From: Alphaproteobacteria bacterium
GTDB taxonomy: Bacteria; Pseudomonadota; Alphaproteobacteria; Reyranellales; Reyranellaceae
Direction: 5' to 3'
Assembly (NCBI GenBank): GCA_016869975.1
Contig: VGCZ01000033.1
Location: 1 to 56,558, forward strand
Length of the DNA: 56,558 nt
Shown here one piece after another: positions 1 through 56,558 of the stretch. Within the stretch, counting starts at the first letter, position 1; each line of letters opens with the position of its first letter. The translations under genes were made by a program, and so were the position numbers. A model generated the notes under the pieces. That model did no database searches. It saw only the letters and a list, made by a program, of their open reading frames with translations, and had not been told where the DNA came from.

Positions 1-69
1 TTGCTGCACCGGCAAGCGGCCGCCTAAACTGACAGCCTAGATGCGCCAAAGCCTCCGTTAACAGAAACC

Positions 70-92
70 TCAGAACGTCCCGTTTGTTCTGA
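70..92. repeat. Inverted repeat at the truncated amidohydrolase end
   Basis: TCAGAAC and GTTCTGA form 7-bp inverted arms around a 9-bp spacer, covering the stop codon of the truncated gene. It could be a weak terminator or the scar of a rearrangement. Positions 1-69 show nothing else recognisable. Confidence 0.35.
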
Positions 93-981
93 CGACGGAC
101 AGGATGTCGAGATCGCTGCGCGTGTGGGCGCGCACCTGCGGATGGTCGTCGAGCAGGATGCAATGCGCCAGGATCGTGCCGGGGCGCAGCAGACCGAGGT
201 CGTTGGCGAAGCGCACCGAGGTCACGCCGTGGCGGCGAATGATCTCGCGCACCTCGACCACGGCCTGCGAGATATGGGTGGTGAAGGGATGGCTGGTCTC
301 GGCGGCCCAGGCGGCGGCCTCGCGCAGCAACTCCGGCGTCACCGTGTCGATCTGCCCCGGAAACACCACGCCGCGCAGCCGGCCGCTGGGATGCTGATCG
401 GCGGCGGCGATCACGCGCTGCGCGCTCTGGAAGCCGCGCGTGCCGCCGGCCTCGTCCCAGGTCCAGGTGACGGTCTGCGGCGCGCTCATGCCCCAGCGCG
501 CCGAGGCGAAGGCCGGCGCTACGTACCAGCGCATGCCCGACGCGGCCATGGTGTCGAACCAGCCCTCGAAATCGCCGGTCAGATCCATCGCCGTCGTGGT
601 GCCACAGCGCAGCATCTCGCTGTAGGAGAGCTGGGCCGCCGCGCGACGCCCGGTGTCGTCGAGGCGATAGGCTTGCAGGCGCTCGAACAGCCCGGTCATC
701 TGGTGCTCGGGCACGCCGTGATCCTCGCGCACGCCGCGATAGGCCGGCTCGGTCGTCGGATGGCTGTGGATGTTGATCAGGCCGGGCATCACCAGATGCC
801 CCGTCGCGTCGATCGCGCGCTCCCCGGGCGACGGCGGTGTCGCGCCCTTGGGCTCGATGGCCGCGATGCTGCCGCCGTCGAGCCGGATGTCGACATCGCG
901 CCGATAGACGTGCCGCCCCGCCGAGGCGTCCCACACCACGGCCCAGGCGGCATTGCGGATGATGGTCGGACGTTCGGTCAT
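70..981 (-). pseudogene. Amidohydrolase (cytosine deaminase / chlorohydrolase-like), 3'-truncated
   Basis: The 303-residue product has the N-terminal two thirds of a metal-dependent amidohydrolase of the chlorohydrolase/cytosine deaminase type. The first metal motif HSH is at about residues 72-74, a second metal His lies in THIS near residue 240, and LAHC lies near residue 275. Family members usually run 430-490 residues and continue through an AHCP stretch to a metal-binding GTD motif. Here the homology stops just after DLDIL (near position 110) and the frame closes at 70, so the metal-binding Asp is missing. The start at 981 is preferred over 999 because GGAAGGAAG sits just upstream of it. 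It is probably a broken gene. A frameshift whose remainder lies left of the window cannot be excluded. Confidence 0.7.
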
Positions 982-1075
982 AGGGCTTCTTCCTTCCATG
1001 ACGAGAATTCAGGCTACACCATCAGTCTACCGAATATGATGCCTCCAATCGCCAATGCGCCGACAGGACAATTCC

Positions 1076-2047
1076 ATGCAGTACACGATACTGGGCAACA
1101 CCGGCCTGAAGGTCTCGGTCGCCGGCTTGGGGTGCGGCGGCAACAGCCGGTTAGGTCTGGGCTCGGGCGGCACGGACGCGCAGGCGGTCGACGTGGTGCG
1201 AGCGGCGCTCGATCTGGGCGTGAACTTCATCGACACCGCCGAGGCCTATGGCACCGAGCACGTTGTCGGCCAGGCGGTGGCGGGGCGGCGCGACAAGGTG
1301 GTGATCTCCTCGAAGTGTCGCTCGCGCAATCCCACCGGGCCGATCTCCGGCGCCGACGCGGTGAAGGCGCTGGAGAACTCGCTGCGCCTCTTGAAGACGG
1401 ACTATGTCGACATTTATCACCTGCACGCCGTGGCGCCGGCCAATTACGAGCACGCGATGAAGGAGATCGCGCCGGCGCTGCTGCGCGAGAAGGAGAAGGG
1501 CAAGCTGCGCCATCTCGGCGTCACCGAGACCGGGCCCAACGATCCCAGGCAGGAGATGATGGCCCGCGCCATCGCCGAGCCGCCGTGGGAAGTCGTGATG
1601 TTCGCCTACAGCATGATGAACCAGGGCGCGCGCCGCGCCATTCTGCCGACGGCGAAGACGCGCGGCGTCGGCACCTTGCTGATGTTCGTGGTGCGCAACA
1701 TCTTCAGCCGGCCGACGGCGCTGAAGCAGGCGATGGCCGACCTCGCGGTGTCGGGCCAGGTGCCAGCGGAATTCGCCCGGTCCGACGCGCCGCTGTCGTT
1801 CCTGATCCACGAGGGCGGCGCCACCAGCCTGACCGACGCCGCCTATCGCTTCGTGCGACACGAGCCGGGCGTCGACGTGGTGCTGTTCGGAACCGGCAAG
1901 CAGGAGCATCTGCGCGCCAACATCGACTCGATCCTGCGGCCGCCGTTGCCAGAGGCGGACATGCGCAAGCTGCGCGATCTCTTCGGCAAGCTGGTCGGCG
2001 TGGGGCTCGACCTGCCCGACGCGGTGCGTGCGGCCGCCAAGGCCTGA
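1076..2047 (+). CDS. Aldo/keto reductase family protein
   Basis: This 323-residue protein is a TIM-barrel NAD(P)H-dependent aldo/keto reductase, expected to reduce a carbonyl substrate in the cytoplasm. The N-terminus has the family opening (ILGNTGLKVS, GLGCGG). The catalytic tetrad is visible as Asp53 and Tyr58 (FIDTAEAYG), Lys80 (VISSK) and a His in DIYHLH near residue 115. Length matches the family. The Met at 1076 is preferred to the one at 1055 because family members start right at this point. A short gap separates it from the divergent amidohydrolase. The substrate cannot be told from the sequence. Confidence 0.9.
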   Translation: MQYTILGNTGLKVSVAGLGCGGNSRLGLGSGGTDAQAVDVVRAALDLGVNFIDTAEAYGTEHVVGQAVAGRRDKVVISSKCRSRNPTGPISGADAVKALENSLRLLKTDYVDIYHLHAVAPANYEHAMKEIAPALLREKEKGKLRHLGVTETGPNDPRQEMMARAIAEPPWEVVMFAYSMMNQGARRAILPTAKTRGVGTLLMFVVRNIFSRPTALKQAMADLAVSGQVPAEFARSDAPLSFLIHEGGATSLTDAAYRFVRHEPGVDVVLFGTGKQEHLRANIDSILRPPLPEADMRKLRDLFGKLVGVGLDLPDAVRAAAKA

Positions 2048-2095
2048 ATCGGCGTTCACCGCCCTGACGTTGACAGAAGCATCGTGCGGCATTAC

Positions 2096-2111
2096 TTAAC
2101 TATTAAGTTAA
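2096..2111. promoter_or_regulatory. Palindromic operator candidate TTAACT-N4-AGTTAA
   Basis: A perfect 6-bp inverted repeat with a 4-bp spacer stands in an AT-rich island just upstream of the DUF1428 gene start (2129). Its form resembles operators of ArsR-type repressors, which often accompany DUF1428 and SRPBCC genes. The regulator is not encoded nearby. Confidence 0.5.
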
Positions 2112-2128
2112 TAAAAGAGGCACGGCCC

Positions 2129-2302
2129 ATGACCTATGTCGACGGTTTCGTGATCCCGGTGCCGAAGAAGCGGCTAGCGGCCTACAGGAAGATCTCCGCC
2201 AAGGTGATGAAGGATCCGCGGCTGAAGATGGATGGCGCCGCCATGCCCTTCGACATGAAGCGCATGAGCTATGGCGGCTTCAAGGTTTTCGTCGACGCCT
2301 GA
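2129..2302 (+). pseudogene. DUF1428 family protein with an internal in-frame deletion
   Basis: The 57-residue product starts exactly like a DUF1428 (E. coli YbaA-type) protein, MTYVDGFVIPVPKK, and ends exactly like one, with AKVMKDPRL, AMPFD, KRM and YGGFKVFVDA. The family is about 115-120 residues long, and the central 60 residues or so are absent. The join lies near AYRKIS-AKVMKD and the frame is kept. A good RBS (GAGG, 2117-2120) and an upstream palindrome remain. The product probably cannot form the full ferredoxin-like fold. It is either a recent deletion pseudogene or an unusual mini version. The function of the full-length family is not known in detail. Confidence 0.75.
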
Positions 2303-2312
2303 GCGAAGGATC

Positions 2313-3506
2313 ATGACCGGCGGCTTCTCGGCGGCGCGCCTGCGGCGCATGAACGCGACCATGGCGGGTCACGTCGCGCGCGGCGACGTGGGTGGCATGG
2401 TGACGCTGGTCAGCCGGCGCGGCGAGACCATCGTCGAGACGCATGGCACGCTCGCGCTCGGCGGCACTGAGCCGATGCGGCGCGACACCATTTTCCGCAT
2501 CGCCTCGATGACCAAGCCGATCACTGCGGCCGCCGCGATGATCCTGGTCGAGGAATGCGTGATTCGACTCGACGATCCCGTCGATCGCTTTCTGCCCGAG
2601 CTGGCCGATCGCAAGGTGCTCAAGCGCCTCGACGGGCCTCTCGACGACACCGTGCCAGCCGAGCGGCCGATCACGCTACGCGACCTGCTGACCTTTCGCG
2701 CCGGGTTCGGCGCCATCATGGTCTTCCCGTCTCGTCTGCCCATCCAGACGGCGATGAGCGAGGCGGGTCTGGCACCCACGCCCAATCGGGTGAAGCTGGC
2801 GCCGGACGAATTCATGAAGCGCCTGGGCGCCTTGCCGCTCGCGCATCAGCCCGGTGCGCGATGGCTCTATCACACCGGCTCCGAGGTGCTGGGCGTGCTG
2901 ATTGCGCGCGCCTGCGGCCGCTCTCTCGGCGCGTTCATGCGCGAACGCATCTTCGAGCCGTTGGGCATGATCGATACAGGCTTCGATGTGCCGCCCGACA
3001 AGGTCGCGCGCATGCCCGAGGTCCACCGCTATGACGCCAGCGCCGGCAAGCTGACGGTGTTCGACGGCGCCAAGGCCACCAACTACGTGACGCCGGCGAT
3101 CTTCGAGGCGGGCGGCGGCGGCTTGCTGTCGACGGCCGACGACTATCTGAAGTTCTGCCGTATGATGCTCGATAAAGGCCGACACGCTGGCGGGCGAATC
3201 CTGTCGCGGCCTTCGGTCGAGCTGATGACCGCCGACCAACTGACGGCCGCGCAGAAGGAGGATGCGAAGGACTTCTTCGGCGACAGCGCCGGCTGGGGTT
3301 TCGGCATGGGCGTGGTTACGCGCCGGACAGAGCTGTACGGGCCGGGCCGGTTCGGCTGGGATGGCGGCTACGGCACGTCGGCGCATAGCGATCCGGCGGA
3401 AGACCTGGTGGGTATCCTGCTGACCCAGCGTATGATGGACTCGCCCTCGCCACCCAAGGCGTTCGTCGATTTCTGGACATCGGCCTACCAGGCCATCGAC
3501 GACTGA
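2313..3506 (+). CDS. Serine hydrolase of the beta-lactamase / class C esterase family
   Basis: The 397-residue protein has the penicillin-binding-protein fold of EstB-like esterases and class C beta-lactamases. The nucleophile motif SxxK is at residues 65-68 (SMTK in IASMTKPIT). The Tyr motif is in WLYHTGSEVLG near residue 187, and a C-terminal GGYGTSAHSDP stretch replaces the usual KTG box. The last point suggests an esterase rather than an antibiotic-hydrolysing enzyme. No signal peptide is seen, so it is probably cytoplasmic. The start at 2313 follows GAAGGA and lies 10 bp after the DUF1428 stop, which suggests co-transcription. The substrate is unknown. Confidence 0.85.
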   Translation: MTGGFSAARLRRMNATMAGHVARGDVGGMVTLVSRRGETIVETHGTLALGGTEPMRRDTIFRIASMTKPITAAAAMILVEECVIRLDDPVDRFLPELADRKVLKRLDGPLDDTVPAERPITLRDLLTFRAGFGAIMVFPSRLPIQTAMSEAGLAPTPNRVKLAPDEFMKRLGALPLAHQPGARWLYHTGSEVLGVLIARACGRSLGAFMRERIFEPLGMIDTGFDVPPDKVARMPEVHRYDASAGKLTVFDGAKATNYVTPAIFEAGGGGLLSTADDYLKFCRMMLDKGRHAGGRILSRPSVELMTADQLTAAQKEDAKDFFGDSAGWGFGMGVVTRRTELYGPGRFGWDGGYGTSAHSDPAEDLVGILLTQRMMDSPSPPKAFVDFWTSAYQAIDD

Positions 3507-3517
3507 ACGAGGTCGCC

Positions 3518-4054
3518 ATGCTCAAGATCATCCTCATCGTGCTCGCCGTGATCGTCGTTGCGTTGATCGTCCTGCTGATCTACGCCGCGACGCGGCCCGA
3601 CAGCTTCCGCGTGCAGCGCTCGATCACCATCAAGGCGCCAGCGGAGAAGATCTTTCCCGAGATCGACGATTTGTGCGTCCAGCAGAGCTGGTCGCCCTGG
3701 GAGGCCAAGGACCCGGCCATGAAGCGCAGCCACAGCGGCGAGCAGCGCGGCAAGGGCGCGAAGTATGAATGGGAAGGCAACAAGCAGGTCGGCCACGGCC
3801 GCATGGAGATCGTCGAGTCGACGCCGCCGACCAAGGTGCTGATGAAGCTCGACTTCATCAGGCCGTTCCCGGCCAACAACATGGCCGAGTTCATCCTTGA
3901 GCCCAAAGGCGACTCGACGGTTGTGACCTGGGCGATCTATGGGCCGAGCCCGTTCATGTCGAAGCTGATGGGCATCTTCATGAACATCGACACCATGATC
4001 GGCAAGGAGTTCGAGACTGGCCTGGCCAACCTCAAGGCGCGGATGGAGAAGTAG
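3518..4054 (+). CDS. Membrane-anchored SRPBCC (START-like) domain protein
   Basis: The 178-residue protein begins with one hydrophobic helix (about residues 3-23, rich in Ile, Val and Leu) followed by an SRPBCC domain. The domain opens with the typical IKAPAEKIFPEIDD and ends with a long C-terminal helix. SRPBCC proteins bind hydrophobic ligands in a deep pocket, and here the domain would be tethered to the inner membrane. It lies 11 bp after the serine hydrolase in the same direction and is probably co-transcribed. Ligand and partner are unknown. Confidence 0.8.
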   Translation: MLKIILIVLAVIVVALIVLLIYAATRPDSFRVQRSITIKAPAEKIFPEIDDLCVQQSWSPWEAKDPAMKRSHSGEQRGKGAKYEWEGNKQVGHGRMEIVESTPPTKVLMKLDFIRPFPANNMAEFILEPKGDSTVVTWAIYGPSPFMSKLMGIFMNIDTMIGKEFETGLANLKARMEK

Positions 4055-4105
4055 GCGCGCGCGGGCTAGATTACCGCCGTCGATCCTCATGCACAGGAGG
4101 CCACC

Positions 4106-4387
4106 ATGCAGGCGATCTGGCGCGGCGCGGTGATCGCGGACAGCGATCGTACGCTCGAAGTCGGGGGATACCGCTATTTCCCGCGCGACTCGGTGAAGAT
4201 GGAGCTGCTGCGGGCCTCGCCGCACACGGCGAACGACCTGAAGTGTCCGCACGGCGTGCAATTCTACGACGTCGTCGACGCCGACAAGCGCAGCGACCGC
4301 GCGGCGTGGTCCTACGAGGCGCCGCGCGAGTCGATGAAGCCAGTCGATCACTGGATCGGCTTCTGGGAAGACGTCGAGATCAAGTGA
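4106..4387 (+). CDS. DUF427 domain-containing protein
   Basis: The 93-residue protein matches DUF427: an early VIADSDRTLEVGGYRYFP stretch, then KCPHG and a terminal HWIGFWEDVEI. The length is normal for single-domain members. The family has no firmly established reaction. A GGAGG ribosome binding site precedes the start. Its TGA stop overlaps the ATG of the DUF72 gene (TGATG at 4385-4389), so the two are probably translationally coupled. Confidence 0.85.
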   Translation: MQAIWRGAVIADSDRTLEVGGYRYFPRDSVKMELLRASPHTANDLKCPHGVQFYDVVDADKRSDRAAWSYEAPRESMKPVDHWIGFWEDVEIK

Positions 4388-5133
4388 TGGCCAAAAGCGG
4401 CAAGATTTTTGTCGGCATCGGCGGCTGGACCTTCGAGCCGTGGCGCGGCGTGTTCTACCCCGAGGGGCTGACACACAAGAAGGAGCTGGAATACGCGGCG
4501 ACCAAACTGACCTCGATCGAGATCAATGGCACGTACTACTCCAGCTTCAAGCCGGCGAGCTGGGCGAAATGGCGCGAGGAGACGCCCGAGGGCTTTGTCT
4601 TCTCGATGAAGGCCTCGCGCTTCTGCACCAACCGGCGCCAGCTCGCCGACGCCGCCGAGTCGATCCAGCGTTTCGTCAACCAGGGCCTGGTCGAGCTGAA
4701 GGGCCGGGCGGGGCCGATCAACTGGCAGCTCGCCGCCACCAAGAAATTCGACGCCGAGGACATCGGAAACTTCTTCAAGCTGCTGCCCAAGGAGGTCGGC
4801 GGCCTGCGGCTGCGCCACGCGCTCGAGGTGCGTAACGAGACCTTCAAGGACAAGACGTTCTACGACCTCGCGCGCAAGCACAACGTGGCGATCATCTTCG
4901 CCGACGACGACACCTTCCCAGAGATCGACGAGCCGACCGCCGACTTCACCTACGCCCGGCTGATGCGCAGCGAGGAGACGGTGAAGTCCGGCTACAAGCC
5001 CGCCGATCTCGACAAGTGGGCCAAGCGGGTGAAGGCCTGGGCCAAGCGCGGCGACGTCTTCGTCTACTTCATTTCAGGGGCGAAAGTGCGCAATCCCGCC
5101 GCCGCGCAGGCCTTGATCGAACGCGTGGGCTGA
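4387..5133 (+). CDS. DUF72 domain-containing protein
   Basis: The 248-residue protein has the DUF72 (YecE-like) TIM-barrel signature: an N-terminal GIGGWTFEPWRGVFYP, then EINGTYYSSF and VFSMKASRF, and later RHALEVRNETF. Length is typical. The family is widespread but its reaction is unknown. The start is fixed by its overlap with the DUF427 stop. Most upstream codons of the longer frame have no homology. It ends four bases before the convergent VOC gene. Confidence 0.88.
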   Translation: MAKSGKIFVGIGGWTFEPWRGVFYPEGLTHKKELEYAATKLTSIEINGTYYSSFKPASWAKWREETPEGFVFSMKASRFCTNRRQLADAAESIQRFVNQGLVELKGRAGPINWQLAATKKFDAEDIGNFFKLLPKEVGGLRLRHALEVRNETFKDKTFYDLARKHNVAIIFADDDTFPEIDEPTADFTYARLMRSEETVKSGYKPADLDKWAKRVKAWAKRGDVFVYFISGAKVRNPAAAQALIERVG

Positions 5134-5136
5134 GGT

Positions 5137-5919
5137 TCAGCCCTTCGCGCCCACCAGCGCGAAGACCGCGCCCTGCGGATCCATGCCCTGGATGATCCAC
5201 TCGCCGCCCGGCACTTCCATCGGCCCCATCAGCACCTGGCCGCCGGCGTCCTTGACACGCGCCGTCGCCGCCTCGATCGGGCCGACCCGGATGTAGTACT
5301 GCCAGTACGGCACCGGCACCTCGGCCGGCTTGGTCATCATGCCGCCCAACGGCATGTCGGCGCCTGATACACCGAAGATGTGGTAGAGGCCCATCGGACC
5401 CATATCCATGGTCTCGAATTTTTTCCAGCCGAACAGCGCGCTGTAGAAGTCGAAAGCCTTGGCGCCGTCGGCGGCGTAGAGCTCGTGCCAGCCGGTGCCT
5501 CCCGGAGTGCCGGGCTCGACAGGAGCCGGATCGCCGCCGGGCATCGGGAGCGGCTTGAACAGGGCCAACGCCGCGCCGCCCACAGGGTCGCTGAATACCG
5601 AGAAGCGGCCTATCGTGGGTATGTCCTGCGGCGCGACCTGGATCGTGGCGCCGAGGCTCTTGGCCTTCTCGGTGCTGGCGTCGACATCGTCGACCCCGAC
5701 ATAGCCCATCCAGTGCGGCGGCACGCCCATCTTGCGCAGATCTTCCGGAAGCTCCATCAGACCGCGCGCGCCGCGCGAACCGTCGACGGTGAACATCGTG
5801 TAGTGCATCTCCGGCATATCCTGGGTGCTGTAGCCGGCGACCTTGCCGTAGAAGGCCTTGGCGGCCTTGGTGTCGGTGGTCATCGGCTCGTACCAGACGA
5901 AGCGGCCACTGCTGGACAT
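5137..5919 (-). CDS. Two-domain VOC (glyoxalase/bleomycin resistance) family protein
   Basis: The 260-residue protein holds two tandem VOC modules, about residues 5-125 and 135-258. Each has the beta-alpha-beta-beta-beta layout: the first opens with FVWYEPMTTD and AKAFYGKV, the second with WHELYAADGAKAFDFYSALFGW. The arrangement resembles the CFP30B/hydroxylase-like VOC proteins. A metal-dependent role is possible but the substrate is unknown. The start at 5919 (MSSSGRF) agrees with the family, while the longer upstream frame has no homology and runs into a decayed gene. It is convergent with the DUF72 gene. Confidence 0.85.
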   Translation of the reverse strand: MSSSGRFVWYEPMTTDTKAAKAFYGKVAGYSTQDMPEMHYTMFTVDGSRGARGLMELPEDLRKMGVPPHWMGYVGVDDVDASTEKAKSLGATIQVAPQDIPTIGRFSVFSDPVGGAALALFKPLPMPGGDPAPVEPGTPGGTGWHELYAADGAKAFDFYSALFGWKKFETMDMGPMGLYHIFGVSGADMPLGGMMTKPAEVPVPYWQYYIRVGPIEAATARVKDAGGQVLMGPMEVPGGEWIIQGMDPQGAVFALVGAKG

Positions 5920-5993
5920 GGCGATCTCCCCGATCAGGTCGCGATGCTCTTTCTTAGCCAGTCCGGCGCCGCTCAGTCTATCGCGACCTTGTC

Positions 5994-6153
5994 TCAATTC
6001 TCCGGTGATACGCCGAGGTCGAGCGCGCGCTTGAAGTAGGCCGGCGCCTCGTCGGCGTCGAACCCGCCCCACGGCCGCCGGCCCCCCAGGAGTTGCCGCC
6101 GAGGCAGACGCGGCTGACCATCAGGCCGGACGGCCGGGCGGGACGCTCTTCAT
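5994..6153 (-). pseudogene. Aldo/keto reductase relic (frameshifted, truncated)
   Basis: On the minus strand an ATG at 6153 begins MKSVPPG. A frame change then gives SGLMVSRVCLGGNSWG, and a second change gives GGFDADEAPAYFKRALDLGV followed by a stop at 5994. These pieces line up in order with the first 50 residues of aldo/keto reductases (compare LKVSxxxLGCGGN and RAALDLGVNF in the intact enzyme at 1076). The rest of the gene is missing. It is a decayed fragment with at least two frameshifts. Confidence 0.6.
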
Positions 6154-6181
6154 TGCGGCGATTCTTTCAGGAACTCCGTCT

Positions 6182-6243
6182 GCCCCGGCAGGGCGACAGA
6201 TCCACGCGGCTACCCTGGATCCCTCGGCGCGCTCGGGATGACG
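6182..6243. repeat. Dispersed palindromic repeat, copy A (half element)
   Basis: CTGGATCCCTCG and GCTCGGGATGAC at 6215-6242 match the right arm of the longer hairpin repeats at 16557 and 40503. The left arm (GGCGACAGATCC) is only weakly preserved. The element lies between the reductase relic and the methyltransferase gene. Confidence 0.65.
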
Positions 6244-6244
6244 G

Positions 6245-7861
6245 TCATGAGGGCTCGAGCAGCGCGTTGCTCTCGAGCGCCTTGAGCGTGGCTTCGACGA
6301 ATTCGGCGGCGGCGTTGTGGCGCGCCTCGTCGCCCTCGACCGGTCGGCCGTCGCGCAACAATTGCAGGCCGCCCTCGGCGACGATGCGCAGCACGCCATC
6401 GGTCAGCGCCGCGCGATCGCGCGTGCCGTCGAGCAGGGGCAGCAGGGCGCGCATCGGCACGTCGATGGCGACCGCCTCGTGGCGCAGGCTGGCGGTGTGG
6501 TCTGTGCGCTCGACAGCGTCGAGGCGGGCGAAGGCCGAGGCGCTGGGGCGCTCGGCCGACGCCGAGCCGATGCGCAGCGGCACGGTCGAGAAATCGATCA
6601 TCCCGACATTGGCCATGCGGAACAGCGCGTCGAGCACCGCCGCTTCCTGCGCGGCCGGTTGGTCGGCCCAGCGCGTGGCGATGGCGATCAGCTCGCGCGG
6701 CTCGGCGGTCGCCGGGTAACGCGTCGCCAGCGCTTCGAGCGCGGTGGCGACCGAAGGGCTCGCCGTTGTGAGCGTGCGGTCGGCGGCGTCCTTGAACAGG
6801 AAGGCGCCCTTGTCGGTGCGCTCCGGCTCGAGGCGGAACTTGCCCGACAGATGCAGGTCCATGAGCCGGATCGGCTCGAGCATGCGCTGGGCCCGGCGCG
6901 CCTGCTCGGTCTTGACCAGGATGGTCTGCCGGAAGGTGCGGCCGGTGAGAATGTCGATGTACTGCTCCAGCGGCAGTAGCCGGTTGCCGGCCAGCTCGCG
7001 CAGGATCTTGGCGGTGTCCTCGCCATAGGTCTCGGCCAGCATGGTGTGGATCTCGGTCTCGGCGAGATAGCTGGCGCCCTGTTTCTCGGCGGCGAGTACG
7101 AACTCAGTCACGGTGCAGGGCGTGTTCTCGGCCTCGAGGAACTCGTGCAGCACGTAGTCGTCGCGCTGGTTGGCGAGGAAGGCGGCCTCGGTGCGCAGCG
7201 CGTTGCCGTAGGGCGTGGCCTGCGCCACCTTGTCCTTGAGGAAATTCATCAGCGCCTTGGCCTGGCCGACCTTCTGCGCCGGATCGGGAATATGCGCGGC
7301 GTGCGCCAGCATGGCGTCGCGCACGATGCGCTTGAGGTGCCAGCCGGGCATCACGTTGTAGCTGACGATAGCCACGCCGTTGTCGGAGAGGCGCGTCGCG
7401 CAGATGCGCAGGATCGCCTCTCGCACGGCGTCGGGCACCCAGGAGTAGACGCCATGGCAGATGATGTAGTCGAAGGTGCCGTCGGCCTCCCCGATCTCGG
7501 TGATGCTGCCGTGCCTGAGCTCGATATTCTTCAGCCCCAGCCGGCCGAGCCGGCGGCGGCCATGCTCGATCTGCACGCCCGAGAGGTCGACGCCGAGGAA
7601 GCGCGCCTCGGGAAAGCGCAGCGCCTGCGGCAGCAGATTGCCGCCCGCGGCGCAGCCCAGCTCCAGCACCCGCGCGGTCGCCACCGGCGGCGCCCGCAGC
7701 CCGAACATGTGGGCGATCGCCGACAGCCGGCCCGGCTGGGTCATCGGGAAGGCGTGCGAGATGTAGGGGGTTGCGTCGTAGTCGGCGGCGGTGCGCTCCA
7801 ACGCGCTCGCCAACTGTCCGCCTCGATCTCCGTCGGCCGCCACCACTGTCGCGCTCCTCAC
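6245..7861 (-). CDS. SAM-dependent methyltransferase with methyltransferase-regulatory domain (PKMT-like)
   Basis: The 538-residue protein begins with TPYISHAFP and a class I Rossmann methyltransferase domain whose SAM motif VLELGCAAGGN lies at about residues 65-75. An acidic motif II follows (FLGVDLSG). The middle part has the methyltransferase regulatory domain (near residues 210-300), and the last 150 residues resemble the C-terminal domain of bacterial protein lysine methyltransferases. The overall architecture is that of the rickettsial PKMT family, which methylates surface proteins. Whether this enzyme modifies a protein here is inference. It stands alone between a gene relic and the SelW-like gene. 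Confidence 0.8.
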   Translation of the reverse strand: MRSATVVAADGDRGGQLASALERTAADYDATPYISHAFPMTQPGRLSAIAHMFGLRAPPVATARVLELGCAAGGNLLPQALRFPEARFLGVDLSGVQIEHGRRRLGRLGLKNIELRHGSITEIGEADGTFDYIICHGVYSWVPDAVREAILRICATRLSDNGVAIVSYNVMPGWHLKRIVRDAMLAHAAHIPDPAQKVGQAKALMNFLKDKVAQATPYGNALRTEAAFLANQRDDYVLHEFLEAENTPCTVTEFVLAAEKQGASYLAETEIHTMLAETYGEDTAKILRELAGNRLLPLEQYIDILTGRTFRQTILVKTEQARRAQRMLEPIRLMDLHLSGKFRLEPERTDKGAFLFKDAADRTLTTASPSVATALEALATRYPATAEPRELIAIATRWADQPAAQEAAVLDALFRMANVGMIDFSTVPLRIGSASAERPSASAFARLDAVERTDHTASLRHEAVAIDVPMRALLPLLDGTRDRAALTDGVLRIVAEGGLQLLRDGRPVEGDEARHNAAAEFVEATLKALESNALLEPS

Positions 7862-7892
7862 ACCTTTTCGGCGCGGAGTATAGACAGCCGCG

Positions 7893-8111
7893 TCACGGTC
7901 CGGCGAGGGCGTCGATCTCCTCGTCGGTCGGGAAGCGGCCGGTTTTCGCGCGCGTATAGGCCAGCGTCCCGTCGACCGTGATGTCGAACTGGCCGGACTT
8001 GCCGGGCGTCAGGGTGACGTCGGTGTGCCCGGACCGGGCAAGCAATTCCCTCACACGGAGGGCCTGCGGCTTGTAGCCTCAACCGCTGCAGTATTCGATC
8101 CGAACCTTCAT
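7893..8111 (-). CDS. SelW-like (Rdx family) protein, probable selenoprotein with in-frame TGA
   Basis: Reading from 8111 gives MKVRIEYCSG, then TGA (codon 11, 8081-8079), then GYKPQALRVRELL, GQFDITVDG and TGRFPTDEEI, ending at 7893 (72 codons with TGA read through). This is the SelW/SelT/Rdx thioredoxin-like family. The TGA falls exactly on the second redox residue of the CxxC/CxxU motif, so CSG-Sec is the expected active site. The frame is open on both sides and a stem-loop follows the TGA. The ATG overlaps the regulator stop (ATGA), so translation is coupled. The role would be thiol/selenol redox chemistry. The alternative is a nonsense-mutated Cys homologue. No selenocysteine-insertion gene is in this window. 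Confidence 0.75.
8039..8073 (-). promoter_or_regulatory. Candidate bacterial SECIS stem-loop
   Basis: In the mRNA downstream of the TGA, CAAGC (from +6) pairs with GCUUG (to +40) and an inner stem CCCUC/GAGGG closes a five-base loop CGUGU at +22 to +26. Distance and a GU-containing apical loop fit what is known of bacterial selenocysteine insertion elements. The pairing was found by eye, without folding energies. Confidence 0.55.
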
Positions 8112-8452
8112 GCGACCTTCCTCTTGCCGGCAGGAGGGGGCGGGCAGTAGATGTCAGCGAGCAGCGATATGACCCGTGCGGCCGCAGGATCGCCCAACCG
8201 ATAGAAGATCGTCTGCGCCTCGCGTCGCGTCCGCACCAGTTCGTCGGCACGCAGCTTGGCAAGGTGCTGTGAAAGCGCCGAACTGGACAATCCGACGCGC
8301 TTCGCAAGATCGCCGACGGTCGCTTCGCCAGTGGACAGTTCGCAGAGCACCATCAGCCGTCGTTCGTTGGACAGCGCGCGCATCAATCGAGCCGCCTGGT
8401 TTGCGGCGGCCGCGAAAGAAGCCTGATCGGGGAGGCTGACTGGACGCGGCAT
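8108..8452 (-). CDS. ArsR-family transcriptional regulator, BigR/SqrR-type persulfide sensor
   Basis: The 114-residue winged-helix repressor has the ArsR core (MRALSNERRLMVLCEL, then SSSALSQHLAKLR as recognition helix region, then EAQTIFYRL). It carries Cys37 in the LMVLCEL helix and Cys103 in DIYC near the C-terminus. Their spacing matches the cysteine pair that forms a disulfide or tetrasulfide bridge in BigR and SqrR, so it probably senses sulfane sulfur rather than metals (inference from family). A tandem operator TTAG-N6-CTAA lies directly upstream. It is co-transcribed with the SelW-like gene, and the sox operon is divergent. Confidence 0.85.
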   Translation of the reverse strand: MPRPVSLPDQASFAAAANQAARLMRALSNERRLMVLCELSTGEATVGDLAKRVGLSSSALSQHLAKLRADELVRTRREAQTIFYRLGDPAAARVISLLADIYCPPPPAGKRKVA

Positions 8453-8453
8453 G

Positions 8454-8482
8454 TTAGAGCTTGCTAAATTAGAATCTTATTG
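8454..8482. promoter_or_regulatory. Tandem operator TTAG-N6-CTAA (copy 1)
   Basis: TTAG AGCTTG CTAA at 8454-8467 is followed 15 bp later by TTAG AATCTT ATTG at 8469-8482, whose last half-site is degenerate. It begins two bases from the regulator start codon and lies about 75 bp upstream of soxXA. The same arrangement precedes the second BigR-like gene at 27322. Confidence 0.7.
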
Positions 8483-8555
8483 TAGTGTGGATCCTGGAGT
8501 ACTTCAATCGCGCAAATTACAAGTCGCGGGAAGGCCGAAACGAGGGAACGAAGAC

Positions 8556-9821
8556 GTGCAAGAGAGATCGGCCATCGTGCGATCGGTTGCATCGCTACTG
8601 GTAGCAATGACGACGATAGCAGTGTTTCAGGAGGCACGCGCGCAGCAGGCCGCGCCGCTGCATCTCGACGGGCCCGCCTCGCCGGCGCCCTGGACGCGCT
8701 ATCGCGACTGGAACAGGGCGACGTGGGATAACTACAACACGCTGGCCCAGCGTGAGCGCACGCCCAAGGCGCTGGGCAAGCCGCTCGATGTGGCGACGCC
8801 GATCGTCGGCGACGCGAAGAAGGGCCAGGATCTCGCGTTCTCGCGTGCGCGTGGCGGCGGCTGTCTCGCCTGCCATGTCATGGGCCCGCGATCGCTCGAG
8901 GCGCCGGGTAACGCCGGCCCCGATCTGTCGGAGATCGGCGACGCGGGACGGCCCGACGACTATCTGTTCAACTACATCTGGGATCCACGTCATCTCAATC
9001 CCGACTCGGCGATGCCGCCATGGGGCGCACACGGCTTCTACAGCCGCGAGGAGATCATCGACATCGTGGCGTTTCTCAAGACGCTGAAGACGCCCGCCAC
9101 CTTCCGCAACACGCTCGACGATCCTGCCAAGCGTCCGCTGCCGGTGGAGAACCGCGACGCGCTCGATCCGTTCGTCAATCCGGCCGCCGATCGCATCGAC
9201 ACCGGCGCGGCGCTGTTCGCCAAGGTGGGGCCATCGGGCAAGAGCTGCGCGTCCTGCCATGCCGACGCGAAGGCGTTCGCCGGCTGGGCGGTGCGCATGC
9301 CGAAGTGGAACGCGCAGGCGGGCAAGATGATGGGTGTCGAGGAGTTCGTCTTCCGGCACGCCAAGGCGACCACGGGCGCCGACCACCCGATGCAGGGGCG
9401 CGAGAACACCGACCTCAGCGTCTTCCTGCATTCGCTGTCGAACGGCCGGCCGATCGAGGTGGATCTTACGAGCCCGGACGCCAAGAGAATCTATGAATTC
9501 GGCAAGGTTCTCTACGACGCCAAGATCGGCCAGTTCAATTTCTCTTGCGCCGATTGCCATGCCGTCAGCAAAGGCGGTAACAAGTGGCTGCGCGGGCAAT
9601 ATGTCGGCGACGGCAAGGGGCAGATGGACCACTTCCCGCTCTGGCGAACCAGCCGGGGCAGCGGCGAAGTCTGGGACATCCGCAAGCGCCTGCAGTGGTG
9701 CAATGTGCAGGTACGAGCCAACGAGTTGCCGCCCGAAGCGGCGGAATACGACGCGCTGGAGCTCTACCTGAAGTCGCTCAGCCAGGGCATGCCGTTGACG
9801 GCGCCGAACATTCGGCACTGA
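8556..9821 (+). CDS. soxXA: Fused SoxX-SoxA cytochrome c (thiosulfate oxidation)
   Basis: The 421-residue periplasmic protein joins two normally separate Sox subunits. A signal peptide ends near ARA-QQ (residue 29). The SoxX domain has heme motif CLACH (103-107), NAGPDLSEIG and an NPDSAMPP Met-ligand loop. The SoxA domain has heme motifs CASCH (231-235) and CADCH (331-335), and RLQWCNVQVRA holds Cys382, the expected persulfide-forming ligand. SoxXA oxidatively joins thiosulfate to the SoxY carrier. The GTG start at 8556 has GAGGGA upstream and begins the signal peptide; the longer frame from 8451 crosses the operator. It is the first gene of the sox operon. Confidence 0.88.
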   Translation: MQERSAIVRSVASLLVAMTTIAVFQEARAQQAAPLHLDGPASPAPWTRYRDWNRATWDNYNTLAQRERTPKALGKPLDVATPIVGDAKKGQDLAFSRARGGGCLACHVMGPRSLEAPGNAGPDLSEIGDAGRPDDYLFNYIWDPRHLNPDSAMPPWGAHGFYSREEIIDIVAFLKTLKTPATFRNTLDDPAKRPLPVENRDALDPFVNPAADRIDTGAALFAKVGPSGKSCASCHADAKAFAGWAVRMPKWNAQAGKMMGVEEFVFRHAKATTGADHPMQGRENTDLSVFLHSLSNGRPIEVDLTSPDAKRIYEFGKVLYDAKIGQFNFSCADCHAVSKGGNKWLRGQYVGDGKGQMDHFPLWRTSRGSGEVWDIRKRLQWCNVQVRANELPPEAAEYDALELYLKSLSQGMPLTAPNIRH

Positions 9822-9850
9822 CCACGCATGCAGCTCAACGGAGGACTCGA

Positions 9851-10321
9851 ATGGAACCAACCTCTCCTGTGATCGCGCGACGCCGCGTGCTGGTTGGCGT
9901 CGCCGGCGCCGGCGCCGTCGGGCTGCTGACCCAGTTCGCCGCGCGTGGCGCCGGCGCGACGCCGGAAGCGGCCAAGGCGCTGCTTCAGACGCTCGCCAAG
10001 GGCGAGCCCAAGGAAGGCCGGATCGCCATCCGCGCACCGGAGATCGCCGAGAACGGCAACGCCGTTCCGGTGACGGTGGCGGTCGAAAGCCCGATGACCG
10101 ACAAGGATCACGTCACGGCGATCCACGTCGTGGCCGACGGCAATCCGAACCCCGGCGTCGCGTCGTTCACGCTGACGCCCCTGTCGGGCAAGGCCGAGGT
10201 GCAGATTCGCGTGCGCATGGCCTCGACGCAGAAGATCGTCGCCGTGGCGCAAATGAGCGACGGATCGCTGTGGACGGCGACGCGCGAGGTCAAGGTCACC
10301 ATCGGCGGCTGCGGCGGCTGA
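9851..10321 (+). CDS. soxY: SoxY, sulfur carrier subunit
   Basis: The 156-residue protein has a Tat-type leader (IARRRVLVGVAGAGAVGLL) and ends in the defining SoxY swinging arm IGGCGG. Its cysteine carries the sulfur intermediates during thiosulfate oxidation in the periplasm. The signal peptide shows folded export, probably together with SoxZ. It starts 29 bp after soxXA, with GGAGGA upstream, and is followed by soxZ. Confidence 0.95.
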   Translation: MEPTSPVIARRRVLVGVAGAGAVGLLTQFAARGAGATPEAAKALLQTLAKGEPKEGRIAIRAPEIAENGNAVPVTVAVESPMTDKDHVTAIHVVADGNPNPGVASFTLTPLSGKAEVQIRVRMASTQKIVAVAQMSDGSLWTATREVKVTIGGCGG

Positions 10322-10344
10322 ACCGGCGAACAAGGAGCAGGACC

Positions 10345-10674
10345 ATGGCGGACGATATCAAGCCGCGTATCCGAGTGCCGGCCAACCCGAAGAAGGGCGA
10401 GGTCATCGAGGTCAAGACGCTGATCACCCATCCGATGGAAACGGGTCAGCGCAAGGACGCCGCGGGCGCCACCATCCCGCGCAAGATCGTCAACACGATG
10501 ACCGTGACCTTCAACGGCAAGCCGGTGTTCCAGGCCAAGCTGGAGCCGGCGATCTCGGCCAATCCCTATCTGTCGTTCCACATGCGCGCCGAGGAGAGCG
10601 GCACGCTGAGCTTCACGTGGAAGGACGACGACGGCGCCGAGTACAAGGCTGAACAGAAGATCGCGGTGACGTAG
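10345..10674 (+). CDS. soxZ: SoxZ, sulfur carrier complex subunit
   Basis: The 109-residue protein matches SoxZ from end to end (RIRVPANPKKGEVIEVKTLI, HPMETGQRKD, MTVTFNGKPVF, LSFTWKDDDG). It has no signal peptide of its own and is expected to reach the periplasm bound to Tat-exported SoxY, forming the SoxYZ carrier. The start follows an AAGGAGCAGG ribosome binding site. The gene lies 23 bp after soxY. Confidence 0.95.
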   Translation: MADDIKPRIRVPANPKKGEVIEVKTLITHPMETGQRKDAAGATIPRKIVNTMTVTFNGKPVFQAKLEPAISANPYLSFHMRAEESGTLSFTWKDDDGAEYKAEQKIAVT

Positions 10675-10706
10675 GCGCGGGACCACACGGCGCAACGGAG
10701 AGGCGC

Positions 10707-12413
10707 ATGCTGACCCGGCGGGACCTCGTGCAGCTCGGCGCGGCGACGGCGGCATTGGGCGTCGCCGGACCGATGACGCGCGCGGTGGCGCAGCAGCGGC
10801 TGACGCAGGAGGACATCCTGCGCTTCGAGCCGGTCGGGCAGGTTACGCTGCTGCATTTCACCGACATGCACGCGCAGCTCGTGCCGGTGCATTTCCGTGA
10901 GCCGTCGGTGAATATCGGCGTCGGCGAGGTGGCCGGCCTGCCGCCGCATCTGGTCGGACCCCATCTGCTGCAAGCCTTCGGCGTCGCGGCCGGCTCGGCC
11001 GAAGCGTACGCGCTGACATCGGGCGACTTCGCCGCGCTGGCGAAAGGCTACGGCAAGGTCGGCGGCGTCGATCGCATGGCGACCCTGGTCAAGGCGATCC
11101 GCGCCGAGCGGCCCGGCCGCGTGCTGCTGCTGGATGGCGGCGACACCTGGCAGGGCTCCTACACCTCCGCCGTCACCAAAGGCGCCGACATGGTGCGCGT
11201 GGCGAAGGCGCTGGGCGTCGAGGGCATGACCGGGCACTGGGAATTCACCTACGGCGCCGAGCGCGTGAAGGAACTGGCGGGCCAACTCGGGTTTCCGTTT
11301 CTCGCCGGCAACGTCAAGGATACGGGCTTCGGCGATCCGGTGTTCGACGGCGAGACCATCGTCGAGCGCGGTGGCTTGCGCATCGGCCTGATCGGCCAGG
11401 CCTTTCCCTACACGCCGGTGGCCAACCCGCGTTGGCTGATCCCCGAGTGGTCGTTCGGGATCGAGGAGGACAAGCTTCGCGCACGGGTCGAAGCCCTGCG
11501 CGGCAAGGGCGTCGATCTGATCGTCCTGCTGAGCCACAACGGTTTCGACGTGGATCGCAAGCTGGCGTCGCGCGTGAGCGGGATCGACGTGATCCTGACC
11601 GGTCACACGCACGACGCGCTGCCAGCGGCGGTGCGGGTGGCGGATACGCTGCTGGTGGCGTCCGGCAGCCACGGCAAGTTCCTCTCCCGGCTCGATCTCG
11701 ATGTTCAAGATCGCAAGCTCAAGGCGTTCCGGTTCCGCCTTATGCCGATCTTCGCCGACGCGATCAGGCCCGATGCCGAGATGGCGACGCTGGTGAAGGA
11801 GATCCGCGCGCCGCACGAGGCGACCCTGTCGACGGTTCTGGCGCGCACCGAGTCGCTGCTCTATCGCCGCGGCAATTTCAACGGCACGTTCGATGACGTG
11901 ATCTGCCAGGCGCTGCTCAGCGAGCGCGACGCCGAGATCGCGCTGTCGCCCGGTTTCCGCTGGGGCGCCTCGCTGCTGCCGGGACAGGACATCACCACCG
12001 AGGATGTCCACAACCAGACCTCGATCACCTACCCGGCGGCTTATCGCACCGAGATGAAGGGATCATTCCTGCGCGAGATCCTCGAGGATGTCGCAGACAA
12101 CCTGTTCAACTCCGATCCCTACTACCAGCAGGGCGGCGACATGGTCCGCGTGGGGGGGCTGAGCTACGCCATCGACGTCGGCGCGCCGATGGGGCGGCGC
12201 ATCTCGGAGATGACCGTGCTGCGCACCGGCAAGCCGGTCGATCCGGCGGCGAGCTATGTCGTGAGCGGCTGGGCCTCCGTGAACGAGGGCACGCAGGGCC
12301 CGGCGGTGTCAGAGGTGGTGTCGGCGTATCTGCGTTCTGCGCGCACCGTCCGGGTCGAGCCGAACCGCCATGTCAGGGTGACAGGCGCGGATCCACGCGG
12401 CGTGATGGGCTGA
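10707..12413 (+). CDS. soxB: SoxB, S-sulfosulfanyl-L-cysteine sulfohydrolase
   Basis: The 568-residue dimanganese hydrolase removes the terminal sulfonate as sulfate from the SoxY-bound intermediate. It has a Tat leader (RRDLVQLGAATAALG) and the 5'-nucleotidase-like metallophosphoesterase motifs: TDMHAQ (52-57), DGGDTWQG, SHNGFDVD and GHTHD. The C-terminal domain contains SPGFRWG. Length is normal. The start follows GGAGAGG. Its position between soxZ and soxC matches the common sox order except that soxA is displaced into the soxX fusion. Confidence 0.95.
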   Translation: MLTRRDLVQLGAATAALGVAGPMTRAVAQQRLTQEDILRFEPVGQVTLLHFTDMHAQLVPVHFREPSVNIGVGEVAGLPPHLVGPHLLQAFGVAAGSAEAYALTSGDFAALAKGYGKVGGVDRMATLVKAIRAERPGRVLLLDGGDTWQGSYTSAVTKGADMVRVAKALGVEGMTGHWEFTYGAERVKELAGQLGFPFLAGNVKDTGFGDPVFDGETIVERGGLRIGLIGQAFPYTPVANPRWLIPEWSFGIEEDKLRARVEALRGKGVDLIVLLSHNGFDVDRKLASRVSGIDVILTGHTHDALPAAVRVADTLLVASGSHGKFLSRLDLDVQDRKLKAFRFRLMPIFADAIRPDAEMATLVKEIRAPHEATLSTVLARTESLLYRRGNFNGTFDDVICQALLSERDAEIALSPGFRWGASLLPGQDITTEDVHNQTSITYPAAYRTEMKGSFLREILEDVADNLFNSDPYYQQGGDMVRVGGLSYAIDVGAPMGRRISEMTVLRTGKPVDPAASYVVSGWASVNEGTQGPAVSEVVSAYLRSARTVRVEPNRHVRVTGADPRGVMG

Positions 12414-12446
12414 GGCACGACCAGGCAAGAGGAAAGGCGACGGTCG

Positions 12447-13724
12447 ATGAACGAGCGGACGAACAGTGGCGGCAGGCGCCGCTTTCTCGCACGCGCCGGT
12501 CTTGTCGGCGGCGCGGCGCTTGCCGGCGGGCTGCCGCCGGTGCGCGCGCTGGCCAAGGGCGAGGAGAACTTGCCGCCCAACGTGCCGGAATGGATGCGCA
12601 CCCTGGGGCCGGGCGTCACCGCGTCGCCCTATGGCACGCCGTCGCCGTTCGAGAAGGCGGTCGTGCGCCGTAGCGTGGAGTGGCTGACGGCGACAGAGCA
12701 GTCCTCGATCAACTTCACGCCGCTGCACGCGCTGGAGGGAATCATCACGCCCAGCGGGCTGTGCTTCGAACGGCATCACGGCGGCGTACCGGAGATCGAT
12801 CCGGAGCAGCACCGGCTGATGATCCATGGCATGGTCGAACGACCGCTGCTGTTCACCATGGATGACATCCTGCGCTTCCCGTCAGTGAGTCGCATCTACT
12901 TCGTCGAATGCCCGGCCAATGGCGGCATGGAATGGAAGGGCGCGCAGATGGATGGCGTCCAGTTCACGCATGGAATGGTCCATTGCTGTGAATGGACGGG
13001 CGTGAAGCTCTCGACGCTGTTGGCCGAGGCCGGCGTAAGCCCGTCGGCGAAATGGATCCTGGCGGAAGGCGCCGACGCCGCGGCCATGACCCGCTCGATT
13101 CCCCTGGAGAAGGCGCTCGACGACTGCCTTGTCTGCTACGCGCAGAACGGTGAGCGCATCCGGCCGGAGAACGGCTACCCACTGCGGCTCATCGTGCCGG
13201 GCTGGGAAGGCAACGTGAACATCAAGTGGCTGCGCCGCATCAAGCTGGGCGACCGTCCGTGGCACCATCGCGAGGAGACCTCGAAGTACACCGACCTGAT
13301 GCCCGACGGAAAGGCGCGGCAGTTCACCTTCCTCATGGAGGCGAACTCGGTGATCACGTCGCCCTGTCCGGAGAAGCCAATGAAGCACGGCAAGGGTTTC
13401 CACGAGATCAGGGGCATCGCCTGGTCCGGAAGCGGCAAGATCCGGCGCGTCGATGTGTCGACCGACGGCGGGGACAATTGGCGCACGGCGGAGCTGCAGG
13501 AGCCGGTGCTGTCGAAAGCCCTGACCCGGTTCCGCCTGCCGTGGACCTGGGATGGCGCGCCGGCGCTGCTGCAGGCGCGCGCCATCGACGAGAGCGGCTA
13601 CGTGCAGCCCACGATCGAGCAGTTGCGCAAGTCGCGTGGCCTGAACTCGATCTACCACAAGAACTCCATCCATACGTGGCGTGTGAACGCCGATGGCACG
13701 GTCAACAATGTCCAGATCATCTAG
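12447..13724 (+). CDS. soxC: SoxC, sulfane dehydrogenase molybdenum subunit
   Basis: The 425-residue protein is a sulfite-oxidase-family molybdoenzyme that, with SoxD, oxidises the sulfane sulfur still bound to SoxY. A Tat leader (GGRRRFLARAGLVGGAALAGG) leads to the Mo-cofactor domain. YFVECPANG holds the likely Mo-ligating Cys155, and HCCEWTGV is the SoxC-typical stretch that follows. The C-terminal half is the immunoglobulin-like dimerisation domain. Presence of SoxCD predicts complete oxidation of thiosulfate to sulfate without stored sulfur. The 3' end overlaps the start of soxD. Confidence 0.95.
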   Translation: MNERTNSGGRRRFLARAGLVGGAALAGGLPPVRALAKGEENLPPNVPEWMRTLGPGVTASPYGTPSPFEKAVVRRSVEWLTATEQSSINFTPLHALEGIITPSGLCFERHHGGVPEIDPEQHRLMIHGMVERPLLFTMDDILRFPSVSRIYFVECPANGGMEWKGAQMDGVQFTHGMVHCCEWTGVKLSTLLAEAGVSPSAKWILAEGADAAAMTRSIPLEKALDDCLVCYAQNGERIRPENGYPLRLIVPGWEGNVNIKWLRRIKLGDRPWHHREETSKYTDLMPDGKARQFTFLMEANSVITSPCPEKPMKHGKGFHEIRGIAWSGSGKIRRVDVSTDGGDNWRTAELQEPVLSKALTRFRLPWTWDGAPALLQARAIDESGYVQPTIEQLRKSRGLNSIYHKNSIHTWRVNADGTVNNVQII

Positions 13725-14385
13725 GCGCCGTCCGCTGGTCGCGATCGCCGCCGCCCTCCTGTCGGCGGCTCTCGTCGCGGGCGACGCGTTCGCGCAGGAT
13801 CGAGCGCCGCAGCGCTTCGGTTTCGGCCGCGCCGCCACGGCAGCGGAGATCAAGGGCTGGGATATCGACGTGCGCGCCGACGATGGCCTGGGCTTGCCGC
13901 CGGGCAAGGGCACGGTCGCCGCGGGCGAGAAGCTCTACCAGGAGCAGTGCGCCTCCTGTCACGGCGAGTTCGGAGAAGGCAATGGCCGCTGGCCGGAGCT
14001 GATCGGCGGCGAGAAAACCCTGAGGTCCGAGGATCCGCGCAAGACCGTTGCCAGCTTCTGGCCCTACGCGCCTGGCATCTTCGACTATGTCAGGCGGACC
14101 ATGCCGTTCGCCGCGCCGCAGTCGCTGAGCGACGACGATACCTATTCCATCGTCGCCTATCTGCTGAACATCAACGACCTGCTGCCGGCCGATGCCACGC
14201 TCGACGCCGCGGCGTTGAAGGCCATCCGCATGCCCAATCGAGACGGTTTCGTGCAGGGGGATCCACGCCCTGATGTGCCCGTGGGCGAGCCGTGCATGAG
14301 CAAGTGCCGGAAAGAGCCGCCGAGGATCACCAGCGACCTGGCCCAGCGCCTGGGCGTGACGCCGGACAATCGAAGACAAAAGTGA
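13693..14385 (+). CDS. soxD: SoxD-type monoheme cytochrome c
   Basis: The 230-residue exported cytochrome has a signal peptide ending near FAQ-DR and one heme motif CASCH (86-90). The conserved HGEFGEGNGRWPEL, PYAPGIFDYVRRTMPF and VPVGEPCMSKC regions are typical of SoxD. The classical Paracoccus SoxD is longer and carries two hemes; this one has only one CxxCH and is short. It would accept electrons from SoxC. The start overlaps soxC by 32 bp; the Met at 13708 is an alternative start with little change to the signal peptide. Confidence 0.85.
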   Translation: MARSTMSRSSRRRPLVAIAAALLSAALVAGDAFAQDRAPQRFGFGRAATAAEIKGWDIDVRADDGLGLPPGKGTVAAGEKLYQEQCASCHGEFGEGNGRWPELIGGEKTLRSEDPRKTVASFWPYAPGIFDYVRRTMPFAAPQSLSDDDTYSIVAYLLNINDLLPADATLDAAALKAIRMPNRDGFVQGDPRPDVPVGEPCMSKCRKEPPRITSDLAQRLGVTPDNRRQK

Positions 14386-14452
14386 ACGCAAGCATCTAGA
14401 ATAGATATCGCCCGCGCCCGATGCGCTGGCCGATGAAGCGGGGGGGGACGCG

Positions 14453-14749
14453 ATGATTCTCTACAGGGCGGCACTGGCCGCCGCGCTTGTGCTGGTGGGT
14501 GCCGCGCCGACCATGGCCCAGACCGGCCAGGCCATGGCGCAGACCTGCTACGTTTGTCATGGGCCGGGCGTTAAAGGCGCTGGCCAGATCGTCGGCCTGG
14601 TCGGGCTGCCCAAGGACCACCTCGTCCGGCAGATGGCCGACTTCAAGGCCGACAAGCGCCCGGGCACGATCATGAATCGCATCGCCAAGGGATACACCGA
14701 CGAGCAGCTCGCGCTGATCGCCGAGTACCTCGCGGCGCTGAAGAAGTAG
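14453..14749 (+). CDS. Small cytochrome c (SoxE / FccA-like)
   Basis: The 98-residue protein has a cleavable signal peptide (AAPTMAQ) and a single heme motif CYVCH (32-36), followed by GPGVKGAGQIVGL. Small cytochromes of this kind form the heme subunit of flavocytochrome c sulfide dehydrogenase. The next gene encodes the matching flavoprotein 11 bp downstream, so the two probably form a SoxEF-type complex in the periplasm. Confidence 0.82.
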   Translation: MILYRAALAAALVLVGAAPTMAQTGQAMAQTCYVCHGPGVKGAGQIVGLVGLPKDHLVRQMADFKADKRPGTIMNRIAKGYTDEQLALIAEYLAALKK

Positions 14750-14760
14750 GGGAGGCCGCC

Positions 14761-16041
14761 ATGCGCACGACACGTCGTCGTTTCCTGAAGTCGGCCGCCG
14801 CGTCCGGCGCTGCCGTCTCGCTGCTGGGCGCGCCCGCCATCGCGCAGGGTGTCGCCGGCAAGGTGGTGGTGGTCGGTGGCGGCTTCGGCGGCGCGACCGC
14901 CGCGAAGTACCTCAAGCTCGCCAACGCCAAGCTCGACGTCACGCTGATCGAGCGCGACGATCGTTACATCACCTGTCCGTTCTCGAACTACGTGCTGGGC
15001 GGCTTCCGCAAGATCGAGGAGAACGTCCAGACCTTCGATGCGCTCACCAAGCTCGGGGTCAAGGTGACCAAGGGCGAGGCCGCCGGCATCGACGCGCCCG
15101 GTCGCCTGCTGCGGCTGTCGGGCGGCAGCCGCATCACCTATGACAAGCTGGTCGTCTCGCCCGGCGTCGAGCTGAATTACAAGGGCGTACCGGGCTACGA
15201 CGAGTCGCTGGCCGAGAAGCTGCCCCATGCCTGGAAGGCGGGGCCGCAGACGACCCTGCTGCGCAGCCAGCTCGAGGCGATGCCCGATGGCGGCACCTTC
15301 ATCATGGTGGCTCCGCCCAACCCCTTCCGCTGCCCGCCCGGCCCATACGAGCGCGTCAGCACGATCGCCTGGTACTTCAAGAACCATAAACCGAAATCGA
15401 AGATCCTGATCCTCGACGCCAAGGACGCGTTCTCCAAGCAGAGCCTGTTCCAGGGCGCGTGGGAGTCGGAGTATCCCGGCATGATCACCTGGATCGCCGG
15501 CAAGGACGGCGGCAAGGTCGAGAGCGTCGACGCCGCGTCCATGACGGTGAAGTCGGGCTTCGGCGCCGAAAAGGGCACGGTGATCAACGTCATCCCGCCG
15601 CAGACTGCCGGGCGCATCGCCATCGATGGCGGGTTGACCGACGATCGCGGCTGGTGCGCCGTCGATCCGCAGACCTTCGCCTCGCGCAAGGCGGAGCATG
15701 TGTACGTGATCGGTGACGCCTCGATCGCCGGCGCCATGCCGAAATCCGGCACGGCGGCCAACGTGCAGGGTAAGGTCGCGGCCGCCGCCATCGTCGCTGC
15801 GCTCGATGGCAAGGCGGCGACGGCGCCGGCCTTGCTGAACATCTGCTACAGCCTGGTGACGCCGGACTACGGCATCTCGACCACCGACGTCTACCAGGTG
15901 ACGGCCGATCGCGGCATCATCGCCACGCCCAACGCCGGCGGTGTCAGCCCGCGGGCGCCCACCGCGATGGGCGAGCGCAAGCTGGAGGCCGAATACACCC
16001 GCGCCTGGTATCAGGCGATCACGGCGGATACCTGGGGCTGA
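14761..16041 (+). CDS. Flavocytochrome c sulfide dehydrogenase flavoprotein (SoxF / FccB-like)
   Basis: The 426-residue protein has a Tat leader (RRRFLKSAAASGAAVSLLG) and an FAD-binding motif VVVVGGGFGGATAAKYL. CPFSNYVLGG near residue 78 holds one redox Cys. A second Cys in NICYSLVTPDYG near the C-terminus is typical of flavocytochrome c flavin subunits. HVYVIGDA binds the FAD ribityl phosphate. The enzyme oxidises sulfide to sulfane sulfur and passes electrons to its cytochrome partner; in sox clusters SoxF can also reactivate the Sox system. It follows the small cytochrome gene directly. Confidence 0.9.
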   Translation: MRTTRRRFLKSAAASGAAVSLLGAPAIAQGVAGKVVVVGGGFGGATAAKYLKLANAKLDVTLIERDDRYITCPFSNYVLGGFRKIEENVQTFDALTKLGVKVTKGEAAGIDAPGRLLRLSGGSRITYDKLVVSPGVELNYKGVPGYDESLAEKLPHAWKAGPQTTLLRSQLEAMPDGGTFIMVAPPNPFRCPPGPYERVSTIAWYFKNHKPKSKILILDAKDAFSKQSLFQGAWESEYPGMITWIAGKDGGKVESVDAASMTVKSGFGAEKGTVINVIPPQTAGRIAIDGGLTDDRGWCAVDPQTFASRKAEHVYVIGDASIAGAMPKSGTAANVQGKVAAAAIVAALDGKAATAPALLNICYSLVTPDYGISTTDVYQVTADRGIIATPNAGGVSPRAPTAMGERKLEAEYTRAWYQAITADTWG

Positions 16042-16067
16042 CTCGGGATTCCCAACATGCCTCCTTC

Positions 16068-16084
16068 TCCCTCCACGCGGGAGA
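16068..16084. terminator. Weak hairpin after the soxF-like gene
   Basis: CTCCC and GGGAG form a short stem around TCCACGC, 26 bp after the flavoprotein stop. The surrounding 133-bp gap holds no gene. It may be a partial terminator before the last cytochrome gene. Confidence 0.35.
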
Positions 16085-16174
16085 CGGAGTGAAGCGAGGG
16101 TGCGGCGCCGACGCGCATGGCGTCGTCGCGCGCCACGACCCATATCTCGCGGCGGTTATGCAGGAGGACGTCGC

Positions 16175-16552
16175 ATGAAATGGCTTGGACCAGCCGCCGT
16201 AGGCATGATCGCGGGTCTCTCCGCGACGTCCGCGCAGGCGCAGGACGTGAGCGCCGGCGAGCGCTTGTTCAAGCGCTATTGCGGTGTCTGCCACATCGCC
16301 GAGAAGGACAGCACGCGCCGCCTGCAGGGCCCCAACCTGTTCGGCCTGATCGGCCGCAAGGCCGGCACGATCGAGGGCTTCCGCTACTCGGAGGCCAACA
16401 AGAACTCCGGCATTGTCTGGAGCGCCGAGGCGCTGGATCCCTACCTCGCCGACCCGCGCGAGGTGATCAAGGGCACCACCATGGCCTTTGTCGGCGTGAA
16501 AAAGGCGGACGAGCGCAAGGCGATCATCGAGTACCTGGAAGCTCAAAAGTAG
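16175..16552 (+). CDS. Class I cytochrome c (c2-like electron carrier)
   Basis: The 125-residue protein has a signal peptide (ending SAQAQ) and one heme motif CGVCH (36-40). The class I features GPNLFGLIGRKAG and a Met ligand in KGTTMAFVGVKK follow. It is a soluble periplasmic carrier of the mitochondrial or c2 type and probably takes electrons from the Sox enzymes to a terminal oxidase (inference from context). The start at 16175 is supported by CAGGAGGA. It is the last gene of the sox cluster. Confidence 0.88.
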   Translation: MKWLGPAAVGMIAGLSATSAQAQDVSAGERLFKRYCGVCHIAEKDSTRRLQGPNLFGLIGRKAGTIEGFRYSEANKNSGIVWSAEALDPYLADPREVIKGTTMAFVGVKKADERKAIIEYLEAQK

Positions 16553-16556
16553 TCGC

Positions 16557-16621
16557 TGTCATCCTGATCGCGGCGAAGGATCTAGGCAGAGCCTGGATCC
16601 CTCGCTGCGCTCGGGATGACA
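16557..16621. repeat. Dispersed palindromic repeat, copy B
   Basis: A 65-bp imperfect hairpin runs from TGTCATCC to GGATGACA, with GGATCTAGGC and GCCTGGATCC flanking the loop. It lies between the convergent ends of the cytochrome c and Gfo/Idh genes. It supplies the last 13 codons of the Gfo/Idh gene. The same element occurs at 40503 and in part at 6182. Confidence 0.8.
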
Positions 16622-17634
16622 ACCGTCCGCTTCGTCCGCGCCGCCTCGAAGATCGCGTCGGCCAGCACAGCCATCGCCACGCCTGAAGCGGCGTTCGCCT
16701 CCGGCTGCACGCGTCGGCCGATGGCATCGAGGAAGATCGCGAACTGCGCCGCCATGCCCTGGATCGGCGACAGGGGCATGAACCCGCGGCGCTGCGGACT
16801 CTCGTAGAGTGGCATCCAGCTTCCATCGTCCTGCGGCATCAGCAGGCATCTGCGTGTCGACAGCGCGTCTAGCATGAAGTCGACCGAGGCCTGTCCCTGG
16901 TCGCCGGTGATGGTGAGTCGCTTGCGCGAGAAGGCGCCGCGCGCGAATTCGTCGGCGTGCTCGCCCGGCACGATGCACGAGGCGTCGACGCGGGCCACCG
17001 GCCCGTCGCGCCAGCTCAGCGTGATGGCGGCGATGTCCTCGAAGCCGCGCCCCAGCCGCTCGACCAGGGTCGCCGACACCTCGTCGGGTAGCCGCCCCAT
17101 GATCCAGCACATCAGGTCGAGCACGTGCACCGCGTCGTTGAGCACGACGCCGGCGTCGCGTCGCGGGCGCTTCAGGCTGATGAACTCCGCCACGATCATC
17201 GACGGCGCGCCCACGCCCGACGCCCGCACGTGCTCGCGCAGCGCCCTTGCTGCAGGATGGATGCGCAATAGGTAGCCGACCTGCACGACGCGTTGGCGCG
17301 CGGCGGCAAGCTCGGCGATCTCGCGCGCCTGCGCGGCGCCCATCGCCATCGGCTTCTCGATAAAGAGGTCGCGGCCGGCCTCCAGCGCGGTGATGGCGAT
17401 CGCGTGATGCAGATCGCTGGGCGCCGCAATGTCGAGCGCGTCGCAGTCGCCCAGCGCCTCGCGCCAGTCGGCGACGATCCGCGCCTTCGGATAGGCCTTC
17501 GCCGCCGCCTCGCGCGCCGTGGGCGAAGAGTCGGCGATGATCAGCGCGGCCTCGTGCTCCAGCGCCGCCCAGGCGCGCGCGTGCTGCGCGCCGAACGCGC
17601 CGTAGCCGACCTGTAGGATGCGGGTTTGAGTCAA
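16582..17634 (-). CDS. Gfo/Idh/MocA family oxidoreductase
   Basis: The 350-residue protein starts with a Rossmann fold (ILQVGYGAFGAQHARAW) and has the family EKPMAMG lysine motif near residue 95, then a substrate-binding domain. These NAD(P)-dependent enzymes oxidise or reduce sugar- or inositol-like substrates. The only start that keeps the Rossmann motif is TTG at 17634, which overlaps the upstream gene stop (TTGA), so translation is probably coupled. The last 13 residues (VVIPSAARDPGSA) are encoded by the palindromic repeat and are not family sequence. The substrate is unknown. Confidence 0.85.
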   Translation of the reverse strand: MTQTRILQVGYGAFGAQHARAWAALEHEAALIIADSSPTAREAAAKAYPKARIVADWREALGDCDALDIAAPSDLHHAIAITALEAGRDLFIEKPMAMGAAQAREIAELAAARQRVVQVGYLLRIHPAARALREHVRASGVGAPSMIVAEFISLKRPRRDAGVVLNDAVHVLDLMCWIMGRLPDEVSATLVERLGRGFEDIAAITLSWRDGPVARVDASCIVPGEHADEFARGAFSRKRLTITGDQGQASVDFMLDALSTRRCLLMPQDDGSWMPLYESPQRRGFMPLSPIQGMAAQFAIFLDAIGRRVQPEANAASGVAMAVLADAIFEAARTKRTVVIPSAARDPGSA

Positions 17635-18800
17635 ATGCCGAACGCGGCGCGGGCGTTGTCGCCGAGGATGCGCGGGCGCGCGCCGGCGGGCATTGCGTCG
17701 ACCATGTGCTCCAGCTCCAGGAGATAGTCGCCGGTATGGTCGGGATGCGGATAGTCGCTGGCCCAGAAGAAGCGGTCGGCGCCATAGAGGTCGAGCAGTG
17801 CCGGGATGGTGTGCTCGTCGGGGTCGGCCGAGATCCAGACCTGGCGGCGGAAGTACTCGCTGGGCTTGTGCTTGAGCGGCGCGCGGCCGCCGATATAGGT
17901 CGAGGTCACCACGCCGTCCAGGCGGTCGAGCCAGTAGCCGATCCAGCCCGCGCCCGACTCGAGGATGATCAGCTTCAGCGTGGGGAAGCGATCGAAGGTG
18001 GCGAATTGGAGGAAGGTGGTGAAGGCCTCGCGTACGCCATTGCCGGCCGACACCGAGGCCAGCAACGACATGCGGTGCTGATCCTCGAAGCGCTGGCCGC
18101 GCAGGCGGAAGGGCTCGAAGGAGGGATGGATCGCGATCGGCACATCGAGCTCGACGGCCTTGGCGTAGACCGGATCGTGCACCGGATCGCCATGCGCCTT
18201 GCGTGTCCAGGTGAAGGGCACGACGAAAGCGCCGCGGCAGCCGTCTTTCACCGCGCGCTCCAGTTCTGCGGCGGCGGCCTGCGGATCGCCTAGCGACAGA
18301 TGCGCGATCGGCACCAATCGACCCTTCGAGGGGCGGCAGAAATCGGCGATCCAGCGGTTGTAGGCGCGGCAATAGGCCTGAGACAGCTCGGCGTCGTCGA
18401 GCTCGGCCTCCCACAGGATGCCCAGGGTCGGATAGAGGATCGCCTTGTCCAGGTTCTCCGCCTGCAGCAGCTGCAGGCGCTGGTCGGCGTCGCAGGCGCC
18501 GAACGGCATGTTGGCGGCGTAGGTCTTGTCGGGATGCGGCTTGAAGGCGTCGAGCTCCTTCTGGCCCATGCGGCCCAAGGTGGCGGGATAGCCGTTGCGT
18601 GTCATTTTCGAGGGCTGGCCACCGACCTCGAGATACTCCAGGCCGTCGCTGTCGCGCTTGATGCGCAACGCCCGGTCGCGATAGCGCGCCTCTATGTAGG
18701 TGTCCCACAGATCGCCCGGCTCCAGCACGTGGCCGTCGGCGTCGATGGCACCGGCATGCTTGAAGCGATGCACCGAGGACAGATCGAACACCGGCTGCAT
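17631..18800 (-). CDS. Amidohydrolase family 2 (ACMSD-like) metal hydrolase/decarboxylase
   Basis: The 389-residue TIM-barrel protein has the family opening DADGHVLEPGDLW (metal-binding Asp/His). A middle PIAIHPSFEP provides a further His, ILESGAGWIGYWLDR is conserved in the family, and FFWASDYPHPD near the C-terminus holds the catalytic Asp. Relatives decarboxylate or hydrolyse aromatic and ring-cleavage acids. The Met at 18800 (MQPVFDLSSVHRF) is preferred to the frame start at 18884 because homologues begin here and GGAG precedes it. It is coupled to the downstream Gfo/Idh gene. Confidence 0.85.
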   Translation of the reverse strand: MQPVFDLSSVHRFKHAGAIDADGHVLEPGDLWDTYIEARYRDRALRIKRDSDGLEYLEVGGQPSKMTRNGYPATLGRMGQKELDAFKPHPDKTYAANMPFGACDADQRLQLLQAENLDKAILYPTLGILWEAELDDAELSQAYCRAYNRWIADFCRPSKGRLVPIAHLSLGDPQAAAAELERAVKDGCRGAFVVPFTWTRKAHGDPVHDPVYAKAVELDVPIAIHPSFEPFRLRGQRFEDQHRMSLLASVSAGNGVREAFTTFLQFATFDRFPTLKLIILESGAGWIGYWLDRLDGVVTSTYIGGRAPLKHKPSEYFRRQVWISADPDEHTIPALLDLYGADRFFWASDYPHPDHTGDYLLELEHMVDAMPAGARPRILGDNARAAFGI

Positions 18801-18893
18801 GGCCGTCTCCGTGGCGATTGGTTCCACCCTGCCCGGCGAGGATAAGGGTCGTGCCGATGACCGGCAAATCGCATCATTCCGCATGGTGCGATG

Positions 18894-19109
18894 ATGAAGC
18901 GGGCCAAGACGCGATTGATCCTGCCAGCGGCGCTGGTCGACGGCTACGAGCCGGAGCGCGACGTGCGGCCGGCGATCGACGCGGTCCGCCTAACCGCCGC
19001 CGGCGGCAAGCCGCTAGCGGGATCGCAGGCGGTGTCGGACCACCGCGCGATCCTTTCCCTCGTGCGCAAGAGCGCGAAGAACATCGAAACCGAGCGCATC
19101 TTCCATTGA
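18894..19109 (+). CDS. Hypothetical small protein upstream of rtcB
   Basis: A 71-residue reading frame with Lys/Arg-rich ends (MKRAKTRLILPAALVDGYEPERDVRPAIDA) lies 96 bp before rtcB in the same direction. No domain, signal peptide or membrane segment is seen. Codon use is like that of its neighbours, but the frame is short enough to be chance. It could be a co-transcribed small protein or a gene remnant. Confidence 0.35.
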   Translation: MKRAKTRLILPAALVDGYEPERDVRPAIDAVRLTAAGGKPLAGSQAVSDHRAILSLVRKSAKNIETERIFH

Positions 19110-19204
19110 GCGCGCCTGTCTTCGCTCCGCCGCGAGCGGGAGTGACGGAGCAATTTGACGAACCACCTCCCGAGGCGTACAAGCCGCGCCCCCTGGAGGC
19201 TGAG

Positions 19205-20440
<1,236 letters not shown>

Positions 20441-20448
20441 TACGGGAA

Positions 20449-20468
20449 GGGCCGGCGAGAGCCGGCCC
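20449..20468 (+). terminator. Terminator hairpin after rtcB
   Basis: GGGCCGGC and GCCGGCCC form a perfect 8-bp stem with a GAGA loop, nine bases after the rtcB stop, followed by ATTCTCTT. This fits a rho-independent terminator. Confidence 0.75.
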
Positions 20469-20585
20469 ATTCTCTTCGGCGGTTTGTTCCCGATCCATGA
20501 AATCAGAATGTGTTGCCGCGTCTGGATAGGGCCGCGATGATGCAGTTGTATTTCTCTTGGTTCACCGGACTGCGGGAGGGCATCC

Positions 20586-21026
20586 ATGGCGACCACCACG
20601 GGCTATGTTCCAACGCCGGACAACATGGGATGGAAGAAGATCGGCTCCTGGCAAAACATGGGAAAGGGGACTCATGCCGAGATGCAGGGCTGGAAGGCGA
20701 TGCAAGGCAAGTCGCCAACCACCACTTACGCATTCGAGCAGGATCAGGCGCCCTGTGAGGACTGCCATCCTGAGTTCCTCAAGCTATCGCAGAACTACTC
20801 GTTCATCGTCCAGGTCAAAGAGGCGGGGTATGCGATCCAAGCTGGCGTTAAGCTTGCCAAACAGCTCAAGGTCTCGGACGGGACTTTCGGAACGCCCAGC
20901 TTCGTCGTCGCGAGCAAACACTTCATGCTCGACAAGGCCGCGCTGCCGGCGACTCTCTACTATCACGCTGGCGTCGCCTATCTCGGCGCGCGACCGAACG
21001 ACTTTCCGGTCAGTCCCCCCTTCTAG
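20586..21026 (+). CDS. Putative stand-alone deaminase-fold protein (HAE / PCxxC)
   Basis: The 146-residue protein matches no family I can name with certainty. It has the two zinc-site signatures of the cytidine deaminase superfamily in correct order and spacing: HAE at residues 30-32, and PCEDC at 56-60 preceded by TTTYAFEQDQ. Similar short domains occur as C-terminal toxins of polymorphic secretion systems, but no secretion domain or immunity gene is visible here. No signal peptide is present, so PCEDCH is unlikely to be a heme site. The start follows GGGAGGG. Its local base composition is less GC-rich than the neighbours, which may mean acquisition. Confidence 0.6.
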   Translation: MATTTGYVPTPDNMGWKKIGSWQNMGKGTHAEMQGWKAMQGKSPTTTYAFEQDQAPCEDCHPEFLKLSQNYSFIVQVKEAGYAIQAGVKLAKQLKVSDGTFGTPSFVVASKHFMLDKAALPATLYYHAGVAYLGARPNDFPVSPPF

Positions 21027-21070
21027 CGTCGCCTCTTAGCCTTCCACCGCCAGCAAGGAAGGTAGTTGAG

Positions 21071-22210
<1,140 letters not shown>

Positions 22211-22253
22211 CTAATCGCAGCGCGACGGGGCGCGCCAGCATGAAGCCTCCATC

Positions 22254-23441
22254 ATGAAGCCAATCGTCGCGGTGATCGGCGGCGGCCCGGCCGGGCTGAT
22301 GGCCGCCGAGGTGCTGGCCGGCGCCGGCTGCGCCGTGACGGTTTACGAGCGCATGCCCACGGTCGGCCGCAAGCTGCTGATGGCCGGCCGCGGCGGGCTG
22401 AACCTCACCCACAGCGAGCCGCGCGCGGCATTCCTGTCGCGCTATGGCGAGGCGTGCGGGTGGCTGACGCCGATGCTCGACGCCTTTCCGCCTTCGGCGC
22501 TGTGCGCCTGGTGCGCATCCTTGGGCGAGGAGACCTTTGTTGGCTCGAGTGGGCGCGTGTTTCCGAAGAGCTTCAAGGCCTCGCCGCTGCTGCGCGCCTG
22601 GCTGCGCCGGCTCGAATCGCTGGGCGTGCGGATCGAGACGCGCCACCGCTGGGTCGGCTGGGGTGACATCGGCGCCGACGCGACTCTGCTGGCACTGGGT
22701 GGCGCGTCATGGCCACGGCTCGGATCCGATGGATCGTGGGTCGACATCCTGCGGGAGCGCGGCGTCGCCGTCAGCGCGCTGCGCCCGGCGAATTGCGGCT
22801 TCGAGGTCGACTGGAGCGATCACCTCCGCGAACGCTTCGCCGGCCAACCGCTCAAGCGCATCGCGCTGTCGTTCGGCGACCAGCGGGTGCGCGGCGAGGC
22901 TATGATCACCGCGCATGGGCTGGAAGGCGGCGCCGTCTACGCGCTGTCGGCGGCCTTGCGCGAGGCGATCCTGCGCGATGGCCGAGCCGTGGTTGGCGTC
23001 GACCTGATGCCTGACCTCGACGAGGCCGACATCCGCCGCCGGCTGGCGGAGCCGCGCGGCGCGCGCTCGCTGTCGACCACCTTGCGTCGTATCGGCCTGT
23101 CGCCCGCCGCTGTGGCGCTCTTGCGCGAGAGCCGCTTCGGATCGACGCCGGCTGAGCTGGCGGCGCGGATCAAGAGCGCGCCGGTGATCGTCGTCGCGGC
23201 GCGGCCGATCGAGCGGGCGATCTCAACCGCCGGCGGCATCGCGCGCCAAGAGGTCGACGACTCGCTGATGCTCAAGCGTCTTCCCGGCGTGTTCGTCGCC
23301 GGCGAGATGCTCGACTGGGAGGCTCCCACCGGCGGCTACCTGCTGCAGGCGACCTTCGCGACGGCGGTTGTGGCTGCGCACGGCGTCTTGGGCCGGCTGG
23401 GTCTTGCGCGGGCGTCGCCCGTGCGACCATGGTCCGTCTGA
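22254..23441 (+). CDS. HI0933/BaiN-like flavoprotein (TIGR03862 type)
   Basis: The 395-residue FAD protein opens with IAVIGGGPAGLMAAEVLAGAG-type sequence (residues 5-24) and has KLLMAGRGGLNLTH near residue 45, GSSGRVFPKSFKASPLLRAWL, and a C-terminal LPGVFVAGEMLDWEAPTGGYLLQ that completes the FAD site. This pattern is the TIGR03862 branch of the HI0933 family, whose reaction is unsettled. It is divergent from frmA and is followed four bases later by a small membrane-protein gene. Confidence 0.88.
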   Translation: MKPIVAVIGGGPAGLMAAEVLAGAGCAVTVYERMPTVGRKLLMAGRGGLNLTHSEPRAAFLSRYGEACGWLTPMLDAFPPSALCAWCASLGEETFVGSSGRVFPKSFKASPLLRAWLRRLESLGVRIETRHRWVGWGDIGADATLLALGGASWPRLGSDGSWVDILRERGVAVSALRPANCGFEVDWSDHLRERFAGQPLKRIALSFGDQRVRGEAMITAHGLEGGAVYALSAALREAILRDGRAVVGVDLMPDLDEADIRRRLAEPRGARSLSTTLRRIGLSPAAVALLRESRFGSTPAELAARIKSAPVIVVAARPIERAISTAGGIARQEVDDSLMLKRLPGVFVAGEMLDWEAPTGGYLLQATFATAVVAAHGVLGRLGLARASPVRPWSV

Positions 23442-23444
23442 GAC

Positions 23445-23909
23445 ATGGCGCCAATGAGAATTGAGACGACGGCACCCTCCTGGATTCGCGTGATCGTCGT
23501 CGCCCTGGGCCTTGGCGTGATCGGCCTGCCGGTTTGGGAACTATGGCGCGGCGTCTGGCCACCCAACATAACCAGCCCGTTCTTTCTGCTCATCATCCTC
23601 GGTGCCTGCACATTCGGCATTCCGGCGATCATCGGCGGGCTGACTGGCTGGTCGGATACCTGGACAATCGCGCCCGGCCGGATCGAGATCGAACGGCGCA
23701 ATCCCTTCGCGTCGCGCCGGCTCGTGTTCCTGCCAGCCGATATCAGCCGCATCGAGGTCGTCGAGCACGAAGCGATGGAGAGCGAGAACACGTACTCCGT
23801 CGCCCTGTCCACCGTCTCCGGCACCCGCCACGACGCGCCGCGCAGACTTAGCACACGCAAGTTTGCCGAAGCGCTGGCGGATGAAATTCGGCAGGCCTTC
23901 AAGTGCTAG
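23445..23909 (+). CDS. Hypothetical membrane protein (two helices, PH-like soluble part)
   Basis: The 154-residue protein has two hydrophobic segments, at about residues 13-32 and 44-65. A soluble C-terminal part follows with the pattern WTIAPGRIEIERRNPF, RLVFLPADISRIEVVEHE, which looks like a bacterial pleckstrin-homology-like domain. No family is assigned with confidence. It begins four bases after the flavoprotein gene and probably shares its transcript. Confidence 0.6.
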   Translation: MAPMRIETTAPSWIRVIVVALGLGVIGLPVWELWRGVWPPNITSPFFLLIILGACTFGIPAIIGGLTGWSDTWTIAPGRIEIERRNPFASRRLVFLPADISRIEVVEHEAMESENTYSVALSTVSGTRHDAPRRLSTRKFAEALADEIRQAFKC

Positions 23910-23974
23910 CCGGTGGCATCCGCTCGCCTATGCCTGACTCCGGGCGCTGATCAGCCAGGAGCTGAAATGACCGG

Positions 23975-24199
23975 CTATTTGCAGTCGGAATCCTTGCCCT
24001 TCTTACAGGGCATGTGCTGCCGCTTATTCTGCATCGCGTCGTCGAGGTCGATTTTCGGCGACACCGTGTCGGCGGGCTGCCCCGTCGAAGCGGGTGCGGC
24101 GGCGGGCTTGGCCGGCGGCGTCGCGCTGGTCTGCGCGGCGGCGGTGGTGGCGACGGCCGCGGCCAGCGTGGCGGCGGCGATTAGGTGAATCCAGCGCAT
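23975..24199 (-). CDS. Small secreted protein of unknown function
   Basis: The 74-residue protein has a clear signal peptide (hydrophobic Ala-rich core, cleavage near AAAQ), then an Ala/Pro-rich linker and a polar tail with two cysteines (PCKKGKDSDCK). No domain is recognised. It would be a periplasmic or secreted peptide of about 50 residues. It is convergent with the membrane-protein gene. Confidence 0.55.
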   Translation of the reverse strand: MRWIHLIAAATLAAAVATTAAAQTSATPPAKPAAAPASTGQPADTVSPKIDLDDAMQNKRQHMPCKKGKDSDCK

Positions 24200-24259
24200 T
24201 GTCTGTCCCCCGTTGATACCCGTTCTACGCGGCGGCGACCGCCGGCATCCCCAAGAATT

Positions 24260-24805
24260 TCAGCCCGAGGCCGAGGCGCTCTCGATCACCAGCGCCTTCT
24301 TCTGCGCCAGATCGAACTTCAGCCGCTGCACATAGTCGAGGTCGCGGCCGGTAACGCGCACGAAACGCGAGCCGTCGGGATAGTCGATCGAGTGGATGTC
24401 GCCCACGTCGTAGCAGCCGGCGTGACCGGGTTCGAGGCGATAGGTCTTCACCGCCTCCAGCTCCGCCGGGCCGGCGCCATCGCCCTTGTCGAGGCGGCGC
24501 CAGACCGTCATGTCGGTGTGCTTGACCGCCTGGCCGTAGACCGCCCACGAGGGCCCATGATCGTGCGGCGGCGATTTGTGTGCGCCGTTGTTGACGTGGC
24601 CAAGCACGACGAAGCCCAGTTCCTTGTCCTCGTAGAGCGTCGTGCGGCCCTTGGGAGCGTCGGGCCCCACCGCCTTCTCGACGAACGCCTTGTTGGTCAG
24701 CAGCTTCTCCAGCAGCACGCGCACCGTCTCGCGACCGTCGCGGCCGGGTGTGCTCTTCAGCGCCTGGTGCGCGTCGCGGCAGAATTCCTCGAGCGTGTAG
24801 GCCAT
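24260..24805 (-). CDS. Cupin-fold protein (cysteine dioxygenase-like)
   Basis: The 181-residue protein has a cupin metal site near its centre: SPPHDHGPSWAVYGQAVKHTDM (about residues 90-111), then GCYDVGDIHSIDYPDG with a further His. Spacing resembles thiol dioxygenase-type cupins, which use non-heme iron. Substrate is unknown. The Met at 24805 (MAYTLEEFCRD) is preferred because the longer frame runs into the divergent SDR gene. Confidence 0.7.
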   Translation of the reverse strand: MAYTLEEFCRDAHQALKSTPGRDGRETVRVLLEKLLTNKAFVEKAVGPDAPKGRTTLYEDKELGFVVLGHVNNGAHKSPPHDHGPSWAVYGQAVKHTDMTVWRRLDKGDGAGPAELEAVKTYRLEPGHAGCYDVGDIHSIDYPDGSRFVRVTGRDLDYVQRLKFDLAQKKALVIESASASG

Positions 24806-24884
24806 GGTTTCCTCCCGGCGAAACGCGGGTGTTGGCGGTGGTGCTAGGGTACTCCACCGACGGCCGCGCACAAGGGAGCGAAAC

Positions 24885-25631
24885 GTGAAGAATGACCCGT
24901 TCGATTTCACCGGCAAGGTGGCGCTGGTCACCGGCGGCAGCCGCGGCATGGGCCGGCAGATGGTGCTGGCCTTCGCCCAACGCGGCGCCGACGTGGTGAT
25001 CACCAGCCGCAAGCTGGACTCCTGCGAGAAGGTCGCCGCCGAGGTCAGGGCGATGGGCCGCCGCGCGCTGCCCTATGCCTGCAACGTGGCGCGCTGGGAA
25101 GAGCTCGACGGGCTGGTCGACGCGGCCTACGCCGCCTTCGGCAAGATCGACATCCTCGTGTGCAACGCCGGCTCCTCGCCGATCGCGCCGTCCTCGGTCG
25201 AGACCAGCGAGCAGCTCTTCGACCGAGTGATCTCGCTGAACTTCAAGGGCCCGTTCCGCCTCAATGCGCTGGTCGGCAGCCGCATGGTCAAGGGCGACGG
25301 CGGCTGCATCATCAACGTCAGCAGCGTGGGCGCGCTGCGTCCGCGACCGCAGATCATCCCCTATGCCGGCGCCAAGGCCGGGCTGAACGCGATGACCGTG
25401 GGCTTCGCTTTCGAGTTCGGCCCCAAGGTGCGGGTCAACACCATCTCGCCCGGCCGCTTCCTCACCGACATCGCCGACGCCTGGCCCGAGGAGCACAAGA
25501 AGAACGCCACCGCCGCGCTCAAGCGCAGCGGCCAGCCGGAGGAGATCGTCACCGCCGCGCTCTACCTGGCGAGCGACGCCTCGTCGTTCACGACGGGATC
25601 GAACATCCAGGTCGACGGCGGCATCGCCTGA
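24885..25631 (+). CDS. Short-chain dehydrogenase/reductase (SDR)
   Basis: The 248-residue classical SDR has the cofactor motif TGGSRGMG (16-23), a structural NAG motif in VCNAGSS, a catalytic Ser in INVSSVGA, and the YxxxK pair in PYAGAKAG. The C-terminal SPGRF and SFTTGSNIQVDGG complete the family pattern. It reduces or oxidises an unknown alcohol or ketone. The GTG start at 24885 follows AAGGGAGCG and the next codons match the family (FDFTGKVALVTGG). It is divergent from the cupin gene. Confidence 0.9.
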   Translation: MKNDPFDFTGKVALVTGGSRGMGRQMVLAFAQRGADVVITSRKLDSCEKVAAEVRAMGRRALPYACNVARWEELDGLVDAAYAAFGKIDILVCNAGSSPIAPSSVETSEQLFDRVISLNFKGPFRLNALVGSRMVKGDGGCIINVSSVGALRPRPQIIPYAGAKAGLNAMTVGFAFEFGPKVRVNTISPGRFLTDIADAWPEEHKKNATAALKRSGQPEEIVTAALYLASDASSFTTGSNIQVDGGIA

Positions 25632-25638
25632 ACCGGGA

Positions 25639-26436
25639 TCAGCCGTAGAGCGTGAGGAGACCTCGAGCGCTGACATAGAGGCCCGCGGCGATCACGAAGC
25701 CCGCGAACAGCCGGGTCAGGATCGTCTTGTGGCGCGCGAGCAACGCGTTGGCGCGGGCGCCCAGCAGCGCGCCGACCGCGCCGCCGGCGATCAGCAGGCC
25801 GGCGGTGGGCCAGTCGATCAGGCCGGACCAGGCGTAGCTCGACGCCGAGGCCAGCCCGAAGGCGGCGACGGCGATGAGAGAGGCGCTGGTCGCGGCCTGC
25901 AGGCTCATGCCCGTCGCCATCATCAGCCCCGGCACGATCAGGAAGCCGCCGCCGATTCCGAAAAAGCCGGACAGCGCGCCGACCCCGGCGCCCAGGCCGA
26001 CGAGGCGCGGCACCAAGCGCGGCGCGCTTTCGCGCGTCAGCCAGACATCGTCGCCGCCGGCCCGCTTGGATCGCAGCATCAGCGCGCCGACCACGATCAT
26101 GACAAGGCCGAAGAGCGCCAGCAGCTTCTGGCCGTCGGTCGCCTTGCCGACGGCGGCGCCGAGCAGCGCACCGCCGACGCCCGCGACGCTGAACACCGTC
26201 GCGCAGGGCCAGTGGATGCGCGTGCGTCGGGCGTGCAGCCCGAGACCGACGGCGGCATTGGCGGCGACGGCCAGCGCGGCGGTGCCGACCGCGGCGTGGG
26301 TCGAGGGCATGCCGACGAGATAGACGAGCAAGGGCACGGCGAGGATCGACCCGCCGCCGCCGATGAGCGCGAGGACGATGCCGATGACGACGCCGGAGCC
26401 GAGCGCCAGCGCCGCCGGGGCGAACGCCGCGATCAT
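25639..26436 (-). CDS. TauE/SafE family anion (sulfite/organosulfur) exporter
   Basis: The 265-residue integral membrane protein has about eight hydrophobic segments in two repeats, each opening with a Gly-rich loop (ALIGGGGSILAVPLL and GFFGIGGGFLIVPGL), the signature of TauE/SafE transporters. Family members export sulfite, sulfoacetate or related anions. It overlaps the rhodanese gene stop by four bases and lies in a bigR-type cluster, which supports export of sulfite made during persulfide oxidation. Confidence 0.88.
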   Translation of the reverse strand: MIAAFAPAALALGSGVVIGIVLALIGGGGSILAVPLLVYLVGMPSTHAAVGTAALAVAANAAVGLGLHARRTRIHWPCATVFSVAGVGGALLGAAVGKATDGQKLLALFGLVMIVVGALMLRSKRAGGDDVWLTRESAPRLVPRLVGLGAGVGALSGFFGIGGGFLIVPGLMMATGMSLQAATSASLIAVAAFGLASASSYAWSGLIDWPTAGLLIAGGAVGALLGARANALLARHKTILTRLFAGFVIAAGLYVSARGLLTLYG

Positions 26437-26960
26437 GCCGCGGCGGCCTTCGCCGCCCGGTTCCAAGGCATCACGGCCAGCAGCTTGGCCATGCCGCACC
26501 AGCCGCTGACGCCCGCGAACACGAGGCCGGCGCCGACGAAGGCGGACAGGGCGATGAAGGCGGGCGCCACGGTCACGGCCAAGATCACGCCGAGCACCAC
26601 CAGGCTGCCAGCCGTGATCTGGACCTGGCGCATGATCTCGATCGGCTGGGAGCGGTCGGCCGCCACCGGTAGCCCGGCCTTCTTCCACGCCTCGATGCCG
26701 CCTTCGAGGATGTAGGCGTCGCAGATCGCGGCCTCGGCCAGTCGCTGCGCGTTGGCCTGGGTACGCGCGCCGGACCGGCAGTGGAAGATGAGCGCCTGAG
26801 CGCCGCCAGCGTCGATCGTCGCCAGTCGCGACAGCGCCTCGTGCCGCGCGCCCGGCACACGTTCGCGCCTATGCTCGTCGAGCTCGCGGATGTCGACGAG
26901 GATCGCGCCCTGGTCGATGAGTTGTTTGGCCGCCCGCGGGTCGATGGTGGGAAGTGTCAT
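26433..26960 (-). CDS. Rhodanese domain protein with membrane anchor (YgaP-like)
   Basis: The 175-residue protein has a rhodanese domain (residues 5-105) with active-site loop CRSGART, where the Cys carries a persulfide. A DUF2892-type tail with two hydrophobic segments follows (about 112-155), as in YgaP. It is expected to sit at the inner membrane and transfer sulfane sulfur. It is translationally coupled to the exporter gene (4-bp overlap) and directly follows the BigR-like regulator gene on the same strand. Confidence 0.9.
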   Translation of the reverse strand: MTLPTIDPRAAKQLIDQGAILVDIRELDEHRRERVPGARHEALSRLATIDAGGAQALIFHCRSGARTQANAQRLAEAAICDAYILEGGIEAWKKAGLPVAADRSQPIEIMRQVQITAGSLVVLGVILAVTVAPAFIALSAFVGAGLVFAGVSGWCGMAKLLAVMPWNRAAKAAAA

Positions 26961-26984
26961 GGTCGATCCTTTCGAGTGAGGGGT

Positions 26985-27305
26985 TCAGTCGCGGCAATAG
27001 AGTCGGTGCAGCGTCGACAGCAACGTGCCGATGCGAGGATCGGCGATCCGGTACCAGATCGTCTGCGACTCGCGGCGGAAAGTGACGATGCCCTCGTCGC
27101 GCATGCGGGCGAGGTGCTGGGAGAGGGCCGATTGCGACAGGCTCACGTCCTTCGCCAGGGCGCCGACCGTCGCTTCGCCGTCCTCCACGAGCCGGCACAG
27201 GATCAGCAGGCGCCGATCGTTGGCCAACGCGCGCAAGATGTCGGCGACCTCGGCGGCTCTGCCTTCCAGCGCCTTCGTGTCGATGCGGGTTGTTGCCGTC
27301 GCCAT
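26985..27305 (-). CDS. bigR: BigR-like ArsR-family persulfide-sensing repressor
   Basis: The 106-residue winged-helix protein is a paralogue of the regulator at 8108. It shares LRALANDRRLLILCRL, SQSALSQHLARMR and ESQTIWYRI. Cys37 and Cys104 match the sensing cysteines of BigR/SqrR. Its neighbours (rhodanese, TauE exporter, divergent persulfide dioxygenase-like gene) are the known bigR cluster. The start at 27305 has GGAAA upstream; an in-frame ATG at 27320 is also possible. The tandem operator at 27322-27350 lies right upstream, suggesting autoregulation and control of the divergent gene. Confidence 0.88.
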   Translation of the reverse strand: MATATTRIDTKALEGRAAEVADILRALANDRRLLILCRLVEDGEATVGALAKDVSLSQSALSQHLARMRDEGIVTFRRESQTIWYRIADPRIGTLLSTLHRLYCRD

Positions 27306-27321
27306 TGTTATTTCCGTCATT

Positions 27322-27350
27322 TTAGGTATTGCTAATTTAGTCAAGACTAA
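27322..27350. promoter_or_regulatory. Tandem operator TTAG-N6-CTAA (copy 2)
   Basis: TTAG GTATTG CTAA (27322-27335) and TTAG TCAAGA CTAA (27337-27350) are two perfect sites with a 15-bp period. They sit between the divergent bigR-like and blh-like genes. The second contains the palindrome TTAGTC-AA-GACTAA. The layout is the same as at 8454. Confidence 0.8.
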
Positions 27351-27386
27351 TACATATGTCAAGTAACCACCCTGGAGGCACAACAG

Positions 27387-28265
27387 ATGACGCCCCAACC
27401 CGACATCGAGGCTTTCTTCGACGAGGCGACGTTTACCGTCAGCTATCTGGTTGCCGATCCGGCCGCCGGCCGGGCCGCGATCGTCGACCCGGTCCTCGAC
27501 TACGACCATCGCGCCGGCAAAGTATCGACCGGTTCCGCCGACAGGCTTCTCACGCGGATCGCCGAACGCGGCCACCGGGTCGACTGGATCCTCGAGACCC
27601 ATGCCCATGCAGATCACTTGAGCGCCGCGCAGTACCTGAAGGCGCGCACCGGCGCCGCCATCGCGATCGGCGAGCACATCCGCGACGTGCAGCGCATCTT
27701 CGCGCCGGTGTTCAACGCCGTCGATGTCGGCGGCGAGGGACGGGAGTTCGATCGCCTGCTGCGCGACGGCGAGCGGCTGAAGCTGGGTGGTCTGCAGATC
27801 GAGGTGATGCATTTGCCCGGCCACACGCCGGCGGATGTCGCCTATCGCGTGGGCGACGCCGTCTTCGTCGGCGACACGATCTTCATGCCCGACTACGGCA
27901 CGGCGCGCGCTGACTTCCCTGGTGGTGACGCGGCGACGCTGTACGCGTCGATCCGGCGATTGCTGTCACTGCCGCCGGAGACCCGCCTGTTCATGTGCCA
28001 CGACTACAAGGCGCCGGGGCGCGACGCCTATGCCTGGGAGACGACCGTGGCTGAGCAACGGCGCGCCAACGTCCATGTGCGCGACGGCGTCGATCAGGAT
28101 GCGTTCGTGGCGATGCGCAAGCGGCGCGACGCGACGCTGGCGGCGCCAGTCCTGCTGCTGCCGTCGATCCAGGTCAACATCCGCGCCGGTCGGCTGCCGC
28201 CGGCCGACGCCAACGGGACGCGCTATTTGCGCATCCCGCTGCGTGTGCCGGCCGGCGTGGCATAG
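27387..28265 (+). CDS. blh: Persulfide dioxygenase-like MBL protein (Blh / ETHE1 type)
   Basis: The 292-residue metallo-beta-lactamase-fold protein has THAHADHLS (residues 71-79), LPGHTPADVAY, FVGDTIFMPDYGTAR and MCHDYK, the mononuclear-iron site pattern of ETHE1/Blh persulfide dioxygenases. These oxidise glutathione persulfide to sulfite. It is transcribed divergently from bigR with the tandem operator between them, so it is probably derepressed by persulfide. A GGAGG ribosome binding site is present. Confidence 0.9.
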   Translation: MTPQPDIEAFFDEATFTVSYLVADPAAGRAAIVDPVLDYDHRAGKVSTGSADRLLTRIAERGHRVDWILETHAHADHLSAAQYLKARTGAAIAIGEHIRDVQRIFAPVFNAVDVGGEGREFDRLLRDGERLKLGGLQIEVMHLPGHTPADVAYRVGDAVFVGDTIFMPDYGTARADFPGGDAATLYASIRRLLSLPPETRLFMCHDYKAPGRDAYAWETTVAEQRRANVHVRDGVDQDAFVAMRKRRDATLAAPVLLLPSIQVNIRAGRLPPADANGTRYLRIPLRVPAGVA

Positions 28266-28269
28266 GCCA

Positions 28270-28788
28270 CTATTCGGGATAGCGCCACGGCTTCGCCGGC
28301 TGTTGCGCCGCCTCGTCGATCGTCCAGTGCGGGATTGACAGGCCGGGCGCCACGTCGGCGAAGACCATGCGCATGCGGCTGCCGATGCCGACGCGCTTGA
28401 CCATGTCCAGCGGGGCCAGCTTGCCATCAGGCATCGCGAGATTGCCGACGACGCGCAGCGCATGATGCTCGGTCGGCTTTCCCTTCTGCGTGTCGAGGTC
28501 GACCAGCAGGATCAGATAGGGCGTGAACTGCTTGAACGCCGGCTGGATGGCGTGGTGCACCTCGGAGTAGGAGTGCACCGCGCCCTTGCCCTCGACCCGC
28601 GTCCAGGTCGACTTGGCGTGGCCGCAGAACGGGCAGCCGGTGGTCGGCGGATAGCGCAGCAGCCCGCAGGAATCGCAGCGCTGCAGGTGGAAGTCGTGCG
28701 CCGCGCAATACTTGAAGTATGCGAGGTTCTCGAGGTCGAGATCGTTGATCTCCAGCGGCATGCCGAGATAGGTGGCGGAAACAGCCAT
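28270..28788 (-). CDS. Zn-ribbon OB-fold (DUF35) protein
   Basis: The 172-residue protein has a rubredoxin-like zinc ribbon (CDSCGLLRYPP and CPFCG, about residues 38-56) followed by an OB-fold with KGAVHSYSEVHHAIQPAF. These DUF35 proteins act as partners of thiolase-like or lipid-transfer aldolase enzymes and may channel acyl-CoA. The thiolase-like gene lies 14 bp upstream on the same strand, which supports a two-subunit complex. Confidence 0.85.
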   Translation of the reverse strand: MAVSATYLGMPLEINDLDLENLAYFKYCAAHDFHLQRCDSCGLLRYPPTTGCPFCGHAKSTWTRVEGKGAVHSYSEVHHAIQPAFKQFTPYLILLVDLDTQKGKPTEHHALRVVGNLAMPDGKLAPLDMVKRVGIGSRMRMVFADVAPGLSIPHWTIDEAAQQPAKPWRYPE

Positions 28789-28802
28789 GTGCGTGTCCTC
28801 CC

Positions 28803-30062
28803 TCAGGCGCCGCGGCGCATGACCATCGCCGAGCCCGTGCCGGGCATCGCCCAGCCGAGATTGGCGCTGACCTCGACGTTCTTCACCTGGCGGCAGCCGC
28901 CGGGCCGGTAGTCGTAGGTATGCTGGCGCTTGCCGTCAGGCCCGATGGGACATGAGTCATCGACGTCGTGGCGCAGCTGCCGCACGTTTTCGACCACCAT
29001 GTTCACGCCGTGCGTATAGCCCTCGCAGAGATGGCCGCCGCTGGTGTTGTTGGGCCGCCTGCCACCCAGCCGCATGGTGCCGTCGCTGACGTAGTACCCG
29101 CCCTCGCCCTTCTTGCAGAAGCCGTAGTCCTCGAGCTGCAGCATGGTGGTGAAGGTGAAGGCGTCGTAGGAGCCGGTAATGTCGACGTCCTCGGGGCCGA
29201 CGCCGGCGTTGGGCCACAGGATGTCCTTGGCGTAGTGGCCAGCCACGGTGGAGATCGGGCCACACTGATAGTGCATGTCCATACGCGGCTTGTTGCAGCG
29301 GCCGACAACGCCCCTGATCAACACCGGCGTGTGCTTGCAATCCTTGGCGCGGTCGGCCGAGGTGATGATGATCGCCGTGCCGTTGTCGGTCTCGACGCAG
29401 CAGTCGAGCAGGTGCAGCGGCTTGCAGATCATGCGGCTGTTGAGCACGTCTTCGACCGTCACGCGCTCCTTGTAATAGGCCTTGGGGTTGTTGCCGGCGT
29501 GCTCGCTGTGGATCGCCTTCACGGCGGCGACCTGCGCTGGCGTCGTGCCGTAATCGTGCATGTGGCGCATGAAGCTCAGGCTGAACATCTGCCCGGCGCT
29601 CTGCCAGCCATAGGCGCGGCCGTGCAGCATGTCGCCCTGGACCGGTGCGGCGGCGCGCGCGCCGGTGCCGCCGATGCGGACCTGCGAGAAGCCGTTCATG
29701 GCGCGGAAGATCACGACGGTCTTGCACATGCCGGCCTCGATCAGGCCGATCGCCATGCCGCACAGCGCCTCGGTCGAGGAGCCGCCGCCGAAGACGTCCA
29801 TGTAGAAGTTGAGCCGAATGCCGAGATCGCCGGCGATGAACGGCCCGAAGGTCGAATCGCCGGACTGGTAGGACAGCATGCCGTCGATGTCGGAGGGCTT
29901 CAGGCCGGCGTCGGCGATGGCGTTGCGCACCGCCCAGGTACCCAGCGCGCGCGTCGTGATGCCGGAGCCGCGGGTGTAGGTCGTCTCGCCGACGCCGACG
30001 ATCGCGTACTTGTCTCGGAGATATTTCGGGCTGGTGGTATCGACATCTGCCGGCAACGGCAT
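28803..30062 (-). CDS. Thiolase-like protein (SCP-x / lipid-transfer type)
   Basis: The 419-residue protein has thiolase-superfamily features: KYAIVGVGETTYTRGSG, a glycine-rich GGGSSTEALCGMAIGLIE with the candidate nucleophile Cys near residue 100, and a terminal GGHLCEGYTHG. It belongs to the branch that pairs with DUF35 zinc-ribbon proteins and is involved in acyl-CoA or sterol side-chain breakdown or retro-aldol cleavage. The substrate is not shown by context. It is co-directional with its likely partner immediately downstream. Confidence 0.85.
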   Translation of the reverse strand: MPLPADVDTTSPKYLRDKYAIVGVGETTYTRGSGITTRALGTWAVRNAIADAGLKPSDIDGMLSYQSGDSTFGPFIAGDLGIRLNFYMDVFGGGSSTEALCGMAIGLIEAGMCKTVVIFRAMNGFSQVRIGGTGARAAAPVQGDMLHGRAYGWQSAGQMFSLSFMRHMHDYGTTPAQVAAVKAIHSEHAGNNPKAYYKERVTVEDVLNSRMICKPLHLLDCCVETDNGTAIIITSADRAKDCKHTPVLIRGVVGRCNKPRMDMHYQCGPISTVAGHYAKDILWPNAGVGPEDVDITGSYDAFTFTTMLQLEDYGFCKKGEGGYYVSDGTMRLGGRRPNNTSGGHLCEGYTHGVNMVVENVRQLRHDVDDSCPIGPDGKRQHTYDYRPGGCRQVKNVEVSANLGWAMPGTGSAMVMRRGA

Positions 30063-30157
30063 GGGCGCTCTCCCTCGTTGATTCTCAAGACAGTGTATCG
30101 CGGCCGCCGGGACGCGCTAGGATCGAGGCAACGAGCATCACGCATGGGAGGGGCGCA

Positions 30158-31039
30158 ATGGACGCGGTGAAGATCGGCGATGCGACGGTCACGCGCATCG
30201 AGGAAACCTACGAGCCGAACTTCGACGCGGCCAGGTTCTTCGCCGACTGGCGGCCGGAGATCGTCGAGAAGCACCGCGACTGGATGCTGCCCAACCACTT
30301 CGACCCCAAGAGCGGCATGATCAAGCTCAGCGTGCACAGCTGGCTGATCACCGTGGGCGGCAAGCGCATCCTGATCGATGGCTGCGTCGGCAACCACAAG
30401 CCGCGCCCGCTGCGCAAGATGTGGGACATGATGAACACGCCCTATCTGGAGCGCCTGGCGGCGGCGGGCGTGAAGCCGGAACAGGTCGATATCGTGATGT
30501 GCACCCACCTGCACATGGACCATGTCGGCTGGAACACGCGGCTGGAGAACGGACGCTGGGTGCCGACCTTCCCCAACGCCAAGTACGTCTTCAGCCGCGC
30601 CGACTACGATCACTACCTCAAGCTCGACAGCGATCCGGCCACCGGCCCGGTCAACCAAGGCTCGTTCCGCGACAGCGTCCTGCCGGTCGTCGAGGCGCGG
30701 CTGTCGCAGATGGTCGAGGGTGCGCACACGGTCGACGAGCACCTCTCGCTCGACCCGAGGCCGGGTCATACGCCCGGCACGGTGGCGATCAACCTCGCCT
30801 CGCGCGGCCAGAAGGCGTTGTTCTGCGGCGACATCCTGCACCACGCCATCCAGGTCTATCACCCGGAGTGGAACAGCTTCGCCTGCGCCGACCAGGTCAA
30901 CGCCCGCAAGAGCCGCCGCCAGGTGCTGGAGGATTGCGCCGGGTCTGGCGCGCTGCTGATGCCGGCGCATTTCGGCGCGCCGTTCGTCTGTCGCGTCGAT
31001 CACAAGGGCGAGAGCTTTACGCCGCGCTTCGGCGCCTGA
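30158..31039 (+). CDS. MBL-fold metallo-hydrolase
   Basis: The 293-residue protein carries the metallo-beta-lactamase motif THLHMDHVGW (near residue 111), a second metal site PGHTPGTVAI, and LFCGDILHHAIQVYHPEW. The pattern is that of the lactonase / methyl parathion hydrolase-like branch and binds two metals. Substrate is unknown. GGGAGGGG precedes the start. It is divergent from the thiolase gene. Confidence 0.85.
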   Translation: MDAVKIGDATVTRIEETYEPNFDAARFFADWRPEIVEKHRDWMLPNHFDPKSGMIKLSVHSWLITVGGKRILIDGCVGNHKPRPLRKMWDMMNTPYLERLAAAGVKPEQVDIVMCTHLHMDHVGWNTRLENGRWVPTFPNAKYVFSRADYDHYLKLDSDPATGPVNQGSFRDSVLPVVEARLSQMVEGAHTVDEHLSLDPRPGHTPGTVAINLASRGQKALFCGDILHHAIQVYHPEWNSFACADQVNARKSRRQVLEDCAGSGALLMPAHFGAPFVCRVDHKGESFTPRFGA

Positions 31040-31107
31040 TTCGTTGAAGCCGGCGGCCGCCGCGGGTACAGTATGTCGGAGACCTTTGCGCGTTTGACGG
31101 AACCACA

Positions 31108-32262
31108 ATGCGTCTGTTCGGGGCCCTGGCGTTCGCCGCGGCGTTGATGATCGGTGTCGCCGCGCGCGCCGAGCTGATCAACGGCACGCAGTTTCAGAGC
31201 GGCAACTGGAAGGGTGCCGCCTACACCAACGACAACACCGGCCGCTTCTCGCATTGTGCCATGAGCACGGCGTATCAGAGCGGCATCTCGATGTTCTTCG
31301 CCATCTCCGAGAACTACACGTGGCGGATCGGCTGGAGCAACACGAGCTGGAATCTCAACCTCAACCAGACCTACACGGTCTCGCTGAGCGTGGACGGCGT
31401 CAGCGCCGGCGCGGTGCAGGCCAAGGCGGTCAACCGTCAGTTCTTCATCGCCGAGCTGCCGGCGCAGACCACCCTGTTCGACCTGTTCCGCCGCGGCAAT
31501 CAGCTGACCATGGTGACGGGTAACGATCGCTTTCAGTTCAGCCTGCTGGGCACCAACGCGGCGCTGACCGTGCTGATCAACTGCACGCGAACCCAGCTGG
31601 CGTCCGCTCCGGCGCAGCCGCGCCCACCGCAACCGGGGACGGATCGCCCGGGACCGATCACGACGCCGCAGCCGGCGAATCCGCGGCCGACGCAGCCTTC
31701 GGCCCAGCCGACTCCGTCATCGGCGCCTCCGCCGGCCAACCCGCGACGGCTGTGGCCGGAGAGCACGGCGCAACAGCGCGTCGAGGCCGCGCGCACCCTG
31801 TCGGCGATCCTCGCCACGCCGGCCATGCAGGGGTTCCGGCCGATGAGCGAACGCGAGGCGATCGACCGCGATCTCGCGCAATCGGCGCGCGCCGACCTGA
31901 CGTGGCGCTCCGACCTTCTGACCGGGGCGCTGGACATCGTGCCGGCACAAAGCGGGCTGAGCGCTTCGGCCATCGCCGGCACCATCATCGCCGCCGACCG
32001 CCGCGCCTGCGCCGGCGGACGCTTCGATTCGGGCACGACGGCAGACCCACGCTCGCAGCGTGTCGCGCGCCTGTTCACCACCTGCGAGGCCTCGCTGCGC
32101 ACGACCGAGGCGCGCTACATGGTGGTGCCGATGGCCGACGGCGCCAGCCACTACGTCTTCGCCATGGTCGGGCCGTCGTTCCCGAGCGGCGACGGCCGCA
32201 CCGAGGTCGCCAAGATGGCCGACGAGCTGCGCCAGGCCGTGCTCGACGTGGTGCGCCAGTAG
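31108..32262 (+). CDS. Secreted protein of unknown function with Pro-rich linker
   Basis: The 384-residue protein has a signal peptide (cleavage near ARA-E, residue 20). An N-terminal beta-rich region (20-165) holds two cysteines (HCAMST and INCTRT). A Pro/Gln/Thr-rich linker follows (about 168-212, PQPGTDRPGP-like), then a helical C-terminal region (215-384) also with two cysteines. Each half could form one disulfide. I recognise neither half. It is probably periplasmic or surface exposed. A strong hairpin follows at 32380. Confidence 0.6.
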   Translation: MRLFGALAFAAALMIGVAARAELINGTQFQSGNWKGAAYTNDNTGRFSHCAMSTAYQSGISMFFAISENYTWRIGWSNTSWNLNLNQTYTVSLSVDGVSAGAVQAKAVNRQFFIAELPAQTTLFDLFRRGNQLTMVTGNDRFQFSLLGTNAALTVLINCTRTQLASAPAQPRPPQPGTDRPGPITTPQPANPRPTQPSAQPTPSSAPPPANPRRLWPESTAQQRVEAARTLSAILATPAMQGFRPMSEREAIDRDLAQSARADLTWRSDLLTGALDIVPAQSGLSASAIAGTIIAADRRACAGGRFDSGTTADPRSQRVARLFTTCEASLRTTEARYMVVPMADGASHYVFAMVGPSFPSGDGRTEVAKMADELRQAVLDVVRQ

Positions 32263-32379
32263 CGCGCCGATCAGGGGCCGCCGACGGCTCCGCGGGCGAT
32301 GTCTCGACGAGTTCGGTGTCCGTCTTCGGCATCCCCCATCCGCCCTTCGGGCACCGTTGCACGAGCTTGAAACGGAAAC

Positions 32380-32405
32380 GGACGCCGGTCGGGGGCCCGG
32401 CGTCC
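32380..32405. terminator. Strong hairpin downstream of the secreted-protein gene
   Basis: GGACGCCGG and CCGGCGTCC form a perfect 9-bp stem around an 8-base loop. With the inverted repeat at 32465 it occupies the 315-bp gap between convergent genes (32263-32577), which otherwise holds no gene I can support. Confidence 0.6.
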
Positions 32406-32464
32406 GCATGTCGCTATCGAAACCGCTCGAGGAGAGTCACGACCAAATCGAAAGCGTGGCGCAT

Positions 32465-32484
32465 CCTGACATGGCTTTGTCAGG
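32465..32484. terminator. Inverted repeat CCTGACA-N6-TGTCAGG
   Basis: A 7-bp perfect stem lies in the same gap, about 95 bp beyond the stop of the convergent GST gene. It may end transcription from that side. The flanking sequence is AT-richer than the rest of the window. Confidence 0.45.
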
Positions 32485-32577
32485 TTGCAAGCAAGATGTT
32501 TTCCACAAGTTATACGATAGTCTCAACTCTCCAATTTGGGACTGGCGGCGAGCAAGCGCAACAGCGTTGGCGAGGCT

Positions 32578-33306
32578 CTAAGCGACTTTCACCGGCCGGG
32601 CGCGCTGGTTGTAGAGCAGCTTGGCTCGACGGGCCTGCTCCTCGGGCGGCAACTTGGCGTTGTCGACCGAGAGGTCGGCGCCCACCGCCATGCCCTTCTG
32701 CACCGCCGGCCGTGCGCCCAGTTCCTCGTACCAGCGCTTGAAGTAGGGGAACTCCTCGATGTCCTGCCCCTGAAACTTCCAGTTGATGGTCCACGGATAG
32801 CAGATCATATCGGCGATCGTGTATTGGTCGCCGGCCAGGTACCGATGCTTGTAGAGCCGGTTGTTGAGCACGCCGTAGAGCCGGTTGACCTCGTCGGTGA
32901 AGCGGCGGATGGCGTAGCTCTGGTCGCCGTCCTTGGCCTGGTCGACGCGGCGGAAATGCCCGCACTCGCCCGACTTCGGACCCTGGTTGGCCATCTGCCA
33001 GATCAGCCACTGGTTCACGTCGTAGCGAGTGCGCAGATCCTGCGGGTAGAACTTCCCCGCCTTCTCGGCGATGTACATCATGATCGCACCGGACTCGAAG
33101 ACCACCAGCGGCTTGCCGCCATCCTTGGGCGCGTGGTCGACCATCACAGGCATGCGATGGTTGGGGTTCATCTCCAGGAATTCGTCGGTGAACTGGTCGC
33201 CGCGGCCGATATTCACCGGGACGATCTTGTAGGGCAGGCCGCATTCCTCGAGCAGGATCGTGACCTTCTTGCCATTGGGCGTTGGCCAGTAGTGCAGGTC
33301 GATCAT
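32578..33306 (-). CDS. Glutathione S-transferase family protein (YfcG/YghU-like)
   Basis: The 242-residue protein has an N-terminal thioredoxin fold (IDLHYWPTPNGKKVTILLEE) with the TPNG motif of nu-class GSTs such as YfcG, which have disulfide-bond reductase activity. NPNHRMPVMVDH and FESGAIMMYIAEK complete the glutathione site. The C-terminal helical domain follows. The start at 33306 agrees with the family. It lies downstream of the luciferase-like gene on the same strand. Confidence 0.88.
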   Translation of the reverse strand: MIDLHYWPTPNGKKVTILLEECGLPYKIVPVNIGRGDQFTDEFLEMNPNHRMPVMVDHAPKDGGKPLVVFESGAIMMYIAEKAGKFYPQDLRTRYDVNQWLIWQMANQGPKSGECGHFRRVDQAKDGDQSYAIRRFTDEVNRLYGVLNNRLYKHRYLAGDQYTIADMICYPWTINWKFQGQDIEEFPYFKRWYEELGARPAVQKGMAVGADLSVDNAKLPPEEQARRAKLLYNQRARPVKVA

Positions 33307-33375
33307 GATGGCTTCCTTCCGATCAGGAGTTGGTACAGGCGTGCAGCATACCCCCGGGCGCTCCGCTCGCAACGT

Positions 33376-34221
33376 TCAGGACTTGTGCGCCGCCGCCAGC
33401 GGCGCCAGCTTGTCGAGCGCCTTCAGGATGCCGTCGCGATCGAGGTCGGGTACCGCCAGCAGCGCGCGCTGGATGCCGTGTTCCGCGTAGTCGGCCAGCG
33501 CCGCGGCGTCGTTCGGCGCCGCGAAGACAGTGATCGACAAGGTCGAGAAGTCGCGCCCCATCTTCTCGGCCATGGCCTTCAGCCGCGCGACGCCTTCCTT
33601 GGCGACGAACCCGCGCGGGCGCGGGAACCAGCCATCGCAGAACTCGACGACGCGTCGCAGAGTGTGGTCGCTCTCGCCGCCCAGCAGGATCGGTGGGTAC
33701 GGCTTCTGCTTCGGCTTGGGGTAGCACCACAGCGGATCGAAGTTGACCATCTCGCCGTGGAACGAGGCCTCGTCCTTGGTCCACATCTCCTTCATCGCCA
33801 GCACGCGTTCGCGCATCAGCTTGAAGCGCGTCGCGTGGCGCGCGCCGTGATTCTCCATCTCATCGACGTTCCAGCCGCCGCCGATGCCGAAGATGAAACG
33901 TCCGTTCGACATGTGGTCGAGGCTGGCGACGCTCTTGGCGGTGATGATGGGATCACGTTGCGGGATCAGGGCGACGCCGGTGCCGAGCAGCAGCGTGCGG
34001 GTCGCCGCCGCGGCGAAGGACAGGGCGACGAACGGGTCGTGCGTGTGGATGTAGCGCTTGGGCAGCTCGCCGCCGCCGGGGAAGGGCGTGCGGCGGCTGA
34101 CCGGGATATGCGTGTGCTCGCAGACGAACAGCGAGTCGAAGCCACGATCCTCGAGCGCCCGCGCCAGCTCAGCGGTGTGGATGCCATAGTCCGTGGGAAA
34201 GTAGAAAACGCCGACGCGCAT
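33376..34221 (-). CDS. Luciferase-like (LLM class) flavin/F420-dependent oxidoreductase
   Basis: The 281-residue TIM-barrel protein opens with RVGVFYFPTDYGIHTAELARALE and has DSLFVCEHTHIP, ATRTLLLGTGVALIPQRDP, and FIFGIGGGWNVDEMENHG, the F420-dependent LLM subfamily pattern (TIGR03619-like). The cofactor may be F420 or FMN. Substrate unknown. The Met at 34221 follows GGAGAGCC and is preferred over 34251. Confidence 0.87.
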   Translation of the reverse strand: MRVGVFYFPTDYGIHTAELARALEDRGFDSLFVCEHTHIPVSRRTPFPGGGELPKRYIHTHDPFVALSFAAAATRTLLLGTGVALIPQRDPIITAKSVASLDHMSNGRFIFGIGGGWNVDEMENHGARHATRFKLMRERVLAMKEMWTKDEASFHGEMVNFDPLWCYPKPKQKPYPPILLGGESDHTLRRVVEFCDGWFPRPRGFVAKEGVARLKAMAEKMGRDFSTLSITVFAAPNDAAALADYAEHGIQRALLAVPDLDRDGILKALDKLAPLAAAHKS

Positions 34222-34275
34222 CGCTGGCTCTCCTTGATGTCCTATGGACACAGTATAGAGCGCAGCGCCTTGACG

Positions 34276-35283
34276 TCAGAGTGTGAGATCGCCAGCGAAG
34301 TGGCAGCGGCTGAAATGGCCGGGTGCGACTTCGCGGAGCGCGGGCGCCTCGGCACGGCAGCGATCCTGCGCGAAGCGGCAGCGCGGGTGGAAGTAGCAAC
34401 CTGACGGCGGCGCGGCGGGACTCGGCACCTCGCCGCCGAGGATACCGTCCTGGCCACGCACGCGCGGATCGGCCACCGGCACGGCGCGCATCAGGGCGGC
34501 GGTGTAGGGATGCCGGGGCTGGCCGAACAGCGCGTCGGTCGGTGCCAGCTCGACGAGCTGGCCGACATACATGACCGCGATGCGATCGGAGATGTGACGC
34601 ACCACCGACAGATCGTGTGCCACGAACAGGAAGGTGAGCTTCAGCCGCGCCTGCAGCTCAAGCAGCAGGTTGAGCACCTGCGCCTGCACCGAGACGTCCA
34701 GCGCCGAGACCGGTTCGTCAGCGACGACGAGGCGCGGATTGGTGGCAAGCGCGCGGGCGATGCCGATGCGCTGGCGCTGGCCGCCGCTGAAGGCGTGCGG
34801 GAAGCGGTGCATGAATTCCGGCCGCAGGCCGACGAGGCGCAGCAGCTCGGCGACGCGCTCGGTGCGCTCGGTGCGGCTGGTCACGCCGTTGACCAGCAGC
34901 GGCTCGCCGACATTGTCGAGCAAGGTCATGCGCGGATTGAGCGAGCCGAAGGGATCCTGGAAGATCATCTGGATCTCGGCGCGCAGCGGTCGCAGCTCGC
35001 CGGGCGGCAGGCGCGCGAGATCGACCGTGCGGCCATCGCGCGTGCGGTAGAGGATCTCCCCGTCGGTCGGGTCGATGGCGCGCAGGATGCAGCGCGAGGC
35101 CGTGGTCTTGCCGCAGCCGCTTTCGCCGACCAGGCCCAAGGTCTCGCCCTCCTTGACGGTGAAGTCGACGCCGTCGACGGCGCGCACATGGCCGACGACG
35201 CGGCGCAGGAAGCCCTTGCTGATCGGGAAGAACTTTCTGAGGCCGCGCACCTCGAGCAACGGCTGGGCGGCGGCCTCGTTCAT
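34276..35283 (-). CDS. Oligopeptide/dipeptide ABC transporter ATP-binding protein (OppF-like)
   Basis: The 335-residue ATPase has Walker [10 protein letters not shown], the ABC signature [15 protein letters not shown], Walker [13 protein letters not shown] and the H-loop VAHDLSVV. The C-terminal oligopeptide-transporter extension follows, with clustered cysteines ([14 protein letters not shown]). It is the last gene of the operon; its start overlaps the OppD-like stop by four bases. Confidence 0.93.
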
Positions 35284-36305
35284 GGCAGCTCCGCCTCGTC
35301 GTGGTGCAGGAAGCAGCTGGCGAGCTGGTTGGGTGTCACTGGCAGCAGGCGCGGCACGGCCGCCGCGCAGCGCTCCATCGCGTCGGGGCAACGCGGATGG
35401 AACGGGCAGCCGGCCGGCCGGTTGAAGGGATGGGGCAGGGCGCCGCTGATCACCGGCAGAGCGACGCGGGTCTGTCCCGACAGGCCGGGGATCGAGCGCA
35501 ACAGGGCGCGGGTGTAGGGATGCTTGGGCGCGTGGAAAATGTCGTCGACCGGGCCCTGTTCCATGACGCGGCCGAGATACATCACCACGACATAGCTCGC
35601 CATCTGCGCGATCACGCCCAGATCGTGGGTGATGAAGATGATGGCGGTGTCGTACTTCGCCTGCAGCTCGCGCAGCAGTCCCAGCACCTGTGCCTGGGTG
35701 GTGACGTCGATCGCGGTCGTCGGTTCGTCGGCGATCAGCAGGCGCGGCTTGCACGACAGCGCCATGGCGATCATCGCGCGCTGGCGCAGGCCGCCGGAGA
35801 GCTGCCAGGAATAGGCGTCGACACGCTGCTCCGGCATGGAGATGCCGACATCGCGGAACAGCCCGACGGTGATGTCGCGCGCGTCGCGGCGGCCGAGCTT
35901 CTTCTCGCCCCAGCGATGGCTGTGCAGCAGGATGGCCTCGACGATCTGTTCGCCGACCGTGTGCACCGGGCTAAAGGCGGCCATCGGTTCCTGCGGGATC
36001 AGCGCGATCTCGCCGCCGCGGATGTCGCGCATCACGGCGCCGCGCGGCGGCAGGCGGGCGATGTCGACCATCTCGCCGTCGCGGCGGAAGCGGATCTCGC
36101 CTGATGTGATGCGGCCGGGCCGGTCGACCAGCTGCAGGATGGCGCGCATGGTCACGCTCTTGCCGCAGCCGCTCTCGCCGACCACGCCCAGCACCTGGCC
36201 GGGCATGACGTCGAAGCTGGTGCCGTCGACGGCGCGCACCAGACCATCGTCGAGCGCGAAAGACACGCGCAGGTCGCGCACCTGAAGCAGCGGCTCAGTG
36301 GCCAT
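35280..36305 (-). CDS. Oligopeptide/dipeptide ABC transporter ATP-binding protein (OppD-like)
   Basis: The 341-residue ATPase has Walker [10 protein letters not shown], the signature [15 protein letters not shown], Walker [13 protein letters not shown] and the H-loop ITHDLGVI. The Opp/Dpp C-terminal motif ([14 protein letters not shown]) follows. It pairs with the OppF-like protein as the ATPase heterodimer. The start at 36305 ([12 protein letters not shown]) overlaps the permease end by 11 bp; an upstream Met at 36323 is less likely. Confidence 0.93.
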
Positions 36306-37404
36306 AGGGGTCGGCGGCGTCACGCAGCCCGTCTCCCACGAGGTTGAAGGCCAGCACTGCCACGATGACGACCAGGCCTGGAATCAGCAGCCAGGGTGCC
36401 AGCGCCAGGGTCTGGATGTTTTGCGCCTCCTGCAGCAACACGCCCCAGCTGATCGCCGGCGGGCGGATGCCCAGGCCGAGGAACGACAGTGATGTCTCGT
36501 TGATGATCATGACCGGGATCGCCAGCGAACTGGTGGCGATGATGTGGCTGGTGAAGGTCGGCACCATGTGGCGCACGATGATGCGCATGCGGGAGCAGCC
36601 GGCCAGCCGTGCGGCAAGCACGAAATCCTCCTCGCGCAGGGCGAGGAAGCGTCCGCGCACTTCCCGCCCCAGAGTCGTCCAGCCGACCAGCGAAAGAATC
36701 ACGGTGATGGCGAAGAACACCTGGATCGGCGTCCAGTCGCGCGGCAGCGCTGCCGACAGCGCCAGCCAGATGGGAATCGTCGGCACCGATTGCAGCAGTT
36801 CGATCAGGCGCTGGATTACCGAGTCCGTCTTGCCGCCGACATAGCCGGAGATGCCGCCCAGCAGCACGCCGAGGATGACGCTCAAGAGCACCGCGACCAG
36901 GCCTACGGTCATCGATGTCTGCGTGCCGTGCATGATACGCGACCACTGATCGCGGCCGAGTCGGTCGGAGCCAAGCAGGAAGACGCGCTGCTGCGGATCG
37001 GCCGGCACCAGCAGATGCAGGTCGCTCGTGAATAGGCCGAGCACCTTGTAACGGTAGCCCGAGGCGAAGAACTTTACCGGTACCTTGCGCTGCTGATCGA
37101 CCGTCCACTCCATGCGCAGGGTCACGGGATTGCGCTTGCCGACGATGGCCGGCACCCAGGGCGAGAGCTTGCCGTCGTCGAACAAGCGCACCGTCTGCAC
37201 CGGGATGAAGGCCTGGCGCGCGTCGGTGCGCTCTGGGTCCTGGGTCGAGAAGAAGTCGGGCGCGAGCACGATGAGGTAGAGGAAGATCAGCAGCCCGGCG
37301 CTGACCATCGCCAGGTGATGGCGGCGGAAGCGCCACCACACCAGCCGCCAGTTCGACGCGACGGCGATGCGGTCCTCGGCCTTGACGCCAGCGACGTCGG
37401 CCAT
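36295..37404 (-). CDS. ABC transporter permease (OppC-like)
   Basis: The 369-residue permease has a cytoplasmic N-terminus, one early membrane helix (about 38-58), a long periplasmic segment and five C-terminal helices. The EAA-type loop (DFVLAARLAGCSRMRIIVRHMVP) contacts the ATPase. It forms the membrane pore with the OppB-like protein. It starts one base after the OppB-like stop, consistent with coupled expression. Confidence 0.92.
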   Translation of the reverse strand: MADVAGVKAEDRIAVASNWRLVWWRFRRHHLAMVSAGLLIFLYLIVLAPDFFSTQDPERTDARQAFIPVQTVRLFDDGKLSPWVPAIVGKRNPVTLRMEWTVDQQRKVPVKFFASGYRYKVLGLFTSDLHLLVPADPQQRVFLLGSDRLGRDQWSRIMHGTQTSMTVGLVAVLLSVILGVLLGGISGYVGGKTDSVIQRLIELLQSVPTIPIWLALSAALPRDWTPIQVFFAITVILSLVGWTTLGREVRGRFLALREEDFVLAARLAGCSRMRIIVRHMVPTFTSHIIATSSLAIPVMIINETSLSFLGLGIRPPAISWGVLLQEAQNIQTLALAPWLLIPGLVVIVAVLAFNLVGDGLRDAADPYGH

Positions 37405-37405
37405 C

Positions 37406-38392
37406 CTAGGACTCCACGCGGATGCGCGGATCGACCAGCGCCAGCAGGATGTCCGACAGCAAGGTGCCCAGCACGGTGAGGAAGGAGTAGATCAGCAGGA
37501 TGCCGCCGGCGAGGTACATGTCCTGGTTCACCAGCGCGCGCAGCAGCAGCGGGCCGATATTGGGCAGGTTCATCACCGTCGCCACGATCAGGCTGCCCGA
37601 GAACAGCGCCGGCAGGTACCAGCCGATGGTGCTGATCAGCGGGTTGAAAGCGAGGCGGACGGGATAGCGCAGCACCAGGCGCCACTCCTTCATGCCCTTG
37701 GCGCGCGCCGTTACGACATAGGGCTTGTTGAGCTCGTCGAGCAGGTTGGCGCGCATGATGCGGCTGAGCCGCGCGGTGCCGGCGATGCCCAGCACCAGCG
37801 CCGGCAGCCAGATGTGGGCGAGCAGATCGAGCACGCGGGCGACGCTCCACGGCGCGTCGGCGTACTCGGGCGAGAACAGGCCGGTGACGCTGATGTCGAA
37901 GTAGGCGAAGGCGCCCCACATCAGGATCAGCGCCAGCATGAAGTTCGGCGTCGCTACGCCGATATAGTTGATCACCGTCAGCGCGTGGTCGATCAGCGAG
38001 CGGGGATGGGTCGCGGAGTAGATGCCGGCGGGGATCGCCAGCGCCCAGGTCAGCACGAATGAGAACAGCGCCAGCGCGAGGGTCAGCCCGAGCTGCTCGC
38101 CGATCAGATCGGCGTTGGGCCGCTGGTACTCGAGCGACAGGCCGAAATCGCCCTTGAACAGATGCTTCAGCCACAGCCAGTACTGCACGATCATCGGTTG
38201 ATCGAGGCCGTACTGCTGGCGCAGCGCCTCGACCTGCTCGGCCGACATCGAGGAGCCGGACGACGCCAAGGTCGCCACATAGGCCGTCAGGAAATCACCC
38301 GGCGGCGCCTGGATGATGACGAAGATGACGAAGGAATAGACCAGCATCAACAGCGGCAGGAGCATCAGCCGCTGGAGGATGTAGAGGGCCAT
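37406..38392 (-). CDS. ABC transporter permease (OppB-like)
   Basis: The 328-residue permease has six membrane helices. The first reads LLPLLMLVYSFVIFVII, and the coupling loop is YVVTARAKGMKEWRLVLRYPV. The extracellular part after helix 1 (DFLTAYVATLASSG) is typical of OppB/DppB. A 12-bp hairpin separates it from the upstream solute-binding protein gene, a layout that often lowers permease expression relative to the binding protein. Confidence 0.92.
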   Translation of the reverse strand: MALYILQRLMLLPLLMLVYSFVIFVIIQAPPGDFLTAYVATLASSGSSMSAEQVEALRQQYGLDQPMIVQYWLWLKHLFKGDFGLSLEYQRPNADLIGEQLGLTLALALFSFVLTWALAIPAGIYSATHPRSLIDHALTVINYIGVATPNFMLALILMWGAFAYFDISVTGLFSPEYADAPWSVARVLDLLAHIWLPALVLGIAGTARLSRIMRANLLDELNKPYVVTARAKGMKEWRLVLRYPVRLAFNPLISTIGWYLPALFSGSLIVATVMNLPNIGPLLLRALVNQDMYLAGGILLIYSFLTVLGTLLSDILLALVDPRIRVES

Positions 38393-38410
38393 CAGGTCCG
38401 CCTGCGTCTT

Positions 38411-38438
38411 CCTTCTCCCCGCCTTCGCGGGGAGAAGG
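38411..38438 (-). promoter_or_regulatory. Intercistronic hairpin between oppA-like and oppB-like genes
   Basis: CCTTCTCCCCGC and GCGGGGAGAAGG form a perfect 12-bp stem with a CTTC loop between two co-directional genes. It probably stabilises the upstream mRNA end or partly ends transcription, giving more binding protein than permease. Confidence 0.65.
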
Positions 38439-38453
38439 GAAATGGTGAACGCA

Positions 38454-40388
38454 TCACTTGGCGAGGAAAAACTGCTCGGTCCTGGCGTTGCCGGGGCTGC
38501 GCAGCGGCCAGTCGTTGCCCAGGGTCGTCGGCACGTTGCGGAACTTGACGTTGGTGACCACCACGCCCTGCACCATCGGCGTCAGCCCGATCGTGCCGAT
38601 CTCGTAGAGCTGATCGGCCCAGATGCGATAGAGTTCCTGCGACAGCTTGACCTGCTCGTCCGGTCCGACGGTGCGCGCGCGATCGACGATCTCGACGATG
38701 CGCTTGATCTCCGGCGGCGGCTCCATGCCCTCCTTGCCCTGGGTAGCGAACCAGCGGCGCCACAGCGGGCCGATGGTCAGGATCGGCGCGTTGCGCGGAT
38801 CGGCCTTGGCGTTGCCGGTGTAGGGGAAGGCGCTGGTGTCCTCGTTCCACACCTCGGCCATCAGCTCGTTGTTCTCGTTCATCTTGAAGTGCAGCGCGCG
38901 CTCGCGGATCTGCACGATGGCCTTGACGCCGACGGCCTCCCAGTCCTTCGACACCAGCAGCGCCACGTCGGGCCACGCGCCGAAGGCCGGCACGACGCTG
39001 ATCTCGATGGTCGCCGGCTTGCCGTTGGGCAGCAGGCGGATGCCCGCCGCGTCCTTCTTGTCGAGCCCGATCTTGTCGAGCAGCTTGTTGGCCTCGGCGC
39101 GATCGAACTGGGTGAACTTCTTCGCGTGCTCGTCGCCGGGATAGTAGGGATGCCACGGCGCGGGCACGCCCTGGCGCGCCTCGCCCAGGCCGAGGAAGAC
39201 GCTCTCCTTGATCTGGTCGCGGTTGATGGCGAGCGACAGCGCGACGCGGAAGTCGCGCATCGCCATCACCTTGCCCATCACGGGATCGGCCGTGTAGGTC
39301 GAGTTGATGGCGATCACCGCATCGGCACCGCCGAAGGTCGGCCAGGCGATGACCCGGTACTTCCCGGTGCGCTCCTGCTCTTTGAGCACCGGATAGTTGG
39401 TCATGTTGATGTGGCGTTCCTGCATGTCGAAATTGCCGGCGATGGCGGCGAGGTTGAGCGCCTGGGCGTCGGCGAAATAGGTGAAGCGTACCTCGTCGAG
39501 ATAGGGCAACTGGTTGCCCGCGCTGTCGACGCCGATGAAGTAGGGGTTGCGCCTGAGCGTGAAGACCGGATCGCTGGCGCGGGTCGCCGGCACCCAGGCG
39601 GCCATGGTCGGACGCTCCGGGTTCTCCGGCGGCGCGTTGCGATTGGCAAACAGCTCGACCCATGTCTTGAAGCCCGCCGCCTGCACCGCCTTGTCGATGT
39701 CGGCCTTCTGCGCGTGCGCGGGGTGGAACTTCTTGAGGTAGTGCGCCGGCAGGAACATCGCATACGTGCGATCGGCGCCATCCTGGTTGGCCACCGCGGT
39801 CAGGAACAAGGTCGCCGGCTTGTCGTAGGTGAAGCGCACCGTCGCGGCGTCGACCTTCTCGACCTTGGCCGCTGATCCATCGCCGTTGCGGATCCAGCCC
39901 GGCAGGTTCGGCGTCAGCTCCTTGTTGAGCAGCACGTCGGTGTACCAGAACAGGATGTCGTCCGCCGTGAACGGCGCGCCATCGGACCAGCGCGCGCCCT
40001 CGCGCAGCTTGATCGTCCAGCTCTTGAAGTCGGCCGACGGCTCGGCGCCGGCGGCGATCTTGGGCTCGATCTTGGCGCCGTCGGGCGAGAAGCGGAACAG
40101 CGCGTCGTAGACCACGCGCACGTAGTTGTTGGCGTCGGCCGGACCTAGGAAGGCGCGCCGCCAGGTGCCGCCATACTCGCCGACACGCTCGACCGTGGGC
40201 ACCACCAGCGGGTTCTTCGGCAGGCGCTGCTCGACCGGCGGCAGGCCGCCGGCCTTCACACGCTCCGCCAGCATCGGCGCTTCCTTGAAGCGCGCGCCCT
40301 GCGCCAGGCTCGCGCCCGATACCGCGATCAGGCCCATGCCGGCGGTGAAGCCGATCAGCGTGTCGCGCCTGGTGATCTCGCGTGTCAT
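38454..40388 (-). CDS. ABC transporter substrate-binding protein (family 5, OppA-like)
   Basis: The 644-residue periplasmic protein has a Tat-like leader (ITRRDTLIGFTAGMGLIAVSG) and the SBP family 5 pattern: a WSDGAPFTADD element near residue 130, VFTLRRNPYFIGVD, DFRVALSLAINRDQI and late lobes ending in QFFLAK. It captures a peptide, opine or sugar-like substrate for the four downstream genes; specificity cannot be read from the sequence. It is the first gene of the operon. The 189-bp upstream gap holds the palindromic repeat copy C and presumably the promoter. Confidence 0.92.
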   Translation of the reverse strand: MTREITRRDTLIGFTAGMGLIAVSGASLAQGARFKEAPMLAERVKAGGLPPVEQRLPKNPLVVPTVERVGEYGGTWRRAFLGPADANNYVRVVYDALFRFSPDGAKIEPKIAAGAEPSADFKSWTIKLREGARWSDGAPFTADDILFWYTDVLLNKELTPNLPGWIRNGDGSAAKVEKVDAATVRFTYDKPATLFLTAVANQDGADRTYAMFLPAHYLKKFHPAHAQKADIDKAVQAAGFKTWVELFANRNAPPENPERPTMAAWVPATRASDPVFTLRRNPYFIGVDSAGNQLPYLDEVRFTYFADAQALNLAAIAGNFDMQERHINMTNYPVLKEQERTGKYRVIAWPTFGGADAVIAINSTYTADPVMGKVMAMRDFRVALSLAINRDQIKESVFLGLGEARQGVPAPWHPYYPGDEHAKKFTQFDRAEANKLLDKIGLDKKDAAGIRLLPNGKPATIEISVVPAFGAWPDVALLVSKDWEAVGVKAIVQIRERALHFKMNENNELMAEVWNEDTSAFPYTGNAKADPRNAPILTIGPLWRRWFATQGKEGMEPPPEIKRIVEIVDRARTVGPDEQVKLSQELYRIWADQLYEIGTIGLTPMVQGVVVTNVKFRNVPTTLGNDWPLRSPGNARTEQFFLAK

Positions 40389-40502
40389 GAGCGCTCTCCC
40401 TGCCCGCCGGCGCGTTGAACTCGCCGTGCTGGCGCGAGCCTCAATCCGCCGTCGAGTAGAGTCAAGCCGCCGCTGGCGTGCTGTTCGATCGAACAGACAC
40501 GC

Positions 40503-40568
40503 TGTCATCCCGAGCGCAGCGAGGGATCTAGGCAATTTCCTGGATCCTCTCGCTGCGCCCAGGATGAC
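40503..40568. repeat. Dispersed palindromic repeat, copy C
   Basis: TGTCATCCCGAGCGCAGCG on the left and CTCGCTGCGCCCAGGATGAC on the right form a long imperfect hairpin around AGGCAATTTCCT. It matches copy B at 16557 over its whole length. It lies 10 bp beyond the stop of the SMP-30 gene and upstream of the transporter operon. Confidence 0.8.
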
Positions 40569-40577
40569 GGGAGTGCT

Positions 40578-41786
40578 TTAGCCCGGCGCGGCGCCTTGCG
40601 TGCCGACATAGACGGCGTAGAGCGACTGGCTCGCCGCCATGAACAGCCGATTGCGCTTGGGTCCGCCGAAACAGATGTTGCCGCAGACCTCGGGCAGGCG
40701 GATGCGGCCCAGCAGCTTGCCGTCGGGCGCGCGCACGACGACACCGCTATAGCCGAGATTGCGGCCGGCATTGCTCGAGCACCAGACATTGCCGTCGACG
40801 TCGCAGCGCAGCCCGTCGGGGCCGCACTTGATGCCGTCGACCACGCAGTCGCTGAACAGCTTGCCGCCGCTCGGCTTGTTGTCGGCGCCGACGTCGAAGA
40901 CGTGGATGTCGCCCTTGCCGCCCGGGCCGGTGTCGCCCGGTCCTTTGCCGGTGCTGGCGACATAGAGCTTGGTGTAGTCGGGTGAGAAGCACAGACCGTT
41001 GGGATCGGGCACCTGCTCCTCGGTAATCACCAGATCGATGCGGCCACCGGGATCGATGCGATAGCAATTGGTCGGCAGCTCGCGGCGCATCGAGCCCATG
41101 CCCGGCGGCTGGCCCAAAGTGGGCTTCAGCCTGCCGCGCAGGTTGCTCGGTCCGCCCGGCGTATCGGGCGTGCCCTCGTAGAGCTGACCGCCATACGGCG
41201 GATCGGTGAACCAGTAGCTGCCGTCGGGATGAGCCACGATGTCGTTGGGCGAGTTCAGCCGCTTGCCCTGATAGTTGTCGGCCAGCACCGTGACCGAGCC
41301 GTCGAGCTCGTAGCGCACGACGCGGCGCGTCAGGTGCTCGCAGCAGAGCTGACGGCCCTGGAAGTCGAAGCTGTTGCCGTTGCTGTTGTTCGAGGGCAGG
41401 CGGAAGACGCTGACATGACCGTCGTCCTCCAGCCAGCGCATCTGGCGGTTATTGGGGATGTCGCTCCACAGCAGATAGCGACCCTGTGCGTTCCACGCCG
41501 GACCTTCCGACCACAGCGCGCCGGTCCATAGCCGCATGATCGCGGCGTTGGGCTGGGTGATGCCGTTGAACGCCGGATCGACGGTGATCATGTCGGGGTC
41601 GCGGAAATAGGTCGTCGGCGCGCCGCCGGGGCCGAAATCGCGCGGCGGGTTGGTGATGGTGGTGGCGGGCGCGGCGACAGCGGGCGCGGGTGTCGGCGGC
41701 GTTTGCGCCCTTGCGATGGCGGGCGCCGCGAGGGCGGCCGCTCCCAGGGCTGTGACCACGCTGCGGCGGGTCTGCTGCTGCGTCAT
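40578..41786 (-). CDS. SMP-30/gluconolactonase/LRE family protein, exported
   Basis: The 402-residue protein has a signal peptide of twin-arginine look (TRRSVVTALGAAALAAPAIARA) and a six-bladed propeller with ALWSEGPAWNAQGRYLLWSDIPN, RLNSPNDIVAHPDGSYWFTDPPYG and DPNGLCFSPDYTKLYVAST. The metal-binding Glu, Asn and Asp positions are present. It would hydrolyse a sugar lactone in the periplasm. It stands between the transporter operon and the hut cluster. Confidence 0.88.
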   Translation of the reverse strand: MTQQQTRRSVVTALGAAALAAPAIARAQTPPTPAPAVAAPATTITNPPRDFGPGGAPTTYFRDPDMITVDPAFNGITQPNAAIMRLWTGALWSEGPAWNAQGRYLLWSDIPNNRQMRWLEDDGHVSVFRLPSNNSNGNSFDFQGRQLCCEHLTRRVVRYELDGSVTVLADNYQGKRLNSPNDIVAHPDGSYWFTDPPYGGQLYEGTPDTPGGPSNLRGRLKPTLGQPPGMGSMRRELPTNCYRIDPGGRIDLVITEEQVPDPNGLCFSPDYTKLYVASTGKGPGDTGPGGKGDIHVFDVGADNKPSGGKLFSDCVVDGIKCGPDGLRCDVDGNVWCSSNAGRNLGYSGVVVRAPDGKLLGRIRLPEVCGNICFGGPKRNRLFMAASQSLYAVYVGTQGAAPG

Positions 41787-41875
41787 GGTGTGTCCTCCCG
41801 GTTGTTGCCGAGGGAAGCCTATGCCTGCCAGCCGCGAACGAACGTGAAATCTGGAGGAAATCCGCGTCGAAGGCC

Positions 41876-42580
41876 TCACCTGCCCAACGGCTTGAAGTGG
41901 GCGACGAGCCGATGGGCGTCGCCGGGATAGAGCAGGCGAACCGCCGTGATCGGTGTCTTGCCGCGCCATGTGCGGCGCTCGACGACGAGACAGGGCATGC
42001 CGACATCGACGCCAAGGGCACGCGCTTCGGCCGCGGTGGCGCCGATGGCGTGGATGCGATGCTCGGCCTCCGTCCACGGCACGGTGTCGAGCAGCCAGCG
42101 GCCGGGCGACACGTCGACGAACGCCTCTGCCTCGGCGTGCGGCACCGCCTTGAGATTGATCCGGCGCGCCTCGAGGCAGAACACCTTGCGTCCCGCGAAA
42201 TGCCGACCGGTGACTTCAAGTACGCGCCCGCCGCCTCGGCCGCCCGGGAAGTCGGCATCGCCGTGTCGCGTCGCACGGCGCGTCGTCTCGTAACGATAGG
42301 TCTGTCCGAGCGCCAGCACCTCGGCCTTGATGTCGTGGATCTCGAGGATCGCGGCCTGCGAGCTCGGCTGGCGCACGAAGGTGCCGGCCTTTCGGCGGCG
42401 TTCGACGAGACCGGCATTGGCCAACATCGAGAGCACCTTGCTGACGGTCATGCGCGAGCAGCCATACGCCGCCGCGAGCTCCTGCTCGGTCGGGATGCGC
42501 GTGCCGGGCGCCAGGGCTCCCGAAAGAATACGGCCCTCGATGTCGCCGAGAATCCGCTGGTGAAGAGAGGGACTGGACAT
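41876..42580 (-). CDS. hutC: HutC-type GntR-family transcriptional repressor
   Basis: The 234-residue repressor has an N-terminal GntR winged helix (IPTEQELAAAYGCSRMTVSKVLSMLANAGLVERRRKAGTFV at about residues 29-69). A C-terminal UTRA ligand domain follows with ARRINLKAVPHAEAEAF. HutC normally binds urocanate and lifts repression of histidine-use genes. The start at 42580 is preferred because the operator palindrome begins four bases upstream. It is divergent from hutH. Confidence 0.9.
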   Translation of the reverse strand: MSSPSLHQRILGDIEGRILSGALAPGTRIPTEQELAAAYGCSRMTVSKVLSMLANAGLVERRRKAGTFVRQPSSQAAILEIHDIKAEVLALGQTYRYETTRRATRHGDADFPGGRGGGRVLEVTGRHFAGRKVFCLEARRINLKAVPHAEAEAFVDVSPGRWLLDTVPWTEAEHRIHAIGATAAEARALGVDVGMPCLVVERRTWRGKTPITAVRLLYPGDAHRLVAHFKPLGR

Positions 42581-42583
42581 GGG

Positions 42584-42601
42584 ATTATGTATAGACATAA
42601 T
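42584..42601. promoter_or_regulatory. HutC operator
   Basis: ATTATGT-ATAG-ACATAAT is a perfect 7-bp inverted repeat with a TGTATAGACA core, the form known for HutC sites. It lies between the divergent hutC and hutH starts and would control both. Confidence 0.85.
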
Positions 42602-42626
42602 ATAGGTCATGGGCAAGGAGGCACGG

Positions 42627-44170
42627 ATGGCCGATATCGTCTTGTCGCCCGGCGCGGTCGCGTTGGCCGACTGGCGCTCGATCTATCGCGGCGCGTCGGT
42701 GTCGCTCGCGCCCGCCGCTTTCGGCGCCATCGCGCTGTCGGCGCGCACGGTGTCGGCTATCGTCGCCAGGGGCGCGCCGGTCTACGGCGTCAACACAGGC
42801 TTCGGAAAGCTCGCCAGCGTGCGCATCGAGGCCGCCGATCTCGAGGCCCTGCAGCGCAACATCGTGCTGTCGCACGCCGCTGGCGTCGGCGCGCCGATGC
42901 CGGTGGCCGTCGCGCGCCTGATGATGGCGCTGAAGCTCGCCAGCCTCGCGCAGGGCGCCTCGGGCGTGCGCGAGGAGACGGCGCGGCTGCTCGAAGCGCT
43001 GCTCGCCAAGGGGCTGACGCCCGTCGTGCCGTGCCAGGGTTCTGTTGGCGCGTCGGGCGATCTGGCGCCGCTGGCGCATATGAGCGCGGCGATGATCGGC
43101 GTCGGCGCTTTCGTCGTCGACGGCGTCGTGGTGCCGGCGCAGGAGGCGCTGGCGCGCGCGGGGCTCGCGCCGTTGCGCCTGGGACCTAAGGAGGGCCTGG
43201 CGCTGCTCAACGGCACGCAGTTCTCGACAGCCTATGCGCTCGCCGGGCTGTTCGAGGCCGAAACTGTCTTCGGCTCTGCGCTGATCACCGGCGCACTGTC
43301 GACCGACGCGGCGCGCGGCTCGGACGCGCCATTCGATCCGCGCATCCATCGCCTGCGTCGCCATCGCGGTCAGATCGACGCTGCGGACTCCTTGCGTCGC
43401 CTGATGACCGGCTCGGCGATCCGCGCCTCGCACCTCGTGGGCGACGAGCGCATCCAGGATCCCTATTGCCTGCGTTGCCAGCCCCAGGTGATGGGCGCGG
43501 CGCTCGACATCCTGCGCCAGGCAGCGGCGACGCTCGAAACCGAGGCCAATGGCGTCACCGACAACCCGCTGATCTTCAGCGATACGATGGAGGCGCTGTC
43601 GGGCGGCAACTTCCACGCCGAGCCGGTGGCTTTCGCTGCCGACATCATCGCGCTGGCGATCTGCGAGATCGGTTCGCTCGCCGAGCGGCGCATCGCCATG
43701 CTGGTCGATCCAGCGCTGTCGGGCCTGCCCGCCTTCCTCACGCCGCGGCCCGGGCTGAACTCGGGATTTATGATTCCGCAGGTGACGGCGGCGGCGCTGG
43801 TGTCGGAGAACAAGCAGCGCGCCTATCCCGCCAGCGTCGATTCGATTCCCACCTCGGCCAACCAGGAAGACCACGTCTCGATGGCCGCGCATGGCGCGCG
43901 CCGTCTGCTCGACATGGCGGCCAACGCCGCGTCGGTGGTCGGCATCGAGTTGCTGGCCGCCGCGCAGGGCTGCGACTTCCATCGTCCGCTGACCTCGAGC
44001 CCGCCGCTCGAGGCGGCGCGCGACCTGCTGCGTGCGCGCGTGCCGCATCTCGAGGACGACCGCCACTTCCATCCCGACATGCAGGCCGCCACTGCGCTGG
44101 TTACCGAAGGCGCGCTAGTGCGCGCCGTCGGCGCCGGCTTGTTGCCCCCGCTCGATCCACAGGAGCTCCC

Positions 44171-44174
<4 letters not shown>
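42627..44174 (+). CDS. hutH: Histidine ammonia-lyase
   Basis: The 515-residue enzyme converts L-histidine to urocanate and ammonia. Ala142-Ser143-Gly144 ([14 protein letters not shown]) form the MIO cofactor by self-cyclisation. [10 protein letters not shown] near residue 53 contains the catalytic Tyr, and [14 protein letters not shown] is the conserved C-terminal active-site loop. The start at 42627 follows AAGGAGG. Its stop overlaps the hutU start (ATGA), so the two are coupled. Confidence 0.96.
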
Positions 44175-45832
<1,658 letters not shown>

Positions 45833-45843
45833 AGCGCGCAAAG

Positions 45844-45869
45844 ACCTTCCCCCGCTGTCGGGGGAAGGT
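45844..45869. terminator. Bidirectional terminator hairpin between hutU and gloB
   Basis: ACCTTCCCCCG and CGGGGGAAGGT form a perfect 11-bp stem with a CTGT loop in the 50-bp gap between these convergent genes. Confidence 0.75.
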
Positions 45870-45882
45870 AACAGCTAACGCC

Positions 45883-46674
45883 TCACCACTTGTTCCTGAG
45901 CTCGCGCAGCTTGACGAATACCGTCTTGCGGTCGGGATTGTCGGGCAGGTCGGAGAAAGCCTCGCGCAGGCGGGCGATCACCGTCGGGCTGCTCAGCCGG
46001 AAGAAGGTGTTGATCTCGCGCTCGAGCTTGAGCGTGGTGACCAGCGGGTTGCTGGGATCCTGCGCCTTCATCGCTGGCAGCAATTCCTTCGCCTTGGCGT
46101 TGTCGGGCTCGCGGTCGAGGGTGAAGGCAAGGTTGTTGGCGATGTAGTCGTGGCCCGGGTAGATCAGCGTGCTCTCCGGCAGCTTGTCGAGCTGGTCGGC
46201 GAAGGTGTTGTAGAGCTCGTTGGGATGACCACCGTTGTGGCAATTGCCGGCGCCAGCGTTGAACAGCGTGTCGCCGCAGAACAGCGCTGGCCGATCGCCG
46301 TGGCTGCGCAGGCAGATATGGCACATGGTGTGGCCCGGCGTGTCCATGCACTCCAGCTCAACCGTACGGCCGACCTTGATGACATCGCCAGCGCCCAGCC
46401 CGCGATCCATGCCGGGGATGCGGCTCTTGGCGTTCTTGTGCGCCAGCACCTTGGCGCCGGTGGCAGCGACCACTTGCTGATTGCCGCCGGTATGGTCGCC
46501 GTGCTCGTGCGTGTTGAGGATCTGGGTGATGCTCCAGCCCTTCTCCTTCGCCTTGGCCAGGCACTTGGCGTGATCGAGCGGATCGATCGCCAGCGCCTCG
46601 CCGGTCTCAGGGCAGGCGATCAGGTAGTTGAAGTTGCGATAGGCGTTACCAGTCCAGATTTGCTCGACGATCAT
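45883..46674 (-). CDS. gloB: Hydroxyacylglutathione hydrolase (glyoxalase II)
   Basis: The 263-residue MBL-fold protein has THEHGDH (55-61) with metal ligands His56, His58, Asp60 and His61. DTPGHTMCH, LFCGDTLFNAGAGNC and YPGHDYIANNLAF follow, as in glyoxalase II, which hydrolyses S-lactoylglutathione. The C-terminal helical domain (REINTFFRLSSPTV) is of glyoxalase II type. It is convergent with hutU. Confidence 0.9.
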   Translation of the reverse strand: MIVEQIWTGNAYRNFNYLIACPETGEALAIDPLDHAKCLAKAKEKGWSITQILNTHEHGDHTGGNQQVVAATGAKVLAHKNAKSRIPGMDRGLGAGDVIKVGRTVELECMDTPGHTMCHICLRSHGDRPALFCGDTLFNAGAGNCHNGGHPNELYNTFADQLDKLPESTLIYPGHDYIANNLAFTLDREPDNAKAKELLPAMKAQDPSNPLVTTLKLEREINTFFRLSSPTVIARLREAFSDLPDNPDRKTVFVKLRELRNKW

Positions 46675-46743
46675 GCGCGACCTCGTGGTTCATGCGCCGC
46701 AGCATAGGGCCACGCCGGCCGATTCGCTATCGCGCCCGCTGGC

Positions 46744-47844
46744 CTAGATCAGTACCGCGTCGATCGGCCGGCGCGGTGACATCGGCATCGTCGGGCCGTA
46801 GCCGAAGCGCATGACGATGTTGGGCCGCCGCCCGGGCAGGCCGACGAGCGCGGCGAGTTCGGGCCGCAGGCGCGGCACTTCGGTCGGCTGGTTCAGGAAG
46901 GCGAGTTTCAGTCCCAGCGCCGTCGCTTGCAGCGCGAAGCGTTGGCAAGCCCGGCCCGCCCGCACCCAGTGATCGCGGTCTGAAACGGCGGCGACGAAGA
47001 CGGCGACGCCGGCGGACGATTGCACTTGGCGCGCGATCTTCTCGCGCTCCGCTTTGGCTTTGAAAGCCAGGTCGAACATGAAGGGTCCGAGCCATGCTGG
47101 CAGCGCCGGGTTGCCGCTGCAGGGACCGTAGAGCCCGTCGCCCCTGGCCAAGGCGTCGCGCGGATTGAAGCGGATCCAGTCCTTCAGCTCGCGCAGGAAA
47201 GCGGCGTCGGCCATTTGTGCGTCGTTTCCCGCGACGATGAGGTCGCGCATTCGGTCGAGCCGCGGGCGATCGGTGAGGAGCACCACATCGACGCCGGGTA
47301 CCGCGGCCGCGGTCGCGAGCGCGCGCAGGTCTTCGGCGCCGACGGCCCTGCCGTCGTAATCCATGCGCGTCGATTGGCGTCGCGGGATCGCGTGCGACAG
47401 CGTCGACGGCTGGCTCGGGCCAGGGCCGAATTCAAATGCGATGGAACCGTCGCCGCTATCGTCGAAACGCGGCGTGCCGCGCCGCCCGCTGGCCGCGCCC
47501 GCCAGTGCCAAGTTCTCCGCAGCGCAGCCGAGGCTCGCATACAAATGGTGGTCGTCCGGATCGACCACCGGCGTGCGGCGGGTGAAATCGGGCAGGATGT
47601 CGATGCGGCCCTGCGACAGGCGGAAGCGCCACGGCTGCGTGTTGTGGCCGTTGGCGGCGAGCGTGGCGAAGCGCACCAACTCCTTCAGATCCGGATCCGC
47701 GCCCAGCGCGGCGCGCGACGCGGCGACCGTGGCGGCGTAGCCGTCGCTCGAGCCCATACGAAGAAAGCTGATCGCCGCGGCGCCCGAGCCGGCAAGCAGG
47801 GTACCGCCGCTGCCGAGCAGCGCCATGCGTCTATTCAGGGGCAT
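46744..47844 (-). CDS. Nitroreductase-like (Acg family) FMN protein with Tat leader
   Basis: The 366-residue protein has a twin-arginine-like leader (PLNRRMALLGSGGTLLAGSG) and two nitroreductase half-domains. The first has RFATLAANGHNTQPWRFRL; later RRQSTRMDYDGR and QRFALQATALGLKLAFLNQP occur. This is the Acg family pattern. Known relatives bind FMN but their reaction is unclear. Export to the periplasm is unusual for a nitroreductase and is inferred from the leader. Confidence 0.8.
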   Translation of the reverse strand: MPLNRRMALLGSGGTLLAGSGAAAISFLRMGSSDGYAATVAASRAALGADPDLKELVRFATLAANGHNTQPWRFRLSQGRIDILPDFTRRTPVVDPDDHHLYASLGCAAENLALAGAASGRRGTPRFDDSGDGSIAFEFGPGPSQPSTLSHAIPRRQSTRMDYDGRAVGAEDLRALATAAAVPGVDVVLLTDRPRLDRMRDLIVAGNDAQMADAAFLRELKDWIRFNPRDALARGDGLYGPCSGNPALPAWLGPFMFDLAFKAKAEREKIARQVQSSAGVAVFVAAVSDRDHWVRAGRACQRFALQATALGLKLAFLNQPTEVPRLRPELAALVGLPGRRPNIVMRFGYGPTMPMSPRRPIDAVLI

Positions 47845-47956
47845 GTTCGGACTCTCCTACGCAAGCCACGGTCCCTTGGCGCTGCGAGGTGGTCATTGAT
47901 CTACATTAAGCGGGCGCCTGGTCTTGGGTGGTATCCGTACCAGGAAGGAGGGTGAG

Positions 47957-48394
47957 ATGGCGACGTCGCTTCGCGCCGGACTCTTCTACTTCTTGCTGGT
48001 TTTCGCGATCGGCTTCGCGCTCGGCGCGATCCGCGTGACGCTCGTCATCCCGCGTCTGGGCGATACCAACGCCGTCCTGATCGAGCTTCCTGTCATGCTC
48101 GCGCTGTCGTGGATCGCGTGCGCCTGGCTCGTGCGCCGCTGCGCGGTGCCGCCGCGCGTGGCCGAGCGTCTCGCGATGGGCGGGTTCGCTTTCGCGCTGC
48201 TCATGGTTGGCGAGCTGGCCGTCTCGGTGCTCGGCCTTGGCCGAACGGTGGCGCAGCATCTCGCGGCCTACCAGACAACGGGCGCGCGGCTCGGCCTCGC
48301 CGCGCAGCTGGTCTTCGCGCTGTTTCCTTTGATCCAACGCGTCGTCGCGCGCCGACGAACGACCGGCGCGTCGCCCCGGCCGCGACCTCGCTGA
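47957..48394 (+). CDS. Hypothetical four-helix membrane protein
   Basis: The 145-residue protein has four hydrophobic segments (about residues 7-27, 37-57, 72-94 and 110-127) and a basic tail (RRRTTGASPRPRPR). No family is recognised with confidence. The start at 47957 follows AAGGAGGG. It is divergent from the nitroreductase-like gene. Confidence 0.65.
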   Translation: MATSLRAGLFYFLLVFAIGFALGAIRVTLVIPRLGDTNAVLIELPVMLALSWIACAWLVRRCAVPPRVAERLAMGGFAFALLMVGELAVSVLGLGRTVAQHLAAYQTTGARLGLAAQLVFALFPLIQRVVARRRTTGASPRPRPR

Positions 48395-48585
48395 GCTACG
48401 GATACAACAAGCAAGGATCGCTGGCGGAGCCGGCGGGACTTCGACGGCCATGCCGCTCGGGCCTCGGGAGATCGATGCACCGGGTTTCGGCGGCCGCGTG
48501 ACGCTGCCATGCCTGCGCAACCACTTGTCGCTGGACCGCGACGGGGGCGGCAGTTCGGACAATCGAAGGTCGGGGAGATCGAGAC

Positions 48586-48828
48586 ATGGCTGGCACAAGC
48601 CGCGACGACGGCGCCTATTTCGCCGGCGTGCGCGTGCTCGAGCTTGCGGACGAGAAGGGCGAGTATGCCGGCCGGGTGCTCGCGGGCCTGGGCGTCGATG
48701 TCGTGAAGGTCGGGCCGCCGCAGGGCGAATCCACGCGGCGGATCGGGCCATTCAGCGGCGATGTGGCGGCGCCGGAGGAGAGCCTGCATTTGGCCGACCA
48801 GCTGCACGCCGACAGCCGGCCCCAATAG
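48586..48828 (+). pseudogene. CaiB/BaiF CoA-transferase N-terminal fragment
   Basis: The 80-residue frame has the opening of a family III CoA transferase (YFAGVRVLELAD, AGRVLAGLGVDVVKVGPPQGE, STRRIGPF). It then departs from the family after about 65 residues and stops. Intact relatives are about 390-400 residues long, as in the gene at 51404. It is probably a deletion relic. The preceding 190 bp hold no supported gene. Confidence 0.65.
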
Positions 48829-48918
48829 ACCCGGCCGCGAGTCAGGCTTGCCACGTCGATCGCCAATGGACGAAACGGTGCAAAGCGTGCTTGGCTTTTT
48901 GCGGCAAGGAGCGAAGCG

Positions 48919-49101
48919 ATGGACAAGGCGGAGATTGACGTACTGGCGCGTCGCGCTGGCCTACAGAAGGCGCAGTTGGAGTTTCCCGATGATCTTGCCG
49001 CCGCGGCCAAACAGGCCGCCGAGGCGGCGGCGAACATGAAGCCGCTGGACGATCAGCGTGCCGAGCCATGGCCGCCGATGCGCGCCGGAAGCGGCCTGTG
49101 A
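48919..49101 (+). CDS. AtzG-like (DUF4089) small amidase partner
   Basis: The 60-residue protein resembles AtzG/DUF4089 proteins: short, with two amphipathic helices and a pattern of EIDVLARRAGL...FPDDLAAAAKQAAEAA, related to GatC-type subunits. In known systems AtzG binds the amidase AtzE and is needed for its stability. Here the amidase gene follows with its GTG overlapping this stop (GTGA), which supports a two-subunit enzyme. AAGGAG precedes the start. Confidence 0.7.
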   Translation: MDKAEIDVLARRAGLQKAQLEFPDDLAAAAKQAAEAAANMKPLDDQRAEPWPPMRAGSGL

Positions 49102-50492
49102 CCGACCTGCATTTCCTGTCGGCCACGCAGGCGGCGGCGGCGATCGCCGCCCGGACGCTCTCGCCCGTCGAGCTGATGCAGGCGCTGCTGCAGCGCATCT
49201 GGCGGCTCGACCCCAGGCTCAACGTCTTCATCCAGCTCGATGGGGAAGCCGCGCTGGCCGCGGCGCGGGCAGCCGAGGCCGAGATCATGGCCGGCCGTCC
49301 GCGCGGCCCGCTGCACGGCGTGCCGGTCGGCATCAAGGACATCATCGACGTCGCCGGCCTGCCGACGACCTGCCATTCGAAGATTCTGCGGGGCAACATC
49401 GCCAAAGCGGACGCGGTCTGCGTCGCCAAGCTACGCCAGGCCGGCGCCATCGTGCTGGGCAAGCTCTCGACCCACGAATTCGCCATCGGAGGGCCAAGCT
49501 TCGATTTGCCTTGGCCGCCGGCGCGCAATCCGTGGAACCGCGATCATCACCCGGGCGGCTCGTCGTCGGGCTCGGGCGCCGGCGTCGCGGCCGGTCTCTT
49601 TCCGATGGCGCTGGGCTCCGACACCGGCGGCAGCGTGCGCAATCCGGCGAGTTGCTGCGGCATCGTCGGGTTGAAGCCGACCTACGGGCTGGTCTCGCGG
49701 CGCGGCGTCTTTCCGTTATCCTTCACGCTCGACCATGTCGGGCCGATGACGCGCACGGTGGCGGACAACGCCTTGATGCTGGAGGCCATCGCCGGCCACG
49801 ATCCGCTGGATCCGGGCAGCGCGGCAGGCGTGCCCGGCCGCTACGCCGCGCGGCTCGACCGCGGCGTGCGCGGCCTGCGCGTGGGATTCGTGCGACATTT
49901 CCACGAGACGGACCAGCCGGCCGATCCGGCGGTGACGGCGGCGCTGGAGCAGGTGGCGCGCTGTTTGCAGGAAGAAGGCGCTGACTTGCGCGACGTCACC
50001 CTGCCGGCTTTGGGCGCGTTCCGCGACGTCAATCGAATCATCCTGCAAAGCGAGGCCTGGGCCATCCATGCACCGTGGCTGCGCGAACGGCCGGGCGACT
50101 ACGGTCAGCTGGCGCGGCGCCGCCTGCTGGCGGGCGCCTTCATGGCGGCGGGCGACTACGTCGAGGCGCAGCGCCTGCGTACGAGCATGATCGCCCGCGT
50201 CGAGGAGGCGTTGCGCGACGTCGATGTGCTGCTGTGCGCCAGCTCGATGGATCCTGCCTGCCGCATCGACAACCCGGCCGATATCGAGCGCACCTACCCG
50301 CGCCAGGCGCGCGTACCGTTCAACGTCACCGGCCACCCGGCGATCGCCATGATGGCGGGCCTGTCCGCGAACGGGCTGCCACTGTCGGTCCAGTTCGTCG
50401 GCCGTTACTTCGACGAGGCGCTTCTGTTCCAGGTGGCGCGGGCGTGGGAGAAGGCAACGGGAACCGACGGCAAGCATCCGCCGATCGAATGA
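49098..50492 (+). CDS. Amidase signature family protein (AtzE/GatA-like)
   Basis: The 464-residue protein has the Ser-cisSer-Lys triad of amidase signature enzymes: Lys80 (GVPVGIKDIID), cis-Ser near 155 (HPGGSSSGSG) and the nucleophile Ser near 179 (GSDTGGSVRNPASCCGIVGLKPTYG). It hydrolyses an amide or carboxy-urea bond; the paired AtzG-like gene suggests an AtzE-like complex. The GTG at 49098 is chosen because it overlaps the upstream stop and LHFLSATQ begins the homology; the Met at 49068 is inside the previous gene. Confidence 0.88.
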   Translation: MTDLHFLSATQAAAAIAARTLSPVELMQALLQRIWRLDPRLNVFIQLDGEAALAAARAAEAEIMAGRPRGPLHGVPVGIKDIIDVAGLPTTCHSKILRGNIAKADAVCVAKLRQAGAIVLGKLSTHEFAIGGPSFDLPWPPARNPWNRDHHPGGSSSGSGAGVAAGLFPMALGSDTGGSVRNPASCCGIVGLKPTYGLVSRRGVFPLSFTLDHVGPMTRTVADNALMLEAIAGHDPLDPGSAAGVPGRYAARLDRGVRGLRVGFVRHFHETDQPADPAVTAALEQVARCLQEEGADLRDVTLPALGAFRDVNRIILQSEAWAIHAPWLRERPGDYGQLARRRLLAGAFMAAGDYVEAQRLRTSMIARVEEALRDVDVLLCASSMDPACRIDNPADIERTYPRQARVPFNVTGHPAIAMMAGLSANGLPLSVQFVGRYFDEALLFQVARAWEKATGTDGKHPPIE

Positions 50493-50591
50493 TCGGGATG
50501 ACCGGTGCGCCGGCCGGCGTCGTGTGATCCGCGGTCGCGCGGACTTCGCGCGACTCGAACGGCCCTTGGACGTGGTCGCCAGCCCGTGGGC

Positions 50592-51392
50592 TCAGCGTGC
50601 CTTGAAATCCGGCAGGGTGCGAGCGGCCATCGCGCGCACGCCCTCGCGGAAATCGTCGGTACGGAACAGCCAGTCCTGCTCGACGAATTCGTGGTCGGTC
50701 GCCGCTTCCACTGCGTCGGCGAGGCCGCGGCGCATCGTGGCGCGCGTCGCCTTGACCGCCAGCGGCGCGGATTGCGCGATGCGCGTCGCCAGCGCGATCG
50801 CAGCGCTGCGCACTTCGGCGAGCGGTACCAGCAGATCGGCGAGGCCCATCCGCACGGCCTGGTCACCGGGGATGCGATCGCCGGTATAGAACATCATCTC
50901 CGCCGCCTGCGTGCCGATCAACCGCGGCAGGGTCACCGTCAGGCCGAAGCCGGGATGCGTGCCCAGGCGGGTGAAGTTGGCGCAGAAGCGGCCCTCGGCG
51001 CAGGTCACGCGGAAGTCGGGCACCAGCGCCAGTCCCAGCCCGCCACCGACCGCCGCGCCCTGGATCGCCCCGACGACGGGCTTGCCGATGCGGAACAGGC
51101 GCACGGCCTCCTTGTAGAGGTTGGTCGAGCCGGCCTGCTGGCGACGGACCACACCGCCTTCCGTGGCGCGGCCATCGGCGGCGAAGTTGGCGCCGGCGCA
51201 GAAATTCTTGCCCTCGGCACAGAGCACCAGCGCGCGGCATTCCTCGTCGCGATCGAAGGTCTCGAAGGCGTCGCGCAGCTGGATGATCAGGGCGCGATCG
51301 AAGAAGTTGTCGGGTGGCCGTCGCATCTCGATCACGCCCACGCGGTCGCTCAGCGAGACGGCGATGTCGGCGTAGTGCGAATGGGCGAGCAT
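50592..51392 (-). CDS. Enoyl-CoA hydratase/isomerase family protein
   Basis: The 266-residue crotonase-fold protein has the oxyanion-hole pieces CAEGKNFCAGANF and AIQGAAVGGGLGLALVPDFRV, then FTRLGTHPGFGLTVTLPRLIG. It acts on a CoA thioester. A Gly-rich loop is intact; a His is found where many hydratases have a catalytic Glu (LGTHPGFG), so the exact reaction is uncertain. It lies 12 bp downstream of the CoA-transferase gene on the same strand. Confidence 0.88.
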   Translation of the reverse strand: MLAHSHYADIAVSLSDRVGVIEMRRPPDNFFDRALIIQLRDAFETFDRDEECRALVLCAEGKNFCAGANFAADGRATEGGVVRRQQAGSTNLYKEAVRLFRIGKPVVGAIQGAAVGGGLGLALVPDFRVTCAEGRFCANFTRLGTHPGFGLTVTLPRLIGTQAAEMMFYTGDRIPGDQAVRMGLADLLVPLAEVRSAAIALATRIAQSAPLAVKATRATMRRGLADAVEAATDHEFVEQDWLFRTDDFREGVRAMAARTLPDFKAR

Positions 51393-51403
51393 TCTCGATT
51401 CTC

Positions 51404-52567
51404 CTACAGCAGCGCCTTTGCCGCCTTCAGCCTTTGCATCGTCGCCGCATCGATACCCCAGCGCGGCAGAACCGTATCGGTATCGGTGCCCTCGCGCCGC
51501 GGCGGGCGCGGCGTGGGCGACGGCGTGCCGAGGAAACGTGGCGCCGGCGCAGGCTGCACGACGCCGTCGATGACCGGCAGCGAGCCGCGCTCGACGTGAT
51601 GCGAATGTGCGGCGGTCTCCGCCACCGACAGGACCGGCGCGAAGCACGCGTCGCTGCCTTCGAAGACCGCGCACCACTCGGCGCGGGTCTTCTGCCGGAA
51701 GATCGCGGCCAGCTTCGGCTTGACGGTGTGACGATCCGCCGATGAGTCCTTGCCGGCGAACGCCTCGGGATCGAGCCCGAGCTTCTCGTACATCTCGCGC
51801 CGGAAGCGCTGCTCGATCGGCGCCAAGGCGACGTACTCGCCGTCGGCGCATTCATAGACGTCGTAGTAGGGCGCGCCACCATCGACCACATTCGTGCCGC
51901 GCCGCAGATTCAGGCGTCCCGATGCGTAGCCACCGTAGAACGACGTCATCAGCGACAGCGCGCCGTCGACCATGGCGATGTCGATGACCTGTCCCGCGCC
52001 CGTGCGCTGGCGCGCATGCAGGGCGGCGAGCACGCCGACAGCCATATACAGGCCGCCGCCGCCGAAATCGCCGACCAGGCTCAGGGGCGGCGTCGGTGGC
52101 GCGCCTTCGCGACCGATCGCGTGCAGCGCGCCGGTGAGCGCGATGTAGTTGAGGTCGTGGCCGGCACGGTCGGCCAGCGGTCCGGTCTGGCCCCAGCCGG
52201 TCATGCGCGCGTAGATCAGGCCGGGATTGCGCGCGTGGCAGACATCCGGGCCGAGTCCCATGCGCTCCATCACGCCGGGGCGGAAGCCCTCGATCAGCAC
52301 GTCGGCTTTCGACACCAGATCGAGCGCGCAGGCCTGCGCCGCCTTGTTCTTGAGGTGCATCTTCACGACCAGGCGATTGCGGCGCAGCAGGTCGAAGCCC
52401 GGCGTCTTGGGGCTGCCCAGATCGATCGGCTCGGTGCGGTCGATCGTCACCACCTCCGCGCCCATGTCGGCCAACAGCATGGTGCCCATCGGCGTCGGCC
52501 CGACGCCGGCGAACTCCACGACCTTCAGCCCGGCGAGGGCTCCGCCTCGATCGCTGTGCGAGTCCAC
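51404..52567 (-). CDS. CaiB/BaiF family CoA transferase (alpha-methylacyl-CoA racemase-like)
   Basis: The 387-residue protein has the family III opening GLKVVEFAGVGPTPMGTMLLADMGAEVVTIDR and the racemase-like features GRNRLVVKMHLK-type strand, FRPGVMERMGLGPDVCHARNPGLIYARMTGWGQTGPLADRAGHDLNYIALTGAL. Asp in AGHDLNY is the conserved catalytic position. It would move CoA between acids or epimerise an alpha-methyl acyl-CoA. It is in a three-gene run with two crotonases. Confidence 0.9.
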   Translation of the reverse strand: MDSHSDRGGALAGLKVVEFAGVGPTPMGTMLLADMGAEVVTIDRTEPIDLGSPKTPGFDLLRRNRLVVKMHLKNKAAQACALDLVSKADVLIEGFRPGVMERMGLGPDVCHARNPGLIYARMTGWGQTGPLADRAGHDLNYIALTGALHAIGREGAPPTPPLSLVGDFGGGGLYMAVGVLAALHARQRTGAGQVIDIAMVDGALSLMTSFYGGYASGRLNLRRGTNVVDGGAPYYDVYECADGEYVALAPIEQRFRREMYEKLGLDPEAFAGKDSSADRHTVKPKLAAIFRQKTRAEWCAVFEGSDACFAPVLSVAETAAHSHHVERGSLPVIDGVVQPAPAPRFLGTPSPTPRPPRREGTDTDTVLPRWGIDAATMQRLKAAKALL

Positions 52568-52586
52568 GTGCGCCTCCTTGTCGATA

Positions 52587-53393
52587 TCAGCGTCCGACGA
52601 ATTTCGGCGTGCGCTTCTCGGTGAAGGCGCGGGCGGCCTCCTTGTGGTCCTCCGTGTCGCGCAGATGCATGAGGTTGGCGCTCTCGTTGTCGAGACATTC
52701 GGCGAAGCTGCCCGTCATTGCGCGATTGAGGTTGTCTTTCAGCGCGCGATGCGCCAGGCGCGGGCCGGACGCCAGGCGTTTGGCGATCTCCATCGATTTG
52801 GCCTCGAGCTCCGCGGCCGGCACGACCCAGTTCACCAGGCCAAGTCGCAGCGCCTCGCGCATGTCGATGCGATCGCCCAGCAGGTAGATCTCACGCGCCT
52901 TCGCCGGGCCGACGAGCTGCGTCAGCAGGTAGGTGCCGCCGTAATCTCCCGACAGGCCGATCTTGACGAAGGCGCTGCTCATGATCGCCGTGTCCGCGGC
53001 GATGCGCATGTCGCAGGCCAGGGCCAGCGAGAAGCCGGCGCCGGCCGCCGGGCCGGGCAAGGCGGCGAGCGTGGGCTTGCCCATCTCGAACAAGCGCAGC
53101 GATGTGCGCCGCTGCGACTGGCGTTGCGCCTCCATGCGCCGCAATTGATCGATCGGCTGCCCGGCGGCGTGACCGCGCGCCATGTTCTTCACATCGCCGC
53201 CGGCGGTGAACGCGCCGCCCGCGCCGGTCAGCAGCACGCAGCCGATCTCGCGATCGAGCTCTGCCGCCGCGAGCTCCTCGGCGAGCCTGACCTGCATCTC
53301 CTGGGTCAGCGCATTGCGGTGCTGCGGCCGATTGAAGGTTAGAACGAGGACGCCATCCTCGCGTCGCACCAGGAGATCGTTGTTGTCTGTCAT
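52587..53393 (-). CDS. Enoyl-CoA hydratase/isomerase family protein
   Basis: The 268-residue crotonase has VLVLTFNRPQHRNALTQEM, the oxyanion-hole motifs GAGGAFTAGGDVKNM and ALPGPAAGAGFSLALACDMRI, and MSSAFVKIGLSGDYGGTYLL. The second catalytic Glu seen in classical hydratases is replaced by Asp in GLSGDYG, which is common in isomerase-like members. It is the first gene of the CoA cluster; the Met at 53393 (MTDNNDLLVRR) follows GAGGAAGCC and fits the family. Confidence 0.9.
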   Translation of the reverse strand: MTDNNDLLVRREDGVLVLTFNRPQHRNALTQEMQVRLAEELAAAELDREIGCVLLTGAGGAFTAGGDVKNMARGHAAGQPIDQLRRMEAQRQSQRRTSLRLFEMGKPTLAALPGPAAGAGFSLALACDMRIAADTAIMSSAFVKIGLSGDYGGTYLLTQLVGPAKAREIYLLGDRIDMREALRLGLVNWVVPAAELEAKSMEIAKRLASGPRLAHRALKDNLNRAMTGSFAECLDNESANLMHLRDTEDHKEAARAFTEKRTPKFVGR

Positions 53394-53554
53394 GGCTTCC
53401 TCCTCGGTCGGCCGCCGCGAGACGCCGCGGGGCCGAAGCGGTCCCCTGGTCTTTCGAGCGGACGCCGGCAAGATCGCAAAGGCGCAGGTCTGCGTCGCCG
53501 CCCCTTCCATGCAGAGGTCCGGCGAAGACGACATGTCTGACTTGCTGATTTATA

Positions 53555-53604
53555 TGGCGGACCCGGCGAGATTCGAACTCACGACCTCTGCCTTCGGAGG
53601 GCAG
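53555..53604 (-). tRNA. 3' half of a tRNA-Arg(CCG) gene (att site, split at the anticodon arm)
   Basis: On the minus strand the sequence runs from the anticodon stem CTGCC, loop CTCCGAA (anticodon CCG), stem GGCAG, variable loop, T arm GTGAG-TTCGAAT-CTCGC and acceptor strand CGGGTCC to G-CCA. The expected 5' half (acceptor GGACCCG, D arm) is absent; the sequence right of 53604 is unrelated. This is the classic leftover of integration into a tRNA gene. The other tRNA half should lie at the far end of the element, outside the window. Confidence 0.8.
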
Positions 53605-53678
53605 TGGATAACCCGTTGCCGCACTTTTCCGCAGTGTGCTGGAATGGACAGAAGCCCGAAAATGCAGCAAAAACAGGC

Positions 53679-53720
53679 TTTCTAGAGTTTGGCGGACGGG
53701 GCGCGAGTTTTCCAGAGTTT
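53679..53720. repeat. Two direct repeats TTTCyAGAGTTT, 30 bp apart
   Basis: TTTCTAGAGTTT (53679-53690) and TTTCCAGAGTTT (53709-53720) lie between the tRNA fragment and the integrase start. Their position and spacing suit arm-type integrase or excisionase binding sites. Confidence 0.45.
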
Positions 53721-53788
53721 CCCGCCGCCCGCTTCCCCCGTGCTTCCCCGGACAACGGCGTGCAGGGGCCGCCCAAGCGGAGGGTGAC

Positions 53789-55069
53789 ATGCCGAAGTTG
53801 ACCAAACGCTTCGTGGATAGCGTGCGCCCAACAGAGCGCGACGTGATCCTCTGGGACGACGACCTGCGGCGATTCGGGCTGCGTGTGAAGCCCTCGGGCG
53901 TCAAGACTTGGATTGTGCAGTATCGCAACGCCGCCGGCCGTACGCGCAAGCTGGCGTTGGGGAAGGTGGGCACGGTAACGCCTGAGCAGGCTCGTCAGTG
54001 GGCAACAGTGCAGCTCGGCCGAGTGGCTGCGGGTGAAGATCCCTCGGCCACCCGCAACGCTGAGCGCGGCAAGATCACCTTGGCGAAATTCTGTGATCAG
54101 TACCTGGAGGCAGCCGCGCAGGGACTGGTGCTCGGCAAGCGCAAGCGGCCGAAGTCCGACACGACACTGGCGACCGATCGCGGACGGATCGAGCGCCATA
54201 TCAAGCCGCTGCTGGGCAAGCTGGCGGTGGCCGATGTCACCCCGCTCGACGTAACGCGCTTCCTGGCTGCGGTGCAGGCGGGCAAGACCCGGGCGACGAT
54301 CAAGACAAAGCCGAAGGGCGTCGCGCGGGTGACAGGCGGGCGCGGCACGGCTGCCCGCACTGTCGGCCTGCTGGGCGGAATCTTCACGTTTGCCGTCCGT
54401 CAGGGGCTGCGAACCGACAATCCCGTGAGGGGTGTGGAGCGGCCGGCCGATGAGCGCCGCACGGCGTTCCTGTCGATCGCAGGCTATCGGCAGCTCGGCG
54501 CCGCCCTGCAAGCGAGCATGGCCGCAGGCGAGAACATGCATGCGCTCAACGCAATCCGCCTCTTGGCGCTCACAGGCGCCCGACGCAGCGAGGTTGTAGA
54601 CCTGACGTGGGCAGAGGTTGACCTTGAGGGCAGCCAACTGCGGCTCGCAGCCACAAAGGAGGGGTTCAGTATTCGCCCACTCGGGCGCCCCGCCGTCGAC
54701 TTGCTGAGCGAACTGACGCGTCATCCCAAGAGCGATGTAGTGTTCGCCACTGGCAATGAAGGCCGGCCCTATCAGGGCTTGCCGAAGGCCTGGGCGCGCG
54801 TTGCGGAGAGGGCGAAGCTCAAGGGCGTGACCTTGCACACGTTGCGCCACTCGTTCGCGACAACGGCCAACACGCTGGGGCTGAGCGAGGCTGCGATAGC
54901 CGGACTGCTCGGGCATGCGCGCTCGTCCATGACGTCGCGTTACGCTCACAACGTTGACGACGTGCTCCTGGCCGCTGCCGATCGGGTCGCCTCTACCATT
55001 GCTCGCGCGATGGCGGGCGAAGCGGACGCCAGCGTGACAAGGCTGAGCGAGCGCCGGTCCGTGCCGTGA
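53789..55069 (+). CDS. int: Tyrosine-type site-specific integrase
   Basis: The 426-residue recombinase has an N-terminal DUF4102-like arm domain (residues 5-90, [19 protein letters not shown]), a core-binding domain (95-210) and a catalytic domain. The catalytic residues are visible: Arg265 (TGARRSE), Lys290, His350 and Arg353 (HTLRH), His376 (LLGHA) and Tyr385 (SRYAH). It catalyses integration into and excision from the tRNA gene at 53555. The start at 53789 follows GGAGGG; the upstream part of the longer frame is not homologous. Confidence 0.93.
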
Positions 55070-55172
55070 TAGATTCTCCCATCGCTTTGGCTAGCCCTTG
55101 GCCGGGCGAACACGAGGACCGCACCCCGCCGCCACAGCAACCCTCACTGCGGTGCACCGATGCGGTGGTGCG

Positions 55173-56147
55173 ATGACGTTGACTCGGAACACACTGCGGC
55201 TGAAGCCAACAACGCTCACGCGTGGTCGAGCGGGTGAAGAGGTTGTGTATTCCGAAGTTGTTGACGGCCCCGGCGCGTGCGTCATGGACTTTGGCAAGCG
55301 ATGCGGGCGCGAAGCGGCGCGCACGGCGCTGCTTGCTCTCAAGCGAAAGCATCGCCGCGTGTGGATAGCCGAGCCGCACTACTACAGCGATCTTGTTGAT
55401 GATTTGATTCGAGCCGGAGTCGTTGAGCGAGAGCCCTACCGGCTAGCTGCGGCGGAGCCAGTCGCCCTTGAGCGCGGGCGCACGCATGGCGGGCCAATTA
55501 AGCCGACGTTGGGCAGCGTGGCTCGCGATGCAGACGACTTTGTTGATCGCACCTACAGGGCTGCACTCTTGGGGACGCTGAAGCCATACTTCCCTGCGGC
55601 GTCGCCTGAGGAACTGTCGGCCGCTGCGGCCAGGATTGGTATGGCGCTTCTCTGGTCTGCTGCTCAGAAGAATGAGAAGCGCGGCAACCTCACGGGGTCG
55701 CGGGAGAAGATCCATCGCCTACGCGGCGCTCTTGATGAGCTGCTGGCAGCCATCGAGGAAGTCGAGGGCGACAAATACGCATCTAGGTGGATGGGCAAAG
55801 CAGTGGCAGGGGCGGAAACAAGCAAGCGGGCGTTACTTCAATCGCTGCGGCTCGCTCGACGCAAGACCTTCGTCGCTACCGGGCTGGCCGGCGCGGAAAC
55901 ACAGGAACTGAACCCGCCCGCTGTTCCCGATCTCCACCGGCTCTGTGAAGTGATCGGCGAGGAGTGGCAGCGATGGGCCGGGCGTGACGCGCGGGGCAAC
56001 GCTCGCCCCTTCACGGCAACGAGCAAGGGCGGACTGCGGCCTATCGATCTCGTGGGCGAAGTGCTCGCCATCGGCGATCTGACACCCAGGCCAGAGGCGT
56101 TAGTGCGCGCAGTCAGAGACGTGGCAAAGCGACTCGCGAAGGATTGA
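55173..56147 (+). CDS. Hypothetical cargo protein of the integrative element
   Basis: The 324-residue protein matches no family I recognise. It is basic, has no signal peptide or membrane segment, and is mostly helical by composition. A central region (GMALLWSAAQKNEKRGNLTGSREKIHRLRGALDEL) could form a coiled coil. The start is uncertain; 55173 is chosen because the longer frame to 55098 has no plausible ribosome binding site. It follows the integrase in the same direction and could be an element-specific replication, regulation or defence factor. Confidence 0.6.
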   Translation: MTLTRNTLRLKPTTLTRGRAGEEVVYSEVVDGPGACVMDFGKRCGREAARTALLALKRKHRRVWIAEPHYYSDLVDDLIRAGVVEREPYRLAAAEPVALERGRTHGGPIKPTLGSVARDADDFVDRTYRAALLGTLKPYFPAASPEELSAAAARIGMALLWSAAQKNEKRGNLTGSREKIHRLRGALDELLAAIEEVEGDKYASRWMGKAVAGAETSKRALLQSLRLARRKTFVATGLAGAETQELNPPAVPDLHRLCEVIGEEWQRWAGRDARGNARPFTATSKGGLRPIDLVGEVLAIGDLTPRPEALVRAVRDVAKRLAKD

Positions 56148-56238
56148 GCAGCCGATCCGGGAAAGATGGTCCGTGCAAAAGCCGACCATCATTCCATCGC
56201 AGTTTGATGACAACGCCAGAAACGTGATGATCAGATAA

Positions 56239-56273
56239 CCCTCGCCGCGAACAACGCGGCATCGAAACGAGGG
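56239..56273 (+). promoter_or_regulatory. Nested hairpin covering the RBS of the AlpA-like gene
   Basis: CCCTCG (56239-56244) pairs with CGAGGG (56268-56273), and inside it GCCGCG pairs with CGCGGC. The right outer arm contains the Shine-Dalgarno-like GAGGG just before the ATG at 56278. It could block translation when folded, or be an operator. Confidence 0.5.
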
Positions 56274-56277
56274 TCAA

Positions 56278-56558
56278 ATGCTCACCACGCCCGCCAACAC
56301 TCCGTTCGATGATGACCTATCGGACGACGACACGCCCAAGTTCGATACACGCGCTGCCGCCGACTACCTCACCGGCAAGGGTACGCCCATCGCCAAGAAA
56401 ACACTGGACAAGATGCGCAGTGTTGGCGGTGGGCCTGTATTCTTAAAAATTGGCCCCAGGTTCGTCAGGTACACGCCGCGGCGCCTCGATATCTGGAGAA
56501 TCAACAGGACGCGCATCGTGCACAGCACGAGCGAGCTGCAAGTGGCGCAGGCGCGTGA
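56278..56558 (+). CDS. AlpA-like DNA-binding regulator/excisionase (partial, runs off window)
   Basis: At least 93 codons are open to the window edge. An acidic N-terminus (FDDDLSDDDTPKFDTR) precedes a winged-helix core of the AlpA/excisionase kind: AAADYLTGKG, KKTLDKMRSVGGGPVFLKIG, RFVRYTPRRLDIW. Such proteins control excision or transcription of integrative elements. The 3' end is unseen. The 130-bp gap upstream contains the hairpin described and no other gene. Confidence 0.75.
   Translation, partial: MLTTPANTPFDDDLSDDDTPKFDTRAAADYLTGKGTPIAKKTLDKMRSVGGGPVFLKIGPRFVRYTPRRLDIWRINRTRIVHSTSELQVAQAR

Follow-up and report, generated by a model that had tools for sequence, protein, structure and literature searches.

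A predicted SelW-type selenoprotein gene beside sulfur oxidation genes in an alphaproteobacterium of the Reyranellaceae

SelW-like proteins and the gene in the window

In the Sargasso Sea and GOS sequence sets, no selenoprotein family was larger than that of the SelW-like proteins (PMC1088965, PMC2398784). The selW-type gene described below resembles theirs in specifying a small protein with a CxxU motif and in having, after its UGA, a hairpin with a guanosine in the apical loop; it is distinguished by belonging to a relative within the Reyranellaceae and by adjoining sox genes, and is otherwise of the same kind. The Sec form of Campylobacter jejuni is similar in length, and its selW had also been missed by annotation until Ribo-seq and proteomics showed translation past the Sec site to the full length (PMC11955535). 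In contrast to that protein, the one considered here scores 74.9 bits with NCBIfam NF041051 (SelTWH_Campy), under the equivalog cut-off of 88. Adjacent genes for Prx and SelW selenoproteins have been seen in metagenomes (sections of PMC2398784 and PMC13188914), so that an interesting neighborhood for a SelW gene is not new in itself.

The window, as the whole stretch of 56,558 nucleotides that was analyzed will be called, comes from a source genome of 4.84 Mb in 96 contigs. The features of the gene are:

7893..8111, minus strand: predicted selW-like selenoprotein gene, 72 amino acids plus stop (Pfam Rdx, TIGR02174, AlphaFold2 model)
8079..8081, minus strand: in-frame TGA at codon 11, read as selenocysteine within C8-S-G-U11 (translation; relatives)
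8116..8124, minus strand: purine-rich Shine-Dalgarno-like stretch AGAGGAAGG before the selW ATG (read from the sequence)

A sequence-only reading had placed an in-frame TGA at codon 11 of 7893-8111, and the coordinates are right; the strand, which it left unstated, is the minus strand. From an ATG at 8111-8109 the frame reaches a normal TGA stop at 7895-7893 and, with the TGA at codon 11 (its sole internal stop) taken as U, gives MKVRIEYCSGUGYKPQALRVRELLARSGHTDVTLTPGKSGQFDITVDGTLAYTRAKTGRFPTDEEIDALAGP. The TGA does fall at the expected place in the redox motif, C8-S-G-U11, a position that is Cys in five homologues without a stop from the same class, and the Rdx pattern was correctly seen to continue beyond it to the normal end: the product matches Pfam Rdx (PF10262) with E=9.1e-17 and 61.5 bits, above the cut-off of 22.6, and NCBIfam TIGR02174 (CXXU_selWTH) with E=6.4e-13 and 48.8 bits, above the cut-off of 34.2. 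Because the read-through product matches the Rdx family, the frame is more than a chance one. TIGR02174 matches the whole genome at one place only, selW, where it spans one TGA. It is nearly certain that 7893-8111 is a genuine selW-type gene of a predicted selenoprotein with UGA-11 decoded as Sec. The same proposal in the sequence-only reading is now supported by the machinery, the retention of the TGA, selection on what follows it and the hairpin.

In an AlphaFold2 model made with 35 aligned sequences (pLDDT 89.1, pTM 0.73, order E-H-E-E-E-H-H), C8 and U11, the latter modeled as Cys, are in the loop between strand E3-7 and helix H14-26, and the predicted structure has a thioredoxin-like Rdx fold with the CxxU in that loop. 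Foldseek returned 23 PDB matches for the model at E<=0.001, which are SelW-related or similar proteins of Bordetella, Agrobacterium, Streptomyces, Pseudomonas and Vibrio, together with mouse SelW and MIEN1; for the bacterial SelW-related chains TMq is 0.82-0.88, and the CxxC Rdx protein Atu0228 (PDB 2fa8) shares the fold with TMq 0.86. Mouse selenoprotein W (PDB 2npb), to which the similarity is weak (E=1.5e-5), has the CGYKP context at the Sec position and differs in relying on a eukaryotic SECIS in the 3′ UTR (PMC1088965, in part).

Sulfur oxidation genes in the neighborhood of selW

The genes around selW in the window are:

8108..8452, minus strand: ArsR-family repressor like HlyU, SqrR, YgaV and BigR, with two cysteines (LC, YC)
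8595..14385, plus strand: divergent sox cluster with SoxXA-like diheme cytochrome, SoxY, SoxZ, SoxB, SoxC-like and SoxD-like products
14453..16041, plus strand: genes downstream of soxD for a presumed c-type cytochrome and a presumed FccB-like flavoprotein (open reading frames; names given by eye)
6245..7861, minus strand: methyltransferase downstream of selW, and beside selW in all four g1 and g2 genomes that were examined (g1 and g2 being genera of the family)

The ArsR gene is upstream of selW, and its stop codon and the selW start codon overlap in ATGA. The best PDB matches of its product are HlyU, 6o8k-6o8o (which we take to be SqrR), YgaV, NolR and BigR. Its cysteines align with those of HlyU, so that it has two conserved cysteines of the kind through which the sulfane sulfur sensors SoxR and SqrR are described as detecting their signal (PMC10451225). 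With the NCBIfam BigR model, NF040642, it scores 84.2 bits, under the cut-off of 155. The sox assignments are based on SoxA-TsdA, SoxZ, molybdopterin oxidoreductase and cytochrome c domains, with SoxB at 830.5 bits and SoxY recognized by eye; the start of the SoxXA-like gene, in an open reading frame that opens at 8451, is uncertain. The FccB-like flavoprotein is 65% identical to the flavoprotein beside selW at one related locus (L014). A cultured relative from the clade, Vineibacter terrae (locus L018), likewise has selW next to fcc/sox genes. Elsewhere in the window there is a marginal Rfam tRNA match at 53558-53630 on the minus strand (29.1 bits, gathering threshold 29), close to an open reading frame from 53636 whose product, judged by eye, is presumably a phage-type integrase.

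Among the genera of the family, g1 (G000, G003, G004), g2 (G001) and g5 (G071-G074) have a sox or fcc gene within 0.2-2.2 kb of selW in all eight of their SelW-bearing genomes, and they do so in two arrangements, upstream and divergent in g1 and g2, downstream and convergent in g5. Even G003 and G071, which are without a full SoxB, keep an FccB-like gene beside selW, with or without SoxYZ. Full SoxB occurs together with SelW in 18 genomes, in six of which, all from these three genera, the two are on one contig and 3.0-7.5 kb apart. These proximities, with the ArsR overlap in the window, the alignment of the ArsR cysteines with HlyU and the PDB matches that include SqrR, YgaV and BigR, point to a reading in which SelW serves sulfur oxidation, being made along with a repressor that senses sulfane sulfur and reducing persulfide, polysulfide or disulfide intermediates while Sox/Fcc runs. 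It would add to the selenoprotein explanation rather than replace it.

That reading is nevertheless unlikely on present evidence. No sox or fcc gene was found near selW, up to about 9.8 kb per side, in the seven g3 and g4 genomes examined of the 46 that have SelW, and in all 12 g3 genomes with full SoxB and SelW the two are on different contigs, a count in which contig breaks could hide some linkage. Of the 79 loci listed from relatives, six show sox or fcc genes in the flanking sequence inspected, which extends to at most 3 kb. Family-wide, SelW is present in 18 of the 23 genomes with full SoxB versus 36 of the 52 without, a hand count that gives no clear association. Much of the proximity could, besides, be due to one ancestral adjacency, and the score of the ArsR protein with the BigR model, under its cut-off, also counts against the reading. 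A search for a gene neighbor common to all relatives found none, with neighbors varying between clades, and among the papers listed in a literature search none linked the Sox system with SelW or with any other selenoprotein.

ArsR and selW were also considered as a conserved pair and this was rejected. The overlap was seen only in the window; in the nearest relative (L013/L113), whose SelW is 96% identical, there is no ArsR match between selW and soxXA, so that either this relative has lost the repressor gene or the window has acquired it, and no ArsR match is nearby in G003 (L114). Since the sox/fcc link is not seen in the other two genera, a role in sulfur is unproven. The narrower proposal, that in some sulfur-oxidizing Reyranellaceae SelW is part of the sox/fcc set under a repressor sensing sulfane sulfur, its selenol reducing persulfides or disulfides that arise from thiosulfate or sulfide oxidation, is a shade more doubtful still.

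Constancy of the TGA and the hairpin that follows it

At least 79 distinct related loci were obtained by a scan of genome contigs with peptide patterns which reach close relatives only; the patterns left out codon 11, for which the query had Cys. TGA is at codon 11 in all 80 sequences, the window and the 79 relatives among the matches listed. In the window's family, TIGR02174 matches 54 of 75 genomes, 53 of them over the cut-off, and every one of the 54 matches spans exactly one TGA. A plain Cys codon in close relatives, which the sequence-only reading had named as evidence that would tell against it, was accordingly not seen among the listed sequences or the family matches, and the loss of selection past the TGA that it had named alongside was not seen either. 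Past the TGA, the window differs from L013, its nearest relative, by eight synonymous and two nonsynonymous changes, a dN/dS of 0.08; with ten other relatives the ratio is 0.22-0.56. A set of 43 relatives (L054 and L056 excluded for length differences) supplied 903 pairs, and the 899 of these with dS 0.1-1.5 have a median dN/dS of 0.28 and a maximum of 0.75. Purifying selection acts on the sequence past the selW TGA. That the locus is a pseudogene, or its TGA a sequencing error or a recent nonsense mutation in a CxxC gene, is suggested by the TGA itself and by nothing else, and both this selection and the recurrence of TGA, at the same codon in all 80 sequences and in all 54 family matches, make it extremely improbable.

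Shortly 3′ of the TGA there is one further feature:

8048..8062, minus strand: CCCUC-CGUGU-GAGGG, a predicted SECIS hairpin of bacterial type whose apical loop contains a G (pairing, covariation, RNAalifold)

The 5-bp hairpin begins 16 nt past the UGA. In the same columns, all five pairs are formed in 81 of 91 Sec forms (the window, the 79 listed loci and 11 loci from a class sample, with at least one repeat, L105/L014), four pairs in nine and three in one, while the five CxxC forms have 2, 2, 2, 3 and 2 of the five. The middle pair is C-A in seven of the 91, including L014, L016, L018 and L066. When codons were redrawn synonymously, full stems averaged 1.0 (maximum 6 in 1000) for the alphaproteobacterial group, where 49 of 55 sequences have them, and 3.7 (maximum 10) for the other sequences, where 22 of 25 do. 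For 30 sequences chosen from the 80, 95.3% of the cells in the stem are paired (82.3 in shuffles, 45-57 in slid versions), 20 cells are changed on both sides (4.8 in shuffles), and the covariation score is 0.466 against 0.192, with none of 500 shuffles as high. Two of the five covariation measures are not striking: the number of stem pairs changed on both sides is three, a value that 290 of 500 shuffles reach, and the number of further pair types is eight, which 29 of 500 reach. RNAalifold recovers the identical stem unprompted.

Folding energy is less informative. For single sequences the hairpin energy is unexceptional (p=0.09 for the window; p<0.05 in 14 of 55), and whole-stretch folding reaches p<0.05 in one of 55; because energy alone is not decisive, position-specific pairing was compared with synonymous shuffles and with the CxxC controls. 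Loop position 22 is G in all 91 Sec forms and in all five CxxC forms too, so the G does not discriminate between them and it is the stem that separates the two. The Rfam model SECIS_1 (RF00031) gave no match in the genome, an uninformative result as it was equally silent in all 14 controls. A stem-loop directly 3′ of the UGA with an apical G is what defines a bSECIS, and the selW hairpin, in its placement and its small G-containing loop, fits what PMC1088965 describes for bacterial SECIS elements.

Selenocysteine machinery and the decoding of UGA-11

The machinery whose presence the sequence-only reading had asked about is complete in the source genome, selD being there as a fusion. selA is at C16:88765-89874 (527.5 bits) and selB, with GTPase, beta-barrel and winged-helix domains, adjoins it. 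About 1.6 kb past selB on the opposite strand is tRNA-Sec with anticodon tca, which scores 71.9 bits with the Rfam model, one that matches in all 14 controls, and which ARAGORN also calls tRNA-Sec; of the ten Rfam tRNA-Sec matches in the genome, three of them over the cut-off, it is the only one accepted. On the other side of selA an NADH-dehydrogenase-like/SelD fusion (L011:5410-7635, minus strand; Pyr_redox_2, AIRS and AIRS_C domains) has the motif CAGC. Ndh-SelD fusions are already known and carry CxxC (PMC2398784, in part). In a Verrucomicrobia relative (L074), genes that by eye are selD- and selA-like are downstream of selW in the same direction. SelW is not the sole selenoprotein of the source genome: a formate dehydrogenase alpha subunit (L123:1942, on contig C13) has the motif ARVUHGP and, directly after its TGA, a hairpin with the loop GUU, which shows that the Sec system has another use there. 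A code altered so that the organism reads TGA as some other residue throughout is still less probable than a pseudogene, as selW, arsR and many other predicted genes of the window terminate at TGA, the SelA, SelB and tRNA-Sec set is canonical, and nothing in its favor was found in the window genes or the machinery.

Within the family, a SelA match of at least 243 bits is present in 49 of the 54 SelW-bearing genomes (G030 and G055 have it in fragments) and also in 20 of the 21 without SelW, both by hand count. SelA was not found in five with SelW, G004, G026, G031, G041 and G050; three of the five have SelB, and neither was found in G031 (60% complete) or G041 (96% complete, in about 770 contigs). 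The class sample, 190 genomes that include the window's and two other members of its family, has the SelW/Rdx family in 17, with 12 TGA forms and five CxxC forms that have no stop. Full SelA (>480 bits) is in 11 of the 12 genomes with a TGA form versus none of the five with a CxxC form (Fisher p=0.00097), and by hand count in 13 of the other 173. All five CxxC-form genomes lack SelB as well, and neither SelA nor SelB was found in the one TGA-form exception, G085 (77% complete). The alphaproteobacterial CxxC Rdx proteins, of which Atu0228 is an example, differ from the window's protein in their motif, and the five sampled here do so also in having no full stem and in coming from genomes without SelA and SelB. 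For the Sec-decoding alphaproteobacteria known in 2006, a survey of that year gave FdhA as their sole selenoprotein (PMC1794560); in the present sample, 12 of 190 Alphaproteobacteria genomes have a TGA-form SelW. The survey also states that Cys homologues of SelW-like proteins are very few or absent in organisms that use Sec.

With UGA-11 decoded as Sec, the anatomy of the locus and established biology suggest how the protein would be made. The ribosome would start at 8111, an initiation that is probably coupled to termination on the overlapping ArsR cistron, and the hairpin just 3′ of UGA-11 would let SelB deliver Sec-tRNA-Sec so that Sec is inserted and termination avoided. The predicted product is a 72-amino-acid thioredoxin-like Rdx protein whose C8-x-x-U11 site lies in the loop that joins the first strand to the first helix, and, going by family and fold, it should cycle between the selenol/thiol and selenenylsulfide states as a small intracellular redox protein.

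The selW of the window is a true and well-founded member of a well-known family, and a well-supported addition to one whose function in bacteria is unclear. The SECIS-like hairpin holds its position from Alphaproteobacteria to Verrucomicrobia and Planctomycetes. The link with sox and fcc genes, confined as it is to part of the family, may be a hint of the job of SelW, and the placing of selW beside them in three genera offers a testable hypothesis on what SelW does in bacteria.
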